Assembly (NCBI RefSeq): GCF_014643835.1
Contig: NZ_BMKD01000006.1
Coordinates: 199,883-263,882 of the forward strand
Source of the DNA: Mucilaginibacter rubeus
GTDB taxonomy: Bacteria > Bacteroidota > Bacteroidia > Sphingobacteriales > Sphingobacteriaceae
Reading direction: 5' to 3'
Length of the DNA stretch: 64,000 nucleotides
The translations under genes and the position numbers were made by a program. Shown in pieces: positions 1-64,000 of the stretch (position 1 is the first letter of the stretch; the number at the start of each line of letters is the position of its first letter). The notes under the pieces are model-generated. The model saw nothing but the letters and a program-made list of their open reading frames with translations, was not told the DNA's origin and did not search any database.

Positions 1-2511
1 GGTAACCATACCCAATTCCGTTAAGCCCGGGGCCCTCTCGTCGGTTACATCTGTAAAAAAGCCTTTGCCATTATTCTGCAGGAGATAACCCTTGCACGGG
101 TAGCCATATTCACCCGGCTTTAACCGCACTCCAACAAACAGGTCCTGGTCCCCGTCCCCGTCAACATCTGCTGCCGTTACGCAGGAGCTGCTCTCAAACT
201 GAAATGACGGCAGCACCTGTTGCGATTTGCTGAAATTACCCTTCCCATTGATATATAGCCGGTCGATCAGATCCGTCGAGTTAGCCGAGAACTCGTTGCC
301 TCCGCTGCATACATACAGGTCCTGGTCCCCGTCGCCATCCGCGTCGAAAAACAAACAGTCTGTATCTTCACTGGCCTTATCCTGCTCAAACAGCTTTTCG
401 TTGCTCCGTTTAAAACGACCCGCCCGGGTTTGGATATATAATGCGCCTGGCTGGTCCTTGGCCCCGCAGATATAGAAGTCTTCCAAACCGTCGCCGTTGA
501 CATCGCCTTTACCTATCCGCGGGCCATCCGCCGAGTGCATCTGGAAGATCAGCTTTTCCCTGTCAAAATCTATAAAGTCATTCTCCTTGTGCACAAAGTC
601 TATCCCATGGTTATCTGTACTTTGCTCAAATACCGGCTTTGAACCGGCTGCCCCTCGCACTGCTTTCCCGGGCAGTTCTGATTCAACCTCTTTTACCGTG
701 ATCGTCTGGTTCGGTTTTACTCCTTTTAATACTTTCTGCTTACCGCAAGGCCATTTTACCACTATCGAATCGATCTCCTTTATTTTACCTAACCCGAAAT
801 TCAACCGGGTGTCTACGCTCGATTCAAATCCCCGCGACGGAACCTGCTCCTGGTAGTTTAAGGTATGATTATAGTATAACGTTACCTGCGCCCCTACGCC
901 AAAGCGGTTCTTCCCCTCGCCCTGCAATACTACTTTCAAATATTTATTCGCCGGCTCCAGCTTCCTGCTGTTGTTTCGGTAGATAAAGGCCGGCATATTT
1001 ACATTGTTCACCACCAGGTCAAGCGTCCCATCGTTATTTAAATCACCATATGCCGAACCATTCGAAAAACCCGGATCTCCAAGTCCCCATTCGGCTGCCT
1101 TATTGGTAAATGTCAGGTCCCCATTGTTTCGGTAGGCATAGTTAGGCACAGCCTCCGAGGGCATACTATCTATTAGCTTCTTGTAATTTATGCCTTTATT
1201 TGTCCAAACACTTCCCATCACGTTCCGATCGGATAAACGTTGAATATAGTCCTGGTTTGTTAAGTCCTTATAAATACCGTTAGCGATAAAAACATCTTTG
1301 AATCCATCATTGTCAAGGTCAGTGATCAACGCTCCCCAGCTCCAATCGGTTGCATGAACACCCGAAAGCCGGCCTATCTCGCTGAAAGTTCCGTTGCCAT
1401 TGTTCAACTGGAGCGTGTTCCTGGTAAACTGGTGATAATAATCATATCTTAAATCAAGCTGGTATTTATCCCAGTTTTCAAAAGTGGTATTTGTTTTAAG
1501 CCTTGATTCTGATGCCGGAAGCATATCCGTCACAAAAATATCAGGATGTGCATCGTTGTTGATGTCGGCCAGGTCGGCCCCCATCGATGCATTACTAATA
1601 CTTTTCATCTGATCCTCAAGCGATTCTTTAAACATACCGTTGTGATTATTAATATATAGGTAATCACGTTCAAAAAAATCATTGGAAACATAGATGTCGT
1701 CCCAGCCATCCCCATTTACATCTCCCACACTTACCCCCAAACCAAAACCAATTACACTACCATAAATACCGGCCTGTTCACTCACATCGGTAAAATGGCC
1801 GCCATCATTCCTGAATAATTTTTGCCCTCCCAATAAATCTCTTTTATTCCGTTCATTGTTCTGAATATTAAAGCTACCGATTGCCTTAAAAGAATTGCTT
1901 AACATAAAGAGATCCAGGTCTCCGTCATGATCATAATCAAAGAAAACAGCGTGGGTTGAGTATCCATTTACGCCAATTCCATATTCCTTTGCCCGTTCGG
2001 TAAAGGTGAGATTACCGTTGTTGATGTATAATTCATTCTGCTTATGATCGCCTTTAACATCGCCACTATTGCAAACATAAATATCCAACAACCCATCACC
2101 ATTAACATCGGCCATAGTAACACCGGTAGACCATCTGCCGAGCTTGGTAATTCCGGCTTTCCCGGTTATGTCTTCAAACTGAAAATTGCCTTTGTTTAAA
2201 TATAGATGACTGGGCACCATGTTGCCCACCAAAAAAATATCCGGCAATCCGTCATTATTGATATCTCCTATTGCTACACCGCCACCGTTATAAAAATTAC
2301 GATAAGTAAAAATATTGAAATTAGCATCATACGATAATTGGTTAACAAAATCGATATGCGTTTCATTGGAATTTAAAAGTTCAAAAAGCTTATTGCCACC
2401 TCCGCTTTGCTTTTTCTGGCAACTGGTTAAAGCCAACAAAAAGAACACAAAACAGTACCTGATGCTAAAAACATCATGAATAGTTTTTTCTGTCAAAAAA
2501 GTAAAATTCAC
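1..2511 (-). CDS. FG-GAP/VCBS and ASPIC/UnbV repeat lipoprotein, 3' end cut by window edge
   Basis: The frame is open from 2511 down to base 1, so the C-terminus is missing; 837 codons are visible. The likely start is the GTG at 2511, one base after the stop of the upstream gene and preceded by AAGG. An early hydrophobic stretch ends in a lipobox (ALTSC), predicting a surface or periplasmic lipoprotein. Repeated GDINNDGLPD / DVNGDGLLDIY calcium-binding-type FG-GAP motifs follow, then an ASPIC/UnbV segment (LNFGLGKIKEIDSIVVKWP), then a second FG-GAP block. It is a paralogue of the gene at 3094-6600, and its last 1.18 kb visible here is nearly identical to that gene. As last gene after susCD it may help bind or process the imported glycan; no catalytic residue is apparent. 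Family assignment is firm, function unknown. Confidence 0.85.
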   Translation of the reverse strand, partial: MNFTFLTEKTIHDVFSIRYCFVFFLLALTSCQKKQSGGGNKLFELLNSNETHIDFVNQLSYDANFNIFTYRNFYNGGGVAIGDINNDGLPDIFLVGNMVPSHLYLNKGNFQFEDITGKAGITKLGRWSTGVTMADVNGDGLLDIYVCNSGDVKGDHKQNELYINNGNLTFTERAKEYGIGVNGYSTHAVFFDYDHDGDLDLFMLSNSFKAIGSFNIQNNERNKRDLLGGQKLFRNDGGHFTDVSEQAGIYGSVIGFGLGVSVGDVNGDGWDDIYVSNDFFERDYLYINNHNGMFKESLEDQMKSISNASMGADLADINNDAHPDIFVTDMLPASESRLKTNTTFENWDKYQLDLRYDYYHQFTRNTLQLNNGNGTFSEIGRLSGVHATDWSWGALITDLDNDGFKDVFIANGIYKDLTNQDYIQRLSDRNVMGSVWTNKGINYKKLIDSMPSEAVPNYAYRNNGDLTFTNKAAEWGLGDPGFSNGSAYGDLNNDGTLDLVVNNVNMPAFIYRNNSRKLEPANKYLKVVLQGEGKNRFGVGAQVTLYYNHTLNYQEQVPSRGFESSVDTRLNFGLGKIKEIDSIVVKWPCGKQKVLKGVKPNQTITVKEVESELPGKAVRGAAGSKPVFEQSTDNHGIDFVHKENDFIDFDREKLIFQMHSADGPRIGKGDVNGDGLEDFYICGAKDQPGALYIQTRAGRFKRSNEKLFEQDKASEDTDCLFFDADGDGDQDLYVCSGGNEFSANSTDLIDRLYINGKGNFSKSQQVLPSFQFESSSCVTAADVDGDGDQDLFVGVRLKPGEYGYPCKGYLLQNNGKGFFTDVTDERAPGLTELGMVT
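2..1182. repeat. 1.18-kb near-identical segment, copy 1 (partner 3941-5124)
   Basis: Direct repeat shared by the two FG-GAP lipoprotein genes. By eye I count about 14 substitutions and one in-frame 3-base difference near 248 over 1.18 kb. Outside the segment, upstream of 1182, the two genes diverge sharply. Copy 1 may continue left of the window. Confidence 0.9.
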
Positions 2512-2512
2512 C

Positions 2513-3079
2513 TTATTTTTTTTCATCTGTCAGTAAATCAGTGTAATCTACTTTTACATGGGCGTCATCATATTTCCCGATGATAATTCTGCGGTTACCA
2601 TCTACCTGCACAAAAATCGTCCCTTTAGCCGGGTCCGTTATACGGATAAAGTCCTTTTCCTTATACCATTTTTTCAGCATATTTAATACATCCAACTGCA
2701 GGCTATCAGCAAACATTTGTTTATTCCAAGGAGCGAAAGCATCGTAACTAAAACTCACTCTCATTTTGCTAATCTTACCTTGCCGAAAATCAGGGTAGAA
2801 ATTCATGGAAGCCGGATATTTCAATTCCTTATTTAGTTTGTATAAAACTGTTGTATTGCCGGGGCCTGCAAAAAAGATCCCTTTTTTATTCATTTCCCAA
2901 CAGTGGGTATAAAACTCTTTTGAGGTCATCCCTAATTTTATTCCCTGAAACAGGCTATCTCTTCTCACCCCCCGCGAAAGTTCACTCGCTACTACGTTTT
3001 CATACTTTCTGTCGTCTGAATTACAAGAAAATACAGAAATGAGGCATAAAACAACCAGGATCCCTTTAAAATATCTCAT
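2513..3079 (-). CDS. small lipoprotein of unknown function
   Basis: 188 residues starting with ATG at 3079. The N-terminus (MRYFKGILVVLCLISVFSC) is a lipoprotein signal with the lipidated cysteine at residue 19, so the mature protein is probably anchored in a membrane facing the periplasm or cell surface. I recognise no domain in the mature part, which is mixed alpha/beta in character with many basic and aromatic residues. It lies between two paralogous FG-GAP lipoprotein genes, 14 bases after the upstream one and one base before the GTG of the next, so it is almost certainly cotranscribed with the SusCD locus. Function is not inferable beyond that context. Confidence 0.75.
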   Translation of the reverse strand: MRYFKGILVVLCLISVFSCNSDDRKYENVVASELSRGVRRDSLFQGIKLGMTSKEFYTHCWEMNKKGIFFAGPGNTTVLYKLNKELKYPASMNFYPDFRQGKISKMRVSFSYDAFAPWNKQMFADSLQLDVLNMLKKWYKEKDFIRITDPAKGTIFVQVDGNRRIIIGKYDDAHVKVDYTDLLTDEKK

Positions 3080-3093
3080 AGTTAACCACCATC

Positions 3094-6000
3094 TTATTTA
3101 AAACTCAACACCTCTGTTTTATCATTATTTTTAGCTACAATCAGCAGCTTGTTGTTTCCGGCTTTAATCTCTTTTATATCACGTACGGCCCCTTTTATTA
3201 CGATGCCGCTTACCTGAGGTTTAACTGCCGTAAAGCCACCTTTCCCGTCTCCTTTAAGCAGCAGTCCATAGCTGGCATCGTAGATCCCTGCTTCCGGTTT
3301 TGACTGGTAAAAGTTGCCTCCCAGCACAATGTCCTTTTTCCCATCCCCGTCATAGTCTTTCACCACCAGCCCAAAAACCGTCGAAAACTGCGCCTCCACC
3401 GGCAATGGCTTCATCAGGAACTTGCCATTCCGCTTATTCAGCAGCACACTGCTCCGCATTTCGCAGGCATCCAGCTTAACCATCTTTTGTAACAGGTCCC
3501 TGCCAAATATATCTTCCATCGTTTGTTCCTTATACTGGGCGTACCGCAGGTATTTCTTCTTCAGATAAGGAAGTTCGCCTACCAGGTCATGCCTCAGTGC
3601 CATCGGGTATTGTTTGTCGCCGTTATAGGTGCATACTATATCTTCTATGCTGCCCGTGCCGCTAAAGTCCCCAACATACATGCTTACCGGCTTCGCTCTG
3701 GTTGCCTTAAACCTGGAGTTTAGCCCGTGATTGCCGGCTACTATATCCGGGTAACCATCGCCGTCTATGTCCGCAATCTCCAGGCGGTTCCACCACCCAT
3801 TACTCCACTCCAGACCCGCTTCGCGCGTTACTTCCTTTAAACGCCCCCCTTCATTATGGAATATCCGGATCGGCATATACTCCCCGCAGGTTACCAGGTC
3901 TGGTTTTCCGTCGCGGTCATAATCAAACCATTTGGCATCCGTAACCATACCCAATTCCGTTAAGCCCGGGGCCCTCTCCTCGGTTACATCTGTAAAAAAG
4001 CCTTTGCCATTATTCTGCAGGAGATAACCCTTGCACGGGTAGCCATATTCACCCGGCTTTAACCGCACTCCAACAAACAGGTCCTGGTCCCCGTCCCCGT
4101 CAACATCTGCTGCCGTTACGCAGGAGCTGCTCTCAAACTGAAATGACGGCAGCACCTGTTGCGATTTGCTGAAATTACCCTTCCCATCATTGATATATAG
4201 CCGGTCGATCAGATCCGTCGAGTTAGCCGAGAACTCGTTGCCTCCGCTGCATACATACAGGTCCTGGTCCCCGTCGCCATCCGCGTCGAAAAACAAACAG
4301 TCCGTATCTTCACTGGCCTTATCCTGCTCAAACAGCTTTTCGTTGCTCCGTTTAAAACGACCCGCCCGGGTTTGGATATATAATGCGCCTGGCTGGTCCT
4401 TGGCCCCGCAGATATAGAAGTCTTCCAAACCGTCGCCGTTGACATCGCCTTTACCTATCCGCGGGCCATCCGCCGAGTGCATCTGGAAGATCAGCTTTTC
4501 CCTGTCAAAATCTATAAAGTCATTTTCCTTGTGCACAAAGTCTATCCCATGGTTATCTGTACTTTGCTCAAATACCGGCTTTGAACCGGCTGCCCCTCGC
4601 ACTGCTTTCCCGGGCAGTTCTGATTCAACCTCCTTTACCGTGATCGTCTGGTTCGGTTTTACTCCTTTTAATACTTTCTGCTTACCACAAGGCCATTTTA
4701 CCACTATCGAATCGATCTCCTTTATTTTACCTAACCCGAAATTCAAACGGGTGTCTACGCTCGATTCAAATCCCCGCGACGGAACCTGCTCCTGGTAGTT
4801 TAAGGTATGATTATAGTATAACGTTACCTGTGCCCCTACGCCAAACCGGTTCCTCCCCTCGCCCTGCAATACTACTTTCAAATATTTATTCGCCGGCTCC
4901 AGCTTCCTGCTGTTGTTTCGGTAGATAAAGGCCGGCATATTTACATTGTTCACCACCAGGTCAAGCGCCCCATCGTTATTTAAATCACCATACGCCGAAC
5001 CATTCGAAAAACCCGGATCACCAAGTCCCCATTCGACTGCCTTATTGGTAAATGTCAGGTCCCCATTGTTTCGGTAGGCATAGTTAGGCACAGCCTCCGA
5101 GGGCATACTATCTATTAGCTTCTTAATTACTTCCTTCTCACTACCCATCATTTTTCTTACTTGTATCGGGTTAGCCATAAATTGGATATAATCCTGATCG
5201 GTTAGGTCTTTATAAATACCGTTGCTAACGAAAATGTCTTTAAACCCATCATTATCCATATCCGAGATCAGCGCGCCCCAACTCCAGTCGGTTGCATGAA
5301 CTCCCGAAAGCCGGCCTATCTCGCTGAAGTTTATCTTATTTTCGGCTAAGTTTTTATTCATAACCGGGCCCTGGTTCAGCTGCAAAACATTGCGAAGGAA
5401 TTGCTGATAATATCCATTTTGGAGGTCGGACTGATACTTATCCCAGTTTTCAAAAGCTGTTTTTGTTTTTAACCTTGATTCCGGTTCAGGAAGCATATCA
5501 GTCACATAAATATCAGGATAGCCGTCATTATTGATGTCGGCTATGTCAGCTCCCATTGAGTTTTGGCTCAATTCCCTAATTGCGTCGGTAAGGCACTCTT
5601 TAAAGGTGCCGTCGCGATTATTAATGTAGAGGTAATCACGTTCAAAAAAATCGTTGGAAACATAGATATCGTCCCAGCCATCCCCGTTTACATCAGAAAT
5701 AGTTACACCTAATCCAAAACCAATTTTGCTACTGTATATTCCTGCTTGTTGGGTCACGTCTGTAAAATGACCACCGTCGTTACGATACAGTTTATTCCCA
5801 CCCAGGGGATCAGGAATATTGCGCTGATCTTTGATCAAATCATAGTTCCCTACCGAACGAAACGAATTATTAAGAAGGTAGCAATCCAGGTCTCCGTCGT
5901 GATCGTAATCAAAGAAAACAGCATGAGTACACAAGCCTTTATTATTTAACCCATATTCGGCCGCTTTTTCGGTAAACGTGAGGTTACCATTATTAATGAA

Positions 6001-6600
6001 TAACTGATTACTTCTGTTTTTCCCGGAAAAATCGCCCGACTTACATATATAAATATCCAACAGCCCATCGCCGTTAATATCCGCAAAGGTAACGCCCGTT
6101 GACCATACACCTGCCGAAGAGAGCCCAGCCTTATCGGTTATGTCTTCGAACTGAAAGTTGCCTTTGTTTAAATAGAGTCTGTTTGATTTTTGATTTCCGC
6201 AAAGGAAAACATCCGGCAAGCCGTCATTATTAATATCTCCAATACCAACACCGCCACCGTTATAAAAATTACGGTAGGTATAAACATTCAATTGTTCGGT
6301 ATATTTAACATCATTGGCAAAAGTTATTCCCGTGGATGATGAAGGAAGCAGTGAAAAAAGTTTGTTGCCTTCGTCTTTTTTAGGTTCGATGGGATTGCAG
6401 CCCATCAAAAATAAAAATGCAAAAAAAGGTACCTGCCGAATATAGCTGGCCTCTGTGCATGAAGCATATATCTTTGCCGCCATAACGGAACGCCAAAAGG
6501 CTGTGAAAAATAAAATGACCTTTGGGGAGCTACGTTTTATTGGAGAATAAACCAATAATACAATTGGCTCAGGAATAATATTAAGTACCCGTTTAATCAT
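3094..6600 (-). CDS. FG-GAP/VCBS and ASPIC/UnbV repeat lipoprotein
   Basis: 1168 codons from the ATG at 6600. A more natural start is the ATG at 6483, which puts the lipobox (FLMGC, Cys68 in the long numbering) at a usual distance from the N-terminus. The first block of FG-GAP/VCBS repeats (GIGDINNDGLPDVF, ADINGDGLLDIY, DYDHDGDLDCY and others) spans roughly residues 110-560. An ASPIC/UnbV segment lies around 570-650 and a second FG-GAP block around 700-1150. Such repeats form beta-propellers with Asp-rich calcium loops, as in CRTAC1-like proteins. It is downstream of susD, separated by about 240 bases, and upstream of a small lipoprotein and a second paralogue. Binding of a carbohydrate or protein partner at the surface is plausible; an enzymatic role is not shown. 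Confidence 0.88.
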   Translation of the reverse strand: MIKRVLNIIPEPIVLLVYSPIKRSSPKVILFFTAFWRSVMAAKIYASCTEASYIRQVPFFAFLFLMGCNPIEPKKDEGNKLFSLLPSSSTGITFANDVKYTEQLNVYTYRNFYNGGGVGIGDINNDGLPDVFLCGNQKSNRLYLNKGNFQFEDITDKAGLSSAGVWSTGVTFADINGDGLLDIYICKSGDFSGKNRSNQLFINNGNLTFTEKAAEYGLNNKGLCTHAVFFDYDHDGDLDCYLLNNSFRSVGNYDLIKDQRNIPDPLGGNKLYRNDGGHFTDVTQQAGIYSSKIGFGLGVTISDVNGDGWDDIYVSNDFFERDYLYINNRDGTFKECLTDAIRELSQNSMGADIADINNDGYPDIYVTDMLPEPESRLKTKTAFENWDKYQSDLQNGYYQQFLRNVLQLNQGPVMNKNLAENKINFSEIGRLSGVHATDWSWGALISDMDNDGFKDIFVSNGIYKDLTDQDYIQFMANPIQVRKMMGSEKEVIKKLIDSMPSEAVPNYAYRNNGDLTFTNKAVEWGLGDPGFSNGSAYGDLNNDGALDLVVNNVNMPAFIYRNNSRKLEPANKYLKVVLQGEGRNRFGVGAQVTLYYNHTLNYQEQVPSRGFESSVDTRLNFGLGKIKEIDSIVVKWPCGKQKVLKGVKPNQTITVKEVESELPGKAVRGAAGSKPVFEQSTDNHGIDFVHKENDFIDFDREKLIFQMHSADGPRIGKGDVNGDGLEDFYICGAKDQPGALYIQTRAGRFKRSNEKLFEQDKASEDTDCLFFDADGDGDQDLYVCSGGNEFSANSTDLIDRLYINDGKGNFSKSQQVLPSFQFESSSCVTAADVDGDGDQDLFVGVRLKPGEYGYPCKGYLLQNNGKGFFTDVTEERAPGLTELGMVTDAKWFDYDRDGKPDLVTCGEYMPIRIFHNEGGRLKEVTREAGLEWSNGWWNRLEIADIDGDGYPDIVAGNHGLNSRFKATRAKPVSMYVGDFSGTGSIEDIVCTYNGDKQYPMALRHDLVGELPYLKKKYLRYAQYKEQTMEDIFGRDLLQKMVKLDACEMRSSVLLNKRNGKFLMKPLPVEAQFSTVFGLVVKDYDGDGKKDIVLGGNFYQSKPEAGIYDASYGLLLKGDGKGGFTAVKPQVSGIVIKGAVRDIKEIKAGNNKLLIVAKNNDKTEVLSFK
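3941..5124. repeat. 1.18-kb near-identical segment, copy 2 (partner 2-1182)
   Basis: Second copy of the repeat inside the FG-GAP lipoprotein gene, covering the ASPIC/UnbV region and the start of the second propeller block. Identity to copy 1 stops abruptly at TATTAGCTTCTT (ending 5124 here, 1182 there). Beyond it the two genes are clearly related at protein level but heavily substituted at DNA level. Confidence 0.9.
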
Positions 6601-6840
6601 TCACTTTATATAAAATAAGTTCCTTTTAACCTTGTTCAAATATTGTAGCCGTCGCAATTTCTAAACCTGATGGGTTGACAACAACTCAATCAAAACAGCA
6701 AAGCACAATCAACTAATAATCAAACATTTAAATCAACATTCAGGTCAATTAGGTAAACCCGTGGTATTTAATGAGGAAAGCAAGTAATAAATCACTTGCT
6801 TTCCTTAAAAGAGCACCTTTGCCAAACTCAAAGCATTTTA

Positions 6841-8442
6841 TCAATACCCGGGGTTTTGTTTCAGGTTTGGATTTGCATTAATTTGAGGTTCGGGTACCGG
6901 AAAAATATTAACGTGAGCATCCGGATCGGCCGGGTGGAAACGGTACGCGTCATTATAAACACCAAAACGGATCATATCCTGCCTTCTGTAGCTTTCTGCG
7001 AACATTTCCCGGCCGCGCTCTGCTAAAAATATTAAAGGAGTTAAACTGGTGAATGGTGCAACCCCTCCATGTACTGTTCGGATTTGATTAACCAAGGCAA
7101 GCGTAACCGGGTCGTTCCAATTGCCACTTTTTCTGGCTAATAATTCGGCCTTCATCAGCAAAATATCGGCGTATCTATAAATTGCCAAATCATTATCCAA
7201 ACTTGACTGCATACCTTTATAAAATTGCCATTTACCAATACGAGCACCCGCCTGTCTCCAGGCATTAGGCTGCAGTTCGTTAATGTAAGGGGTAAAGGTA
7301 ATAGGCGGACCATTAGGATCCGTCACATCTGCACCGCCGTCCGTTAAGGGGGTTACCCCATCAGCCTGGTATTGAGGTCCCACAAGGAAATTATTCAGCA
7401 TCCGTTTGTCGAGTGTGCCGGTAGTAGGTGTACCTTTGGGGTCAAGGCCTACAACAGTTCCCTGCGGGCCGGGGTTTTGCGCCGGGTCAATATAGGATTG
7501 GTAAAATTCCTGTACCGAGGCAAATCCATTCCATGGCTGGTTATTCATTTGATAAGTATTCTGGCTTTGCAAGTGCAAAGTCTCCATATTCATATTAAAG
7601 CCGCCCGCTTTAACCCCATCAAACGGTATCGCCCAAATAGACTCGGTTGAACCCGTATTATTCCTTGAAAAATTGTCGGCGTAATTATTCATCAGCGTAT
7701 ACTTACCGGAATTAATAATTACATCACATGCAGCTAATGCTTTGTCATATTGTGGGGTTCCGGTATAAGTTTGAGCATTTAAATATAACTTGGCCAAAGT
7801 TGCTTCAGCAACATAATAAGTAACGCGGCCGTAGTATGGGCCATCGCCTGTGCCTATTTTGGGTAGTTTTTCAATATTTGCCAGTAATTCTGATTCAATA
7901 AAAGCGTAAACCTCGGCCCGGCTTTTGGTTGCAGGGGGTTTGGTATCCGAAAAATCAGTGGTGATAGGCACGTTGCCAAACAAATCAAGCAGCCAGTAGT
8001 AGTAAATGGCCCTTAAACATTTTAATTCTGCTACATAAGTAGCAGCAGTTGGTGATTTACTTACAGCCAGGGCGGCTAAAATTTTGTTACAAGTGGTAAC
8101 CCCGCCGAAACCAAGGCTCCAGCCATTAGCTGGTTGCGAATCGGTGCTGTTGGTTTTATGTGTTTTTAAACGTACCCAGTGCCCACCGTCACCCCAGTCA
8201 GCGCCCCGTGTTGGTACAACAACCTCGTCGGTAGTAACCTCATTTAAGTTAAAGAAAGCACCGTTATAACCATAAATAGAAGAATATGCAGCGCCCACGG
8301 CGGCCGCCAGTTGCTTGTCTGTTTTATAAAAACTATCCTCAGTTACCTGATCGTAGAGCAATGCTTTTTCATCCAGCTTTGTACATGAAGCCGCAGCAAG
8401 AAACACCAGCAACGAATATCTTGTTAATGATTTATGTTTCAT
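6841..8442 (-). CDS. susD: SusD/RagB-family outer-membrane glycan-binding lipoprotein
   Basis: 533 residues. The signal peptide ends in a lipobox (FLAAASC, lipidated Cys20), followed by the typical SusD opening with a TEDSFYKTDKQLAAAVGAAYSS helix. TPR-like helices follow, including LKCLRAIYYYWLLDLFGNVP and the FIESELLANIEKLP segment. The C-terminal half carries the RYADILLMKAELLAR motif and the ERGREMFAESYRRQDMIRFG signature of RagB/SusD. SusD proteins lie on the cell surface and act as the lid of the SusC channel, capturing oligosaccharides. The gene begins 33 bases after susC, the invariant order of these pairs. The substrate cannot be read from sequence. Confidence 0.95.
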   Translation of the reverse strand: MKHKSLTRYSLLVFLAAASCTKLDEKALLYDQVTEDSFYKTDKQLAAAVGAAYSSIYGYNGAFFNLNEVTTDEVVVPTRGADWGDGGHWVRLKTHKTNSTDSQPANGWSLGFGGVTTCNKILAALAVSKSPTAATYVAELKCLRAIYYYWLLDLFGNVPITTDFSDTKPPATKSRAEVYAFIESELLANIEKLPKIGTGDGPYYGRVTYYVAEATLAKLYLNAQTYTGTPQYDKALAACDVIINSGKYTLMNNYADNFSRNNTGSTESIWAIPFDGVKAGGFNMNMETLHLQSQNTYQMNNQPWNGFASVQEFYQSYIDPAQNPGPQGTVVGLDPKGTPTTGTLDKRMLNNFLVGPQYQADGVTPLTDGGADVTDPNGPPITFTPYINELQPNAWRQAGARIGKWQFYKGMQSSLDNDLAIYRYADILLMKAELLARKSGNWNDPVTLALVNQIRTVHGGVAPFTSLTPLIFLAERGREMFAESYRRQDMIRFGVYNDAYRFHPADPDAHVNIFPVPEPQINANPNLKQNPGY

Positions 8443-8475
8443 AATTTGTATATATTAAACTTTGAAATACCTTAA

Positions 8476-11400
8476 TTAAAATCCCAAATTAACGCCGAGG
8501 GTAAATGACCTTGTATAAACCCATGTCTCCCTACGGTCGATACCCGGAGCTAACACATTTCCGGAGTCAGCGTACCTAACCTCCGGGTCAACACCTGTAT
8601 AACCGGTAATAGTGAAAAGGTTCTGGCCCGAAATATAGGCTCTCAAACTGCTAATCATCCCCGGTTTACTGCTCTTGGCAATCTTGAAAGTATAGCCAAG
8701 CGTTGCGTTATCCAGTTTCAGGAAAGATGCTTTTTCAACGTCATAACTGCTGTATGCGGCACCATCGGTAACTTTGGGATTGAAATATTTGGTATTTACT
8801 ATATTGTAGCTGGTTGCAACATTTGGATTTTCGTAAAACGCGCGGTAAGTATTGATTAACTGATGACCGATAGATGAGCGAAGAAAAAAGTTAAAATCGA
8901 ACTGTTTGTATCTAAAGGCGTTGGTAATCCCAAATTCAAATTTAGGTAAGCCATTACCAATAACCTGGCGTGGTGCATTTGCCAACCCAACAGTGCCGCC
9001 TTTACCGTCAGAGTACTGGTATACACCATTTGCATCAACACCTACATATTTGGGCCCGTAAAGTATACCGATCGGCTGACCTTCAACCGCCCTCGTTAAC
9101 TGCGTGGCTTCCTGGCCAGGAGTGCCAAGGTTGGTAGCCCCTACGTACGAACCTTTTAAAGCGTCAATCAGCTTTGTTAAAACTACGTGATAACTTGAAA
9201 TATTGCCACCGGTAGTCCAACTGAAGTCAGGTGTTTTAATAGCTTCATAACTTAGAGCTAATTCCACACCCGAGTTACTCAGTTCGCCAATATTTTCCCA
9301 GGTATTGTTGAATAACGCCGGCGGCGAAGGCACCGTAACGTCAAAAATCAAGTCGGTAGTTTTCCTGTTAAAATAGTCAAAGGTACCGGTTAACCTTCCG
9401 TTTAACAGTGAAAAGTCTAACCCGATATCTGTTTCAGCTTTTTTCTCCCATTTCAGACCAGGGTTAGGATTTCTGGTGCCACTGTAGGTGCTCAGATATA
9501 CACCATTACCCGCATAATAGGTACCGCCGCTATTTGATAAAGTAGACAATGAAAGATACGGAAACGGTGGTAATGCACCGGTAACACCGTAGCTGCCGCG
9601 CAATTTGAGGTTGCTTATACTTTGAATCTTTAATATTCTGCTCAAATCAAAACCTGCACTAACAGCAGGAAAAAAGCCCCATTTGTTATTTACACCAAAC
9701 TCTGTTGAACCGTCTCTTCTTAAACTGGCCGAAAGGAAAGCGATATTATCATAGTTTAAGTTTACCCGCCCGAAAAACGAGATCAGCTTATTCTCATTTT
9801 TATAACTTTCAACTACACCTATACCATTTTTAAAATCAAGAGCGGCTGCAAAATTCTGACCCGAAGCATCAGTTACAAAATTACCGCCCTGGGCATCAAA
9901 TCCCTGGTAGAAGAAATCCTGATACGAATATCCGGCGACAGCGGCAATCTCCAGTTTATGTATTGTTTTGTCGTAAGACAAGGTACTTTCAAGTAAACTG
10001 TTTTCAGATTCATCATCAAATTTTGCAGAAATGCCCGAACGGCTAAAACCACTGCCCAACGGGAAGCCCCTGGAAATAAAGGCTGTAGTTGGGGAGTACT
10101 CTGAATGATAAATGCTTGTTGTTTGTTTAAAATATTTAGTAGCAAATTTCAGCCCTTTGGTTAGCTCATAGGTCGCAGTTCCGCCAATATTAAACTTCTT
10201 ATTCCGCGCTTCGTTAGTATTTTGAACCAACATTGCCACCGGGTTTGAATAATCAACGAAGTTGGATTCAAAAAAACCACCGCCGGTTAAATCATATAAA
10301 GGATCTGTAGAATGAACTGGTGCTGTGGGGTTAAAAATGGTTGCATATTTGAAAGCATCTGGAAAACCAAATTGTGAGTTTCTGTTAGTAGTATTTATAT
10401 TTAAATTAAGGACCAATTTGTTATCCAAAGCCTTATGTGTGATATTCAAACGGCCATTTAATTGCTGAAAACCAGTTCTGATTGCAACACCCTGACTATT
10501 GCGATAGTTTAAAGTTGCATCATAAACAGTACGTTCGTCACCTCCCGAAATACCTAAATTATGTACATGTGAAAAAGCCGAACGGGTTATTTCTTTATTC
10601 CAATCGGTAGAAGAGCCATAGTTTGTCCCTTTGCCAAGCGCAACAAACTCGGCGGCTGTCATATGCTTGGTAAATTTGGCAGGGGTTTCTTCAGTACCTG
10701 AAACGTTATAAGTAAGCTTTGACATCCCTCTCTTTCCTGCGATGGTTGTTATAATGATAACGCCTGCCGAACCGCGTGTACCATAAATGGCAGCGGCCGA
10801 ACCATCCTTCAGTACGTCAATACTTTTTATATCATTTGGATCAACTGTATTAATATCAGCCCCCACCTGGCCATCAAGCACTATTAGCGGCTGTGTGTTG
10901 GCTCCTAAAGTAGAAAGTCCCCTTAACCTGATGGCAAAACCACCGTTAGGGTCGCCACCCGGGCGTGCGATAGAAAGACCAGCTACTTTACCTTGTAATA
11001 ACTGTGCAACATCACTGATATTACCTTTATTAAATTGTGCTGCACTTACAGAGGTAATTGCGCTGGTTACTTCCCGCTTTTTCTGTGTTCCGTAACCAGT
11101 TACAACAACTTCGTCCAGGCCATTTGTACTTTCCGTTAACGCCACATTAATTACACTTTGCTGATCCTCTCCTAGTGCTAATGTTTTTGTTACCGATTTA
11201 AAACCGATAAAAGTAAAAGTGAGCGTATAGTTACCTGCCGGTAAATTAGCGAAGCTATAGTTGCCGTTAACATCTGTTGCTTTATTTAATGAAATTGCAC
11301 CATCCAGCTTTACTGTAACACCCGCTAACGGACTCTCCTTTGAATCGGTCACAGTTCCTTTAATTACACCTTTGGATGCTACTATGTCAGTAGCAACATC

Positions 11401-11844
11401 CGCTTTTTCATCGGTTGCCGCGTTATCCTGATTTGATTTTGTAATTAATATCTGGTCATCAATCTGCCTGAATTTGAGCAAAGTGTTAGACAAAATGGCC
11501 TTCAGAACTACAGCTATCGATTTATTACTGGCAGCAATATCCAGGTTGAGAATATCTTTCACATCATCATTGCGATACATAAAATGAAAGCTACTTTGTG
11601 ATTCGATTTTATGAAAAGCTTTTACAAGTGATTCATTCTTGAGTGTAAGATTCACCGCTACCTGGTCAATTGTCTGACTCTTTACAGGGGCCGCTGAAAA
11701 TACAGGAATTGAAGTAGCTAATATGAACATTGAAATTATCCCGATTCTCATACACTGTTTAAAATTTAAGTCAATTAGCAGATGAAATCTAAGCGGGTAT
11801 TTAACAAAATGCCGCGGTTCTGCCAGAATTATGGAAAAATTCAT
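8476..11844 (-). CDS. susC: SusC/RagA TonB-dependent receptor with STN signalling domain
   Basis: 1122 residues, with a long basic leader and a hydrophobic signal segment (about residues 32-52). An STN (secretin/TonB short N-terminal) domain lies at about 62-135, a carboxypeptidase-D regulatory-like domain at 158-240 (GVIKGTVTDSKESPLAGVTV), and the TonB plug from about 246 (VVVTGYGTQKKREVTSAI). A C-terminal 22-strand barrel ends in Phe, as outer-membrane barrels do. It imports oligosaccharides using TonB energy. The STN domain is the usual contact for a FecR anti-sigma factor, and sigma and FecR genes lie immediately upstream, so substrate binding probably induces this locus by trans-envelope signalling. 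Confidence 0.96.
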   Translation of the reverse strand: MNFSIILAEPRHFVKYPLRFHLLIDLNFKQCMRIGIISMFILATSIPVFSAAPVKSQTIDQVAVNLTLKNESLVKAFHKIESQSSFHFMYRNDDVKDILNLDIAASNKSIAVVLKAILSNTLLKFRQIDDQILITKSNQDNAATDEKADVATDIVASKGVIKGTVTDSKESPLAGVTVKLDGAISLNKATDVNGNYSFANLPAGNYTLTFTFIGFKSVTKTLALGEDQQSVINVALTESTNGLDEVVVTGYGTQKKREVTSAITSVSAAQFNKGNISDVAQLLQGKVAGLSIARPGGDPNGGFAIRLRGLSTLGANTQPLIVLDGQVGADINTVDPNDIKSIDVLKDGSAAAIYGTRGSAGVIIITTIAGKRGMSKLTYNVSGTEETPAKFTKHMTAAEFVALGKGTNYGSSTDWNKEITRSAFSHVHNLGISGGDERTVYDATLNYRNSQGVAIRTGFQQLNGRLNITHKALDNKLVLNLNINTTNRNSQFGFPDAFKYATIFNPTAPVHSTDPLYDLTGGGFFESNFVDYSNPVAMLVQNTNEARNKKFNIGGTATYELTKGLKFATKYFKQTTSIYHSEYSPTTAFISRGFPLGSGFSRSGISAKFDDESENSLLESTLSYDKTIHKLEIAAVAGYSYQDFFYQGFDAQGGNFVTDASGQNFAAALDFKNGIGVVESYKNENKLISFFGRVNLNYDNIAFLSASLRRDGSTEFGVNNKWGFFPAVSAGFDLSRILKIQSISNLKLRGSYGVTGALPPFPYLSLSTLSNSGGTYYAGNGVYLSTYSGTRNPNPGLKWEKKAETDIGLDFSLLNGRLTGTFDYFNRKTTDLIFDVTVPSPPALFNNTWENIGELSNSGVELALSYEAIKTPDFSWTTGGNISSYHVVLTKLIDALKGSYVGATNLGTPGQEATQLTRAVEGQPIGILYGPKYVGVDANGVYQYSDGKGGTVGLANAPRQVIGNGLPKFEFGITNAFRYKQFDFNFFLRSSIGHQLINTYRAFYENPNVATSYNIVNTKYFNPKVTDGAAYSSYDVEKASFLKLDNATLGYTFKIAKSSKPGMISSLRAYISGQNLFTITGYTGVDPEVRYADSGNVLAPGIDRRETWVYTRSFTLGVNLGF

Positions 11845-11940
11845 AATTTAGTTTGTTTTAAGTGATTAATGTCTTCGATTGAATGTTAAAATTTAAAACA
11901 CCCGGCTAATACAATCGATTGCAGTCGAATAGTGTTAGCG

Positions 11941-11984
11941 ACCCTCTGAGGTTATTTCCCCGGAAATGGTTCAGAGGGTTTTTT
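11941..11984 (+). terminator. intrinsic terminator reading the plus strand, in the fecR-susC gap
   Basis: Arms ACCCTCTGA (11941-11949) and TCAGAGGGT (11971-11979) enclose an inner ATTTCC/GGAAAT hairpin and are followed by TTTTTT on the plus strand. On the minus strand, along which all neighbouring genes run, no T-tract follows the stem. It would therefore stop a transcript running antisense to the susC start and leader. Confidence 0.7.
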
Positions 11985-12086
11985 ATGCCGGAAAACTATC
12001 CGGACTTCTTTGAAACAGGATCTGTTTGTGATTTTTGAGGTACTTTTTCTTCATATACTTTAAGTTTAATTGGTTTGAGATTTAGT

Positions 12087-13079
12087 TTAATTGGCTTGAG
12101 ACTTAGTGGAGATGGTTATGGTAGTCTTTACTTTATCGTACGAATAAATGGCGTCATTGAACTCACAAATGCTTTTTAATGCCTGATCCAGGTTAGCAGA
12201 CTTATTGAAAGTAGAGGTGAAGTGTTTTGAACCAACCAACTTATCTGTAAATAATATTTTAACCTTAAACCGGTCTTCCAATACCTTGGCTGCTTCCCCA
12301 AAAGTTACATCTTCGAAATACAAATCATCCTTCGCCGTCCAGATCGTGTAGTTTTTTGCATTTATGTTAGTTTGCATTGAAATAGATTTTTGCCGGTCAA
12401 AGGTGATTTGCTGATTAGGAACAATAATACCCAGGAGCTTGTTGTTATTGCTGACTTTTACCTTACCTCTTGTAACGGTGACTGTTATAGTTTTATCACC
12501 TGGCACAGCTTTTACATCAAATGCAGTACCTAATACGGTTGTTTTTATTTTACCGGTGTGTACAACAAAAGGTTTTAAGTTGTTGTGTTTTATGTCGAAA
12601 AAGGCTTCACCGGTAAGATATACTTCGCGTTTCGCAAGGCCATCAAATGATGAAGCATAACTAAGTTTACTACCATAGCTGAGTATTACCCTGCTTCCGT
12701 CAGGCAATACCAGAAACAGGTTAGGTTTTGGCCGATGGGCCGAGTATGACTGGAGAGATTTAACAACTGGTTTATTGTATAAAAATAAATATCCTATGCC
12801 ACAAACTCCTATGATTGCCGCTGCGGCAGCTATTTTTCTGCCCCAGGTCTTCAGACGTATAATTTTTTTATCAACCCCGATATGTTTATCGATGCTTTCC
12901 CAAATTGAGGCATTTATTTCTTCCCTGATTTCCTTCTTTTGCTCATCACTCAATAGAGAAATAATATCTGGCTCAGCAGAAAACAACTCGTAATATTTAA
13001 CTAAAAATTGCTGTTCTTCATCTGTTGCTTCATTATTGAGATATTTATGCAACAGTTCAAGAAAATATTGCTTGTCCAT
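12087..13079 (-). CDS. FecR-family anti-sigma factor
   Basis: 330 residues. The cytoplasmic N-terminus (1-80) is followed by one membrane span (about 83-102, AAAAAIIGVCGIGYLFLYN). A periplasmic FecR domain comes next (about 115-215, including LPDGSRVILSYGSKLSY and VLGTAFDV), then a C-terminal DUF4974 domain (about 253-322, VTFGEAAKVLEDRFKVKILF). It would hold the ECF sigma factor encoded 90 bases upstream and release it when the STN domain of the adjacent SusC reports substrate. The order sigma-FecR-SusC-SusD is the standard one for regulated Bacteroidota glycan loci. Length and architecture are complete. Confidence 0.93.
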   Translation of the reverse strand: MDKQYFLELLHKYLNNEATDEEQQFLVKYYELFSAEPDIISLLSDEQKKEIREEINASIWESIDKHIGVDKKIIRLKTWGRKIAAAAAIIGVCGIGYLFLYNKPVVKSLQSYSAHRPKPNLFLVLPDGSRVILSYGSKLSYASSFDGLAKREVYLTGEAFFDIKHNNLKPFVVHTGKIKTTVLGTAFDVKAVPGDKTITVTVTRGKVKVSNNNKLLGIIVPNQQITFDRQKSISMQTNINAKNYTIWTAKDDLYFEDVTFGEAAKVLEDRFKVKILFTDKLVGSKHFTSTFNKSANLDQALKSICEFNDAIYSYDKVKTTITISTKSQAN

Positions 13080-13169
13080 TTAAAATAGGTTGTACTATTG
13101 ATTATAGATATGACCTATAAACAACCAAAAGTCCCACTCTACTAAAAAATTTATTTTTTACAGACCTAA

Positions 13170-13757
13170 TTATTTTATTGCCCCAAATAAAATGATCAAT
13201 AAAGAAAGGAAGGGTAATAATGACACTTTCAATTTTTCAATAGCTTTTAGGAGCTGATTTTGAACTGTTTTTCTTGTGAGACCCAATTGTGCCGCGATTT
13301 CTTTGGTTGGTAAATCGTTCTGATAATGAAGGCGGAAAATAATTTGCCTTTTGGGAGGAAGCGTATTTAAAAGCGCCTCATAAGATATTAAAAACTCTTT
13401 CCAAAGCAAATTGTCGTCAGCTTGTTGACAAGATGCAGGCAGGTCATCAATAACATCAAAGAATGGATGAATGATTTTCTGCTTTTCAACCAGTTTAAAC
13501 ACCTTATTACGTATAGCTACTGTTAAATAAGCCGGTAGATTATGAATACGGAGACTTTCTTTTTTGAGCCAAATATGAGTAAATACTTCCTGGACTATAT
13601 CTTTTGCCTGATCCGAATCCTTTAAACGTTTATATGCTTCAGAATAGGCGTTCCCCCAATGCTTTTCATACAATAAATTAAATGCATGTTGACTGCCCTG
13701 TTCTATTTGCTGCAATAATAAAACGTCGTCAGTATGATTTAACTCAATTGGTTTCAT
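13170..13757 (-). CDS. ECF RNA polymerase sigma factor, Bacteroidota SusCD-associated type
   Basis: 195 residues. Region 2 is at about 25-90 (AFNLLYEKHWGNAYSEAYK, with DIVQEVFTHIWLKKESL as the region 2.2 helix). Region 4 is at about 125-178 (LNTLPPKRQIIFRLHYQ, then the helix-turn-helix TKEIAAQLGLTRKTVQNQL). The protein ends in an unusual hydrophobic tail (VSLLPFLSLLIILFGAIK) that could bind a membrane; such tails occur in some members of this family. It is first in the susCD operon and paired with FecR, so it probably directs transcription of susC and the genes after it. A 480-base AT-rich region lies upstream. Confidence 0.93.
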   Translation of the reverse strand: MKPIELNHTDDVLLLQQIEQGSQHAFNLLYEKHWGNAYSEAYKRLKDSDQAKDIVQEVFTHIWLKKESLRIHNLPAYLTVAIRNKVFKLVEKQKIIHPFFDVIDDLPASCQQADDNLLWKEFLISYEALLNTLPPKRQIIFRLHYQNDLPTKEIAAQLGLTRKTVQNQLLKAIEKLKVSLLPFLSLLIILFGAIK

Positions 13758-14157
13758 TATAAATTTGATGTTTATAATAGTTACAGTCCGTCTTCATTGA
13801 AAACAACTAATTTGTTTATCAGTCAATAAAAATTCAACGTGTAGAGGAACTATAATTAGGTTTTAATTGTATTACTAATCTAAATCAATTAAATCAATAA
13901 TCAAATAAAAACTCAAATTAATTGTTAAATAAACATTAATTTCCAGTTCGATGAATATACCGAAAAACCAAATGTCGCTGTTCGCGTGCCAGAGATATAA
14001 GAATTTTCCATGAGGAATTCGGCACAAATTTAAGTGTTACTTTAACATCTATAACAAGTCAGATTGGAATTAAGGACTGCCTTGTCCACTTGGTAAACAA
14101 TACGGTTATTTGCTAACTCTTATAGTCAGCGATTAAAGCAAAATCAAATTTTCTGGA
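13758..14157. other. intergenic region without recognisable gene
   Basis: About 400 AT-rich bases between the divergent sigma-factor and reductase genes. Both strands carry frequent stops and no RNA fold stood out. It presumably holds the leftward promoter of the sigma gene. Confidence 0.6.
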
Positions 14158-14221
14158 CTTTTAAACAAAACGAAATTGAACTTCTAAACAAAACAGGCAA
14201 GCCACATTAGCGCCATCTTTG
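14158..14221 (+). promoter_or_regulatory. promoter with two direct repeats, likely AraC-type activator sites
   Basis: CTTTTAAACAAAAC (14158-14171) and CTTCTAAACAAAAC (14181-14194) are 13/14 identical and start 23 bases apart, about two helical turns. A -7-like CATCTTTG (Bacteroidota consensus TAnnTTTG) sits at 14214-14221, so the proximal repeat abuts the -33 position. This is the usual placement of AraC-family activator half-sites, and an AraC-family gene is second in the operon. Confidence 0.55.
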
Positions 14222-14238
14222 TCAAAAGAAAATTCAAA

Positions 14239-15207
14239 ATGGAAAATAACATCAAACAGCCAACCGTATTAGTAACAGGCGGCACAGGCTTCATTGGCAT
14301 CTACTGTATCCTTCAACTCTTACAACAAGGTTACACTGTTAAAACAACCCTTCGCTCCTTAAAAAGAAAAGACGAAGTAATTAACCTGCTCAAAGGAGCC
14401 GGAATCAAATCCTTTGAAAACTTAGCCTTTGTGGAAGCAGACCTGACTAATGACCAAAACTGGAACCGGGCAGCTGATGGCTGCACCTATGTGCTGCACG
14501 TAGCTTCCCCATTTCCTGCCGAAGAACCCGAAGATGCCAACGACCTTATTATACCAGCACGGGATGGCGCGTTAAGGGTATTGAAAGCCGCCCGCCATGC
14601 CGGTGTGAAGCGCGTGGTACTAACCTCATCCTTTGCCGCCATCGGCTACAGCAAAGATCCCAAAGGCTACACCTTTACCGAAGAAGACTGGACAGACCCC
14701 GAACTGACAGACCGCGCCTACATTAAATCTAAAACGATTGCCGAAAAAGCTGCCTGGGACTGGATCAACAGCGAGGGCGACGGCATGGAACTCACCGTAA
14801 TAAACCCGGTAGGCGTATTCGGCCCTGCCCTGGGAAAAGACTTCTCCACCTCTATCGGCTTTGTGAAAGGCGTATTGGATGGCCAGATCAAAGAAACGCT
14901 GCCCTTCACTTTTGGCGTGGTGGATGTGCGTGATGTAGCCGATATTCACCTCAAAGCAATGACACATCCGGCCGCAGCGGGCGAGCGCTTCCTGGCAACA
15001 GCCATCGGAGTCATGAGCCTTTACGACGTGGCTGAGCTTATCCGGAAAGAAAGACCGCAATACTCCGGAAATATCGCCGACCTGAAACCGCTGGATGAAT
15101 CCTTCTATATTGCCATTTCCAACGAAAAGGCACAGCGGGTATTGAATTGGTATCCTCGCAGTAAGGAAGAAGTGATATTGGCAAGTGCGGATAGTCTTTT
15201 GAATTAA
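14239..15207 (+). CDS. extended SDR NAD(P)-dependent aldehyde reductase / epimerase-like
   Basis: 322 residues. The Rossmann motif TGGTGFIG is at 13-20 and the catalytic pair is Tyr161-x3-Lys165 (YIKSK). The VLHVASPF segment near 86 and the NPVGVFGPALG substrate loop are typical of the dihydroflavonol-4-reductase/aldehyde-reductase branch of extended SDRs, which reduce ketones or aldehydes with NADPH in the cytoplasm. The substrate is unknown. The gene is 12 bases upstream of an AraC-type regulator gene in the same direction, and its promoter carries a pair of direct repeats, so it is probably the regulated target. A sugar-nucleotide epimerase is less likely given the motif set. Confidence 0.88.
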   Translation: MENNIKQPTVLVTGGTGFIGIYCILQLLQQGYTVKTTLRSLKRKDEVINLLKGAGIKSFENLAFVEADLTNDQNWNRAADGCTYVLHVASPFPAEEPEDANDLIIPARDGALRVLKAARHAGVKRVVLTSSFAAIGYSKDPKGYTFTEEDWTDPELTDRAYIKSKTIAEKAAWDWINSEGDGMELTVINPVGVFGPALGKDFSTSIGFVKGVLDGQIKETLPFTFGVVDVRDVADIHLKAMTHPAAAGERFLATAIGVMSLYDVAELIRKERPQYSGNIADLKPLDESFYIAISNEKAQRVLNWYPRSKEEVILASADSLLN

Positions 15208-15219
15208 GTATTTTTGAGC

Positions 15220-16005
15220 ATGATCACCAGTAGTCTGCAATCCTGTCATTTAGGCCCCGGAATATCTCCCGAACAGGTAATATCCGATCATTTCTTTCTG
15301 TACCTCCTAAAAGGCTCTATGCCGGCATATAGTGGCGACAAGCATTACCACTTTCATCCCGGCGATAGCTGCATCGCCCGTAAGAACCATTTGCTACGCT
15401 ACACCAAGCAGCAGCAGGACGGTGACTTTAAAAAGATCGTCATCGTGCTGGATGAAGCCTTTTTAAAACGGTTTTTAGCCCGGCACCGGGTAGATACCGG
15501 CATCGCCACGTCAGACGATTCCATCCGGCCGGTCAAGGACGATCAGCTACTCACCAGCTTCATCCATTCCCTCGAACCCTATTATAGGGGCGAGGCCGAG
15601 ATCGAGGAAGCTTTTGCAGATCTCAAGCGGGAAGAACTGCTATTGATCCTGCTCAAAAACGACCCAGGCCTTGCTGCCGTATTATTCAACTTCGGTGCGC
15701 CGCAAAAGATAGACATCGAAGCTTTCATGACCCGGAACTTCAGGTTTAATGTCCCTTTGGAGCGCTTCGCGTTTCTGACAGGCAGGAGCCTATCCGCTTT
15801 CAAGCGTGACTTCCAACAAATCTATAACGACACGCCCGGACGCTGGCTGACAAAAAAGCGATTGGAAGAAGCTTACTTTCTCATCCACCAGCAAAGCCAA
15901 AAGCCCAAAGACATTTATCTTGAGCTGGGCTTCGAAAATCTGTCCCATTTTTCCTTTGCCTTTAAAAAGCAATTCGGGCTTGCACCGACTGCTGTGCTTT
16001 ACTAA
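15220..16005 (+). CDS. AraC-family transcriptional regulator
   Basis: 261 residues from the ATG at 15220; a TTG six bases earlier is also in frame. The N-terminal half (about 1-150) is a cupin-like effector domain (GDKHYHFHPGDSCIARKNHLLRY). The C-terminal domain (about 160-260) has two helix-turn-helix units: FAFLTGRSLSAFKRDFQQIY, and PKDIYLELGFENLSHFSFAFKKQFG with the family signature. It resembles the ExsA-like N-terminal class. Cotranscribed with the reductase gene 12 bases upstream, it most likely controls this operon through the repeats at 14158-14194. The effector cannot be named. Confidence 0.9.
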   Translation: MITSSLQSCHLGPGISPEQVISDHFFLYLLKGSMPAYSGDKHYHFHPGDSCIARKNHLLRYTKQQQDGDFKKIVIVLDEAFLKRFLARHRVDTGIATSDDSIRPVKDDQLLTSFIHSLEPYYRGEAEIEEAFADLKREELLLILLKNDPGLAAVLFNFGAPQKIDIEAFMTRNFRFNVPLERFAFLTGRSLSAFKRDFQQIYNDTPGRWLTKKRLEEAYFLIHQQSQKPKDIYLELGFENLSHFSFAFKKQFGLAPTAVLY

Positions 16006-16409
16006 AAAAAGCATCAGACTTTCGTATAGTCTATAGCTCGCATACCGGGGAAATAGCACACATAAACTCACTTAGCAATGACTTTTACAACTGGCTATAA
16101 AGTCGATACAATACTCGTTGATAGGTGGAGATTCTGTTGAACTTGACCACTGTGTTCCGGAACAAGCTGATACGACGAGCGTCTATTCAAGATATGGGGC
16201 TAGCCCTCAAAAGTACCCTCATGTACAAAAAAGCTGTTTCTATGTATATGAAACGGCTTTTCTTATAAGTGAGCGCAACTGGATGCCATACGAACCAGTT
16301 TTTTGATATTTTGAAGACGATTGCAAGTCTCAAAATTCCGGAAGGTGTGGTGTATGGAGATTAGCGATAGTTGATTTTAAGTATGAATGCTAATAGCAAA
16401 ATGAAGGCA
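16006..16409. other. intergenic region containing one bidirectional terminator
   Basis: Convergent gap between the AraC gene and the secreted-protein gene. Apart from the terminator at 16228-16262 I find nothing. The 62-codon frame at 16118-16306 has no protein-like character and crosses that terminator. Confidence 0.6.
16228..16262. terminator. bidirectional intrinsic terminator
   Basis: AAAAAGCTGTTTC (16228-16240) pairs with GAAACGGCTTTTC (16250-16262) with one G-U pair. A-run before and T-run after let it work on both strands, fitting the convergent genes around it. Confidence 0.75.
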
Positions 16410-16883
16410 TCATTTTATCTTTACAAAATGTTTAGTTTGTTCATTAAGTATCCAATATTCTGGCTGACAAACCGCGCAATCACTTTTATCACCTGGTCTA
16501 TTTACAATTAGCAATCTACTCCAGCGCCTATATTCGAACTGACGAGCAGCCGTAGGCCCATCGTACACCTTTCCCGTTTGCAAGTCGACAATCGCGCTTT
16601 GTTGACAATCAGATCCGCACCCCCAATACGCGAAACAATAATGACCAGCGAAATTTAGCCCTCCTTTACCATGGAATTTTCTGATATATGGATCGTCATT
16701 ATATGAATTAGAAATTGCTGTCTTATATCTTTCTGCCAATGCATTACCTTTGATTTTAAGTTTGGCAGCTCTTCCAATAAATATTTTTGTTTTATAATTG
16801 CCAAATGAAGGCGTCTGAGCGAAAGATACTTTTACTACACTAATTAGGAAGAGTGTCGTAATTACTTTGAAATAAGGTTTCAT
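16410..16883 (-). CDS. small secreted protein of unknown function
   Basis: 157 residues from the ATG at 16883. A cleavable signal peptide is likely (residues 1-22, ending VSFAQ). The mature part contains a conserved-looking GLNFAGHYCFAYWGCGSDC segment followed by AIVDLQTGKVYDGP. Four cysteines lie in two pairs (around 83/90/94 and 136/139), suggesting disulfides in the periplasm. I recognise the general pattern as a hypothetical family of secreted proteins but can give no function. It stands alone between a convergent operon and a tRNA gene on the same strand. Confidence 0.7.
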   Translation of the reverse strand: MKPYFKVITTLFLISVVKVSFAQTPSFGNYKTKIFIGRAAKLKIKGNALAERYKTAISNSYNDDPYIRKFHGKGGLNFAGHYCFAYWGCGSDCQQSAIVDLQTGKVYDGPTAARQFEYRRWSRLLIVNRPGDKSDCAVCQPEYWILNEQTKHFVKIK

Positions 16884-16947
16884 ATTGGTTACAAGGATAA
16901 AATTATATCGCTCTAATATACCAATAAGGCTTTTTGCAATTCATTTT

Positions 16948-16984
16948 AAAAAAATATAGCCAGATACAATGTATCCAGCTATAT
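16948..16984 (-). terminator. terminator downstream of tRNA-Arg
   Basis: Read on the minus strand, ATAGC..GATAC pairs with GTATC..GCTAT around a short loop and is followed by seven T. It lies directly after the 3' end of tRNA-Arg. Confidence 0.75.
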
Positions 16985-16988
16985 TCAG

Positions 16989-17062
16989 TGATCCCATTTG
17001 GATTCGAACCAAAGACCTACAGATTAGAAATCTGTTGCTCTATCCAGCTGAGCTATAGGACC
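16989..17062 (-). tRNA. tRNA-Arg(UCU)
   Basis: 74 nt with a full cloverleaf: acceptor GGTCCTA/TGGGATC with two G-U pairs, D-arm GCTC/GAGC, anticodon stem ACAGA/TCTGT with loop TTTCTAA (U33 present, anticodon TCT), T-arm TTTGG-TTCGAAT-CCAAA, discriminator A. The 3' CCA is not encoded. Confidence 0.97.
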
Positions 17063-17203
17063 ATCGCACCTAAACTACAAATATAAGCATGGTTTCGAAC
17101 CCATGGTATACTGTATATTTTTTTGCGGTGCAAATATGCAAAATTATGCTGAAAATAACAATCAATTTGGTAATTGATTTGCTATAAGCTGCTTAACAGC
17201 TCG

Positions 17204-18010
17204 TTAATGTAATACGGCCTCCTGTTTAATTTTGTTTTTAATTGTTTCACAAAATCCGTCCGTCCGTCCAAAGGTGTAACCCTTGTCCATTGCCCAATCG
17301 ATAAAATCAGCTATCCTTCGTGCAAAAGCTTCGCCCGAGTTTCTGGAAACATAGCCCGGGAAACCGAACTTTTCTTTATCGTGCAGATTGGTAAATTCCC
17401 AGGGGTGAAAATAAAGGTTCAGGTAGCCATCCTTTTTAAGCGTTGCCGAGGCCATCCTTTTTAATAAAGAAAGCGGCAAATTATGAAAGCTTAGCCAGAA
17501 AAGCGGAAAACGTACGACCGGCGAAACCGAAGCCGGAATCTGCAGCACATCATGGTCATAAAACCAGGTACGTGGTTTATCAAAATTATTATACCGCCCG
17601 GGCAGCCAGGTTGGGTTTATAGACGAGTTATACTCATAGCCGGCTTTTGCTATTTCAGCCTCATCAACAGGCATCATCCGTGCCATGCGGAAGCCTGTTA
17701 CTTCAGTTCCGGAAATATCCTCCAAGACCAGCTTCGACTGCCTTAAATGTTCGGCCTTAAAATCTGAATGATAATACCCGTGCGATGCTATCTCATGTCC
17801 TTCGGTCACCATCTGTTTGATGACATCCGGCCTATTGATGGCATAATTGGCAGTGCAAAAAAAAGTAACCTTTATATTTTTCTGCCCCAGTAATTTGAGT
17901 ATAGCATTGGTACCCCTTGTTGAAATTTCAAGCTGCTCATCAAATGGTATTGATTTACCGTACTCAAACGGCATATCAAACTCTTCAACATCAAACCCTA
18001 ATAAAATCAT
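17204..18010 (-). CDS. polysaccharide deacetylase (NodB domain)
   Basis: 268 residues covering almost only a NodB homology domain. The metal/catalytic motif FDVEEFD is at 6-12 and HGYYH (His77, His81) supplies the metal ligands. FHPWEF near the C-terminus is typical of the cytoplasmic exopolysaccharide-linked branch of the family. It would remove N-acetyl groups from a lipid-linked or nascent sugar. There is no signal peptide. It overlaps the glycosyltransferase gene upstream by 20 bases, so the two are translationally coupled and probably act on the same glycolipid or polysaccharide. Confidence 0.9.
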   Translation of the reverse strand: MILLGFDVEEFDMPFEYGKSIPFDEQLEISTRGTNAILKLLGQKNIKVTFFCTANYAINRPDVIKQMVTEGHEIASHGYYHSDFKAEHLRQSKLVLEDISGTEVTGFRMARMMPVDEAEIAKAGYEYNSSINPTWLPGRYNNFDKPRTWFYDHDVLQIPASVSPVVRFPLFWLSFHNLPLSLLKRMASATLKKDGYLNLYFHPWEFTNLHDKEKFGFPGYVSRNSGEAFARRIADFIDWAMDKGYTFGRTDGFCETIKNKIKQEAVLH

Positions 18011-18959
18011 TATTTACAATAACAACGTTTGACGACCGGATGATATAATGCGGGCGATGTTTAGACTGCATAAATATTTTGCCAACATACACTCCAATAA
18101 CACTCATTACAAGTAACTGAAGGCCGCCAAAAAAGGCTATGGTAGCAATAATTGATGCCCATCCCGAAACTGCGTAACCTAAAAAGTAGCTTACTAATAC
18201 ATAAGGGATATACAAAATAGCCAGTGATGAAACCAGTAACCCAATTAACGATACAATATAAAGCGGCCTTGCACTGAAGGCTACGATACTGCCTACAGCA
18301 AGTTTAACCAGCTTTGCAAACGAGTAGCTTGCCTCGCCGGTATGCCGTTTTGATGGCACATAAGGAATGCCAACCTGTTTATAACCCGCCCACTTAATTA
18401 TCCCTCGGAAAAAGATCTCGTACTCATCAATGAGCTTAAGCTGCTTCACAACCTTTTCGTCAATCAGCCTGAAATCGGCGGTACCATTTTCCATCTTGAT
18501 ATCCGAAAGCATGTTAAGGCCTTTGTAAAACAATTTTGAGGTAACTTTCTGATAACCCTTGCCATGAGGGTTTTCGCCTTCGCGATAGGTGTAAACAATA
18601 TCATAGCCATTTTCCCAAAGATTTAACATCTTCAGGATCAGCTGTGGCGGGTGCTGCAAATCAGCATCCATTGTTATCACGGCATCGCCCTGCGCCATTG
18701 CAATACCGGCCTTAAGAGCATAATCTTTACCAAAGTTGCGCGAAAGTTCTACATAAAATACATTGGAATGCAACTCGGCATTGATCTTTAACTCATTCAG
18801 GGTATTATCGCGGCTTCCGTCGTCAACAAAGATCAGCTCATAGGCATATCTCGTGGGCGAAAGTGTTTCACGAAGTTGCTCAATTAAATAACTAATGTTT
18901 TTTTCTTCGTTATGAGAGGGTATAACAATAGAGATCTTCTTATCGGCAAGGTAAGTCAT
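17991..18959 (-). CDS. family 2 glycosyltransferase, GtrB/ArnC-like, membrane-anchored
   Basis: 322 residues. The GT-A domain carries IVIPSHNEEKN at 11-21, the nucleotide-binding VDDGSRDN at 45-52 and the DAD motif at 98-100 (TMDADLQHP). Two membrane spans lie near the C-terminus (about 238-262 and 272-297). This arrangement is that of transferases making polyprenyl-phosphate-linked sugars (GtrB, ArnC, DPM1-like) at the inner face of the cytoplasmic membrane. It is cotranscribed with the deacetylase gene that overlaps it by 20 bases. The membrane transferase encoded at 19230-20411 could use the lipid-linked sugar; that link is inferred from proximity. Confidence 0.92.
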   Translation of the reverse strand: MTYLADKKISIVIPSHNEEKNISYLIEQLRETLSPTRYAYELIFVDDGSRDNTLNELKINAELHSNVFYVELSRNFGKDYALKAGIAMAQGDAVITMDADLQHPPQLILKMLNLWENGYDIVYTYREGENPHGKGYQKVTSKLFYKGLNMLSDIKMENGTADFRLIDEKVVKQLKLIDEYEIFFRGIIKWAGYKQVGIPYVPSKRHTGEASYSFAKLVKLAVGSIVAFSARPLYIVSLIGLLVSSLAILYIPYVLVSYFLGYAVSGWASIIATIAFFGGLQLLVMSVIGVYVGKIFMQSKHRPHYIIRSSNVVIVNNDFIRV

Positions 18960-19229
18960 AGTTATACTATGGATTTTTAATTGTAATAGGTGGTATAGTA
19001 ATTAAAGCTTATATTTGAATACCTTTTAGGCACCGCTTTTTTACTTAAATAACCTTACGCTAATTTGTTACAAAATGTAACTGCCGTAATCAGATTTAAA
19101 TAAAGGTGTCAAATTCCTCAAATGTAACTTTTATATTACAAACATAAAAATTATTTATTAATCTGCAAGTTTTCCGGGGTTTACATCAAAAATTAGCCCC
19201 TGCAGAATTGTTTTCATATCAGTAATCCT

Positions 19230-20411
19230 CTAAACTGCGGCCGTATTCAATACACTTTTCTTTTCGCCCGCAAAATCCCTGGTGAGCGTTTCGTAAATTA
19301 TTTTAAGCCAGATCAAAAAGCAGGGTATCGATTTTAGTTTATAAGGAACAATATATTGGGTACGGATAAAGGAGGGAAAAAGATCTGAAGGCGAAAGACT
19401 TGTTATCAACAGCGCCAAAACCAACAGGAAAATCTCGAAGCCGGTTACTGGTCGGTTTAAATTCATAAACCAAACGGCTACCCCGACAAAAGCAATGATA
19501 TAAGTTGATGATTCGGCCGAACTGCTGAATATCACCGCAAAGATCAGCACCGACGATAGGATGAGCCGCTGATATTCCAAAATTTTATAAGCGCCTATGC
19601 GCAGGTATGAAAGTGTGAACAGCACTAGCGCCGGTCCTATTACATACATATTTTTGAGGTCCTCATAATGAGATATCCTTCGGATAAAACCGGTAACGCA
19701 AATCTCCTGCATTAACGAATGTTGATTACCTGAATTTTTGATCATAAGGTCGGTATACCAGTCGTGATAAGTTTGGATGATAAACGAAGGTGACGAAATA
19801 GCCATCGGCAACACAAACAACACTACCGACCAAAATATAAAGCTGAGCACAAACCTTGGTTTGTTGGTTGAAAAGAAAAAGAAAGCCAGTCCAACTATAC
19901 CGTACAGCTTGATGAACGCACCAAGGGCAATCATTAATGCAGCCCAAAAATCCTGTTCGCGTTTGATAAAATTAAACCCCAATATGATCAGCGCCGCTAT
20001 CATGGGGTTGCTCTGCACATTGGCCGATGCCGTCATCAGCTCATGGGCGCACAACAAAAGCACAATAACATACTGATCTTTTTTTAGCGGCAATAATTGA
20101 ATAGCCTTAAACAGGATAAACGCATTAAACATCACCCATAAAATAACCCCGATACTATCTGGCAGGATAGAAAATGGCGCCATGATTATTGAAAATACCG
20201 GTCCATAGTGGTTCAGGTCATAATAATGCTCGGGCTGGTAAGCGTACAGGTTATGCTGATGAATGGTATTTAAAAAGTTATATTTAAATATGGTGTAATT
20301 GTTAAAGCCCTGGTGGGCTAAAACACCTTTAATTACCAAAAATAAACTTAGGCCAAACCATAAAGAATATACAAAAGGTTTGTTGGTGATAAGCTTAGCA
20401 AGTTTTTGCAC
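19230..20411 (-). CDS. polytopic membrane glycosyltransferase, GT87/DUF2029-like
   Basis: 393 residues with about ten hydrophobic segments and the early periplasmic-loop motif (YQPEHYYDLNHYGPVFS) seen in DUF2029/GT-C mannosyltransferases, which transfer sugar from a polyprenyl phosphate outside the membrane. The start codon is GTG at 20411; no ATG is in frame nearby. It is 270 bases upstream of the GT2 and deacetylase genes on the same strand. A shared glycan pathway (lipid-linked donor from GT2, transfer here) is inferred. Exact acceptor and product are unknown. Confidence 0.8.
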   Translation of the reverse strand: MQKLAKLITNKPFVYSLWFGLSLFLVIKGVLAHQGFNNYTIFKYNFLNTIHQHNLYAYQPEHYYDLNHYGPVFSIIMAPFSILPDSIGVILWVMFNAFILFKAIQLLPLKKDQYVIVLLLCAHELMTASANVQSNPMIAALIILGFNFIKREQDFWAALMIALGAFIKLYGIVGLAFFFFSTNKPRFVLSFIFWSVVLFVLPMAISSPSFIIQTYHDWYTDLMIKNSGNQHSLMQEICVTGFIRRISHYEDLKNMYVIGPALVLFTLSYLRIGAYKILEYQRLILSSVLIFAVIFSSSAESSTYIIAFVGVAVWFMNLNRPVTGFEIFLLVLALLITSLSPSDLFPSFIRTQYIVPYKLKSIPCFLIWLKIIYETLTRDFAGEKKSVLNTAAV

Positions 20412-20492
20412 GGATTAGGGGTCTTTAAATTTATGCGAAGATATAAATATGTCACACAATTATTACAAATCCCTAAATTAACTTACCTGTGC

Positions 20493-20500
20493 TATCTTTG
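20493..20500 (+). promoter_or_regulatory. -7 promoter element TATCTTTG of the Nif3-like gene
   Basis: Exact match to the Bacteroidota -7 consensus TAnnTTTG, 19 bases before the ATG at 20520. I see no good TTTG at -33. Confidence 0.6.
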
Positions 20501-20519
20501 ATCAAACCCAATCATTACC

Positions 20520-21449
20520 ATGAAACCAAACCCCTCCCCCATCAACCATAACCCCGATCGCCGTAAATTTATTGGTCAGTTAGGTGCCTTAGCCGGTACT
20601 GCAGCATTGTTGTCGGCTCCATTTGCTGCCGATGCCATCATCTTTACTAACCCTGACGAACAAGTTACTGTAGGGCAAATCATCGATCTGTTTATGAAAC
20701 AAGTGCCGGGCGCTCCCTTCCCTAATACGGTTGATACCCTAAAATCGGGCAACCGCGATATTGTTGTTACCGGCATAGTTACCACCATGTTTGCAACCAT
20801 TGGCATTATTGAAAAAGCAATCAGCTTAGGGGCTAATTTTATCATAGCACACGAACCAACTTTTTATAACCATGCCGATGAAACCACCTGGCTGGCCAAC
20901 GATGACGTATTTCAGTATAAAAAACAATTGCTCGACAAGTACAACATTGCGGTTTGGCGCAACCATGATACCATACATAGCCTTAAACCCGATGGCGTTG
21001 GCATTGGTTTGTTAAAGCAGCTTGATTGGATAAGCTATTACAAACCCGAAACAGGGAACCTGTTAAACATTCCGTCTACCTCCTTAAGTTCGCTTATCGA
21101 AACATTTAAAAAGAAGCTAAAAATTGAGAAGGTACGCTACATTGGCAATCCATCACAAAGCTGCCAAAAGGTGCTGCTGTTACCCGGGGCGGCCGGTGGT
21201 AAAAGACAGATCACCGAAATGAGCACCAAAAAACCAGATGTACTGATTTGCGGTGAAATTTCAGAATGGGAAACTGCCGAATATGTGAGGGATGCCCAAG
21301 CCAAAGGCGATAAACTTTCATTAATTGTATTAGGGCATATTGCCAGCGAAGAACCGGGTTCGGAGTTTATGATAGGATGGCTGAAGCAAAACGTACCCGG
21401 CATTAAAGCCACACACATTCACCCGGGTAATTCACTTGCGTTTATGTAA
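20520..21449 (+). CDS. Nif3-like dinuclear metal-centre protein with Tat-type leader
   Basis: 309 residues. The first 40 carry a twin-arginine-like leader (DRRKFIGQLG, then a hydrophobic stretch ending APFAADA), unusual because most Nif3/YqfO relatives are cytoplasmic. The rest matches the Nif3 family: the metal-binding HEPTFYNHAD segment near 112, and the C-terminal GHIASEEPG and THIHPGN motifs supplying further ligands. Family members bind two metal ions and form hexamers; the physiological reaction is not established (GTP cyclohydrolase-like activity has been discussed for some). It is a single gene with its own promoter, unrelated in direction or spacing to the kinase gene that follows. 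Confidence 0.88.
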   Translation: MKPNPSPINHNPDRRKFIGQLGALAGTAALLSAPFAADAIIFTNPDEQVTVGQIIDLFMKQVPGAPFPNTVDTLKSGNRDIVVTGIVTTMFATIGIIEKAISLGANFIIAHEPTFYNHADETTWLANDDVFQYKKQLLDKYNIAVWRNHDTIHSLKPDGVGIGLLKQLDWISYYKPETGNLLNIPSTSLSSLIETFKKKLKIEKVRYIGNPSQSCQKVLLLPGAAGGKRQITEMSTKKPDVLICGEISEWETAEYVRDAQAKGDKLSLIVLGHIASEEPGSEFMIGWLKQNVPGIKATHIHPGNSLAFM

Positions 21450-21778
21450 CCCGTTTGTAATACAAAATACACGTTTTAGCATTAATTAAAGCCAATATTT
21501 TGCTTAATAATGTAACATTGCGTACAATTGTAAATTACTCTGTTTTTAAATTGTAGGGCGCACTGCTTATCTGTAAACTTTACATTTAAAAAAAGGTATA
21601 GTTGACCTGATTAATTATTGATAACAATGGTATAAAAGCACCATTTAAAGTTTAATTTATACAAAAAAGTAGCTATAATTTAAGTAAAAATCGCAATTTT
21701 CAATTTTTAAAATACTAAGTGTTTTTTTTACAATAAGTAAATCCTACTTTTAACCGATTTTTAAAAAAACAAAAATTT
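21450..21778. other. AT-rich leader region of the kinase gene with two possible operator sites
   Basis: No gene. Two short sites resemble the pfkA palindrome at 23754. TTGTAAATTACTC (21528-21540) matches 11 of 13 bases of its complement. TGTAAACTTTACA (21572-21584) is itself a perfect palindrome around one base. Confidence 0.4.
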
Positions 21779-22639
21779 ATGATCATAATTGCTGACGGTG
21801 GCTCAACCAAAACAAATTGGTGCCTGGTTACCGAAGAGGGAAAAAAAGTTTACTTCAATACCGAGGGTTATAACCCCTACTTTTCAAGTACAGAGTATAT
21901 TATACAGTCACTGAACGAAAGCCTGCCAACCGATCTTGAAAAAAACCTGATCACAGAGGTAAATTACTATGGTGCCGGCTGTTCAACCCCCGAAATGCGC
22001 AAAATTGTTGAGGAAGCTATGAAAGTAGTTTTCGTTGGCGCAAAGGTTAATATTGGTCATGACCTGCTTGCTGCTGCCCGTGCCCTGCTTGGCAACAGCG
22101 AAGGTTTTGCCGCTATATTAGGTACCGGAACCAATACCTGCATTTATGATGGTAAAGAAGTTGTACACAATATTGATTCGGGCGCCTATATTCTTGGTGA
22201 CGAAGGCAGCGGTTGCTACATCGGCAAAAAGCTGTTAACAGATTACCTGCGCGGTTATATGCCTGAGCCTGTACGTGCCCTTTTCTGGGAAACTTACAAA
22301 CTTACTCCTGATGATATCAATGAGCAGGTTTATACCCAGCCGCGTGCTAACCGTTTTTGTGCAAGCTTCAGCAAATTTGTTTACGATAACAACGTACACA
22401 TCGAATATTCACGCAACCTGGTACGTACCTCGTTCGAAGATTTCTTTCGCAACCTGGTAACCCACTACCCTGATTACCAAAAATACACTTTCAACTGCAT
22501 CGGTTCGGTAGGTTATAACTTCCGTAACGTGCTGGAAGAAGTGGTTACTGAAAACGGTATGGTTGTTGGCAACATCATCCGCTCGCCTATAGATAACCTG
22601 GTGAAATACCATTTGGAATTAGCACCTTCTTCTTTATAG
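21779..22639 (+). CDS. BadF/BadG/BcrA-type ATPase, N-acetylglucosamine-kinase-like
   Basis: 286 residues of the actin-like ATPase fold. The phosphate-1 motif DGGSTKTNW is at 6-14, a GTGTNTCIYDG phosphate-2 motif near 116, and the conserved LGDEGSG near 141. These match eukaryotic-type GlcNAc kinases and the small BadF/BcrA kinases of Bacteroidota. It probably phosphorylates an amino sugar or hexose in the cytoplasm, feeding glycolysis; pfkA and gapA follow within 4 kb. A shorter, degenerate paralogue lies at 24797. It ends at a strong terminator (22691-22721), so it is a single-gene transcript. Confidence 0.85.
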   Translation: MIIIADGGSTKTNWCLVTEEGKKVYFNTEGYNPYFSSTEYIIQSLNESLPTDLEKNLITEVNYYGAGCSTPEMRKIVEEAMKVVFVGAKVNIGHDLLAAARALLGNSEGFAAILGTGTNTCIYDGKEVVHNIDSGAYILGDEGSGCYIGKKLLTDYLRGYMPEPVRALFWETYKLTPDDINEQVYTQPRANRFCASFSKFVYDNNVHIEYSRNLVRTSFEDFFRNLVTHYPDYQKYTFNCIGSVGYNFRNVLEEVVTENGMVVGNIIRSPIDNLVKYHLELAPSSL

Positions 22640-22690
22640 TTAGAAGCAAGACATCAAGAATCAAGACCTAAGACGTCAAGATTTTAAGCT

Positions 22691-22721
22691 AAAAAGGACT
22701 GGAACATTTTCCGGTCCTTTT
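22691..22721. terminator. terminator after the kinase gene
   Basis: AAAAGGACtGGAA pairs with TTCCgGTCCTTTT around ACATT. It has an A-run before and T-run after, 52 bases past the kinase stop codon. Confidence 0.8.
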
Positions 22722-22865
22722 GCTTTTTACGTGTTCTTCAACAAATGAATGGGATGATTCTGCCGTCTGTATACCTGTGTCACTACACTTTCTACAGATA
22801 GTGGATACCTGCCCCCTCCACCCGTCATTGCTTCGCGCCTCGCAATGACGGGGTGAAACGATCAC

Positions 22866-22900
22866 TAAAAACAAAAGGGCTGGAAAATCTCCCAACCCTT
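22866..22900 (-). terminator. terminator after the Nudix-type regulator gene
   Basis: On the minus strand AAGGGTTGG pairs with CCAGCCCTT (one G-U) and is followed by TTGTTTTT. It lies about 80 bases beyond the regulator stop codon. Confidence 0.7.
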
Positions 22901-22980
22901 CTGTCTTATAATTCTATTTCTTTCTTGGCTCTTGATTCTTGACTTCCTGACTCTGTCCTGACTTCCTGACTCTCTAAAAG

Positions 22981-23664
22981 CTATACCAAATTCATCTCTC
23001 CCTGAAAAATCTTGCCGTACTTACGTTTATCAAACTTGTACAGTTTAGCGGCGCGGTATGATACCCCCTTCTGCTTTTCATCAAGCTCCTTCAAAAAGCC
23101 ATAGCTAAGCATCTTTTTGCGAAAATTGCGTTTATCAAGCTTCTTATCCAAAACAGCCTCATAAAGCGACTGCAATTGGGTAAGCGTAAATTTTTCGGGC
23201 AATAGCTCAAACGCTATCGGCTGGTAGTGTAGCCGGCGCTTTATCTTATTGAACCCTGTTTTAAAGATCTCACTATGGTCAAACGCCAGTTTAGGCAATT
23301 CGCTTACCGGATGCCAGAATGCTTTTTTGGCATATTGGGTAACCGGTCGTAATTCCTTTTGCCCGTTTATGCGGATCAATGCATAGTAAGCAACCGTAAT
23401 TACACGGCCCTGGGGGTGGCGGTTCACTTCGCCAAAAGTATGAAACTGCTGCATGTGCAAATCACGTAAACCTGTAAGCTCATACAGGATCCGCTCAGCC
23501 GCATCATCAATACTCTCGTCTTGCTCAACAATATAGCCGGGCAGTGCAAGCCAGTCTTTATATGGCTCCTCGTTTCGCTCAATAAGCAAAATTTTAAGCT
23601 CGCCGGCTTCAAAGCCGAATATCACGCAGTCAATCGAGAATACGGAATCAAACTTGGGTAACAT
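22981..23664 (-). CDS. NrtR/AraR-like regulator: degenerate Nudix domain plus winged helix
   Basis: 227 residues from the ATG at 23664; a TTG nine bases earlier is also in frame. The N-terminal domain (about 5-140) has the Nudix fold, but the box at about 43-66 reads with Ile and Leu where the catalytic REUxEE glutamates belong (ERILYELTGL). It should therefore not hydrolyse nucleotide phosphates. The C-terminal part (about 150-225; LTQLQSLYEAVL, KRNFRKKMLSYG) is the winged-helix DNA-binding domain of NrtR-type regulators. It is transcribed away from pfkA, whose promoter carries a palindrome 90 bases from this start. Control of the glycolytic operon in response to a sugar-derived ligand is inferred. 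Confidence 0.85.
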   Translation of the reverse strand: MLPKFDSVFSIDCVIFGFEAGELKILLIERNEEPYKDWLALPGYIVEQDESIDDAAERILYELTGLRDLHMQQFHTFGEVNRHPQGRVITVAYYALIRINGQKELRPVTQYAKKAFWHPVSELPKLAFDHSEIFKTGFNKIKRRLHYQPIAFELLPEKFTLTQLQSLYEAVLDKKLDKRNFRKKMLSYGFLKELDEKQKGVSYRAAKLYKFDKRKYGKIFQGEMNLV

Positions 23665-23746
23665 TAGTTCCAAACTATTAGTGAGATTTAGTTAATAAGT
23701 TTAAAGATATAGCCTTAATTCCTAATCCAAAAAAAAATAAATAAAA

Positions 23747-23778
23747 TTTAATGGTGTAATTTACACACAGTATCTTCG
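23747..23778 (+). promoter_or_regulatory. pfkA promoter with embedded 13-bp palindromic operator
   Basis: GTGTAATTTACAC (23754-23766) is a perfect inverted repeat around one base. A -7-like TATCTTCG follows at 23771-23778 and TTTA at 23747-23750 takes the -33 position, so the palindrome lies between the two promoter elements, where a bound repressor would block polymerase. The pfkA ATG is 24 bases after the -7 element. Confidence 0.6.
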
Positions 23779-23802
23779 TAGCGTAAAATTAAGGAGCGAA
23801 AG

Positions 23803-24789
23803 ATGCGTAAAATTTCAAAAATAGGGGTTTTAACTTCAGGCGGTGACGCCCCCGGAATGAACCCTTGTATACGTGCCGTTGTGAGGACCGCACTGTATAA
23901 CGGGCTGGAAGTTGTAGGTATAAGGCAGGGTTATAAAGGCCTTATCGAAAACGACATGTATGAAATGGATAAACGCTCGGTAAGTAACATCCTTAATTTG
24001 GGCGGCACCATTTTAAAAACCGCGCGTTGCCTGCCTTTCAAAACTGACGAGGGCATGGAGATAGCATACCAAAACGCCAAAGCCCGTGGTATCGATGCCC
24101 TTGTGGTTATTGGCGGTGATGGTACTTTTACCGGTGCCCTGCGTTTTTCACGTAAGTATCCCGACATTGCAGTAATGGGCGTACCGGGTACAATTGATAA
24201 TGACCTTTGCGGTTCAACCTATACCCTTGGTTTTGATACCGCTACCAATACGGTTATCCAGGCTATCGACAAAATCCGCGATACTGCCGATGCGCATGAC
24301 CGCCTTTTCTTTATAGAGGTTATGGGCCGCGACTCGGGCGCTATTGCCTTGCGTGCAGGTATATCATGCGGTGCCGAAGCTATTTTACTTCCTGAACGCG
24401 CTACTGCTATTGATGATTTGATCGTAAACCTTAAAGAGGGCCACATGAACAAAAAATCATCAAGCATTGTAATTGTTGCCGAAGGTGATAAAAACGGCGG
24501 TGTTTATGACGTGGCAAAGGCTGTACAACAAGAAGTTAAAAATTACGACATAAAAGTTACTATCTTAGGCCACTTGCAACGGGGCGGTGCGCCGTCAAGC
24601 TTTGACCGTATTTTGGGCAGCAGGCTTGGCTTTGCAGCAGTTAACGCTTTGGTTGCCGGCGAATCACAAAAAATGGTAGGTTTGCAGGCCAATCAGATCA
24701 TGATGACAGACCTGGAAGCAGCACTTAACCAGCACGAGTTTAAGCTTGAAGAAGACCTTTTACAAATGATGGATATATTATCGATATAG
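23803..24789 (+). CDS. pfkA: ATP-dependent 6-phosphofructokinase
   Basis: 328 residues, the usual length of bacterial PfkA. The ATP-site motif GGDAPGMN is at 13-20, GGDGT at 104-108, and the catalytic PGTIDNDL at 128-135 contains the proton-abstracting Asp. MGRDSGAIAL and GHLQRGGAPSSFDR, for fructose-6-phosphate binding, follow further on. GGDGT with Gly after GGD is the signature of ATP- rather than pyrophosphate-dependent enzymes. It catalyses the committed step of glycolysis in the cytoplasm. It is first in an operon with a kinase-like gene (7 bases downstream) and gapA, ending at the terminator at 26671, and is probably controlled by the adjacent Nudix-type regulator. Confidence 0.97.
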   Translation: MRKISKIGVLTSGGDAPGMNPCIRAVVRTALYNGLEVVGIRQGYKGLIENDMYEMDKRSVSNILNLGGTILKTARCLPFKTDEGMEIAYQNAKARGIDALVVIGGDGTFTGALRFSRKYPDIAVMGVPGTIDNDLCGSTYTLGFDTATNTVIQAIDKIRDTADAHDRLFFIEVMGRDSGAIALRAGISCGAEAILLPERATAIDDLIVNLKEGHMNKKSSSIVIVAEGDKNGGVYDVAKAVQQEVKNYDIKVTILGHLQRGGAPSSFDRILGSRLGFAAVNALVAGESQKMVGLQANQIMMTDLEAALNQHEFKLEEDLLQMMDILSI

Positions 24790-24796
24790 ATTATTA

Positions 24797-25645
24797 ATGA
24801 TTGCAGTTGTTTATAGCGGATCGTACTTTGCACATTGGAGGCTTACTGATAAGGGAAGAACTGTTGCTTCCTTTAAAACCAATGGCATAAATCCCTATTT
24901 TAACGACGAGAAGCACATCCTTCAACTGCTCAATAAAAACATCAATCTTATACACCACGCCGAAGTGATCAGACGCATCTACTTTTTTGGTGCGGGCGCC
25001 TCGTCAGATGAGCGGAAGAAGATAGTACATAGTGCTTTTTCAACCTTTTTCAAGTTTGGAAAAGTTTCTGTTGAGCATGATATTGCCGGGGCGGCTATAG
25101 CCTGCTGTAAAAACGAACCCGGCATTGTGAGCATTTGCGGCAGCGGCAGCAACGCCGCCTGGTATGATGGAAAAAGAGTTTGGCCAAACAATTATGGCTT
25201 GGGTTATATCCTGGCCGATGAAGGATCGGGCAACTGGTTAGGCAGGCAGCTCATCAAGGAATTCATGAACGATACCCTGCCTCTATCTATCCGTAAAAAG
25301 TTTATACACAAATACGATGCAGACCGTAAAAATCTGCTCGAAAAGGTTTATCGTCAAAAGCAACCTGCTTTATTTTTAAGTTCCTTCACCGATTTTTATC
25401 TCGATAATAAAAACGATCATCATCTGCAAAACGTCATAAAAAAAGGATTTAGCAAGCTAATTTCCACATATTTGTTACCTTTATATCAGCAACACCCGGG
25501 TACGTCTGTTCACTTTGCAGGCTCTGTTGCTTTTAATTTTCAGGAACACTTGTATGAAGCTGCCGCCGAAGCTGATCTGCAAATCACTAACATAATTAAA
25601 GAACCCATAAATAATTTATTAACCTACTATTCAAGTAAAAATTAA
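24797..25645 (+). CDS. degenerate BadF/NAGK-family kinase paralogue
   Basis: 282 residues, alignable end to end with the kinase at 21779. The phosphate-1 loop has changed: where the paralogue reads DGGSTKTNW this protein reads YSGSYFAHW, losing the Asp and the Thr/Lys that bind ATP-Mg. The second motif (GSGSNAAWYDG) and LADEGSG remain recognisable. Catalysis is therefore doubtful, and the protein may bind a sugar or act as a regulatory subunit. It sits 7 bases after pfkA and 6 bases before gapA, so its retention inside a glycolytic operon suggests a conserved non-catalytic or altered role. That role is inference. Confidence 0.8.
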   Translation: MIAVVYSGSYFAHWRLTDKGRTVASFKTNGINPYFNDEKHILQLLNKNINLIHHAEVIRRIYFFGAGASSDERKKIVHSAFSTFFKFGKVSVEHDIAGAAIACCKNEPGIVSICGSGSNAAWYDGKRVWPNNYGLGYILADEGSGNWLGRQLIKEFMNDTLPLSIRKKFIHKYDADRKNLLEKVYRQKQPALFLSSFTDFYLDNKNDHHLQNVIKKGFSKLISTYLLPLYQQHPGTSVHFAGSVAFNFQEHLYEAAAEADLQITNIIKEPINNLLTYYSSKN

Positions 25646-26647
<1,002 letters not shown>

Positions 26648-26670
26648 TCGCTGATTTTTTTAGATCATAT

Positions 26671-26704
26671 AAAACGCCCTTCGGATAACCGGAGGGCGTT
26701 TTTT
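26671..26704 (+). terminator. terminator of the pfkA-gapA operon
   Basis: AACGCCCTtCGG pairs with CCGgAGGGCGTT around ATAA, followed by TTTTTT, 24 bases after the gapA stop. Confidence 0.92.
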
Positions 26705-26707
26705 GTT

Positions 26708-26984
26708 AGAGAGGGCTTACTACGCCGCATGGATATTCAGAAAATTTATTAATTTGTAGCAGGCACCTACGCTTTAATATCTAACAATACATGAAAACTA
26801 TTGATTGTGCAGATGTTTGAACTTTACTTTACAACCAATTGCCCCATTAACCCGCAGGTAGCAAAATCGTTTACAACTTGCAAGCCTCTGTAATTATTAA
26901 CTATTAAAGTAGTCAGTAGTTCGTGGCAGTCCTGCTTTGCTGGTATTCAAAACCCTCTCAAAAGGGAGAGGATTTAGGAGAGAT
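26708..26984. other. intergenic region with no recognisable gene
   Basis: Convergent gap after gapA. Near 26950 there is a CTCTCAAAAGGGAGAG hairpin of the kind scattered in Bacteroidota intergenic DNA, placed so that it could end the leftward DUF5103 transcript. Otherwise nothing is seen. Confidence 0.5.
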
Positions 26985-28250
26985 CTACCTCTTCGTCACC
27001 AACTCCCTATAACCCACCAGCTCATCCCAACGGGCCGCGGGAGGACGATAATAGGTAAGTACCTGGTATTCGTTTTCAGTTTCAAAGTGGCTGCCCTCAA
27101 AAGGGATATCATCAGCTTTGCCGGTTTTAGCATCTACCCAAACGTATTCATAATCATACACGCCTTGTTTTAGCAGCATGTTTACGGTGTATCTTCCGTT
27201 ATCAAGCGGGTGTAGCTTGTTGCTATCATCAAGCCGGTAATTGTTAAACTGCCCTACCACATAAGGTGCTCCGTCTTTAGGGTTTTTATTGGTTGATAAC
27301 GTGAAGTATACGTGAGCGTAATCGGCATCGGTGGCCGGCGTGGTACCATCATTATTCAGGATGTAAAACTTACCGTCGTTATCGTACTGAAAAATGTAGT
27401 TGGACTGGTCGCGCACGGGGTCGCCAAGCAGTACCACTACGTTAACGGAGTCTTTGTAAATTTTGGCTACCCTTTGCGAGTTAAGTTTGAGCGTACGCAT
27501 ATCAAATAGCCTGAACTCGTTACGGCCCGGAAAATCATTAATGCTTACATCATTATAAATTAACTGCGAACCACGAATATAAGTTGGCTGCCCGTTAAGC
27601 ACCGCCGTTTCGGTACGGGCGTTTTGCATAATAAAAGTACGCAGGGCATAAGCTGGGTTCTGCACAACAAGGCCCGAATAATCAACCGTAAAATTGATTT
27701 TTTGATTAGTTTGCCGGGTAGCATTATTGGCCGAAGCTACCAGATCGGCAGCTATCGAAACACGTTTGCCCAGCACGTACAAGCGGCGGGTAAGCACCAT
27801 TTTGTTTTGATCGCCATCTTCATAAACCTTCAGCACATAGTTGCCCGATATTTTGGGGGCGATGTTATTGTTGGGCAACGAAATTTCGTAATGGGTATAT
27901 TTTTGCATGGTGCCGGTTGAGTAGCTGTAATTGTACAGCCGGTCGTCGGTAAAGCTTTGCAGGTACTCGGCAGATGAAAGGTTTGACGAGTTCCAATTAG
28001 CATCGCAATGCTCAATGGTATAATAGTAATTACGGCTGCCCCCGCGCAGGTCATCGAAAGTTAGCAGCACCTTTTCATCGGTCCCCAAATTAATAACCGG
28101 GAAAGAGCCCTGCTTGGCAGTGTTATAAAACTCAACGCTTTTTATAGCCGGAGAGTAAACGTTGTTGTTGTAGGGGGATTGTTGTGCAAAGCTTTGTTGA
28201 GCAAATAAGATAAGGAGCGCGATCCTCAAAAAAAATCTCATCAATTTCAT
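26985..28250 (-). CDS. DUF5103 protein, type IX secretion system plug protein
   Basis: 421 residues. The signal peptide (1-22, ending SFAQQ) is followed by the DUF5103/T9SS-plug domains. The N-terminal part (about 25-125) carries PVINLGTDEKVLLTFDDLRGGSRNYYY-like features and ends in the YSFSTGTMQKYTHYEISLP region (written here YSYSTG). The middle part (about 140-290) and a C-terminal carbohydrate-module-like sandwich ending in the ENEYQVLTYYRP region complete it. In Flavobacterium the Plug protein closes the periplasmic side of the SprA translocon. The start overlaps the stop of the upstream membrane-protein gene by four bases (ATGA), so the two are translationally coupled. Confidence 0.85.
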   Translation of the reverse strand: MKLMRFFLRIALLILFAQQSFAQQSPYNNNVYSPAIKSVEFYNTAKQGSFPVINLGTDEKVLLTFDDLRGGSRNYYYTIEHCDANWNSSNLSSAEYLQSFTDDRLYNYSYSTGTMQKYTHYEISLPNNNIAPKISGNYVLKVYEDGDQNKMVLTRRLYVLGKRVSIAADLVASANNATRQTNQKINFTVDYSGLVVQNPAYALRTFIMQNARTETAVLNGQPTYIRGSQLIYNDVSINDFPGRNEFRLFDMRTLKLNSQRVAKIYKDSVNVVVLLGDPVRDQSNYIFQYDNDGKFYILNNDGTTPATDADYAHVYFTLSTNKNPKDGAPYVVGQFNNYRLDDSNKLHPLDNGRYTVNMLLKQGVYDYEYVWVDAKTGKADDIPFEGSHFETENEYQVLTYYRPPAARWDELVGYRELVTKR

Positions 28251-28678
28251 TCCTCTTCAATATCTGTTTTATCCTGCAGCCAATTCTGCCTGACATCAAA
28301 ACTAAACAATGCAATTGATAAAAATAAGAATGGGGCGCCTGTAGCAAATGTAAACTTAGCACCACCATCGTTGGACATATTATGTGTCTGGTAAAATAAA
28401 CCTGTCCACATAAATATAACACCAATAAGCCGTGTAATTACATGCATTCTGTGTGTACCGAAAAACAACAAAAGTTGTCCGATAAAAAAGAACAACGCTG
28501 ATGCCGCAAGGGTGTCTTCATTATTATTGGATAGTTGTAATGAAAACTTAAGCCCTTTTGCTATCGGGGCCATGATTTCAATCAACATCATTGGTACCGC
28601 GCCGTGACCTGCCCCAACTATAATAAGGCAACTGGATATTATTATAGCAATGACAAGGCTACGGTATTGATTGGTCAT
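28247..28678 (-). CDS. small integral membrane protein of unknown function
   Basis: 143 residues with four predicted membrane spans (about 8-26, 58-76, 82-98 and 112-128) and an acidic C-terminus (KTDIEEE). I recognise no named family. The segment pattern suggests a four-helix bundle in the inner membrane. It is coupled to the T9SS plug gene by a four-base overlap, which may mean a shared regulation rather than a shared function. Two hairpins upstream (28697-28761) separate it from the ABC-F gene. Confidence 0.72.
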   Translation of the reverse strand: MTNQYRSLVIAIIISSCLIIVGAGHGAVPMMLIEIMAPIAKGLKFSLQLSNNNEDTLAASALFFFIGQLLLFFGTHRMHVITRLIGVIFMWTGLFYQTHNMSNDGGAKFTFATGAPFLFLSIALFSFDVRQNWLQDKTDIEEE

Positions 28679-28696
28679 TTATTAATTTAGGTTTAT

Positions 28697-28787
28697 AGTC
28701 GCTATTACAACGCAATAGCGACTTTCGTGTTCATCAGGGCCCTCTTCGAGAGACCCTGATGGGACGTTAATTGATGGGACGTTAATT
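28697..28787. repeat. two hairpins followed by a perfect 15-bp tandem duplication
   Basis: AGTCGCTATT (28697-28706) pairs perfectly with AATAGCGACT (28714-28723). CATCAGGG (28732-28739) pairs with CCCTGATG (28754-28761). GATGGGACGTTAATT occurs twice in tandem (28758-28772 and 28773-28787). It lies between the ABC-F stop and the next gene start; the hairpins may end the ABC-F transcript. Confidence 0.65.
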
Positions 28788-28853
28788 CACAATAACAGTT
28801 TACTCCACACGCTCATCAAAGCCCTCTCCCTTTCGGGGAGGGTTGGGTGGGGT

Positions 28854-30776
28854 TTACGATTCCAACTCCAAAATCTGCTCGGCAAGTGCTTCCCATTTAT
28901 CTTGAATTTGTTTCAGTTCGGCTTGCTTAGCAGCGTAGGCGGCGTTGGTTTGTTTCAGTTTGGCATTATCGCTATATATTTTTTCATCGGCCAGCTGAGT
29001 CTCAAACTGCTTTACCTCTTTTTCGAGGTCGGCAATTTGTTGTTCCATTTTAGCCAGTTCCTGATTTAGTTTTTTAAGCTGCTGATGCTTGTTTTCGCCT
29101 TGCGGCTGTTTAGCCGGCTCGGGCTTTTTCTCTTCCTTTTTAGGCTGAGGTGCCGGCGCGGCAGCTTTGGGCTCCAGTTTACGTTTGGCATACCATTCAT
29201 CAAACTCGGCATAAGTACCCGGATAAATCTTGATCTTCTGATCTTCAATAAACCAAATCTTATTGGCTACATTATCAAGGAAATACCTGTCGTGCGATAC
29301 CACAATGAAAGTACCCTCATACTGGTCAAGCGCCTGGATCAGGATATTAACCGACTGCATATCCAGGTGGTTGGTAGGCTCATCCAGTACCAGGAAGTTA
29401 GCATCGGCAGTAAGCGCTTTAGCCAGTGCTACGCGCGATTTTTCACCACCCGAGAGTACTTTGATCTTCTTAAACACATCGTCACCGGTGAACAGGAATG
29501 AACCTAAAATGGTACGCAACTCGGTATCAGTATGTTTGGGGGCAAATGATTGCAGCTCCTGTAATATCTGATTTTCGAGGTGTAAAGATTCCAGTTGGTG
29601 CTGGGCAAAAAAAGTAGTAGTTACGTTATGACCGGTAGTTACCGTACCTGTATAATCCTTATCGGCCGATGCGATGATACGCAACAGCGTTGATTTACCT
29701 TTACCGTTGGCACCGATGAGGGCAATTTTATCACCTTTTTCAATTACAGCTTCGGCATGGTCAAGAATATCGATAGCAGGGTATTTTTTGGTGATATCCT
29801 CTAAAGTGATCACGTGCCTGCCCGATTGCTTGCTGAAACGGAAAGCGAAGTTAACGGATGGATTATCGTCATCCACATCGTCAATACGCTCCATCCTATC
29901 CAGCATTTTGATGCGGGATTGCGCCATTTTAGCTTTAGAAGCCTTGGCACGGAAACGCTCGATCAAACGCTCTTCCTGTTTAATTTTTGATTGCTGGTTT
30001 TTAAACTCACCGCGCTGAATTTCTTCGCGCAGGGCTTTTTCTTCGAGATAGAAAGAGTAGTTGCCCGCGTAAACGGTAAGCTTGCCTTTGCGCGATTCAA
30101 CCGTACGGTTAATTACCTTATCCAGAAACCACCTATCGTGCGATACGATGATGATAGCACCTGTAAAAGCCTTCAGGTAATCTTCCAGCCATTGGATAGA
30201 TGGCAAGTCGAGGTGGTTGGTAGGCTCATCCAGCAGCAGGATATCAGGTGCCTGCAACAGGATCTTGGCCAGCATTACACGCATGCGCCATCCACCCGAA
30301 AAGGTGCTCAGCTTACGCTTGCAATCGTCATCGCTAAAACCCAAACCGGCTAAAATTTCGTGGGCTTTATATTCGATATTGTAACCGTCAAGCAGTTCAA
30401 ACTCATGCTGCTTGTCGCTCAGTTTATTTAAAAGATCTTCGCTATAATCCGTTTCCAGCTTTTTAAGCAGGTTCTCTATCTCGTCGTGCAGTTGGTTCTG
30501 GCGCTCAAAGGCTTCCATAGCCACGTGTACGATGTTTTTATCAGATGAGTATGAAAGCAGATCCTGGTTAAGGTACCCCATGGTAAGGTCCTTAGCCATT
30601 GAAACAGTTCCGGAGGTAGGCTTATAGTCGCCTACAATAATTTTTAAAAGGGTGGTTTTACCAGTACCGTTGGCACCAATTAAACCAATTTTTTCACCGG
30701 GTTTAATATGCCAGTTGGCTTCATCATATAAGGCCCGCGCACCAATCTCGAACGTAAGGTTATTTATAGCAATCAT
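28854..30776 (-). CDS. ABC-F family ATPase (ribosome-associated type)
   Basis: 640 residues with two ABC cassettes and no membrane span. Walker A sites are GANGTGKTT (about 33-41) and GANGKGKST (about 356-364), signatures FSGGWRMR and LSGGEKSRVAL, and both Walker B segments read LDEPTNHLD. The linker between cassettes is basic and rich in Lys/Arg/Gln (ABC-F arm). A Lys/Glu-rich C-terminal coiled coil (about 545-640) follows a Pro/Ala-rich spacer, as in Uup. ABC-F proteins act on the ribosomal E site or on DNA-linked processes. Subfamily is Uup/YdiF-like by the coiled coil; antibiotic resistance is not implied. Confidence 0.93.
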   Translation of the reverse strand: MIAINNLTFEIGARALYDEANWHIKPGEKIGLIGANGTGKTTLLKIIVGDYKPTSGTVSMAKDLTMGYLNQDLLSYSSDKNIVHVAMEAFERQNQLHDEIENLLKKLETDYSEDLLNKLSDKQHEFELLDGYNIEYKAHEILAGLGFSDDDCKRKLSTFSGGWRMRVMLAKILLQAPDILLLDEPTNHLDLPSIQWLEDYLKAFTGAIIIVSHDRWFLDKVINRTVESRKGKLTVYAGNYSFYLEEKALREEIQRGEFKNQQSKIKQEERLIERFRAKASKAKMAQSRIKMLDRMERIDDVDDDNPSVNFAFRFSKQSGRHVITLEDITKKYPAIDILDHAEAVIEKGDKIALIGANGKGKSTLLRIIASADKDYTGTVTTGHNVTTTFFAQHQLESLHLENQILQELQSFAPKHTDTELRTILGSFLFTGDDVFKKIKVLSGGEKSRVALAKALTADANFLVLDEPTNHLDMQSVNILIQALDQYEGTFIVVSHDRYFLDNVANKIWFIEDQKIKIYPGTYAEFDEWYAKRKLEPKAAAPAPQPKKEEKKPEPAKQPQGENKHQQLKKLNQELAKMEQQIADLEKEVKQFETQLADEKIYSDNAKLKQTNAAYAAKQAELKQIQDKWEALAEQILELES

Positions 30777-30802
30777 TTACGCGCAAAGATACGCTTTTTG
30801 TT

Positions 30803-31046
30803 TTAAGGCGAAAGGTGAAAGGTTCTTTAGGAGGAGGTGAAAGCAGAAAGGTAAAAGGCGAAAGGCTTTTAAAATGCGATAAATAGAAAGGCCAAAGATA
30901 CACCAAGAAGCATGCAAAACTGCAGCTACCTTTTACCTTTTATTTGCAAAGCCGCAGCTACCTTTTGCCTTTCACCTTTAGCCTTTTACCTTTTATTTGC
31001 AAAGCCGCAGCTACCTTTTGCCTTTCACCTTTAGCCTTTTACCTTC
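30803..31046. repeat. 53-bp tandem repeat and G/A-rich inverted arms (dispersed element, locus 1)
   Basis: Two almost perfect 53-bp units (30941-30993 and 30994-31046) begin TATTTGCAAAGCCGCAGCTA and continue with CCTTTTGCCTTTCACCTTTA. A shortened third unit precedes them (about 30913-30940). The left part (30803-30870) carries the complementary AAGGCGAAAGGTGAAAGG motifs, so the whole can fold into a long imperfect hairpin. The last unit ends at the GDSL-gene stop codon. Related sequence recurs at 33052-33206. Confidence 0.8.
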
Positions 31047-31819
31047 TAAAGAGCTCCCACCGCTTTTAACCATGTTTGTGCCATAAGGGCTTCGCCGGCT
31101 ACACTGGGGTGTACGCCGTCAAGGTTCCAGTAGGTGGCCGGTGCTGTTTGTTCGGCTTGGTCAAATGCCGATTGGTAAGGCACAAATACCGCATCGAACT
31201 CTGCAGCAATGTCTTTAGCAGCTTTGCGGAATGAATCAAATGTGGGGTACCATTTATCATCAACGGCCTTCACGTTTTTTTCGGCGAAGGGCTCGCAGAT
31301 CACCAGTTTAATATCGGGCAGGGCTTGTTTGGTACGGGTAAGCAACGCCCTGTAATCGGCGATATAAGTATCTATTGTACCTTTGTAACCACTGGTAAGG
31401 GTATGCCAAAAGTCATTCACGCCTATGTGAATACTTAATATGTTTGGTTTAAGGGCAAGACAATCGGTATCCCAGCGCTCGGCAAGCTGATATACTTTAT
31501 TACCGCTGATACCTTTATTGTAGATTTTTAAACCTTTATCAGCGTGTTTAAGCAGCAATTGTGAAGCAGTTAACAAAGCATAGCCCGAGCCTAAAGCGCT
31601 GGTAGTATTGGGTTCGGTTTTGCTATGGTCACGCCCCCAGTCGGTAATGGAGTCGCCCTGAAAAAGCACTACATCGCCCTGGTTAAAGGTTAGCTTTTTT
31701 GCAGGTCTTTCGGCAGCTAAAGCCGATGAAACAATTGAGGGTATGCCCATAGCCGCAAGCGTGCCTACAGCGGTGGTTTTTAAAAAATGTCGACGGTAGT
31801 TTTGTTTGGTATCTTTCAT
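31046..31819 (-). CDS. SGNH/GDSL hydrolase with Tat signal
   Basis: 257 residues. A twin-arginine leader (YRRHFLKTTAVGTLAAMG, then a hydrophobic stretch ending SALAAE) sends the folded enzyme to the periplasm. The four SGNH blocks are present: GDSITDW (block I, nucleophile Ser), GISGNK (II), GVNDFW (III) and DGVHPS (V, with the catalytic Asp and His). Such enzymes hydrolyse esters, often acetyl groups on plant polysaccharides (rhamnogalacturonan acetylesterase-like). It is a monocistronic unit. Its stop codon is directly joined to the 53-bp repeats, which may shape its mRNA 3' end. Confidence 0.92.
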   Translation of the reverse strand: MKDTKQNYRRHFLKTTAVGTLAAMGIPSIVSSALAAERPAKKLTFNQGDVVLFQGDSITDWGRDHSKTEPNTTSALGSGYALLTASQLLLKHADKGLKIYNKGISGNKVYQLAERWDTDCLALKPNILSIHIGVNDFWHTLTSGYKGTIDTYIADYRALLTRTKQALPDIKLVICEPFAEKNVKAVDDKWYPTFDSFRKAAKDIAAEFDAVFVPYQSAFDQAEQTAPATYWNLDGVHPSVAGEALMAQTWLKAVGAL

Positions 31820-31942
31820 TTGAGGATTATAAGGGTATTTGCCGAAAATACTGATTTGCTATAACTATTAAAATTTTGTCGGGTTTTGTGCCAGTATTTG
31901 TAAAAGGAATATTACGTGCCTCCACAATTGTAGCAACAGTTC

Positions 31943-32302
31943 TTATTTATCAGCCACAAAATTTATCGGTTTTTCCGGATCAAAGGTAACATATACCCGT
32001 TTCCAGGGCTCATCATCCATCAGTCGCCATTTGTGTGCTGTTCCGGTTATATCCTGGGCTATCAGGATCTCGCCGGGCCTAAGTATGAATTTTTCGCCGG
32101 GATAGGTTTCAAATTCAAGCGTACCGGTAAGGGTTATCACATACTGATTGGTTGGGGCATTATGGTAATCATAAAACGCATGCGGTTCCGATTCCTGGAA
32201 CCTTATTGCCAGAGCTTCGTTAAGCGACCCTAATTCAACCATCCCTTTTTGTATATGCGAATGACCGTCATCACCGGTATATAACCTGTAGGCTTTTATC
32301 AT
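31943..32302 (-). CDS. small single-domain cupin protein
   Basis: 119 residues forming one cupin barrel. The first motif region is around NQYVITLTGTLEFETYPGEKFILRPGEIL and the second around GTAHKWR, giving few of the standard His ligands; one His is in the second motif. No signal peptide is seen, so it is cytoplasmic. It could bind a metal and a small acid or sugar; the reaction is unknown. It lies 120 bases upstream of the GDSL gene on the same strand, possibly cotranscribed but not tightly linked. Confidence 0.75.
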   Translation of the reverse strand: MIKAYRLYTGDDGHSHIQKGMVELGSLNEALAIRFQESEPHAFYDYHNAPTNQYVITLTGTLEFETYPGEKFILRPGEILIAQDITGTAHKWRLMDDEPWKRVYVTFDPEKPINFVADK

Positions 32303-32521
32303 GCAGGCTAAACTAATATTTAAGTGCTAATTCAGCTCAATTATTATGTAATTATTATAACGCAGTTGTACCACTTATGTAAAGTGTTCATTTTGATTAG
32401 TGTTAAAGATTACCTATTTCCAGTAAACCTTTAAGTATTTATTTCTTTAACCGATAGCTCATAAAAAACGCTATTTTTATTGCAGATAATTACAGCACCG
32501 ATAAGAGCTTTCTATCAAACC

Positions 32522-33055
32522 ATGAAAAAACTTTTACTTATTTTTTGCTTTATTACAGCAGCACACAGCTTTGCGTTTGCCGATAAAACTGCTATCAACC
32601 ATTTTGTAATTAAAGAAAACCCCTTTGCGGTTGATGAGGTAGCCGTAGTTGCAACCGATACTGCAGGCGTGATACAGGAAAATGTAAACGGCATTTTCAC
32701 CTTTGTAATGAACGGTTTTACCGAAGAACTTAAGTTTGACAAAGGCACGGCTTTTTACCGCCACAAGCTTGACCGTTCAACCTTCCTGTACGCCAAACAT
32801 ATGAACGATTCCGGCACACATGCCATACTATACTACATTTACAAGCATGATAGTAAACTAAGTCCATTCCATATCAGCTGGGTACTGTTGATAGCCATTC
32901 CCCTGTTACTGGTATTGCTGGCTTATATGTTTAAGCGGTTTATCATTATTGCCGTAGTAATCTTCTGTATCTTCCTGTATTTCAATTACCACAACGGCTT
33001 AAGCATTCCAACCTTTTTTGAAAGCATTATTGATGGGTTGAAGAATATGTTTTAG
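32522..33055 (+). CDS. secreted/membrane protein of unknown function
   Basis: 177 residues from the ATG at 32522, preferred to an upstream in-frame ATG because it gives a clean signal peptide (MKKLLLIFCFITAAHSFAFA). A small soluble domain (about 20-115) is followed by two hydrophobic helices (about 118-137 and 140-157). Both the helices and the basic KRF between them suggest a C-terminal membrane anchor. I do not recognise the family. It is alone between divergent and convergent neighbours, ending 160 bases from tamL with a dispersed repeat between them. Confidence 0.7.
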   Translation: MKKLLLIFCFITAAHSFAFADKTAINHFVIKENPFAVDEVAVVATDTAGVIQENVNGIFTFVMNGFTEELKFDKGTAFYRHKLDRSTFLYAKHMNDSGTHAILYYIYKHDSKLSPFHISWVLLIAIPLLLVLLAYMFKRFIIIAVVIFCIFLYFNYHNGLSIPTFFESIIDGLKNMF

Positions 33056-33206
33056 AAGGAAGGTCAAAGGCGAAAGGTCAAAGGCGAAAGGTCAAAGGTT
33101 TTTTATGGAGAGGTGAAAGTAAAACGAAAAGTAAAAGTTTTAAAAAAACAGATGCACACGTAAAGCTGCAGCTACCTTTTGCCTTTCACCTTTATCCTTT
33201 TACCTA
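33052..33206. repeat. dispersed G/A-rich inverted element, locus 2
   Basis: Tandem AAAGGTCAAAGGCG units (33058-33100) and the complementary GCAGCTACCTTTTGCCTTTC with CACCTTTATCCTTTTACC (33168-33205) form a long imperfect inverted repeat. It is clearly related to the element at 30803-31046 and sits between two convergent genes. Confidence 0.75.
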
Positions 33207-33212
33207 AAAATC

Positions 33213-35579
33213 TTAAAAAGGTAATCCAATGCCAAAGTTCAACTGCATAAAGTTGTAATCTTCTCCGTTGGCTGCTTTGTAAGCTTGTTTGAATGAACCT
33301 TTGCTAAACAGTTCGCCGGCATGGTTAACAAGCACCCATTGGTTAGCTCCGCTAAATTGCGGGTCTTTAAGTTTAAAGGCGGCATCAAGCCGAAAAACGA
33401 AGAAGCTTAGGTCGAACCTCAACCCGGTACCAATACCTACAGCCGTTGAGCTTAAAAAGTTGTTCAGTTTAAACTGTCCGTTGGGGTTATCAGGCTCATC
33501 ATGCAAGCGCCATACATTACCGGCATCAACAAAAACCGCACCTTTAAGTTTTGCACCAAAAAAGTTATTTGCCAACAGGTACCGGTACTCGGCATTGGTT
33601 ATAAACTTGATCTCGCCAAACTGGTCAAGATATTTCAAACGTGCCCGGTTATTAACATCGGTACCGTAATACGCACCCCGGTTAAATTGCCCTGGTCCTA
33701 AGGTTCGCGGCAGCCAGGCCCTGATATCATTGGCTCCGCCTGCATAAAAATTCTTTTCAAAAATAAGCTGATTGCTATTACCGTAAGGGATACCTATACC
33801 CGGGTTTATACGGAAAACAAATTGTTTCTCGCCACCAAAGTTTCGATAGATGCGCGTATCAAGCTCAACTTTGGTATACTGCGCAAAAGTATATCCAAAA
33901 AGCTTGTGTTGCCCAAGAGTATCTTTAGGAGCATTGGTGAGATTGCTTACCAGGTTAAGAAAATTCCCGCCAATATCTAAACTGCCCCGGAAATAGGTGA
34001 AATTTTCATAACCATTAAGCTTTATGGCATTAACCTGGTAAGTGTATTGGCTACCGGATGTAAAAACCGTACGCCCGATTAAATAAACATAGGAGTACCT
34101 GTTTTGTGCAAGCAGCGCCGCCCTTGCAGCCGGATCAATTATGCCCCTCGAAAACTCAATGTTGATAGGCGTAATGGTATGTGTTTTATACGGCGTATCA
34201 AAAAAGTCGTACGTAATGGAATTGATAAAACTTTCGCGCTTAACCAGGTCCTTTTGGTAAAACAGCGAATAGTTTGATGAAAATGTGGTGTGTGGAACCG
34301 CAAATTTACCAAGAAACGGAAATTTGAACGGAAGCAATAGCCGCGGATAGACAAGCTGTGCTCCTACCCTAAACTCCTGGTTTTGGATACTACTGTGATC
34401 ATTACCCACATTATTGCCATTATCAAAAAGGATACTCCAGTTAACTTTTAACTGCAATATAGCGGCCTGTTTAAATAAATTCCTGTCGGTAAAGGTGTTA
34501 CCCACGTTATAACCAAAACGACCGCCGCTAAAAAGCACCTCACCCTCTACACGGTCGCTCATCCGTTTAAGCGGCACGATATCTATCCGGGTATTAAGCC
34601 TGTTAGAGCTATCCTTCAGTTTTTCGTAGACGGGGTTAGGCACATTTCTGAAAACATTTAACTCGGATAAGCGAGTGGTGGTGCGTGTTTGCTTATCAAT
34701 ATCATAGATCTCGCCTTTTTTCTGAAAAACGTAATCGGTTACCACCCTTGGTTTAAACCTTTTTGAATAGTCAACAAACCTGAATTGTGAATCAACCTGT
34801 ATCGTATCAACTTTGCCCGGTGTACGCCCCTGGCTGTTTGATATCGTAATTAATGTATTGTTGATGGTATAAACCGGGTGCTGTGTTTTCCCCGCCGGGT
34901 TATCAATGATCATTTTTACATCAACCACACTGCTGTTAAAGGTGGAATCATAGGTAAAATTGATATATTGCCTGTAAAAATCGTAGTAACCGTTATGCTT
35001 CATGAGCAAATAGAGCTGGTCGCGGTCGTAAGCTAAACTATCGGTGTCAAACCTGCCGCCTGGCTGTATGTGCGAGATCCTGTTACGATTACCGTTATAC
35101 AATGCTTTAATATTATTATCGGCAATACTATCGGTAAATTTGCGGATGCGGAACATAGGACCTTCATTAGCAGTAAAAATCAGCTCAGCTTTTTGCTTTT
35201 TTATCACCACACTGTCGGTGACCTTCGCTTTCAGGTAACCACGGCTCCGGATGTATTTTTCCATCTGTACACGCGAGTACTCGATCAGGTTACTATCAAC
35301 AACAACGGGGGCCTCGCCTATATTTTTTTTACCTTTATTGCTAAAAGTATAGTACAACTGCAGGTTGAGCCAGTTATTGGGTTGTTGCTCCTTATCCACA
35401 TAATTTATAGCGGTTTCCGCAAATTGCTCGTCAATACCTTTTATAGTAATTTTGCGCACCAGTGCCTGGTCTTTGCGGATGCCACGGGTAATGCTGCAGC
35501 CCGAACCGATAATAACCAGTAAAATACTTAATATTGTAAGGCGGTAAACAGCAGGCTTAGTATATGCTTTCAAAATCAC
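33213..35579 (-). CDS. tamL: TamL: BamA/TamA-family outer-membrane barrel lipoprotein
   Basis: 788 residues. A signal peptide with lipobox (IGSGC, Cys28) makes this the Bacteroidota lipoprotein form of TamA. POTRA-like modules follow (about 40-330; VRKITIKGID, LYLLMKHNGYYDF, LSELNVFRNV). A C-terminal Omp85 barrel (about 400-788) includes the GGANDIRAW...GPG motif region and ends in Phe. It would insert or export proteins at the outer membrane with a TamB partner, which is not in this window. The start is GTG at 35579, or TTG at 35573; either way it overlaps or abuts the divergent methyltransferase start at 35564. Confidence 0.88.
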   Translation of the reverse strand: MILKAYTKPAVYRLTILSILLVIIGSGCSITRGIRKDQALVRKITIKGIDEQFAETAINYVDKEQQPNNWLNLQLYYTFSNKGKKNIGEAPVVVDSNLIEYSRVQMEKYIRSRGYLKAKVTDSVVIKKQKAELIFTANEGPMFRIRKFTDSIADNNIKALYNGNRNRISHIQPGGRFDTDSLAYDRDQLYLLMKHNGYYDFYRQYINFTYDSTFNSSVVDVKMIIDNPAGKTQHPVYTINNTLITISNSQGRTPGKVDTIQVDSQFRFVDYSKRFKPRVVTDYVFQKKGEIYDIDKQTRTTTRLSELNVFRNVPNPVYEKLKDSSNRLNTRIDIVPLKRMSDRVEGEVLFSGGRFGYNVGNTFTDRNLFKQAAILQLKVNWSILFDNGNNVGNDHSSIQNQEFRVGAQLVYPRLLLPFKFPFLGKFAVPHTTFSSNYSLFYQKDLVKRESFINSITYDFFDTPYKTHTITPINIEFSRGIIDPAARAALLAQNRYSYVYLIGRTVFTSGSQYTYQVNAIKLNGYENFTYFRGSLDIGGNFLNLVSNLTNAPKDTLGQHKLFGYTFAQYTKVELDTRIYRNFGGEKQFVFRINPGIGIPYGNSNQLIFEKNFYAGGANDIRAWLPRTLGPGQFNRGAYYGTDVNNRARLKYLDQFGEIKFITNAEYRYLLANNFFGAKLKGAVFVDAGNVWRLHDEPDNPNGQFKLNNFLSSTAVGIGTGLRFDLSFFVFRLDAAFKLKDPQFSGANQWVLVNHAGELFSKGSFKQAYKAANGEDYNFMQLNFGIGLPF

Positions 35580-36313
35580 AGATCAGTTTATTAAAATCCT
35601 TACAACATAAAAAATTCCGTAAAGAGCATGGTTTGTTTTTGGTTGAGGGTTACAAATCAGTTGTTGAGTTTGTAAACGCTGCATACCAGGTTGATGCTAT
35701 ATACCATACATCCGAAATTGCTCCAAAAATGATGAATTTATCCCGAAAAATAAATTTTCAGGAAATTTCATTGACCGATCTGGAAAAGATCAGCAGTTTG
35801 AAAACCCCACAGGATGTAATTGGTTTGATAAAAATACCAAAATGGCCCAGATTAAATTATAACTTACTGAAAAACAAGTTCTCGCTGGTGCTTGATGGGG
35901 TGCAGGACCCCGGCAATATGGGCACTATTATCCGCACGGCCGACTGGTTTGGCATTACCGATATTATTTGCTCAGATGATACCGTTGATGTTTATAACCC
36001 CAAAGTGGTGCAGGCTACCATGGGCTCATTAGCACGGGTAAATGTGCATTACGGCGACTTAATGACTATCATCCCCGAAATAAAGCTCCCATTATTTGGC
36101 GCCATGCTCGATGGCGAAAATATCTACAACACCAATTTCGGCCGTGAAGGTTTACTGGCTATGGGCAACGAGGGTAATGGCTTACGCCCTGAAATACAGC
36201 AGTTAATAAATAAAACAGTAACCATACCCCGGATAGGCTATGCCGAATCATTGAATGTAGCTATAGCTACGGCCATATTATGTTCAGAAATAAAAAGAAA
36301 TTCGTTCAAATAA
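35564..36313 (+). CDS. SpoU/TrmH-family RNA 2'-O-methyltransferase
   Basis: 249 residues. The N-terminal substrate-binding domain (about 1-95; SLQHKKFRKEHGLFLVEGYKSV) is followed by the SPOUT knot with all three family motifs: GVQDPGNMGTIIRTADWFG, AMGNEGNGL and IPRIGYAESLNVAIATAIL. It transfers methyl from S-adenosylmethionine to a ribose 2'-OH in rRNA or tRNA; the target is not predictable. The start is secure because the conserved N-terminus begins at residue 1. It is head-to-head with tamL with overlapping 5' ends, and tRNA-Cys follows 47 bases later. Confidence 0.93.
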   Translation: MLSKSQISLLKSLQHKKFRKEHGLFLVEGYKSVVEFVNAAYQVDAIYHTSEIAPKMMNLSRKINFQEISLTDLEKISSLKTPQDVIGLIKIPKWPRLNYNLLKNKFSLVLDGVQDPGNMGTIIRTADWFGITDIICSDDTVDVYNPKVVQATMGSLARVNVHYGDLMTIIPEIKLPLFGAMLDGENIYNTNFGREGLLAMGNEGNGLRPEIQQLINKTVTIPRIGYAESLNVAIATAILCSEIKRNSFK

Positions 36314-36314
36314 A

Positions 36315-36344
36315 TTTGTCCGCTAAAAATAATTACTATCTTTG
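36315..36344 (+). promoter_or_regulatory. promoter of tRNA-Cys
   Basis: TTTG (36315-36318), 18 bases, then TATCTTTG (36337-36344), a full match to the Bacteroidota -33/-7 pattern, 16 bases before the tRNA 5' end. Confidence 0.8.
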
Positions 36345-36359
36345 CAGTCCTTAAAAAAG

Positions 36360-36430
36360 GGTCGGATGGCCGAGTGGCTAGGCAGAGGTCTGCAAAACCT
36401 TTTACAGCGGTTCGAATCCGCTTCCGACCT
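36360..36430 (+). tRNA. tRNA-Cys(GCA)
   Basis: 71 nt cloverleaf: acceptor GGTCGGA/TCCGACC, D-stem GCC/GGC, anticodon stem GAGGT/ACCTT with loop CTGCAAA (U33 present, anticodon GCA), T-arm AGCGG-TTCGAAT-CCGCT, discriminator U73, which is a cysteine identity base. CCA is not encoded. This is the ordinary cysteine tRNA of the window and the reference for the divergent RNA at 60969. Confidence 0.97.
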
Positions 36431-36460
36431 CAGGGTTAAAAAAATTTAAAATAAAAGACA

Positions 36461-36634
36461 ATGGGCGTTACTCGTTTAAAAAGAAAAGACAGGAGAAATA
36501 AAACTTTTTCACGCTTAGAAGTACAGTTCTTGAAACTGGCTACTAACCTAGAATACGGAAGCCGTTCTGCTGAGTCAAAACACAGCCAGATAGCTAAAAA
36601 CAATGCAGCTTTAGATATCGCATTAGGCAAATAA
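36461..36634 (+). CDS. 57-residue basic protein, conserved-looking
   Basis: The frame runs MGVTRLKRKDRRNKTFSRLE to NNAALDIALGK and stop, 30 bases after tRNA-Cys. It has a strongly basic N-terminus (seven Lys/Arg in the first 14 residues), then an amphipathic helical stretch (VQFLKLATNLEYGSRSAES). There is no hydrophobic segment, so it is cytoplasmic and possibly nucleic-acid or ribosome associated. It is followed at once by a strong terminator, suggesting cotranscription with the tRNA. Function unknown; the coding call rests on composition, placement between tRNA and terminator, and a clean ATG and stop. Confidence 0.75.
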   Translation: MGVTRLKRKDRRNKTFSRLEVQFLKLATNLEYGSRSAESKHSQIAKNNAALDIALGK

Positions 36635-36664
36635 TTCTCTCCTTCTTCGGAAGAAAAGACTTTA

Positions 36665-36697
36665 AAGTCCTGCCGGTTTCCGGCGGGACTTTTTTTT
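36665..36697 (+). terminator. terminator of the tRNA-Cys / small-protein transcript
   Basis: AGTCCtGCCGG pairs with CCGGCgGGACT around TTT, followed by eight T. It lies 30 bases after the small gene. Confidence 0.92.
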
Positions 36698-36863
36698 GTG
36701 TTTGAACCATGATTATTAGGATTTGAAGATGACCTTGATAGCCTTTTGCACCTACAAAATCACCCAAATTGGGAACAACGTGGAAAAAATTCTTTAGAAA
36801 TTGCTATGATAACTTTTATATGAAAATTGGGAGATTTTTATTGATACTTATTCCTTCAATATA

Positions 36864-37088
36864 TTAACGGCCAACAAATAAAAATGAAAGAATCACAAAA
36901 GAAACAATCAAACTTAATCCTAAACTTCCAATGAAAATCAATGTCATCTTTGCATAAAAGATAAGATTTCTATCATCTTCAATAAATTTATTTAGGAAAT
37001 ATCGAACTGAAAACAAAGTGAATATTGCGGATGCAAATAAAGTTAGGATCAATAATATAGCCCCCCCGGCAGTAGAAAATGAACTCAT
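36864..37088 (-). CDS. small two-helix membrane protein
   Basis: 74 residues from the ATG at 37088. Two strongly hydrophobic helices (about 8-31 and 45-72) flank a charged loop (NKFIEDDRN). No family is recognised. It is isolated, with no operon partner. Composition is plausible for a real small membrane protein but there is no motif, so the call is tentative. Confidence 0.5.
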   Translation of the reverse strand: MSSFSTAGGAILLILTLFASAIFTLFSVRYFLNKFIEDDRNLIFYAKMTLIFIGSLGLSLIVSFVILSFLFVGR

Positions 37089-37407
37089 TAGCTTGAATAA
37101 ATGATTTCTTGAAATTAAAAATTTAACCTAAAAACATCATTTACTGAGTTGCATGAGTTTGAGAGTAGTTATACTGAACATAGGTTTGCAAATTTTGCAG
37201 CATTTTTTTACAAGTCGGGTAAAGCTTTTTGCGATAAGCAGCAAATCCCGTATTAAAGCTTTCGACTTTGTTAGTGTCTCGACCACCCCATCCTCATGGG
37301 ATACTAAAAATATCTTTCAACAAACGCAAAGGCATTAAAGTTCCCGAGAAGATACAGAAACGAGGAACTTGGCGTCGAAATACATATTTCAGGATAATCC
37401 TCAAATC
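37089..37407. other. intergenic region, no convincing gene
   Basis: On the minus strand about 58 codons without a start remain open near 37130-37310, with composition that could be a decayed gene end. Nothing nameable is seen. Confidence 0.4.
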
Positions 37408-38451
37408 CTATAAATCACGGTTCAGGATCTTTTTATTGATCCTTCCAATCAATCCCGGCCCTTCATAAATAAAACCAGTATACAACTGCACCAATGATGC
37501 ACCGGCATTCAACTTCTCAATGGCGTCTTCGGCGGAGTGAATTCCTCCTACTCCTATAATAGGGAACGAACCGTTAGACTTTTTATGCAGATAAGCAATC
37601 ACTTCTGTTGAGCGTTTGGTAAGCGGTTTACCGCTCAACCCGCCGGTTTCTTCTTTTAACGGCGATGAAAGGTTTTCCCGGCTGATAGTAGTATTAGTGG
37701 CTATTACTCCAGCTATACCTGTTTGCTGTACGATGTCAACAATATCATCCAGTTGGGAATCAGTTAAATCAGGCGCTATTTTTAGCAGAATAGGTCTGCT
37801 GATACCATGTTTACTATTGCGTTGCTGTAATGTGTTCAGGATTTCCATCAGAGGCCCCTTTTCCTGCAGGGCGCGCAAGCCCGGGGTATTGGGTGAGCTT
37901 ACGTTCACTACAAAATAATCAACTACATCAAACAGGCGGTCAAAGCATTTAATGTAGTCGTTAACAGCATCCTCATTAGGGGTAACCTTGTTTTTACCAA
38001 TGTTGCCGCCAATGATCAGTTGTTTGTTGATATTTTTCTGATCGCGCCTGAAAGCTGCGATTCGTTCGGCAGCTATGTCTACACCAAAATTATTAAACCC
38101 CATGCGGTTAATGAGCGCGCTATCTTCCGGCAGGCGAAACATGCGTGGCTTTTCGTTACCAGGTTGCGGCAGCGGTGTAACAGTGCCAATCTCAACAAAA
38201 CCAAAACCAAGGTTGGCCATTTCGCCCATCATTTCGGCGTTTTTATCAAAACCCGCGGCCAGGCCAACCGGGTTCCTGAACTTCAGACCAAAAACCTCGC
38301 GTTCAAGCTTCGGATCTTTTACATCCCACATCGCTTTACTTAACGATGCACCGCCCGGAAAACGATTAAAGCGCTTGAGGTTGCGGGTAACAAAGTAATG
38401 CACATTTTCCGGATCGCACTTAAACAGGATGGGTTTTATCAACTGATACAT
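37408..38451 (-). CDS. pyrD: dihydroorotate dehydrogenase (quinone), class 2
   Basis: 347 residues. The class-2 N-terminal amphipathic extension ([19 protein letters not shown]) associates with the membrane and quinone. The FMN/substrate motifs are [19 protein letters not shown], the [11 protein letters not shown] loop with the catalytic Ser of class 2 enzymes, GGLSGKPL and [11 protein letters not shown]. It oxidises dihydroorotate to orotate in pyrimidine synthesis, passing electrons to the respiratory quinone. It is monocistronic, with its ATG nine bases inside the segment that precedes the gap to DUF998. Confidence 0.97.
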
Positions 38452-38661
38452 GCCGCGAAGTTAGCACATTTTTGTAATGGTGAATAAAAGTATGGTATAA
38501 CCGGCATCTGTTTCATCTTTGTGATCCTATGCTGTATTGCCTCCCTGCCTGACAAGAGCGAAGTGCATCTAAATCAATTCAGGTTTCGTCAATCCATTTT
38601 TAAACTAACACATTTTGGCGAAGCCATTAAACAGTTTTGAAAAAATAAAATAAAAAACATA

Positions 38662-38702
38662 GTACTATGTATTGTATAGTACCATGTTTAATATTAACTT
38701 TG
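38662..38702 (+). promoter_or_regulatory. promoter of the DUF998 gene with inverted-repeat operator
   Basis: GTACTAT (38662-38668) and ATAGTAC (38676-38682) form a perfect inverted repeat with a 7-base spacer. A consensus -7 TAACTTTG is at 38695-38702 and TTG at 38672-38674 is at -33 distance, so the operator covers the -33 element. The cognate regulator is not in this window. Confidence 0.6.
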
Positions 38703-38738
38703 TTTTAATCGAACTAAAACAATCTGAATATTATTAAA

Positions 38739-39341
38739 ATGGATACTAAACCGCTACTATATACAGGCATCATTATTCCCATTATATTTTGGCTTTCAAC
38801 CATTATTTGTGGGTTTGTGCATGGTAATTACAATCATTTCAGCAACACTATCAGTGAGCTGGGCGCTATCGGCACAAAATCTGAAACGTTGATGGAAACA
38901 TTTACGCTGCTTAATACAGTACTCAGTGTGTTTTTTATGGCGGGCCTGTTTATTGCGTGCAGCCAGTTGCAGCTTAATATCCTGCCCGTGTTTGGAGTGA
39001 TAGGTTTCCCTATCATGTTTGGCTGGGCGACTATATTTCATGCAGGTAACCCACTGCATTCGGCATCCGGGCCGGTGTTTTTGACGCTTTATATCGGTGC
39101 GCTGCTATCTGCTATTTTATGGCGGGGAGAGGAGTTTAGGCAGATCAGGAAGCTTTCGCTATTAAGCCTGAGTATTATGCTGCTCATCTTTATCCGCTTC
39201 ATTCCTTCAGCTATCATTCAAAACAATTATACCGGGCTTATTCAAAGATTGGCCCACCTGGGTTGGTCGGTTTGGTTTGTATCGCTCGGCTCCTGCTTTA
39301 TAAAACTGCTCAACATCAAAGAGCAGCATCAATTAAAATAA
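38739..39341 (+). CDS. DUF998-family integral membrane protein
   Basis: 200 residues with six membrane spans. The opening (YTGIIIPIIFWLSTIICG) followed by HFSNTISELGAIG matches the DUF998 family, whose members have conserved polar residues in the first loop and unknown function. Expression is probably controlled by the operator at 38662-38682. A small lipoprotein-like gene begins 20 bases after its stop and is likely cotranscribed. No transport motif is visible. Confidence 0.85.
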   Translation: MDTKPLLYTGIIIPIIFWLSTIICGFVHGNYNHFSNTISELGAIGTKSETLMETFTLLNTVLSVFFMAGLFIACSQLQLNILPVFGVIGFPIMFGWATIFHAGNPLHSASGPVFLTLYIGALLSAILWRGEEFRQIRKLSLLSLSIMLLIFIRFIPSAIIQNNYTGLIQRLAHLGWSVWFVSLGSCFIKLLNIKEQHQLK

Positions 39342-39361
39342 TCACATTAAAAAAAAACAAC

Positions 39362-39724
39362 ATGAAAAAATTATTAGGTTATGTATTGGTTGTCATAGGT
39401 TTGATAGCCTTGTTAGATGCCTGCCACATAGGTGGAAGGCATACAGTAATTTCTGAAAATGGCAATGGCAGAGAAAGACGGATTGAATACTGGGGGCACG
39501 TGTATTTTACCGCTGATAGCACGGGCATCAGCAGGATCTCGCCCAATGGGAAGGTAAAATACAAAAACAATGACTTTGAAATAAGTGCCGAAAGCGATTA
39601 TAACGGGCGTATTACCTATCAGTTTAATGACGGCGAAAAGAAAAAGGAACTTGATAATAACGAGAAGATTTCATTAGCGAGTGCCGTACGGGATATGATG
39701 AAGATAGGGCATTACGCTAAATAA
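39362..39724 (+). CDS. small lipoprotein of unknown function
   Basis: 120 residues from the ATG at 39362, chosen over an upstream in-frame ATG inside DUF998 because it gives a proper signal (MKKLLGYVLVVIGLIALLDAC, lipidated Cys21). The mature part is polar and beta-rich (RRIEYWGHVYFTADSTGIS, ITYQFNDGEKKKEL) and resembles no family I can name. It lies 20 bases after DUF998, in the same operon. Confidence 0.7.
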   Translation: MKKLLGYVLVVIGLIALLDACHIGGRHTVISENGNGRERRIEYWGHVYFTADSTGISRISPNGKVKYKNNDFEISAESDYNGRITYQFNDGEKKKELDNNEKISLASAVRDMMKIGHYAK

Positions 39725-39876
39725 CTATTTTATAGGGTAAGCGAGCTTACAGTTTAGTCACCCCGTCAGTATCCCTCTCTGCTTTGCAAAGAGGGTAAGA
39801 AAAAATACCCTCCTCTTTTTATGCGTATTTAGAGAGGAGGTAACGAGCACAGCGATGCCAGGGTAAGTAACGGCAA

Positions 39877-40299
39877 TTATTTCATCCGCACATATACCTC
39901 ATTATACCCGTCGGCTATATAAATTTCATTCAGGTAAAGCGTATCGTGCCTGATGAGGTATGAAACAGGGCGCGTATCAAGAGTAGGCCCGGAAATCAAT
40001 AATATCTCTGCCTTTTCTGTTGGGCTATATTGATAGTTTGGAATAGTGCGAAAATTGCCGCTGATCTGCAGCAGGTCGTTTTGGAACCTTTTGAAACTGC
40101 TATCAGCATAAAATTCATTTCGAATATTGTAGCCGCTGCTTTGTGGCGTAACGGTAAAGCCGCCAATACCGCCAACTGATTTTACCCAGCGCCATTTTCC
40201 AACTATACTGCTGCTGCCCGGGCCGGGAAGGTTGCCTTTATTGCAGGCGGTTATACTACCTAATAAAATTACGGATGCTGCTAACAGGATAATTTTCAT
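39877..40299 (-). CDS. lipocalin-like lipoprotein of unknown function
   Basis: 140 residues from the ATG at 40299 (an in-frame start 36 bases earlier is less likely). The lipobox is LGSITAC (Cys18). The mature part opens with IVGKWRWVKSVGGIGG, the GxW entry typical of lipocalin-like small lipoproteins of Bacteroidota, followed by short beta segments (NEFYADSSFKRFQND). A ligand-binding barrel is plausible but unproven. It is a single gene, convergent with the small lipoprotein gene at 39362. Confidence 0.72.
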   Translation of the reverse strand: MKIILLAASVILLGSITACNKGNLPGPGSSSIVGKWRWVKSVGGIGGFTVTPQSSGYNIRNEFYADSSFKRFQNDLLQISGNFRTIPNYQYSPTEKAEILLISGPTLDTRPVSYLIRHDTLYLNEIYIADGYNEVYVRMK

Positions 40300-40419
40300 A
40301 ATTGTGGGTTTATAAGATACCCTACGGTACAGCACATGGCTTTGCTACAATAAGTTGTAAAATAATTTAAAGGGAAATGCCTGTTGTATATTCAGCAAAA
40401 TTCTTTGTATCATTAAACC

Positions 40420-41244
40420 ATGATTATTGTAATACAGTGTAAAGACAAAGTGGGCCTTGTAGCGGCCATATCTGCAACATTAGCTAAACACCTGCTCAAT
40501 ATAGTTTCCATGCGTGAGCATGTTGATCATAACGAAAATGTTTTTTTTACGCGCCTGGAAGTTGAACAAGGCGACGACGACGGCCTCGAAGATTCATTAC
40601 GTAAAATACTGCCCGAAGGGGCTTATATTTCAGTAAACCCTGAGCCCGTGAAGAAAGTGGTTGTACTGGCTACCAAAGAGTATCATTGCCTGAGTGATAT
40701 CCTGGTGCGTAACCACTTTAATACCCTGGGCGCAAGTGTGCAATGCGTTATCGGTAATCACGCCAAGCTGCAAAACATATGCGAGCGATTTGACATTCCT
40801 TTTTATCATATCAGTCATGAACAGGTAAGCAAGGCTGAATTTGAACAAAAGGTGATCGGTGCCATTAAACAATATACTCCTGATTACGTGGTATTGGCTA
40901 AATTTATGCGGATCCTGTCGCCCTTGTTTGTGGCTGAATTTCCGATGAAGATCATTAATATCCATCACTCATTTTTACCCGCGTTTATAGGTGCCAATCC
41001 CTATAAACAGGCGTTTGAACGGGGTGTGAAACTCATAGGGGCAACAGCGCACTACGTATCAAATGAATTGGATGAAGGGCCGATCATTGCCCAGCAAATT
41101 GTTCCGGTAAATCACTCATATAGCTGGACAGACATGGTAAAAGCCGGCCAGGAAGTGGAAACTGCCGTATTAGCCAAGGCCCTAAAGCTTGTTTTTGAAG
41201 ACCGGGTATTTGTTTATAAGAACAAAACGGTGGTGTTTGAGTAA
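40420..41244 (+). CDS. purU: formyltetrahydrofolate deformylase
   Basis: 274 residues. An N-terminal ACT regulatory domain (about 1-80; KDKVGLVAAISATLAKHLLNIV) is followed by a formyltransferase-like hydrolase domain with INIHHSFLPAFIGANPYKQAFERG and GATAHYVSNELDEGPII. The Asn-His-Asp catalytic set of the family is retained. PurU splits 10-formyl-THF into formate and THF, balancing one-carbon pools for purine and methionine synthesis. It is monocistronic. Confidence 0.96.
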   Translation: MIIVIQCKDKVGLVAAISATLAKHLLNIVSMREHVDHNENVFFTRLEVEQGDDDGLEDSLRKILPEGAYISVNPEPVKKVVVLATKEYHCLSDILVRNHFNTLGASVQCVIGNHAKLQNICERFDIPFYHISHEQVSKAEFEQKVIGAIKQYTPDYVVLAKFMRILSPLFVAEFPMKIINIHHSFLPAFIGANPYKQAFERGVKLIGATAHYVSNELDEGPIIAQQIVPVNHSYSWTDMVKAGQEVETAVLAKALKLVFEDRVFVYKNKTVVFE

Positions 41245-41460
41245 ACACACCAGCCAATGTTCGGGATAGTACCGATACTGCCAATGCGAAGCTAAGCTTG
41301 TTCCCGCCCTCCTTGCATGTTTCTCTAAATTCTGAATAGAATTACTCCTGGCTTACAAAATTTTGAACCCTCGTAAGTTTTCGCCGGTTAAATACTCTTC
41401 AGCGTGTAACTTACTTTTAACTTTATTCAAGTGCCGTTGGCATCTTATCTAAATATTACT

Positions 41461-42342
41461 ATGAAAAAACTACTTTCTTTGTTATTTACGGCTATACTTT
41501 CTGTTTCAGCAAGTTATGGCCAGCATCAGCTTACTATTGCCACGTATAATTTACGTAATGATAATGCTACAAATGATGATTCTGTACGAGGTAATGGCTG
41601 GAAACAGCGCCTGCCGGTTATAACGCAGCTCATCCGCTTTCATGACTGGGATATTTTTGGCACCCAGGAGGGGTTGGTACACCAACTTAATGGTTTAAAA
41701 CAGGCCATGCCCCAGTACGCTTATACCGGCATAGGCCGGGATGATGGTAAAACTGCCGGCGAGTTCTCGGCCATTTTTTACAAAAAGGATAAATTTAAAC
41801 TACTGAAACATGGCGATTTCTGGATGGCACCGATCACCAACAAGCCCAACAAAGGCTGGGATGCCGCACTTCCAAGAATCTGCTCATGGGGATATTTCCA
41901 GGAGATAAAAACCGGGTACAAGTTTTACTATTTTAACCTGCATATGGACCATATAGGTGTTGTTGCCCGCCGTGAGAGCGCAAAGCTGGTATTGAAAAAA
42001 ATGAAAGACTTAGGCGGTAACTCGCCTGCGATTTTATCGGGCGATTTTAATGTTGATCAAACGTCTGACAGCTACGCGGTAATCAATAACTCGGGGACGT
42101 TGAAGGATAGCTATGAGCTATCGCCCATAAAATATGCTACCAATGGTACTTTTAATGACTTCGATGCTAATGGTAAGACCAGCGGCCGTATCGATCATAT
42201 TTTTGTAACCAAAGATTTTACGGTAAAGAGATACGGGATCTTAACGGATACCTACAGGGCAAAGGCTAAAGGATCGGATAAATATGAGGCTAAGGAGCCC
42301 AGCGACCATTTCCCGGTAATGATAATGGTGGATCATAAATGA
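41461..42342 (+). CDS. secreted endonuclease/exonuclease/phosphatase-family protein
   Basis: 293 residues from the ATG at 41461, preferred because it gives a signal peptide (residues 1-21, ending SASYGQ). EEP-fold motifs are present: TYNLRNDN near the start of the mature protein, IFGTQEG, the metal/catalytic GDFNVDQ, and SGRIDHIF and SDHFPVMI at the end. Members cleave phosphodiesters in nucleic acids, inositol phosphates or sphingomyelin. A periplasmic or secreted form next to a GH30 gene may act on sugar or lipid phosphates. The substrate cannot be set from sequence. Confidence 0.88.
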   Translation: MKKLLSLLFTAILSVSASYGQHQLTIATYNLRNDNATNDDSVRGNGWKQRLPVITQLIRFHDWDIFGTQEGLVHQLNGLKQAMPQYAYTGIGRDDGKTAGEFSAIFYKKDKFKLLKHGDFWMAPITNKPNKGWDAALPRICSWGYFQEIKTGYKFYYFNLHMDHIGVVARRESAKLVLKKMKDLGGNSPAILSGDFNVDQTSDSYAVINNSGTLKDSYELSPIKYATNGTFNDFDANGKTSGRIDHIFVTKDFTVKRYGILTDTYRAKAKGSDKYEAKEPSDHFPVMIMVDHK

Positions 42343-42395
42343 CCCACCATACCAGAGATTTAGTTGATTGATTAAACTAAAGATTTTTATAAAGA

Positions 42396-43856
42396 TTACT
42401 TCACTATAAGTGTAGCAATTGAGTGCGGCAGGGCAGTAGTGCCTGCCGCTTTTCCTTTTATCCAAAGGCTGTAATCTATTTTTTCGTCGGTTTTGTTCAT
42501 TACCACCACTGCAATTGAGCCATCGGAGTTTTGGTAAGCGGTTGTTAACAGCTTATCCCTGCTGGCTACCGCGCTAATGCGTTTTGCACCGGGGTGAATA
42601 TATTTAGAGAAATGGCCTATGTAATAGTATGAACTGGTGTAGATGAGGTTTCCGTTGCGCAGGTCGGCATGTACCGGGGCAAAGCAAAAGTTGCCTACGT
42701 GATTTGGCCCGCCGTTTTCGTCAAGCAATACGTTCCAGTCGGTCCAGGCAACGGTACCGGCATTAAAGTCATTGATCATTGAAAGGCCGTAACGTTCGCC
42801 AAGCGACCAGTCACTGATCTTGTTGAAATCAAATTTTTCGATACAACCTTCGGTAAATACCAGGTTCTTGCCTGGGAATGCTTCATGGGTACGGCGGGTA
42901 GCTTCAAAATTTTGGCCTGCCCCGGTCCAGGTTTCATACCAATGGAAACCGATGCCCCAGATATATTTGGCCGCTGCCGGATCTTCCAGGATAGTACTGG
43001 CGCGTTGGTAAAGCAAATCGCGGTTGTGGTCCCAAACTATCAGTTTTTTGCTTGCCAGGCCTTGTTTTTGCAAGGTTGGGCCTAAAAAGTTCTTTACAAA
43101 ATCACGCTCCTCTTCGGCAGTATACATGCATGATTCCCATGTTTGCTTAGCCATCGGTTCGTTTTGTACCGAAAGGCCCCATATAGGGACACCTTCTTTT
43201 TCATAAGCTTTAATAAACTTAACGTAAAAGTTGGCCCAGCTTTGATCAAATTCCTTTTTGAGCTTACCTCCATGCAGTACATCGTTATTATCTTTCATAA
43301 AAGCGGGAGGGCTCCAGGGTGATACAAACATGGTCAGTTTACCTCCCGCAGCCGCTGCGGCCGCTTTAATAAAAGGAATCCGGTAGGTTTTATCATGACT
43401 GATATCAAAGGTTTTTAAGTCCTTATCACCATCTTTTACATAGCTGTAACTATCGCTCGAAAAATCACAGCTTTGAATATTGGTGCGGCCAAAAGAGTAA
43501 CCAATGCCTTTGGCTTTATTATAGTAAGCAGTTAAAAATTCTTTCTGTTTATCTTTTGGCAGTTTAGCATAAGTTTCGGCTGCCGCATCTGTAAGCGCAC
43601 CACCAATTCCTATCATCGTTTGGAATGTTTTGGACGGATCAATAAAAACCGCCACCTCTGTTTCTGCGGGTTGAGGCTTATCTGCAAACTTCAGGGTTTC
43701 GGTTTCTTTAAATTTATATCCGGCCTTTTGCTCAGAGACAATCACCTTGACCGATTTACCCATTACCGAATAAGGCGCTTTACCCTGGGCGCTGACAAAG
43801 CCAATCTTTAATAATCCGCCCGCGATGAAACAGGCAATTAAATACTTTTTTTGCAT
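42396..43856 (-). CDS. glycoside hydrolase family 30 (glucosylceramidase / beta-1,6-glucanase-like)
   Basis: 486 residues. The signal peptide (1-22) is followed by a TIM barrel with the GH30 signatures GIGGALTDAAAETYAKL, FGRTNIQSCDFSSDSYSY, SPWSPPAFMK, the acid/base WGLSVQNEP and the nucleophile segment LVFTEGC. A small C-terminal beta domain (about 415-486; IHPGAKRISAV, NSDGSIAVVVMNKTDE) completes the fold. It hydrolyses beta-linked glucosides or glucans outside the cytoplasm. It converges with the EEP gene. Confidence 0.94.
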   Translation of the reverse strand: MQKKYLIACFIAGGLLKIGFVSAQGKAPYSVMGKSVKVIVSEQKAGYKFKETETLKFADKPQPAETEVAVFIDPSKTFQTMIGIGGALTDAAAETYAKLPKDKQKEFLTAYYNKAKGIGYSFGRTNIQSCDFSSDSYSYVKDGDKDLKTFDISHDKTYRIPFIKAAAAAAGGKLTMFVSPWSPPAFMKDNNDVLHGGKLKKEFDQSWANFYVKFIKAYEKEGVPIWGLSVQNEPMAKQTWESCMYTAEEERDFVKNFLGPTLQKQGLASKKLIVWDHNRDLLYQRASTILEDPAAAKYIWGIGFHWYETWTGAGQNFEATRRTHEAFPGKNLVFTEGCIEKFDFNKISDWSLGERYGLSMINDFNAGTVAWTDWNVLLDENGGPNHVGNFCFAPVHADLRNGNLIYTSSYYYIGHFSKYIHPGAKRISAVASRDKLLTTAYQNSDGSIAVVVMNKTDEKIDYSLWIKGKAAGTTALPHSIATLIVK

Positions 43857-44134
43857 GAGTTTAATTAATAGGCTTACCGGCTTGGTTACAAGCCTGGACT
43901 GTGGCTAACCGGAGTTGTCAAATTTATTAAACTTAATTAAAAAAAAGCAAAAATCACGATATAAATTATCACCTCAAACGGTCGTGCCGGGTAAATTGAT
44001 ACGCCTTAATACCAAATTTTATCTTAGTTTAATCAATTGATAATAAACACATTAAACGATAACTCACATAGAAATTGCTTACAAATTTGATGCGCTAAAA
44101 TGCATTTTAAATTATAGTGTATTTTTTACACCGG

Positions 44135-44515
44135 CTATTGCTTTTGAGCCTTAATTTCTTCCTCAATGCGCAGGCTTTCTTTATGGATAGCATTCATAAG
44201 TTCTGTAATGAATGTGGCGGAGAGCCCCTCCTGTTTCCCGGCTTCGACAGTTTTTTCCAGTACCTGTTTAAAACGGTCGGACTGAAGGGCAGGAATATTG
44301 TTTTTTGCTTTATAGATGCCGATCTCTTTTACTACCCTCTCGCGTTCGCCCAATAAGGCTATAAGTTTTTTATCGAGGGAATCAATTTTGATCCGGTTAT
44401 TTTGCAGTGGATTGCTGGCAGAAGTTTGGGTCATAGGTGTTGATTGGGCGTTAACTAAACTGTACCGGATCATACACACTAAAAATAATACAAAAGCGCG
44501 GTTAAATGATTTCAT
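44135..44515 (-). CDS. secreted AroQ-type chorismate mutase
   Basis: 126 residues. The signal peptide (1-23, ending LVNAQ) is followed by the helical AroQ core: IDSLDKKLIALLGERERVVKEIGIYKAKN, with Arg/Lys of the active site, then a helix and the final LSATFITELMNAIHKESLR with Glu and Gln positions. Chorismate mutase makes prephenate, normally in the cytoplasm; exported forms (starAroQ) are known in several bacteria and their role outside is unclear. It is a single gene with no aromatic biosynthesis genes nearby. Confidence 0.85.
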   Translation of the reverse strand: MKSFNRAFVLFLVCMIRYSLVNAQSTPMTQTSASNPLQNNRIKIDSLDKKLIALLGERERVVKEIGIYKAKNNIPALQSDRFKQVLEKTVEAGKQEGLSATFITELMNAIHKESLRIEEEIKAQKQ

Positions 44516-44829
44516 ATCAGATGATTTTTTGAGGCAAATTTATAGAAATAACCTTGCTGTTAATGGATTGTTTCGGGATTGATGCAGAGTTACTCACTCC
44601 TGACATCATTACACTCGCTACCCTTTTTATTTGATGTTCCATCATTTCTTTTCATTTTTTTAATAAGCTAATTTATCAGTGATAATAAAAAGGACCGAAG
44701 AGCACAGGCAGGTCAGCCGTGATGTGTGATGTTAATACTCGTTCAAAGAATTTACATGTACCTACATATATACAAATTAATTTTCCTAAATTTGAATAAA
44801 ACATTTTACCGGTAAACCTAATTTTTGAT
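44516..44829. other. intergenic region with the promoter of the desaturase-family gene
   Basis: Divergent gap. A consensus -7 element TAAATTTG lies at 44787-44794, 36 bases before the ATG at 44830. No other feature is supported. Confidence 0.5.
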
Positions 44830-45876
44830 ATGGATTTTTTAAAAGCGATATACGAGCATATTACTGGATTTTTCGGCCTCGGCGGATTGTATACCATCAT
44901 CAAATCGGGCGATTATGGCAAACTACTTACCTATGATGGTATTACGGCTTTGTTAGGCCCAATGCTACCTGTATTGCTGGTGTTTGAGATCATCAGGGGG
45001 GCGTTCTATAAAAAATTCAAGGTGATCAACTACAAGATTTCTTTTTGGACATATGTGCTAAATGCTTTTATAGGCAGCGTACTTTCCATTGCCATGGTAG
45101 GGTTTTGTATCGGCTTCTTTTCGAGGTTTGCCATTTTTAAAACAACGTTTACCTGGTACTGGTTTATTTACGGCTATATAGTATGGGAGTTTGCTCATTT
45201 TTGGTATCACTACCTTGCTCATAAAGTGAGAATCCTATGGTGCCTCCACTCAACCCATCATGCACCCGAAAGCATGAACCTTTCGGTTACTTTCGCCCAT
45301 TTTTTCCTTGAAGCGCCTTATGCAGATCTCATCCGCACCAGCATTTGTATTTTATTGGGTGTAAATCCGCCAATGCTGTTTGTGATCATGTTTGTGGATG
45401 GCTTTTGGGGATCAATGATCCATATCGGTGAAAACCTCATTGAAGATGGACGACTTGGCTTCCTGAACAGAATCTTACTTACGCCATCGCATCACAGGGT
45501 ACATCATGCGCGTAATCCATTATATATGGATACCAATTTCTGTAACCTGTTACCGATATGGGATAAAGTTTTCGGCACCTTCCAAAATGAAGACCGCAAG
45601 ATCCCTATTGAATATGGCATCAGTCGCCCCATGATTAAAAACAGCTTTTTGGATGCTTATTTTGGCGAGATCATAGCGCTGGCCAAAGATGTACGCAAGG
45701 CCCCTGGCATTAAAAACAAGTTTCTGTACATTGTAATGCCCCCTGGCTGGAGCCATATAGGCGATCATAAAATGACAACAGTGGTTAAAAAGGCCTATTT
45801 TGAATCGCTTGGGGAGAAGGAAAATAACCAGGAAAAAAAAGCTGTGAAGCAGGGCGAAAAAGAAGAAATGGTTTAA
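44830..45876 (+). CDS. sterol desaturase / fatty acid hydroxylase family membrane protein
   Basis: 348 residues with four or five membrane spans in the first 250. The eight-histidine di-iron motif set is present: HFWYHYLAHK, CLHSTHHAPE, and HHRVHHARNPLYMD later. The family oxidises lipids (hydroxylation or desaturation) at the membrane using oxygen and a di-iron centre. The C-terminus is Lys/Glu-rich. The substrate could be a hopanoid, a fatty acid or a sphingolipid; Bacteroidota of this family make sphingolipids, but that is only suggestive. It is monocistronic. Confidence 0.9.
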   Translation: MDFLKAIYEHITGFFGLGGLYTIIKSGDYGKLLTYDGITALLGPMLPVLLVFEIIRGAFYKKFKVINYKISFWTYVLNAFIGSVLSIAMVGFCIGFFSRFAIFKTTFTWYWFIYGYIVWEFAHFWYHYLAHKVRILWCLHSTHHAPESMNLSVTFAHFFLEAPYADLIRTSICILLGVNPPMLFVIMFVDGFWGSMIHIGENLIEDGRLGFLNRILLTPSHHRVHHARNPLYMDTNFCNLLPIWDKVFGTFQNEDRKIPIEYGISRPMIKNSFLDAYFGEIIALAKDVRKAPGIKNKFLYIVMPPGWSHIGDHKMTTVVKKAYFESLGEKENNQEKKAVKQGEKEEMV

Positions 45877-45979
45877 AAGTACTTTTAAAACCATGTCATT
45901 GCGAAGAAACGTGGCAACTAAACGAATGCACAGCCGTCATTCCTCCTACCTATGACAACTTAAAAAAGGGGGTGTCATA

Positions 45980-46037
45980 CTGAGCCTGTCGAAGTATGGC
46001 GGGCAGGCCTCTGCGCACGAGTCTTCGACAGGCTCAG
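45980..46037. repeat. 15-bp perfect inverted repeat (stem-loop)
   Basis: CTGAGCCTGTCGAAG (45980-45994) and CTTCGACAGGCTCAG (46023-46037) with a 28-base loop. It lies between the convergent desaturase and GlxA-type genes, so it may serve as terminator or belong to a dispersed intergenic repeat. Confidence 0.85.
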
Positions 46038-46127
46038 ACTGACAGGCCCTCTTTGTCATCTAACCTTCAGAGGCCTCCGGGTTTAAACACTCACAATGAC
46101 ATGTCTTTTATTTTAAATACTTCATCT

Positions 46128-47111
46128 TTAATTCTCCAGCACTGCCCTGCGGCAGTACTTACTCCTGTAGTCCTGCGGGGTTAAGCCTGTTATCCGTTTA
46201 AAGATCTTTCTGAATGTCTTTAAATCATTATACCCAACCTTATACATCAGCTCACTGATATTGAAATTGGTTTTCTCCAATCCTTTTTTTACCGATTCGA
46301 TCTTTACCTTTTGCAGGTATTCCATTGGTGTATTCTGCGTGGCGCTTTTAAACCGGCGAATGAAATTACGCTTGCTCATATTGGTTTGTCCGGCAATCTC
46401 CTCTACTGAAATAGGCAGATGATAATTATTTTCGATAAACAACTGCGAGCGCATAATTTCCTGATCTTCATGCTGATGCTGCCCTTCAAACACTTTAAAG
46501 TGCGCCTGGCTGGTACGGTCAATATCCAGCGAAAACATTTTGCTGGCCCAAATGCCGGTATCCCTGCCGCAATATTTTTCAATCAGGTACAGGATCAGGT
46601 TCATGCTTGAAAAAGCACCGCCACTGGTATAAGTCCCGTCTTTATCGGTGGTTACCATATCGGGTAAAATATTCACATCCGGATAGCGGCGTTTCATATC
46701 ATCAACAGCAACCCAATGTGTAGTACAGGGTTTGCCGTTAAGCACACCCGCTTCGGCCAAAAAATAACTGCCGAAACACAGGCTGGCCACTTCCGCGCCC
46801 TTATTGTACATGTTCCTTATAAAATCAATCAGGTTTTTGTTTTTACGCATCACCAAATCAGGCGGACCATAAAACGCCGGGGCTATTACCAGGTCGACAT
46901 CTTTGATCTCATCAATGGTTTTAAAACCGGTAAACTGGGCAGGGAAATAAAGCAGGTTATTATTTATTTTTTCACCTACAAGCATTACGCTAAAGGCCTC
47001 GGTTTTGCCGCTTTCTACCAAAAAACGGTTAGTATGTCTCACCATATCCAATACGCCCGATATGGTTGAAAGATTAATGTCTTCGTGAATAAGCAGCGCT
47101 ATTTCTTTCAT
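46128..47111 (-). CDS. GlxA-type AraC-family regulator with DJ-1/PfpI domain
   Basis: 327 residues. An N-terminal DJ-1/PfpI-like domain (about 1-190) carries the nucleophile-elbow region ASLCFGSYFLAEAG. A C-terminal AraC domain (about 225-322) has helix-turn-helix units SVEEIAGQTNMSKRNFIRRF and ISELMYKVGYNDLKTFRKIF. Related regulators sense small amines or metabolites through the DJ-1 domain. It is a single gene, separated by 128 bases from the ankyrin gene on the same strand. The target is unknown. Confidence 0.93.
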   Translation of the reverse strand: MKEIALLIHEDINLSTISGVLDMVRHTNRFLVESGKTEAFSVMLVGEKINNNLLYFPAQFTGFKTIDEIKDVDLVIAPAFYGPPDLVMRKNKNLIDFIRNMYNKGAEVASLCFGSYFLAEAGVLNGKPCTTHWVAVDDMKRRYPDVNILPDMVTTDKDGTYTSGGAFSSMNLILYLIEKYCGRDTGIWASKMFSLDIDRTSQAHFKVFEGQHQHEDQEIMRSQLFIENNYHLPISVEEIAGQTNMSKRNFIRRFKSATQNTPMEYLQKVKIESVKKGLEKTNFNISELMYKVGYNDLKTFRKIFKRITGLTPQDYRSKYCRRAVLEN

Positions 47112-47239
47112 TTGTTATAATTCAGGTTATTACAAATATATAAAAGCACCCGGCACAAAAACATGCGATAAGCCTTAAAAAACGCAGATCATTGATAAAA
47201 AGCTATCACTTAACCAATTTAAAATTAAGCGTTTAAACA

Positions 47240-47887
47240 TCAACTCAAGATTTCGGCTATCTCTTCAAAGCCCTTTTCGCGGGCGAGGTCGGCGGGGAGT
47301 TTGCCACCTTCCATGCGTATAAAAAGCTCGGCACCGTTTTCCAGCAACAGGATAATGAGTTCCAGGTTACCATTTTGCGCGGCCGAATGCAGCGGCGTAG
47401 CACCGGCCTGCTGTATCACATTTACCTTCGCACCGTTTTCAATGAGCATACGGGCAATCTCAGTATAATTACCTGCCGCCGCCGAATGAATTGGGAACAC
47501 GTTGAAACCATTATTTGATTGCAGGTTAACATTTGCGCCTTTGAGCACCAGGTAGCGCGCAACATCAAACTGTCCAAAATAACAGGCAAGCCCTAAAGCA
47601 GTAAAGCCATCTTCGGCGTAATCATCAAGAGTATTTGGGTTAGTAGTAACCAGGTGGGCAACCGTATCAAATTTGCCGGCCGCAGCCGCTTCAAATAAAC
47701 TGATATCGCTTACATAGTTTAACAGTAAATTGGTAACCTCCGGCTTTTTATAATAGCATGAAAGCATCAGCGGCGATACGTTAAGGCTTGTTTTCTTTAA
47801 AGCCAGCGCAGGGTCGCAGCCAAGCAGGGTATTGATACTATCTAAATCGGCGGATGCGATATATTCTTCCAGTCTTTCTATGCTCAT
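47240..47887 (-). CDS. ankyrin-repeat protein
   Basis: 215 residues made of about five ankyrin repeats. The clearest are DGFTALGLACYFGQFDVARYL, NGFNVFPIHSAAAGNYTEIAR and GATPLHSAAQNGNLELIILL, each with the TPLHxAAxxG-like turn. There is no signal peptide, so it is a cytoplasmic binding scaffold. The last repeat is cut by a polar C-terminal cap. The partner is unknown. It is divergent from ftsK with about 270 bases between. Confidence 0.92.
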   Translation of the reverse strand: MSIERLEEYIASADLDSINTLLGCDPALALKKTSLNVSPLMLSCYYKKPEVTNLLLNYVSDISLFEAAAAGKFDTVAHLVTTNPNTLDDYAEDGFTALGLACYFGQFDVARYLVLKGANVNLQSNNGFNVFPIHSAAAGNYTEIARMLIENGAKVNVIQQAGATPLHSAAQNGNLELIILLLENGAELFIRMEGGKLPADLAREKGFEEIAEILS

Positions 47888-48129
47888 TACTTAATTAAGT
47901 AAAGCGTTTACTATTAACGGCGTTGTTATATTCACTTTGTTAAATTTACGTTTATGTTACGGGTAAATGTTGTTTTTCAATTATACTAAAAAATTAAAAA
48001 TGTTGACAATAAGTTATATAATCTGTTAACTTTATATTCATTCGGCCTGTAATTTTTTGCGGGTTAACGAATCTTATATAAAATATTTACCGGGTGTAAC
48101 TGCAAAGTTCACATAGGTGAAATTTTACG

Positions 48130-48137
48130 TAAGTTTG
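48130..48137 (+). promoter_or_regulatory. -7 promoter element TAAGTTTG of ftsK
   Basis: Exact TAnnTTTG match, 24 bases before the ATG at 48162. It lies inside the longer reading frame that opens at 48117, which supports 48162 as the true start. Confidence 0.6.
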
Positions 48138-48161
48138 CACATAAACGATTGTTACATCAGG

Positions 48162-50774
48162 ATGCCGGCAAAAGGAAACCAGTTTAGATCAAATAATTTC
48201 AAGGGAGAAAATCAGCCTCGCCAAGGCGGCAAGGCCGAAAAGGAACGAGTGGCAGGCAGGAAATTACCTAAACTGCCCAGTTTTGACTTTGACTATGAAA
48301 ACGGCAAGGCTGTTAAAATAGCGGGTTTGTTTTCACTGCTATTATCCATTTTTTTCCTCATCGCTTTTACATCATACCTGTTTACCTGGCAGGAAGACCA
48401 GAGCTATATTTCTAAAACAAACGGTGGCTGGCATAACCTGTCGACGGGCACTACGGTTCATGAAATTGCCGACCTGAGCGACCCGACCATCAGGGCGCAA
48501 AACTGGCTGGGCAAGTTTGGCGCGTTATTATCCAATCAGTTTATTTATGAATGGTTTGGCGTAGCTTCATTCCTGTTTATTTTTGTATTTTTTGTTGTAG
48601 GGTACCGACTGCTGTTTAAAGCGAGGCTATTTTCTATCCGTAAAACACTTGCATATTCGTTATTCAGCATTGTCTTTATTTCTGTGGCGATAGCTTATTT
48701 TCATTCATTTGTGATTGATTATCCCCATTACCTTGAAGGCGGTTTCGGTTTTTGGACTAACCGCTTACTTGCGGCTCAGATAGGTGAAGCGGGTACCGGC
48801 GGATTGCTGGTGTTTTTGGCGCTTACCGTATTGGTAATAGCCTATAATATCGACTTTAAAATACCCCAGCGTAAAAACCGCCCGGTTGCAGCTATGAGTG
48901 TTGATGAGATAGCACCTGAACCTGTTGAACTGATTGATGATGAGCCGTCAATGCCGCTTGAATGGCCCCGGGGCAATAACAACATCCGCGAAACCCATGT
49001 AAGCAGCATCATGCCCGAGCCCATGGTACAGGAACCGCTTATACCTCCATCACCGCTTAGGCACCCTCCTATGGAGCAAATGCCCGGATATCATGAACCT
49101 GTGGTGTTGCGTCCTGAAAATACAATTAAACACGAACCCGAAGAGGAAGAAGAAATCCCGCTCACCATTGATACCAACAGGCCTCTGCCCGAATTAAGTG
49201 TTGAACAGGCTGATGAAGCCAAACAGGATGACCTGCTAAGCAAATTTGGTATATATGACCACAAGCTCGATCTGGCTTCATACAAACTTCCGCACCTGGA
49301 GTTATTAGAAAACCACGGCTCAAACAAGATTTCGGTTAATGCCGAAGAGCTGGAAGCCAATAAGAACAAAATTGTTGAAACACTGAACCACTATAATATC
49401 GAAATTGATAAGATCAAGGCAACCATTGGCCCAACGGTTACCTTATATGAGATCATCCCCGCGCCAGGTGTGAGGATCAGCAAGATCAAGAACCTTGAAG
49501 ATGATATTGCCTTAAGTTTAGCTGCACTGGGCATCCGTATCATCGCCCCTATGCCTGGCAAGGGGACTATCGGTATTGAAGTGCCTAATCAAAATCCTGA
49601 GATGGTTTCGATGCGCTCTATCCTATCGACCGAAAAATACCAGAATACCACGATGGACCTGCCTATCGCTTTAGGTAAAACCATATCTAACGAAGTATTT
49701 ATTGCCGATTTGGCCAAGATGCCACACTTACTGGTTGCCGGAGCCACCGGCCAGGGTAAATCGGTTGGTATTAACGCCATCCTGGTATCGCTGCTGTATA
49801 AAAAACACCCTGCCGAACTCAAATTTGTACTGGTTGACCCTAAAAAGGTGGAGCTTACGCTTTTCCGTAAGATAGAAAGGCACTTTTTGGCTAAACTGCC
49901 TGATGATGGCGATGCCATCATCACCGATACCAAAAAGGTGGTAAATACGCTCAATTCGCTTTGTATTGAAATGGACCAGCGTTATGACCTGCTGAAAGAC
50001 GCGCAGGTACGCAACCTGAAAGAGTACAACTCCAAATTTGTAAACCGTAAGATCAGCGACCCTGAAAAACACCGTTACCTGCCATTTATAGTTTTAGTAA
50101 TTGACGAGTTTGCCGATTTGATGATGACGGCCGGTAAAGAAGTGGAAATGCCGATTGCCCGTATTGCGCAGCTGGCCCGTGCGGTGGGGATCCATTTGGT
50201 TATTGCAACGCAGCGCCCTTCTGTTAACATCATTACCGGTACTATCAAAGCCAACTTCCCGTCAAGGCTGGCCTTCAGGGTACTTTCTAAGATCGATTCG
50301 CGCACCATTCTGGATGCCGGCGGCGCTGATCAGTTGATCGGTCGTGGGGATATGCTATTTTCAACAGGTAGCGACCTGATCCGTTTACAGTGTGCATTTG
50401 TGGATACGCCGGAGGTTGAAGCTATATCTGATTTTATCGGCAACCAGAAAGGCTATCCATCGGCCATGTACCTGCCCGAATATGTGGGAGAAGGTGAAGC
50501 CAGCAGCGGCGCCAAAGAATATGACCCTGACGACCGCGACCCGATGTTTGAAGAAGCTGCACGTTTAATTGTACTGCATCAGCAAGGCTCAACATCGCTT
50601 ATCCAACGCAAAATGAAACTGGGCTATAACCGCGCCGGCCGCATTATTGACCAGTTGGAAGCAGCCGGAATTGTAGGCCCGTTTGAAGGCAGCAAGGCCC
50701 GTGATGTACTCTATCCCGACGAATACAGCCTTGAGCGCTACCTCGAAACACTGCAAAAACCAATTAAAGATTAA
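48162..50774 (+). CDS. ftsK: FtsK/SpoIIIE DNA translocase
   Basis: 870 residues from the ATG at 48162. Four N-terminal membrane spans (about 55-240) are followed by an acidic, Pro-rich linker (about 255-375). The motor domain has Walker A GATGQGKSVG near 526 and Walker B VLVIDEFADLM near 643. The C-terminal winged-helix gamma domain (about 795-865; IQRKMKLGYNRAGRIIDQLEAAGIVG) reads DNA polarity sequences. It pumps chromosome termini through the closing septum and coordinates dimer resolution with XerCD. lolA follows 69 bases later, a pairing common in Bacteroidota. Confidence 0.97.
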   Translation: MPAKGNQFRSNNFKGENQPRQGGKAEKERVAGRKLPKLPSFDFDYENGKAVKIAGLFSLLLSIFFLIAFTSYLFTWQEDQSYISKTNGGWHNLSTGTTVHEIADLSDPTIRAQNWLGKFGALLSNQFIYEWFGVASFLFIFVFFVVGYRLLFKARLFSIRKTLAYSLFSIVFISVAIAYFHSFVIDYPHYLEGGFGFWTNRLLAAQIGEAGTGGLLVFLALTVLVIAYNIDFKIPQRKNRPVAAMSVDEIAPEPVELIDDEPSMPLEWPRGNNNIRETHVSSIMPEPMVQEPLIPPSPLRHPPMEQMPGYHEPVVLRPENTIKHEPEEEEEIPLTIDTNRPLPELSVEQADEAKQDDLLSKFGIYDHKLDLASYKLPHLELLENHGSNKISVNAEELEANKNKIVETLNHYNIEIDKIKATIGPTVTLYEIIPAPGVRISKIKNLEDDIALSLAALGIRIIAPMPGKGTIGIEVPNQNPEMVSMRSILSTEKYQNTTMDLPIALGKTISNEVFIADLAKMPHLLVAGATGQGKSVGINAILVSLLYKKHPAELKFVLVDPKKVELTLFRKIERHFLAKLPDDGDAIITDTKKVVNTLNSLCIEMDQRYDLLKDAQVRNLKEYNSKFVNRKISDPEKHRYLPFIVLVIDEFADLMMTAGKEVEMPIARIAQLARAVGIHLVIATQRPSVNIITGTIKANFPSRLAFRVLSKIDSRTILDAGGADQLIGRGDMLFSTGSDLIRLQCAFVDTPEVEAISDFIGNQKGYPSAMYLPEYVGEGEASSGAKEYDPDDRDPMFEEAARLIVLHQQGSTSLIQRKMKLGYNRAGRIIDQLEAAGIVGPFEGSKARDVLYPDEYSLERYLETLQKPIKD

Positions 50775-50843
50775 ACCAAGCAAAATTTAATTACTCTAAT
50801 CCAATAACTATTAATAACAATAGTTGTTGTTGAATAAAACTGA

Positions 50844-51521
50844 ATGAAAAAGATCATAGCATATACCATTTTAGCAATAAGTACATACAGCACCGCCTTT
50901 GCACAAAAAGACAGCCAGGCAAAAGCGATTTTAAACCAGGTAAGCCAAAAATACCGGTCGTACGATGTTATTAAAACCGATTTTACCTTTAGCCTGAATA
51001 ACCAACAGGCCAATATTAAAGAAACACAAACCGGCACCCTGATATCAAGGGCGAAAACCGGTAAATACCGCGTTACCCTTTACAGCGCAGCCGTGAAACC
51101 CGAAGTAGACAAAGAAATTTTGAGCGACGGCAAAAACCAGTGGACATACCTTAAAAAAGATAAAGAGGTACAGGTAAGCGATGCCGACAAAAGCGGCGAC
51201 GGACTAAATAACCCTGCCCAGATTTTTACGATGTATGAAAAAGGCTTTAAATACCTGTACACCGGCGAACAGAAGATAGCAGGCAAAGTTTATCAAAACA
51301 TAGAGCTTACACCCGAAGATGATAAAAAAGCCATCTTTAAAGTGAAGCTTACCATCGACAAAGTAAAAAAACAACTCTACAGTGCTTTATTGTTCGATAA
51401 AAACGGCAACAGGTATACTTATACCGTACGCACCTTTACCCCTAACGTACCTGCTCCTGACGCAACTTTTGCCTGGGATGCCAAAGGCCACCCGGGCGTT
51501 GAGGTTGTTGATTTAAGGTAA
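50844..51521 (+). CDS. lolA: LolA-like outer-membrane lipoprotein carrier
   Basis: 225 residues. The signal peptide (1-21, ending TAFAQK) is followed by the LolA/LolB-type half-barrel: YRSYDVIKTDFTFSLNN, the QTGTLISRAKTGKYRVTL strand pair, LSDGKNQWTYLKKDKEVQV, and the C-terminal strands. It would ferry lipoproteins across the periplasm from the Lol transporter; Bacteroidota are rich in lipoproteins. It lies downstream of ftsK in one operon closed by the terminator at 51561. Confidence 0.9.
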   Translation: MKKIIAYTILAISTYSTAFAQKDSQAKAILNQVSQKYRSYDVIKTDFTFSLNNQQANIKETQTGTLISRAKTGKYRVTLYSAAVKPEVDKEILSDGKNQWTYLKKDKEVQVSDADKSGDGLNNPAQIFTMYEKGFKYLYTGEQKIAGKVYQNIELTPEDDKKAIFKVKLTIDKVKKQLYSALLFDKNGNRYTYTVRTFTPNVPAPDATFAWDAKGHPGVEVVDLR

Positions 51522-51560
51522 CCTGTCTCAGATTTGAGACATAAGAATTGAGATATTTTG

Positions 51561-51590
51561 AAGCGGGGGATTTACCTTCCGCTTTTTTTA
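51561..51590 (+). terminator. terminator after ftsK-lolA
   Basis: AAGCGG (51561-51566) pairs with CCGCTT (51579-51584) around a 12-base loop, followed by a T-run, 40 bases after the lolA stop. Confidence 0.75.
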
Positions 51591-52070
51591 TTGGTTTTCG
51601 CCGCCGCTCGGCTCCAGCCCGGTGGCAACTATTCCGCGGCATCCCGCCGCCGAAGCTAAATAAATCAGACTCGACTTATGGCTGTTTGAAACCGGCGGTT
51701 AACCGGGGTTGCTGTTAAGGATTATTTCGCATCACGTTAAACTTACCTTCTCATTCAGAACAACATTTACCAACTCCGGTAGTATGTTGTACATCCACTA
51801 CAAACTACGTACAAAGGGGGTTAACAGGGTTAACACAATTTCAAAAATCACATTTTATACATCTGATAATCAAATATTTATAAAAACAAGGGGTTACACT
51901 AAAGGTCCCTTTACTGGTCGGAGTTTAGCGATAGTGTACCTTCATCCTAAAACAAGTTAAGCTTTCAGTTTAACACACAAAGTATCAAACTATTAATAAA
52001 TTATTTTGCCTTCGGAAGCAGACTGCTTCCATCATTTCTGGTCGAAGAACTATTTGCCGCGGTTATTATA
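51591..52070. other. gap without a confident gene; possible decayed coding remnant
   Basis: A short G+C-rich patch (51600-51655) is followed by AT-rich DNA. The 83-codon plus frame 51709-51960 faintly resembles the N-terminal arm domain of Bacteroidota tyrosine recombinases (KLTFSFRTTFTNSGSMLYIH, then YTSDNQIFIKTRGYTKG) but lacks any catalytic part and I do not call it a gene. Confidence 0.35.
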
Positions 52071-52610
52071 TTACAAACTTAACGCCTTAATCTTCATTAA
52101 AACAGCCTCTACCCTTTCCTCCACAGTAGTATCCCCTTCTATAACCAGCAAAGGAGTTGTGAGCTTATTCATCCAATTCTTGTGCGAATGCAGGCTTCGG
52201 CTGTTGGTGATAAGCTCATCATAGCCACGTGCCCAGTCAATAAATTCATTATAAAGCTTATTTCGCTCCCTGTCGGTATAGATAATATCTCCGTAACGTT
52301 CAAGCTCTCTTTGCTGTAAACGCCGAATCCTGATGGCTGGCGGGATATATAAAAATACAGACAGATCAAATCGCCAGTTATTGTTCCAGTTGATGACGGA
52401 CCCGCCAAGGATCCAGTTTTCATTACCAGCCATTTCACTGTTAATCATAGCATTTCGTTCTTCGGGCGGTCGCCGGTTAGTAAAAGGCGGATCGGAATGG
52501 AACCAGAAATAATGATCGCTGTCAAAATACGGGTAGCTAAGTTTATTGCTTAACGCTTTGCCTAAAGTGGTTACGCCCGAACCCGAAGCGCCGAAGATAT
52601 TGATGTGCAC
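52071..52610 (-). CDS. P-loop nucleoside-kinase-like protein with atypical Walker A
   Basis: 179 residues starting at GTG 52610. The fold is of the adenylate/shikimate-kinase type: N-terminal loop GASGSGVTTLG, then YFDSDHYFW and LGGSVINWN, and a later LYIPPAIRIRRLQQRE helix of the lid region. In the P-loop the lysine of GxxxxGK[ST] is Val. This same GVTT variant is, from memory, typical of a family of bacterial AAA-like small kinases, so it may be functional. Substrate unknown. It is 25 bases downstream of the deacetylase-like gene on the same strand. Confidence 0.78.
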   Translation of the reverse strand: MHINIFGASGSGVTTLGKALSNKLSYPYFDSDHYFWFHSDPPFTNRRPPEERNAMINSEMAGNENWILGGSVINWNNNWRFDLSVFLYIPPAIRIRRLQQRELERYGDIIYTDRERNKLYNEFIDWARGYDELITNSRSLHSHKNWMNKLTTPLLVIEGDTTVEERVEAVLMKIKALSL

Positions 52611-52635
52611 GAAACAATAGATTTAAGCCACAAAC

Positions 52636-53697
52636 TTACTCATTTCCCACCTTTACCCTACGCTCCATCACCTCTTTCCAGGTGGTTAAAATAAAGCCTT
52701 TTTGTTTAAGATAAGCTTTCAGGCGAGGATCGGTCATGGCCAGCAGGTCGCCTTTTCGTTTCTGGCCTTCGTTACAAATGTTTTTAAACTGAGGTGAGGG
52801 TTGTGTACAATGCATCAATACCATAGTTAATCCCGGCGAAAAACGGTCGAAGTTTTCGATATAGTGGTCTGTGTACCATTTTTGCAGTTCCTTATCAGTA
52901 GCCTTGTCAATATCGGGCATTACCCAGTCATAGCTTGAATTATCAAGATCGTCCAGTACCGGTAAACCTCCCTTCCAGGCTATTTCACCAAGTTCGCGTG
53001 CTTTTGCCAGTTCTGCGGGTTCGGCGATGATCATCCCGTCGATATATTTACCATCTTTTTTTAACTGTGCTATCGTAGCATTCTTTGCTTCCTCGCGGTA
53101 AAATAGATCCTCGCCTCCGGGCAACATTACCGGTATCTTTTTTTCGATGCCGAGGTTAATATATTTTTCGAGAAAAGCCGGCTTGGCAAATAAAGTACCC
53201 ATATGCGAGTCGAGATGGGTTGGTATAAAGCCCATGGTTAAGGCACGGTCAAGCTGGGCGCGGATCTCCTTATCAATCTCATCGGCAGTAGCATGGAAAT
53301 AAACGGCGACTACTCCGGGCCAGAAAGCGCCTTCTTTATCAATCAGCCCCTGAACTGTTGCCTTACCCGCAAGCGGCCCCCATCGGTAATTTTTCCATTC
53401 GGAAGTTAAGGTTAAGTGCAGCCCTGCATCAATTCCCGGGTGCTGATCCATATAATGCTTAAAATCTGGTACCCAGGGGCAGGGCATCATCACACTGGTT
53501 GAAGTGGCTACACCCTCACCAATGGCTTTCTCCACCCCTTCGTTCGATTCATGCGACATGCCGGCATCATCAACATGCAGGATAATTACACGTGCGTCTT
53601 TAGGCCAGCCAAGCTTTTCGGCATAGGTTTTGGTTTGCTGGGCATAAACAGCAATGCTAAAAACAATGCCTGTAACGGTAAGCAGTAAGTTCTTCAT
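52636..53697 (-). CDS. ChbG/YdjC-like carbohydrate deacetylase, secreted
   Basis: 353 residues from the ATG at 53697, chosen because it yields a signal peptide (MKNLLLTVTGIVFSIAVYAQ). The YdjC/ChbG fold shows VIILHVDDAGMSHESNEG with the metal-binding Asp pair, GLHLTLTSEW and PTHLDSHMGTLF for the metal His ligands, and GLTMVLMHCTQPS at the end. ChbG-type enzymes remove acetyl groups from N-acetylated disaccharides; HpnK relatives act on hopanoid sugars. Export to the periplasm here suggests action on imported glycans. The P-loop gene follows at 25 bases. Confidence 0.88.
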   Translation of the reverse strand: MKNLLLTVTGIVFSIAVYAQQTKTYAEKLGWPKDARVIILHVDDAGMSHESNEGVEKAIGEGVATSTSVMMPCPWVPDFKHYMDQHPGIDAGLHLTLTSEWKNYRWGPLAGKATVQGLIDKEGAFWPGVVAVYFHATADEIDKEIRAQLDRALTMGFIPTHLDSHMGTLFAKPAFLEKYINLGIEKKIPVMLPGGEDLFYREEAKNATIAQLKKDGKYIDGMIIAEPAELAKARELGEIAWKGGLPVLDDLDNSSYDWVMPDIDKATDKELQKWYTDHYIENFDRFSPGLTMVLMHCTQPSPQFKNICNEGQKRKGDLLAMTDPRLKAYLKQKGFILTTWKEVMERRVKVGNE

Positions 53698-53814
53698 CCG
53701 GATGGTTTTAGGGTATAACAGGTTAATAAAATTAGAAATTAAATTAGCAAATGTGACATGCAAATGCCAATTTAAGCCCGGCAAATACACCCATTTTTGC
53801 TACTTTTGAAATTA

Positions 53815-54087
53815 ATGCTACCCGCGACTAACCATACCCTCGAGAAATTGGAACTGCTGTTAAAAACGGCCGGTTACAAGGTGCGTTATGAAAAGGGTAA
53901 CTTCAAAACCGGCGCCTGCCTGTTGCTTAACAGTAAAATGATCGTTGTTAACCGTTTCTCTAACCTGGAAAGCAAGATCCTTGCCTTAACTGAATTATTA
54001 CGTGAACTTGAGGTAGATTACAAATTGCTCGATGATAAACAGATTGCATTTTTGCAGGATATTAAACAAACAAAACTGCAGCTGTGA
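53815..54087 (+). CDS. small protein of unknown function, coupled to MBL hydrolase
   Basis: 90 residues from the ATG at 53815. It is mixed alpha/beta (LEKLELLLKTAGYKVRYEKG, ACLLLNSKMIVVNRFSN, LLRELEVDYKLLDDK) and without signal peptide or membrane span; I recognise no family. The promoter-like TACTTTTG at 53801-53808 ends six bases before the ATG, so the transcript could be nearly leaderless. The stop overlaps the GTG start of the MBL gene (GTGA), so the two proteins are translationally coupled and may work together. Confidence 0.75.
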   Translation: MLPATNHTLEKLELLLKTAGYKVRYEKGNFKTGACLLLNSKMIVVNRFSNLESKILALTELLRELEVDYKLLDDKQIAFLQDIKQTKLQL

Positions 54088-54845
54088 CCATAACATTTTT
54101 AGGAACCGGAACGTCACAGGGTGTACCTGTTATTGCTTGTAACTGCGAGGTGTGCCTCTCAACAGATAAGCATGATAATCGCCTGCGCAGTTCTGTTTTA
54201 ATTGAAGCCGAAGATAAGGTTATCGCTATTGATTCGGGCCCCGATTTCAGGTATCAGATGCTCCGTGCCAAAGTACAGCACCTTGACGCTATTGTTTTTA
54301 CGCATGAGCATAAAGACCATATTGCCGGCATGGATGATATCCGCGCGTTTAATTACAAACAAAATGCCCCGATTGATATTTATGCCGACGAAAGGGTGCA
54401 AAAAGCCCTTGTGCGTGAATTTCCCTATATTTTTGATGGCACTGGTTACCCGGGCATTCCGCAGGTAAACATGCACATTATTGGGCTTGATCTCTTCATG
54501 ATCGGCAATGTTGAGCTGATCCCTATCGAAGTATTCCATTACAGATTGCCTATAAAAGGCTTCAGGATTAAAGATTTTACTTACTTAACCGATGCCAAAA
54601 CGATTCCGGACGCCGAGAAGGAAAAAATAAAGGGCACAAAAATATTAGTGATCAATGCACTGCAGAAGGAAACTCATATCTCCCACTTTACGCTTGAAGA
54701 AGCCATAGCTTTTGCAAACGATATTGGGGCAGAGACTACTTACTTTACGCATATAAGCCACAGGCTGGGCAAACATGCTGATGTTTCTAAAGAGCTACCT
54801 GCCGGTATCGAGCTGGCGTATGACGGTTTAAAACTGGAGATTTAA
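54084..54845 (+). CDS. MBL-fold metallo-hydrolase, PhnP-like
   Basis: 253 residues starting at GTG 54084, overlapping the preceding stop. It opens with the beta-lactamase-fold strand ITFLGTGTSQGVPVIACNC and Cys pair (CNCEVC) as in PhnP-type phosphodiesterases. The metal motif HEHKDHIAGMDD gives HxHxDH ligands, and the His near YFTHISHRLG completes the site. PhnP relatives cleave cyclic ribose phosphates or similar phosphodiesters. Exact substrate is unknown. Confidence 0.9.
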   Translation: MTITFLGTGTSQGVPVIACNCEVCLSTDKHDNRLRSSVLIEAEDKVIAIDSGPDFRYQMLRAKVQHLDAIVFTHEHKDHIAGMDDIRAFNYKQNAPIDIYADERVQKALVREFPYIFDGTGYPGIPQVNMHIIGLDLFMIGNVELIPIEVFHYRLPIKGFRIKDFTYLTDAKTIPDAEKEKIKGTKILVINALQKETHISHFTLEEAIAFANDIGAETTYFTHISHRLGKHADVSKELPAGIELAYDGLKLEI

Positions 54846-54879
54846 CCCCAACATTAAATCTGCGTTTCTAAATTTCCCG

Positions 54880-54887
54880 TATCTTGG
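54880..54887 (+). promoter_or_regulatory. -7-like element TATCTTGG of the BLUF gene
   Basis: One base off TAnnTTTG, 20 bases before the ATG at 54908. Confidence 0.45.
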
Positions 54888-54907
54888 GGCAAAATTTCTT
54901 CTCATCT

Positions 54908-55333
54908 ATGGAATATCTTGTTTATATAAGTACCGCTAAAAAGTTAATGGGCGATGATGAATTATTGAACCTGCTGCAAACAGCACGAATAAAAAATTTC
55001 GCCCATAACGTCACCGGTATGCTCCTATACAGTGAAGGTACTTTTATACAGGCGCTTGAGGGCGAAACAGAAGACCTTTACAAAATTTATAACGCAATCC
55101 AACTTGATTCACGTCATCGTAACATTGTCCTGATGATAACCGGAATGGTTGAGGAAAGAATTTTCCCAAAATGGTCAATGGCTTTTGCATCAGTAAATGC
55201 AGGCTTGCTGAAAAATGTAGAAGGATTTCTTAATCCGGCAAATAAAAATGACATTGCCGATAACAACCATACTGCTGTAATCATGCTCAAAACATTTGCC
55301 GAAACCAACGGGCTATCCGTATCTTTTAATTAA
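54908..55333 (+). CDS. BLUF-domain blue-light photoreceptor
   Basis: 141 residues from the ATG at 54908, a single BLUF domain (about 1-95) with a short tail. Flavin-site residues are in place: Tyr6 (EYLVYIST), Asn30 (KNFAHNVTG), Gln48 (FIQALEG), and Trp89/Met91 in FPKWSMAF. BLUF proteins bind FAD and respond to blue light by a hydrogen-bond switch around Gln. No output domain is fused, so signalling must go through a separate partner. No obvious partner gene is adjacent. It converges with a DUF3072 gene, overlapping by four bases. Confidence 0.93.
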   Translation: MEYLVYISTAKKLMGDDELLNLLQTARIKNFAHNVTGMLLYSEGTFIQALEGETEDLYKIYNAIQLDSRHRNIVLMITGMVEERIFPKWSMAFASVNAGLLKNVEGFLNPANKNDIADNNHTAVIMLKTFAETNGLSVSFN

Positions 55334-55608
55334 TTATTTAATCCCCTGCCTGTTTTATGCTGCAGTTCGTCTATCCGTTTTGACGCTTCGGCCTTAGTAA
55401 GCGATCCGTCAAACTCTTCACCGGCTTCATCGGATAATGTTTTGAGATAGGAGTGCTGCGCGCCGGTCATGGGTTCATTACCTGTTGACCATTCATCAGG
55501 GTCTTTTACCATATTTGAGCCTTTTATTTGATTTTGATTGATGATCTCCTCATCATCCGATTCATCAAAAAAGCCATTGTCGGGTGTATCATTGGGGTTG
55601 ATAGCCAT
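55330..55608 (-). CDS. DUF3072-containing small protein
   Basis: 92 residues from the ATG at 55608. An acidic, disordered N-terminus (about 1-40) is followed by the DUF3072 segment (PMTGAQHSYLKTLSDEAGE, LTKAEASKRIDELQ). The family is short and of unknown function. It converges with the BLUF gene, whose stop overlaps this stop by four bases. Confidence 0.82.
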   Translation of the reverse strand: MAINPNDTPDNGFFDESDDEEIINQNQIKGSNMVKDPDEWSTGNEPMTGAQHSYLKTLSDEAGEEFDGSLTKAEASKRIDELQHKTGRGLNN

Positions 55609-55674
55609 AACTATTGTTTTATAATTACAACTGTTACCGGGGCGCATTGTTTTTATTTTCAAAGGGATTGAAGG

Positions 55675-56142
55675 TCACAGCTCTATAAAGCTTACCCTGT
55701 CGATAGTGCCTCTGTATTGTTTTAAATGCCCTTTATCGCTCGCATCAACTACACCGCGAATGGTTACTTTACGTTTATTCATACCGATAAACTGACCATC
55801 GTTATAGGTAAACAAACCTATATGAGTGCCCGGCAGATAAAGGGGGCAGTCTTGGCTAAAATCAACCCAAATGGCATTATGTAAAGCGTGGTTCGAGAAC
55901 AGGCTGTCATTAAAAAGCGCGGATTGCTCGTTCCCTTCCTTGTATTTACCGCTCACTTCAACATATTGTTTATCATATTTTTCAATATGACTGGCCAGCT
56001 CTGTAAATGAAATCTTTTTATAATCTTTTGAACTATTGCAATCGCTTTGAAAGACTTTTTTTTGTTTGGCACATGCGCCAAGCAAAACCAACAGCGGCAA
56101 AATCCGGAGCAAATTTTTGATATGGATAAATACCGCGGTCAT
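55675..56142 (-). CDS. small lipoprotein of unknown function
   Basis: 155 residues. The N-terminal signal ends in LLVLLGAC, giving a lipidated Cys24. The mature part has a conserved-looking KKISFTELASHIEKYDKQYVEVSGKYKEG segment and ends in a beta-rich domain (GTHIGLFTYNDGQFIGMNKR, VTIRGVVDAS) that resembles OB-like small domains. Function unknown. A single gene. Confidence 0.7.
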   Translation of the reverse strand: MTAVFIHIKNLLRILPLLVLLGACAKQKKVFQSDCNSSKDYKKISFTELASHIEKYDKQYVEVSGKYKEGNEQSALFNDSLFSNHALHNAIWVDFSQDCPLYLPGTHIGLFTYNDGQFIGMNKRKVTIRGVVDASDKGHLKQYRGTIDRVSFIEL

Positions 56143-56328
56143 TCAAATCAGGATTGATTAAGATAGTGAAAATATCTGTCAATAATCCTGATAACAGATA
56201 TTTTACAGCGAGGTTACAGATGCTGTGATTAAAACGGGATTTATCTTTGCTAAAACGTTTAGGCATCTTGTTTCTTTGCTTATTGCTGTTATTTTTGTAC
56301 ATCATCATTTAACCTGAATTAACCACCC

Positions 56329-57909
56329 ATGAAATTAAAACTGATAGGCACCTTACTCCTATTGTCGGCCCTTGGCGTACAGGCCCAGCAAAAAGTTATC
56401 TCCCTTTACCCCGGCGCAGCTCCCGGTTCCGAAAACTGGACCTGGAACGAGGGCGAAAGCGACAACAACGCCTTTAATACCAAAGTTGTTTACAACGTTA
56501 CGCACCCTTCCCTGAGTGTTTTCCTGCCCGATTCATCCATCGCTACCGGCACCGCGGTGGTTATTTGCCCGGGTGGCGGCTTCCATACCCTGTCAATCAA
56601 CAGCGAAGGTTATGACGTAGCAAAATGGCTTAATAAACAGGGCGTGGCCTGCTTCGTATTGAAATACAGGCTGGCTCACAGTTTAACTAACGATCCGGTA
56701 AAAGAATTGGTAGCCAAAATGAGTCAAAAGGATTTCCCTAAACAGGTAGCGCCGGTTATTCCGCTGGCTATTGCTGATGCACGAGCGGCCCTAACCTATG
56801 TACGTGAACATGCCTCCGAATACCATGTTTCTCCGCAACGAATCGGGATCATGGGCTTTTCGGCAGGCGGCACACTGGCCGGTGCGGCAGCTTTCAATTA
56901 CACAGCGGCTAACAAACCCGATTTTGACGCGCCTATTTATGCATACGTGCCTCCAGAGCTGATCTCAAAAATCCCTGACGATGCGCCGCCGATGTTTATA
57001 GCTGCAGCTACTGATGACCAGCTTGGCCTTGCGCCGCACAGTATTGAGCTTTATAGCAAATGGCTGGCATCAAAACATAGCGCCGAGCTGCATATGTACG
57101 CTAAAGGAGGCCACGGTTTTGGCATGCGCAAACAAAGCCTGCCTACCGACAACTGGATAGACCGCTTTAACGAGTGGCTCGATCTGAAAGGTTTTTTAAA
57201 ACCCATAGACCCTCAAGTAAAATCAGTTAAAGAAAGGGCCGATCAATGGGAAGCCTACCATAAGCAATGGGAAGATGCATTTCATAAAGACTGGGCAAAC
57301 ATGACCCGTTACAAGGCCGATAATGAAAAGGTAAAAGCATCAGCCCCAAACCCCAAAAGTGTAGTTTATATGGGCGATTCCATTACAGATTTCTGGATCA
57401 GCAGGGATTCAACCTTCTGGAGCGGTAAACCATATTTTGACCGCGGCATCAGCGGACAAACCACCACCCAAATGCTGGTGCGTTTTCGTGAGGATGTGAT
57501 AGATCTGAAACCTGGCGCCGTGGTGATCCTGGCAGGAATAAATGACATCGCCCAAAATAACGGTCCGATAGATATTGAAGATATTTTTGGCAATATCCAA
57601 TCCATGGCATTGCTGGCCAAAGCTGCCAATATTAAAGTGGTGTTATGTTCAGTACTGCCCGCCTATGCCTTTCCATGGCGTCCCGGTATGGAACCTGCGC
57701 AAAAAGTGGTGCAGCTTAACGCCATGATTAAAGCTTTTGCCGATGCCAATAAAATGGTTTATGTAGATTACCATAGCGCCATGGCCGACGAGCGCAAGGG
57801 TTTGCCGAAAAATTTAGCCGCTGACGGCGTGCACCCCACTGTTGAAGGGTACAGGGTAATGGAGCCATTGGTTGAAAAGGGTATTGCGGAAGCGTTGAAG
57901 AGGAAGTAA
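56329..57909 (+). CDS. alpha/beta hydrolase esterase fused to SGNH/GDSL hydrolase
   Basis: 526 residues with a signal peptide (1-20). Domain 1 (about 22-285) is an acetylesterase-type alpha/beta hydrolase with PGGGFHTLSINSEGYDVAKW, nucleophile Ser178 in GFSAGG, acidic residues at 229/230 and His262 (KGGHGFG). Domain 2 (about 342-525) is an SGNH hydrolase with GDSITDFW (Ser351), GISGQTTTQ, GIND near 403 and Asp499/His502 in DGVHPT. Both active sites look intact, so the protein may remove two kinds of ester from one polysaccharide (for example xylan or pectin). Two-esterase fusions are uncommon but known. Confidence 0.92.
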   Translation: MKLKLIGTLLLLSALGVQAQQKVISLYPGAAPGSENWTWNEGESDNNAFNTKVVYNVTHPSLSVFLPDSSIATGTAVVICPGGGFHTLSINSEGYDVAKWLNKQGVACFVLKYRLAHSLTNDPVKELVAKMSQKDFPKQVAPVIPLAIADARAALTYVREHASEYHVSPQRIGIMGFSAGGTLAGAAAFNYTAANKPDFDAPIYAYVPPELISKIPDDAPPMFIAAATDDQLGLAPHSIELYSKWLASKHSAELHMYAKGGHGFGMRKQSLPTDNWIDRFNEWLDLKGFLKPIDPQVKSVKERADQWEAYHKQWEDAFHKDWANMTRYKADNEKVKASAPNPKSVVYMGDSITDFWISRDSTFWSGKPYFDRGISGQTTTQMLVRFREDVIDLKPGAVVILAGINDIAQNNGPIDIEDIFGNIQSMALLAKAANIKVVLCSVLPAYAFPWRPGMEPAQKVVQLNAMIKAFADANKMVYVDYHSAMADERKGLPKNLAADGVHPTVEGYRVMEPLVEKGIAEALKRK

Positions 57910-57981
57910 GCCCGATAAACTTTAGCAGTTCATGTTGAGTTTCGAATCTGGCGAACTTTCGAGGTGCAATGATAAGCCGGA

Positions 57982-58016
57982 CAGACTTGCGAAGTTTTTA
58001 AAACTTCGCAAGTCTG
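57982..58016. repeat. perfect 17-bp palindrome (35-base hairpin)
   Basis: CAGACTTGCGAAGTTTT, one T, then the exact reverse complement. It lies 73 bases after the esterase stop and 175 before the next gene. It could act as a terminator-like 3' stem or be one copy of a dispersed repeat. Confidence 0.9.
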
Positions 58017-58190
58017 GTTCCTACAATATGGCCTGGGGACACGCCTTTAAAACCGGTAAGCAAATACCTTCTTTTAAAAATGTGATGCTTTTAACTTAGT
58101 AAATCGCATATTAGGACTTAAATACAGTGGCAAAGTTGATGGCACAGATCAACTTGCCGATGAAATCCTCATAAAAAATAGAAGATCTCC

Positions 58191-58694
58191 ATGAAAAACT
58201 TATTCAAGCTCCTGATCATCATATTATCGCCGCTGGCATTACATGCTCAAAATCCGGTAGTTGTAAAACAACAGGCAACCCTGATGGCCCAAAGCATGAC
58301 CAAAGGAGATTATAAGACTATTGTTAGTTATACTTATCCCAAAGCGGTGCAAATGGCCGGCGGCAAAGAAAAAATGGCCGATATGATTGGTACAGCTATG
58401 CAGCAAATGAAAACTGCGGGCATCAGCTTTGAAAACATTACAGTTGGCACCCCTGGTAAATTTTATAAAGCCGGGAAGGAAATCCATTGCCTGCTGCCTG
58501 AAACTATCATTATGGCAAGCCCAAAAGGCCGTATGGCCATGCACAGCAACCTATTGGCGGTTAGCGGCGATGGTGGCAAAAACTGGTCGTTCCTGGATAT
58601 GAACAATTCAACCGCGGATAAGGTGAGGCAACTGATCCCCAACTTTAACCCGGCTATGAAAATTCCGCCGGCTACTACAGAGCCATTACAATAA
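58191..58694 (+). CDS. small secreted protein of unknown function
   Basis: 167 residues. The signal peptide (1-19, ending ALHAQ) is followed by a compact domain (about 20-150) beginning VVVKQQATLMAQSMTKGDYKTIV. It has a FENITVG strand, LPETIIMASPKGRM and the SGDGGKNWSFLDMN segment, a composition like small NTF2-like secreted domains (not proven). It is convergent with the DUF72 gene, whose last codons overlap this stop by nine bases. Confidence 0.72.
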   Translation: MKNLFKLLIIILSPLALHAQNPVVVKQQATLMAQSMTKGDYKTIVSYTYPKAVQMAGGKEKMADMIGTAMQQMKTAGISFENITVGTPGKFYKAGKEIHCLLPETIIMASPKGRMAMHSNLLAVSGDGGKNWSFLDMNNSTADKVRQLIPNFNPAMKIPPATTEPLQ

Positions 58695-59624
58695 CAGCGA
58701 GGTTTGGGCGGTTGGCTTATTATCGTCTCTCTGGATAAATTGAGGGCGCATTAATTGGGTGCCCAAAGCGTCATTAAGTTTTTCAACCACATAATCAGCA
58801 AGCTCTGGTGAGTAGCGCTCATCATGCTGGTGCATAAAAAACCATACCGATTTAAGGCCTTGCTCTTTCCAGTTTTTGATCCGCTCAACCCATTCATCAA
58901 CACGGGCATAATCTGTTGGGTGCAGGCTGTTGCCTACAAAACGGATAAAGGCGTGGGGTGTAGGCAATGCCATATGCACCACATCGCGGCGGCCACTGGC
59001 ATCAGTTATGATAGAGCCAATATTGAGATCGCGGAAAAGATTAAATACCTTGTCGCGGTTTTCGGCAACGGCAAACCAGTCTTTATGGCGCAGCTCAACA
59101 AATACGGGAATATCTTTTGGTAGTTGTTCAAGATAGGCTTTAAGCTCCGGGAAACTCTTTGGCGTGTAATTATCGCTCAACTGCAAAAACAGCGGACCAA
59201 GCTTATCGCCGAAGGCCAAAATGCCTTCATAATACGTGGTTGTAATATCTTCGGCATTTTTTAAGCGGCGGATATGGCTAATGCTCTGCGAAAATTTAGG
59301 GCAAAATTTAAACCCAGGATTACTATCGGCCTTGGCCCTCCATTTGGCGATGGTATCGGGCCCGTAAACATTGTAAAAAGTGGCGTTAAGCTCAATACAG
59401 TCAAAGTGTTTAACGTATTCATCTAAAAAATTAGCGTCTTTGGTTTTTGGCGGGTAGATCTTACCAACCCATTCCTTACGCCCCCACTTGGCGCAGCCAA
59501 CATGCACCTGCAGCGGCGCGTCGTTTTTTGCTGCTGCAAGGGTGTTTAAGGTTATCTGCGGATCAGCCGGCAGGATAAAATCAACCCCTGCTAATTCTTC
59601 ATCGGTTACTCTGCCAAATTCCAT
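58686..59624 (-). CDS. DUF72-family protein
   Basis: 312 residues with the DUF72 TIM-barrel signatures: VGCAKWGRKEWVGKIYPP, HFDCIELNATFYN, FKFCPKFSQSISH, PVFVELRHKDWF, ASGRRDVVHMA and VWFFMHQHD. The family is widespread and possibly nucleic-acid or nucleotide related; the reaction is unknown. It is cytoplasmic. It follows the SDR gene on the same strand, with a 23-bp inverted repeat between them. Confidence 0.92.
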   Translation of the reverse strand: MEFGRVTDEELAGVDFILPADPQITLNTLAAAKNDAPLQVHVGCAKWGRKEWVGKIYPPKTKDANFLDEYVKHFDCIELNATFYNVYGPDTIAKWRAKADSNPGFKFCPKFSQSISHIRRLKNAEDITTTYYEGILAFGDKLGPLFLQLSDNYTPKSFPELKAYLEQLPKDIPVFVELRHKDWFAVAENRDKVFNLFRDLNIGSIITDASGRRDVVHMALPTPHAFIRFVGNSLHPTDYARVDEWVERIKNWKEQGLKSVWFFMHQHDERYSPELADYVVEKLNDALGTQLMRPQFIQRDDNKPTAQTSLLL

Positions 59625-59651
59625 ATCGCTTTTTTGTGGGAAAGATAGGAA

Positions 59652-59757
59652 ATTGTCTGAATCAGAATTTACAGGATTAACGAATTTTCAGAATAAATGA
59701 TTTGTTCGCAATACATCCTGTTAATTTAAAAATTCTGTAAATTCTGATTCAGACAAT
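59652..59757. repeat. 23-bp perfect inverted repeat between SDR and DUF72 genes
   Basis: The left arm at 59652-59674 begins ATTGTCTGAATCAG and the right arm at 59735-59757 ends CTGATTCAGACAAT; they are exact reverse complements. The 60-base loop also contains partly matching sequence. The right arm ends three bases from the SDR stop codon. It probably forms a long mRNA hairpin and has the look of a dispersed intergenic repeat. Confidence 0.88.
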
Positions 59758-59760
59758 CAA

Positions 59761-60522
59761 CTACAAGAACATCCCGCCCGAAGCTTCAATACGCTGAGCG
59801 TTGATCCAGCGGGCATCTTCGGTGCAGAGAAACGCTACTATACCACCGATATCATCCGGTTGGCCTACCCTGCCCAATGCGGTAGATTTCGACATCATTT
59901 CTTCCAAACCGGGATGGGAGTCGAATGCTGCTTTGGTAAAGTCGGTTTGGATAATACCCGGAGCTACAACATTTGCGGCTATACCACGGCTGCCCAATTC
60001 TTTTGCCAGGTATTTGGTGAATACCTCAATAGCTCCCTTCATAGAGGCATAAGCGGCATACCCGGGAGTTGAGAAACGGGCCAGCCCGGTCGAAAAATTA
60101 ATGATCCGGCCACCATCAGCAATTACGGGTAAGCTCTTTTGTGTTAAGAAGTACACGCCTTTAAAATGCACATTAAACAGGTTATCAAAATCCTCTTCCG
60201 TAGTTTGCGCGAATGGCGAGGCCGCGTCAATACCTGCATTATTGATCAGGAAATCAAAGGTATCATGGTTCCATTTTTCGTTTAGGGTTGCTTTCAGTTT
60301 TGTAATGAAAGCATCAAAGGTGGATACGATACCTGTATCCAGTTGCAAAGCAGCAGCTTTTTGCCCTGCCAATTCAATTTCTGCAACTACTGCTTCAGCT
60401 TCCTCTTTTTTACTGCGATAAGTAACTATTACATCAATACCTTTTTTAGCCAGGTGCAATGCCGCATTTTTTCCAAGCCCGCGGCTTCCGCCGGTTATCA
60501 GTGCAATTTTATTTGTTCCCAT
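59761..60522 (-). CDS. classical short-chain dehydrogenase/reductase
   Basis: 253 residues. The cofactor motif TGGSRGLG is at 11-18, NNAG near 92-95 and the catalytic YAAYASMKGA (Tyr-x3-Lys) near 155. GTNKIALITGGSR at the N-terminus and the C-terminal substrate-loop arrangement are those of classical SDRs such as FabG-like or sugar dehydrogenases. Substrate unknown. The promoter region carries two 16-base direct repeats (60582-60618), suggesting specific regulation. Confidence 0.9.
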   Translation of the reverse strand: MGTNKIALITGGSRGLGKNAALHLAKKGIDVIVTYRSKKEEAEAVVAEIELAGQKAAALQLDTGIVSTFDAFITKLKATLNEKWNHDTFDFLINNAGIDAASPFAQTTEEDFDNLFNVHFKGVYFLTQKSLPVIADGGRIINFSTGLARFSTPGYAAYASMKGAIEVFTKYLAKELGSRGIAANVVAPGIIQTDFTKAAFDSHPGLEEMMSKSTALGRVGQPDDIGGIVAFLCTEDARWINAQRIEASGGMFL

Positions 60523-60552
60523 TGTGATGTTTTTTTTAATGTTTTAACAATA

Positions 60553-60618
60553 CAAAGGTGCAATAGTTGGGAATGAAAATTATGGTGACTACTTCAGATT
60601 AAATGGTGACCATTTCAG
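60553..60618 (-). promoter_or_regulatory. SDR-gene promoter with two direct repeats
   Basis: ATGGTGACTACTTCAG (60582-60597) and ATGGTGACCATTTCAG (60603-60618) are 14/16 identical and start 21 bases apart. On the minus strand a -7-like CACCTTTG corresponds to 60560-60553, about 31 bases from the SDR start, so the repeats lie at and upstream of the -33 position. Confidence 0.5.
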
Positions 60619-60764
60619 TTTTTTCTTTCAGATACTTCTCCAAAGAATTCGAAATAACATTGTTTTTTTACAATAACTGCAAGTTTATCCCATTCAAAAT
60701 CAGCGCAAAACGAATAAAAATTAAATTAAACTACTTAAACTATAGGAATTATATAATTTATTAT

Positions 60765-60772
60765 TACATTTG
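60765..60772 (+). promoter_or_regulatory. -7 promoter element TACATTTG upstream of the SAM-I riboswitch
   Basis: Exact match to TAnnTTTG. The predicted start of transcription (about 60778) is 30 bases before riboswitch helix P1. I find no further promoter between the riboswitch and the tRNA-like RNA, so both should lie on one transcript. Confidence 0.65.
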
Positions 60773-60807
60773 TACTGTCAACAACGACAACACGTTCTTT
60801 ACATAAC

Positions 60808-60916
60808 TTATCAAGAAAGACTGAGGGAAAGGCCCAAAGACGTCTTAGCAACCTGTACATCCGCATAATGTAAAAGGTGCTAATTCCTGCTCCTGTGCAA
60901 AACGGGAGAGAGATAA
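60808..60916 (+). ncRNA. SAM-I (S-box) riboswitch
   Basis: All core S-box elements are readable. P1 is TTATC (60808-60812) with GATAA (60912-60916). P2 is AAGAC/GTCTT enclosing TGAGGGAAAGGCCC and the kink-turn. GCAACC (60848-60853) follows, then P3 TACAT/ATGTA, the conserved GGTGCTAATTCCTGC (60876-60890), and P4 CTCCTG/CGGGAG. The aptamer binds S-adenosylmethionine. An alternative hairpin AGATA-ATTA-TATCT (60911-60924) would compete for the 3' strand of P1 and is the likely start of the switch. SAM-I RNAs normally control methionine or sulfur genes; here no such gene follows, only the tRNA-like RNA at 60969. Confidence 0.95.
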
Positions 60917-60968
60917 TTATATCTACACCCCACAACCGATCTGATTAAGTGAATTTTTATGGTTTTCA

Positions 60969-61039
60969 AGTCGCGTGACCGAGAGGATAGGTGGGGGTCC
61001 GCAATACCCTAAACGGCAGTTCGAATCTGCCCGCGACAT
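60969..61039 (+). tRNA. divergent tRNA-Cys(GCA)-like RNA downstream of the SAM riboswitch
   Basis: 71 nt, gap-free alignment to tRNA-Cys at 36360 with 51 of 72 positions equal (including one base beyond). Acceptor AGTCGCG/CGCGACA has six pairs and an A1:A72 mismatch. D-stem is ACC/GGT with GG in the loop, anticodon stem GGGGT/ACCCT, loop CCGCAAT with anticodon GCA, T-arm GGCAG-TTCGAAT-CTGCC, discriminator U73. Six stem positions differ from the ordinary tRNA by compensated pairs, showing that the fold is conserved. The base before the anticodon is C instead of the universal U33. CCA is not encoded; T-runs follow at 61044 and 61056. Decoding function is doubtful. Confidence 0.85.
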
Positions 61040-61043
61040 CAAA

Positions 61044-61063
61044 TTTTTCCAATCCTTTTTTTT
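61044..61063 (+). terminator. probable 3' end of the riboswitch / tRNA-like transcript
   Basis: T-runs TTTTT (61044-61048) and eight T (61056-61063) follow the tRNA-like acceptor/T-arm stack, which could itself act as the terminator hairpin. No separate hairpin is present. DUF3943 ends just beyond on the other strand. Confidence 0.45.
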
Positions 61064-61068
61064 ATAGC

Positions 61069-62514
61069 TTACAGGTTAACTCTGTACCTTGTTGAGATCC
61101 GCAGGTACGGGTAAATTTTGTCTACATCCGGGTGATTTTTATAGTTTCCTTCCAACCTGAAATATCCAGGTTCGGCACTTATCGAGAGGTCTTTTAACAC
61201 ACGGTAACTTATCTCATTGGTTATGGTATGTAAAAAATAATGTGACTTATTACCGTTAATAGTCATGAGCCAACTACCGCGATAATTAATACTATAATAA
61301 AATCTGTTACCTATATTAAAACCAGCTCTGCCGTTTATGGCGAAACCCGAGCCGTAGTCATAATTACGCCCTCTATACAGGTAGGGATCGGGAGCGGCTC
61401 CTAAAATGATAAGCCCCGCACCCACCGCCGTATTCACTTTAAAGCCATTCAATAATCTAAATTCGGATAGTAAATTAGCCTTTACGCTTTGCCCTCCGTA
61501 AAAGAAAGCGGCATTACGTATATAATCATAATTAGCCGATATGATGATCAGGTTTTCCACGCTATCCGATATTGACACGTCCCATCCTGCAAGAGATCCA
61601 TAAACACTGATCACATTAACCGCACTGCTATCGTCTTTTCCAAACTCGGCTGTGATGGAAATATTGCTGAAAGGTGTGTGCAAATTTTCGTTAGAAGCGC
61701 CGTAAAGCAGCTTCGCCCGGCCAAACCAACCAAACCGTCCATGGGTTAACAATCCCTGGTTGCCGCTGTTAAACTTACGTGCGCCCAGATCAAATTCGGC
61801 ACTTACTTTTGATGAATCATCCTGCGACCTATTTGCCGGCCCAACAACCTTTCCCCATTTTCCATCAATAATGCGGTTAAGCCCATTCATCGGGTTAACC
61901 AAAAAACCCAGCACCTCACTGGCCTGCCGTTTAAAACCCCGGCGATGGTTATTAATGATCTTATTTGATAGCCGATAGGTCATTTCACCCAATACTATGC
62001 CGCCAAAGCTGGTGTTGATAAAATCATTAGGGGCGGGTGCCTGGTTTTCGGCAAATGTTTCCCACAGGTAACTGCCCACCATAGTAGCCGGTACTGATTG
62101 CCAAAAACTATAACCATTACTCCTGAAGGCGCTATAAAACATGCTGCCGTGATATGGATGTCCAAACTGGTTGGTTTGAAACGGATCATTGTCCCAGGTC
62201 CAACTGCCTGGGTTCAGGTTATGGCCTGTTGTTTTCCAGGAAATCCGGGCATAATCAACGTTGACTATATAGCGATCATATGTCCAGGGCGCAATCTCGG
62301 CGAGGCCAAGCCCTAAGGCAGCCCTTCCAAAACGTTTCTGTTTTGCCGGCGGATCTGAAAATCGTGTTATGGTATCTTTTTCCTTACGCAGGTCAAAAAT
62401 ATTAACCTGGGCCCCTACTTGCCGGCTGCAGAAAAGCATGAACAGTAAAAGCGGCAGTATAATTCCTAACCTTCCGGAGTATTGCCTGGTAAAATGGTAA
62501 TCCGTTAAAGTCAT
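61069..62514 (-). CDS. DUF3943-family protein, predicted outer-membrane or periplasmic
   Basis: 481 residues from the ATG at 62514; a TTG twelve bases earlier is also in frame. The N-terminal hydrophobic segment (about 15-35, PLLLFMLFCSRQVGAQ) looks like a signal peptide. The DUF3943 region (about 90-200) includes HPYHGSMFYSAFRSNGYSFWQS and NTSFGGIVLGEMTYR. The C-terminal half is built of alternating beta-strands (FGWFGRAKLLYGA, FYYSINYRGSWLM, YLRISTRYRVNL) as in outer-membrane barrels. Function unknown. It converges with the tRNA-like transcript. Confidence 0.82.
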   Translation of the reverse strand: MTLTDYHFTRQYSGRLGIILPLLLFMLFCSRQVGAQVNIFDLRKEKDTITRFSDPPAKQKRFGRAALGLGLAEIAPWTYDRYIVNVDYARISWKTTGHNLNPGSWTWDNDPFQTNQFGHPYHGSMFYSAFRSNGYSFWQSVPATMVGSYLWETFAENQAPAPNDFINTSFGGIVLGEMTYRLSNKIINNHRRGFKRQASEVLGFLVNPMNGLNRIIDGKWGKVVGPANRSQDDSSKVSAEFDLGARKFNSGNQGLLTHGRFGWFGRAKLLYGASNENLHTPFSNISITAEFGKDDSSAVNVISVYGSLAGWDVSISDSVENLIIISANYDYIRNAAFFYGGQSVKANLLSEFRLLNGFKVNTAVGAGLIILGAAPDPYLYRGRNYDYGSGFAINGRAGFNIGNRFYYSINYRGSWLMTINGNKSHYFLHTITNEISYRVLKDLSISAEPGYFRLEGNYKNHPDVDKIYPYLRISTRYRVNL

Positions 62515-62766
62515 ATACACTAACAATTTAAAAGATACAGCTACGAAAGTTATAAAGGATGAAGTGAATTAGGTTAAAAAATGTTTGAACAATATTTAAT
62601 TAATGTTAAGCGGATATAATTTTGATAATGCATTGGGCGGTAATGGGTGCCAATAATTGTTATTTCCTTATTTAAGTACTGAAACATATTTTCATATATT
62701 TAGCATTGCTTAACCTGTATATTAAGCACCATAACCAGTATAAATTATTGCAATTACTTTTTACTT

Positions 62767-63168
62767 ATGAAGATCTTCAATATCATATGGGTTGTACTTT
62801 TTGTCACATTTGCAGGTTTACAGTATAACGATCCAGATCCTTACCTTTGGATGCCTATTTACCTTTATTGTGCCTGGTTTTGCTACCTGGCAGCAAAAAA
62901 AGAATTTTACCCCATTGGCTATGCAGCCGGCATAATCATTTTTACAGGTTATGCCATTTATAAGATATTTGATAACAACGGCCTTATCGACTGGTTTAAG
63001 TTCCATCATGCCGAAAGCCTTGTGCAAACCATGAAAGCCGAAAAGCCCTGGATTGAAGAAGTGCGTGAGTTTTTCGGGTTACTGATCTGTGTAGCAGTAC
63101 TGGCAATTAACTGGATCTATGCTATAAGAGAAAACAAAAAAGTACCGGTAAAAAAGGGAAAAAAGTAA
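62767..63168 (+). CDS. TMEM220-family small membrane protein
   Basis: 133 residues with four membrane helices. It opens with FNIIWVVLFVTFAGLQYNDPDPYLWM, whose QYNDPDP motif is the hallmark of the TMEM220 family, followed by YLYCAWFCYLAAKK and a long last helix (FFGLLICVAVLAINWIY) before a Lys-rich tail. Function is unknown in bacteria and animals. A single gene. Confidence 0.88.
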   Translation: MKIFNIIWVVLFVTFAGLQYNDPDPYLWMPIYLYCAWFCYLAAKKEFYPIGYAAGIIIFTGYAIYKIFDNNGLIDWFKFHHAESLVQTMKAEKPWIEEVREFFGLLICVAVLAINWIYAIRENKKVPVKKGKK

Positions 63169-63237
63169 GCCCCCTCTAAATCTCCCCCGGTAGGGGAGAC
63201 TTTTAAGGTCCCTCTCTCCTGGAGATGAGGCTTCTTT

Positions 63238-64000
63238 TTACAAATACGACAACCCATTAAATTCCCCATCACTATAATAAAAGGGCTCAAAACCGTCTTC
63301 GGCAAGTTCACAACTTACCTGCATGGTGGTAAAAGTAACATCGCCAAAAATATTGGCTATGGCCGAGTCGGCAGCATCATGGCCGGTAGCTATTTTGATT
63401 AGGCCGTTTAAAGGTACCAGCCGTGTTGCATCAAAAAGAATCCACTTGCCGCCCAGGTATGCCTCAAAACAGGCATGAAAATCGGCTGGTTTCAGGTGAT
63501 AGGCATACCCTGTAAAATAGCGGGCAGGTATGGTAAGCGCACGGCAAAGGGCTATGCCCAAGTGTGCAAAATCACGGCAAACGCCGGCCTGCTCGGTAAC
63601 GGTATCAAAAGCTGATGTTTGTGAATTGGTTGATCCGCTTAAATATTGTACGTTTTTATTGATCCAGTTGGTTAATTCAACCACCTGCTCAAAAGGGTTG
63701 GTAACATGCCCGAACATATTATGTGCAAGCCGGTATAATTTGTCCGACTGACAATAGCGGCTTGGATTTAAATATGGCAGCACCGGCGAAGGCAGCTCAG
63801 AAACGTGGGTTTCCTGTAAATTACCGAAATTGGTTATTTCATAACAATTATCAACCGTAGCTTTGTAGGTAACTTTAATATTGGGCGTATCGGCACTTAC
63901 ATCAAAACGTACCAAACGATTTTCGCCTTGCAGGGTTTGCAGCTCTTCAAACTTGATATATGGTTCCAGGCCAAATTCTTCACTTATTACCGTTTGATTT
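63238..64000 (-). CDS. transglutaminase-like protease-fold protein, 5' end cut by window edge
   Basis: The frame is open to base 64000, so the N-terminus is outside. About 250 residues are visible. An N-terminal beta region (about the first 100 visible residues) is followed by the transglutaminase core with the catalytic Cys in QAGVCRDFAHLG, His in DFHACFEAYL and Asp in ILFDAT. Bacterial members of this type are thought to act as peptidases or amidases. No signal can be judged. The C-terminal tail is short and polar. Confidence 0.88.
   Translation of the reverse strand, partial: NQTVISEEFGLEPYIKFEELQTLQGENRLVRFDVSADTPNIKVTYKATVDNCYEITNFGNLQETHVSELPSPVLPYLNPSRYCQSDKLYRLAHNMFGHVTNPFEQVVELTNWINKNVQYLSGSTNSQTSAFDTVTEQAGVCRDFAHLGIALCRALTIPARYFTGYAYHLKPADFHACFEAYLGGKWILFDATRLVPLNGLIKIATGHDAADSAIANIFGDVTFTTMQVSCELAEDGFEPFYYSDGEFNGLSYL

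Follow-up and report, generated by a model that had tools for sequence, protein, structure and literature searches.

SAM-I (S-box) riboswitches allow expression when SAM is low and, to our knowledge, the targets of known riboswitches are protein genes and a few small RNAs. The closest known system to the one described here is EutX/Rli55, in which, according to the available part of its description (PMC5821096), an AdoCbl riboswitch likewise stands over a non-coding RNA and not a protein gene; EutX acts by sequestering a protein, and a terminator that the ligand stabilises shortens it, whereas the RNA discussed below is tRNA-like and has a complementary linker. Two other systems bear on the product itself: bacterial initiator tRNA, which has a 1:72 mismatch in common with it, and the 3-thiaglutamate pathway, where Cys-tRNA-dependent peptide extension provides a bacterial example of non-ribosomal Cys-tRNA use (accessible text of PMC9016710). 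No riboswitch controlling a tRNA gene was found in the accessible text of the open-licence literature, and such a pair is not described in the available portions of PMC8632094 or PMC2864571; an earlier description elsewhere is possible.

We analysed a 64,000-nt stretch of Mucilaginibacter rubeus DNA (hereafter the window), for which a sequence-only reading had proposed a SAM-I riboswitch followed by a tRNA-Cys-like RNA. Both parts were recovered. A full-length SAM-I aptamer lies at 60805–60919 on the forward strand and scores 79.1 bits with RF00162 (model positions 1–108), above the curated gathering score of 44.4; it is complete, as had been claimed, with these boundaries replacing the original 60808–60916. 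At 60969–61040 on the same strand there is a second tRNA-Cys(GCA)-like gene (tRNA-Cys2), identified by ARAGORN and RF00005 and by alignment and pair counts. It does follow shortly after the aptamer, at a distance of 49 nt and not the 52 bases first counted. The complete aptamer is that of an S-box riboswitch but, unlike in the usual S-box arrangement, the sole product directly downstream is a tRNA-like RNA.

When positions 60700–61150 were scanned alone, tRNA-Cys2 scored 41.7 bits against the RF00005 gathering score of 29; in the scan of the whole window it was absent from the matches at gathering score. Its GCA anticodon occupies 61001–61003 and is preceded by C33 (61000). A1 (60969) faces A72 (61038) at the end of the acceptor stem, U73 is at 61039, and the CCA end is only partly encoded, by its first C alone. 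In isolation the sequence folds into a cloverleaf with the GCA anticodon present. As a comparison copy we used the ordinary tRNA-Cys(GCA) of the window at 36360–36431 (forward strand; ARAGORN; 62.4 bits with RF00005), which has G1-C72 and U33. By eye (36360–36500), this ordinary gene is preceded by a typical -7 box, and about 30 nt after the gene a small basic ORF begins.

The promoter assigned by the sequence-only reading is seen by eye as TACATTTG at 60765–60772 (forward strand) and is also present in aligned relatives; it fits TAnnTTTG, which we take to be the -7 box consensus of Bacteroidota. Upstream of it, at 60740–60754 on the same strand, lies an operator-like motif, CTATAGGAATTATAT. 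In line with the earlier claim that no promoter separates aptamer and tRNA, a scan for sigma-70-like promoters, whose model does not cover Bacteroidota, found none between them. Likewise, there is no methionine or sulfur gene downstream of the aptamer in cis in the window: the first ORF past tRNA-Cys2 (61069–62526) is on the opposite strand. The linker itself (60920–60968, forward strand) contains a C-rich part (about 60926–60937) complementary to the 5′ strand of the tRNA anticodon stem, the sequence TAAGTGA (60946–60952), about 5 nt of which complement the 5′ strand of aptamer P1, and a T-run at 60954–60958.

Conservation of the aptamer-linker-tRNA unit was examined by searching window positions 60800–61055 against 149 genomes of the genus. 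Among the matches listed, 25 had 81–100% identity over most of the query, and there were weaker ones besides. The 25 include that in G001, the nearest genome to the window (25% of the window's sampled 31-mers are common to both), which has four SAM-I aptamers and tRNA-Cys2 behind one of them. Across aptamer, linker and tRNA the window and G001 differ in one linker base, while the sequence upstream of the promoter diverges; the 72-nt tRNA-Cys2 sequence of the window is identical in locus L034. When 28 loci were aligned to the window, all 29 rows contained TAAGTG. This near-identity despite a diverging upstream stretch, together with the recurrence of the unit in the genus, places the aptamer-tRNA pairing beyond chance, with the loci of these related species not being independent events. 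The joint conservation of riboswitch and tRNA in many species suggests that tRNA-Cys2 is produced at low sulfur.

The same 149 genomes were searched with a covariance model built from A1/R72 sequences (R1). Ordinary tRNA-Cys accounts for many matches at about 84.8 bits, and at least about a hundred score higher. We parsed 114 listed loci, two of them from the window; all locus counts below refer to loci listed and parsed, and are lower bounds and no census. Three were ordinary, with G1-C72, and 111 non-canonical, and in 109 of the latter 1:72 is mismatched (A.G in 81, A.A in 27, C.A in one). The remaining two, L095 (A-T) and L126 (T.G), are paired at 1:72 and both SAM-I-linked. Two further tRNA-Cys in L020 and one in L032 escaped the parsing regex and are uncounted; the acceptor filter dropped none. 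All 109 mismatched loci have the GCA anticodon.

Stem pairing was counted on the 88 distinct mismatched 72-mers among the loci listed, Pedobacter-type loci included. Acceptor pairs 2–7 are formed in 86–88 of the 88 (4:69 in 87), with two-sided changes at 3:70, 5:68 and 6:67, and T-stem pairs also in 86–88; 1:72 is paired in 0/88, as follows from the way the set was chosen. Pairing is weaker in the anticodon stem, with 27:43 formed in 66/88. These counts bear on the idea that an orphan riboswitch happens to lie next to a stray, decaying tRNA pseudogene. The low score of the window tRNA (merely 41.7 bits), its C33 and its A1.A72 would agree with decay; against this stand stems maintained by double changes, a unit near-identical across species with diverging flanks, and the number of directly linked loci in the genus (43 among those listed), with varied downstream neighbours among the 28 named. 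Chance and decay are contradicted by these comparative sequence data, and we regard them as very improbable.

The bacterial determinants of cysteinyl-tRNA synthetase (CysRS) recognition listed in the accessible text of PMC9976931 are U73, G2-C71, C3-G70 and GCA. The window tRNA-Cys2 carries U73, G2-C71 and GCA; G2-C71 is also present in 87/88 distinct 72-mers, and at position 3:70 the window has U3-A70, C-G being found in 20/88. Two elongator hallmarks are altered in the window copy, where the 1:72 base pair is missing and U33 is replaced by C33. In sequence terms, then, tRNA-Cys2 appears to have kept the charging determinants (GCA, U73, G2-C71) and to have lost elongator features (1:72 and, in the window, U33). 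A 1:72 mismatch leads to exclusion from the A-site in E. coli, as stated in the available part of PMC11231383. Unlike initiator tRNA, tRNA-Cys2 has a GCA anticodon and U73 (Cys identity), and it is without the three G:C pairs 29–31:39–41, since 31:39 is U-A in 80 of the 88 distinct 72-mers.

Alternatively, tRNA-Cys2 might be a translating isoacceptor supplied in extra amounts at sulfur limitation, so that Cys codons are kept read. Its anticodon loop speaks for such a role, since 96 of the 109 loci keep U33 in a CTGCAAA loop, as do RF00005 matches at gathering level (36–54 bits), obtained for 16 of the 19 tRNA-bearing loci scanned. The 1:72 mismatch in 109/111 non-canonical loci, C33 in the other 13/109 (including the window) and the frequently open 27:43 pair argue the other way, and three of the 19 scanned copies (L068, L089, L102) are missing from the matches at the tRNA gathering score. 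We consider a special elongator improbable.

The sequence-only reading had called for a test of whether the pair is conserved. Among the 109 mismatched loci listed, 74 have a SAM-I aptamer 5′ of tRNA-Cys2 on the same strand. Besides the direct arrangement (<110 nt, 43 loci), the distance is 200–320 nt in three, about 800–1000 nt with a peroxiredoxin-type ORF in between in 24, and about 1250 nt in four, which fits an intervening desulfurase-like ORF; in the remaining 35 there is no SAM-I within 1.7 kb, L079 and L104 having little upstream sequence. Aptamers were located in these 109 loci by regex; when RF00162 was run on 20 sources for aptamers that the regex had missed, it confirmed an aptamer in L102, L119, L143 and L150, the other 16 giving no match. 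In the 800–1000 nt group the ORF matches the size, and in most cases inspected also the start, of the 211-aa ORF of L033, whose Pfam domains (AhpC-TSA and 1-cysPrx_C) make it a 1-Cys peroxiredoxin. In two loci of the 1250-nt group, L005 and L094, Pfam identified a class-V aminotransferase, presumably of the desulfurase kind. The order SAM-I, desulfurase-like gene, tRNA-Cys on one strand is seen in L005, L066, L091, L094 and L095; in loci of this type (assigned by Pfam for L005 and L094 alone) the tRNA begins 10–21 nt past the stop codon.

Among the 35 loci without SAM-I, 16 lie within SusD or peptidase S51 operons and 11 behind an AhpC-TSA-like ORF (Pfam on one member of each, the others by eye), seven lie behind an apparent promoter of their own, and L079 is of peroxiredoxin type at a contig end. 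The tRNA-Cys between SusD/peptidase S51 operon genes is of A1.G72 type (L075, L089, L123–L125, L127, L129–L134, L136–L138 and L140; Pfam on L132 and L075, the others by eye); no Pfam family was matched by the 256-aa ORF that follows the tRNA in L132. A leader like AGTGATTnnnTAGTTTTTTT, recognised by eye, precedes tRNA-Cys2 without SAM-I as well (L076, L087, L092, L103, L114, L118). More distant relatives adjoin genes without a clear sulfur link, such as PhyH and fatty acid hydroxylase. The occurrence of tRNA-Cys2 without SAM-I in 35/109 loci, together with a first downstream ORF (≥90 aa) on the other strand in 24 of the 28 named direct loci, makes the suggestion that the tRNA is a mere tRNA-shaped expression platform less supported.

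Outside the listed matches, pattern searches demanding A1 and R72, by which forms paired at 1:72 are uncountable, gave hits in 57 of 251 genomes of the family (four of 25 genera) and in five of 295 genomes of the class, all five of the window's genus. At least 120 named stretches carry the pattern, mostly from Mucilaginibacter and Pedobacter, and also from Hufsiella, some Chitinophagales and Cytophagales and one genome labelled Flavobacteriaceae. Of these, 28 are direct, 11 have the peroxiredoxin spacing, two the desulfurase spacing and two a spacing of about 280 nt; seven have the tRNA before SAM-I, and 70 have none, some ending at the locus edge. One condition under which the sequence-only reading was to be abandoned, absence of the pairing in all relatives, does not apply, as the unit recurs across the genus.

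The linker was compared with the tRNA behind it. In 38 related elements it is complementary to tRNA positions 1–31/35, with a mean z of -2.14 relative to base-shuffled linkers. With dinucleotide shuffles, for one representative of each of five tRNA types, z was -2.51 for the element's own 5′ half, +0.10 for its own 3′ half and -1.14 for the 5′ half of ordinary tRNA. Permuting linkers among the five tRNA types gave a P-value of 0.016, which is near the floor because the permutation has only five groups. Linker and tRNA also change in a matching way: GGTTAAG occurs with CTTAACC in L052 and L053, and GTGGGGG with CCCCCAC in L042. Complementarity is weaker in L143 (z -0.99) and L032 (z -1.18).

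For ensemble folding, forced P1 was used as a proxy for bound SAM; the calculations describe equilibrium and leave out SAM energetics, tertiary contacts and the order of co-transcriptional folding. Across the 38 elements, the probability of the tRNA acceptor stem averaged 0.05 with P1 forced vs 0.39 with P1 penalised, and it was lower by at least 0.25 with P1 forced in 19 of them. From P1 forced to P1 penalised, the window went from 0.31 to 0.93, and L070, L083, L098, L106 and L126 from 0.00 to at least 0.94. Among the 19 non-switching elements, 18 are trapped with or without P1 and L143 is folded throughout. With P1 forced, 27 representatives had a mean acceptor-stem probability of 0.05 with natural linkers vs 0.46 with shuffled ones. 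In the window, 5 of 20 shuffled linkers reach the natural value, disrupting the tRNA as well, and in L044, L045, L048, L061, L067 and L106 four to seven of the 20 shuffled linkers pair with the tRNA to the same extent. The minimum-energy fold of the window linker and tRNA without the aptamer is a cloverleaf, and the trap is therefore not strong in the window; the full transcript with a 30-nt 3′ trailer has a minimum-energy fold other than a cloverleaf, with an energy that does not stand out (z -1.10).

These data suggest a model that applies to the window and to roughly half of the relatives. In the SAM-bound state, P1 would form, the linker would pair with tRNA positions 1–31 and the cloverleaf would be disfavoured (off); with SAM absent, the 5′ strand of P1 would pair with the linker TAAGTGA and the tRNA would fold (on). 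The target of the predicted switch is the folding of a tRNA, in contrast to SAM-I control through a terminator or ribosome-binding site. A more conventional attenuator, in which SAM acts through transcription termination at the T-run before the tRNA and linker-tRNA complementarity is a by-product, might be read from the T-run found immediately 5′ of the tRNA in 18 of 29 alignment rows (L044–L061); in the window's clade this run is interrupted or displaced, the window scan revealed no intrinsic terminator between aptamer and tRNA-Cys2, five relatives' linkers folded alone have no common hairpin just before the T-run, and complementarity exceeds that of shuffles. We hold attenuation to be unlikely, if still a serious contender. 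That SAM decides between trapping of the tRNA by the linker and its folding, yielding a sulfur-regulated, CysRS-charged tRNA-Cys outside elongation, we propose tentatively and with some doubt. If so, the unit would exemplify both a novel type of riboswitch output and a regulated non-elongator tRNA of a new class, a consequence put forward with equal reserve.

The broader reading, to which we give nearly even credence, is that of a sulfur-response unit whose product is a second, specialised tRNA-Cys, repressed by SAM, chargeable and poorly elongating. The lack of SAM-I near 35/109 listed loci, the 1:72 pairs of L095 and L126, the G1-C72 tRNA-Cys behind a SAM-I aptamer in L032 and the distant relatives next to genes of no obvious sulfur link speak against it. 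The single CysRS would be expected to charge tRNA-Cys2, given its U73, G2-C71 and GCA, and, by analogy with E. coli initiator tRNA, the open 1:72 end (plus C33 in the window) may bar it from normal elongation. Since it would be charged yet kept out of elongation, tRNA-Cys2 could at low sulfur hold back cysteine, compete for CysRS or donate Cys to a non-ribosomal user; a CysRS decoy and a non-ribosomal Cys-tRNA were also among the roles suggested by the sequence-only reading. A second CysRS as its partner was ruled out: 40 of 41 genomes have one full-length CysRS, other matches being weak.

A dedicated role as Cys donor to a non-ribosomal enzyme, for example a peptide aminoacyl-tRNA ligase (PEARL) or another aminoacyl-tRNA transferase, is compatible with charging determinants kept and elongator features lost, and enzymes using Cys-tRNA exist (available parts of PMC9016710 and PMC11962472). 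PF04738 is present in 68 of 96 genomes with tRNA-Cys2 (those among the R1 matches listed, plus G094) vs 28 of 53 without (Fisher's test ignoring kinship, P-value 0.03). However, it is missing from 28 of the 96, no aminoacyl-tRNA-using enzyme was recognised among the neighbours examined (Pfam on some), and no enzyme of the 3-thiaglutamate type was seen beside the unit. A dedicated donor role seems to us rather improbable. The link to a PEARL-type enzyme is weak and not exclusive by PF04738 distribution, and such a partner is not required for tRNA-Cys2.

Overall, the interpretation of the sequence-only reading is partly supported. What is new here is the 1:72 mismatch, the variants with peroxiredoxin and desulfurase-like genes, the common upstream motif and the tRNA-complementary linker. 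If the proposed sulfur-response unit is real, SAM level would be tied to the cysteine-tRNA pool through a new expression platform, a linker trapping a tRNA, and a regulated tRNA, charged yet outside elongation, would be available as a concrete case open to testing.

The operator-like motif upstream of the promoter probably supplies a second, sulfur-linked control. A CTATAGGAATTATAG-like motif matching at 12 or more of 14 positions is found upstream in 26/26 distinct direct loci, from which the consensus CTATAGNAATTATAG was itself derived, in 19/21 loci of peroxiredoxin type, 3/3 of the 280-nt type, 2/4 of desulfurase type, 8/24 other SAM-I loci and 0/3 loci with the tRNA before SAM-I; shuffled sequences score 8 to 9 of 14 on average. 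A putative likeness to the CymR operator was considered and not adopted, the accessible text on CymR giving no motif sequence. In G001 the exact pattern shows no enrichment: it gave two matches vs three for the reversed control, and so carries no weight alone as a regulon marker. By eye, the motif also precedes the tRNA of L081, L082 and L090, all without SAM-I.

Some Pedobacter loci have the reversed order, tRNA-Cys2 behind an apparent promoter of its own and then SAM-I (L149, L150, L152, L156, L175, L179, L190, L274, L281); the gap is 29–41 nt in L175, L179, L190, L274 and L281, and RF00162 confirms the aptamer of L150. In another genome (G031; L032:611–841, reverse strand) a SAM-I aptamer stands directly before a different tRNA-Cys that has G1-C72 and an acceptor stem with, as judged by eye, a bulged A; this pair is perhaps of independent origin.
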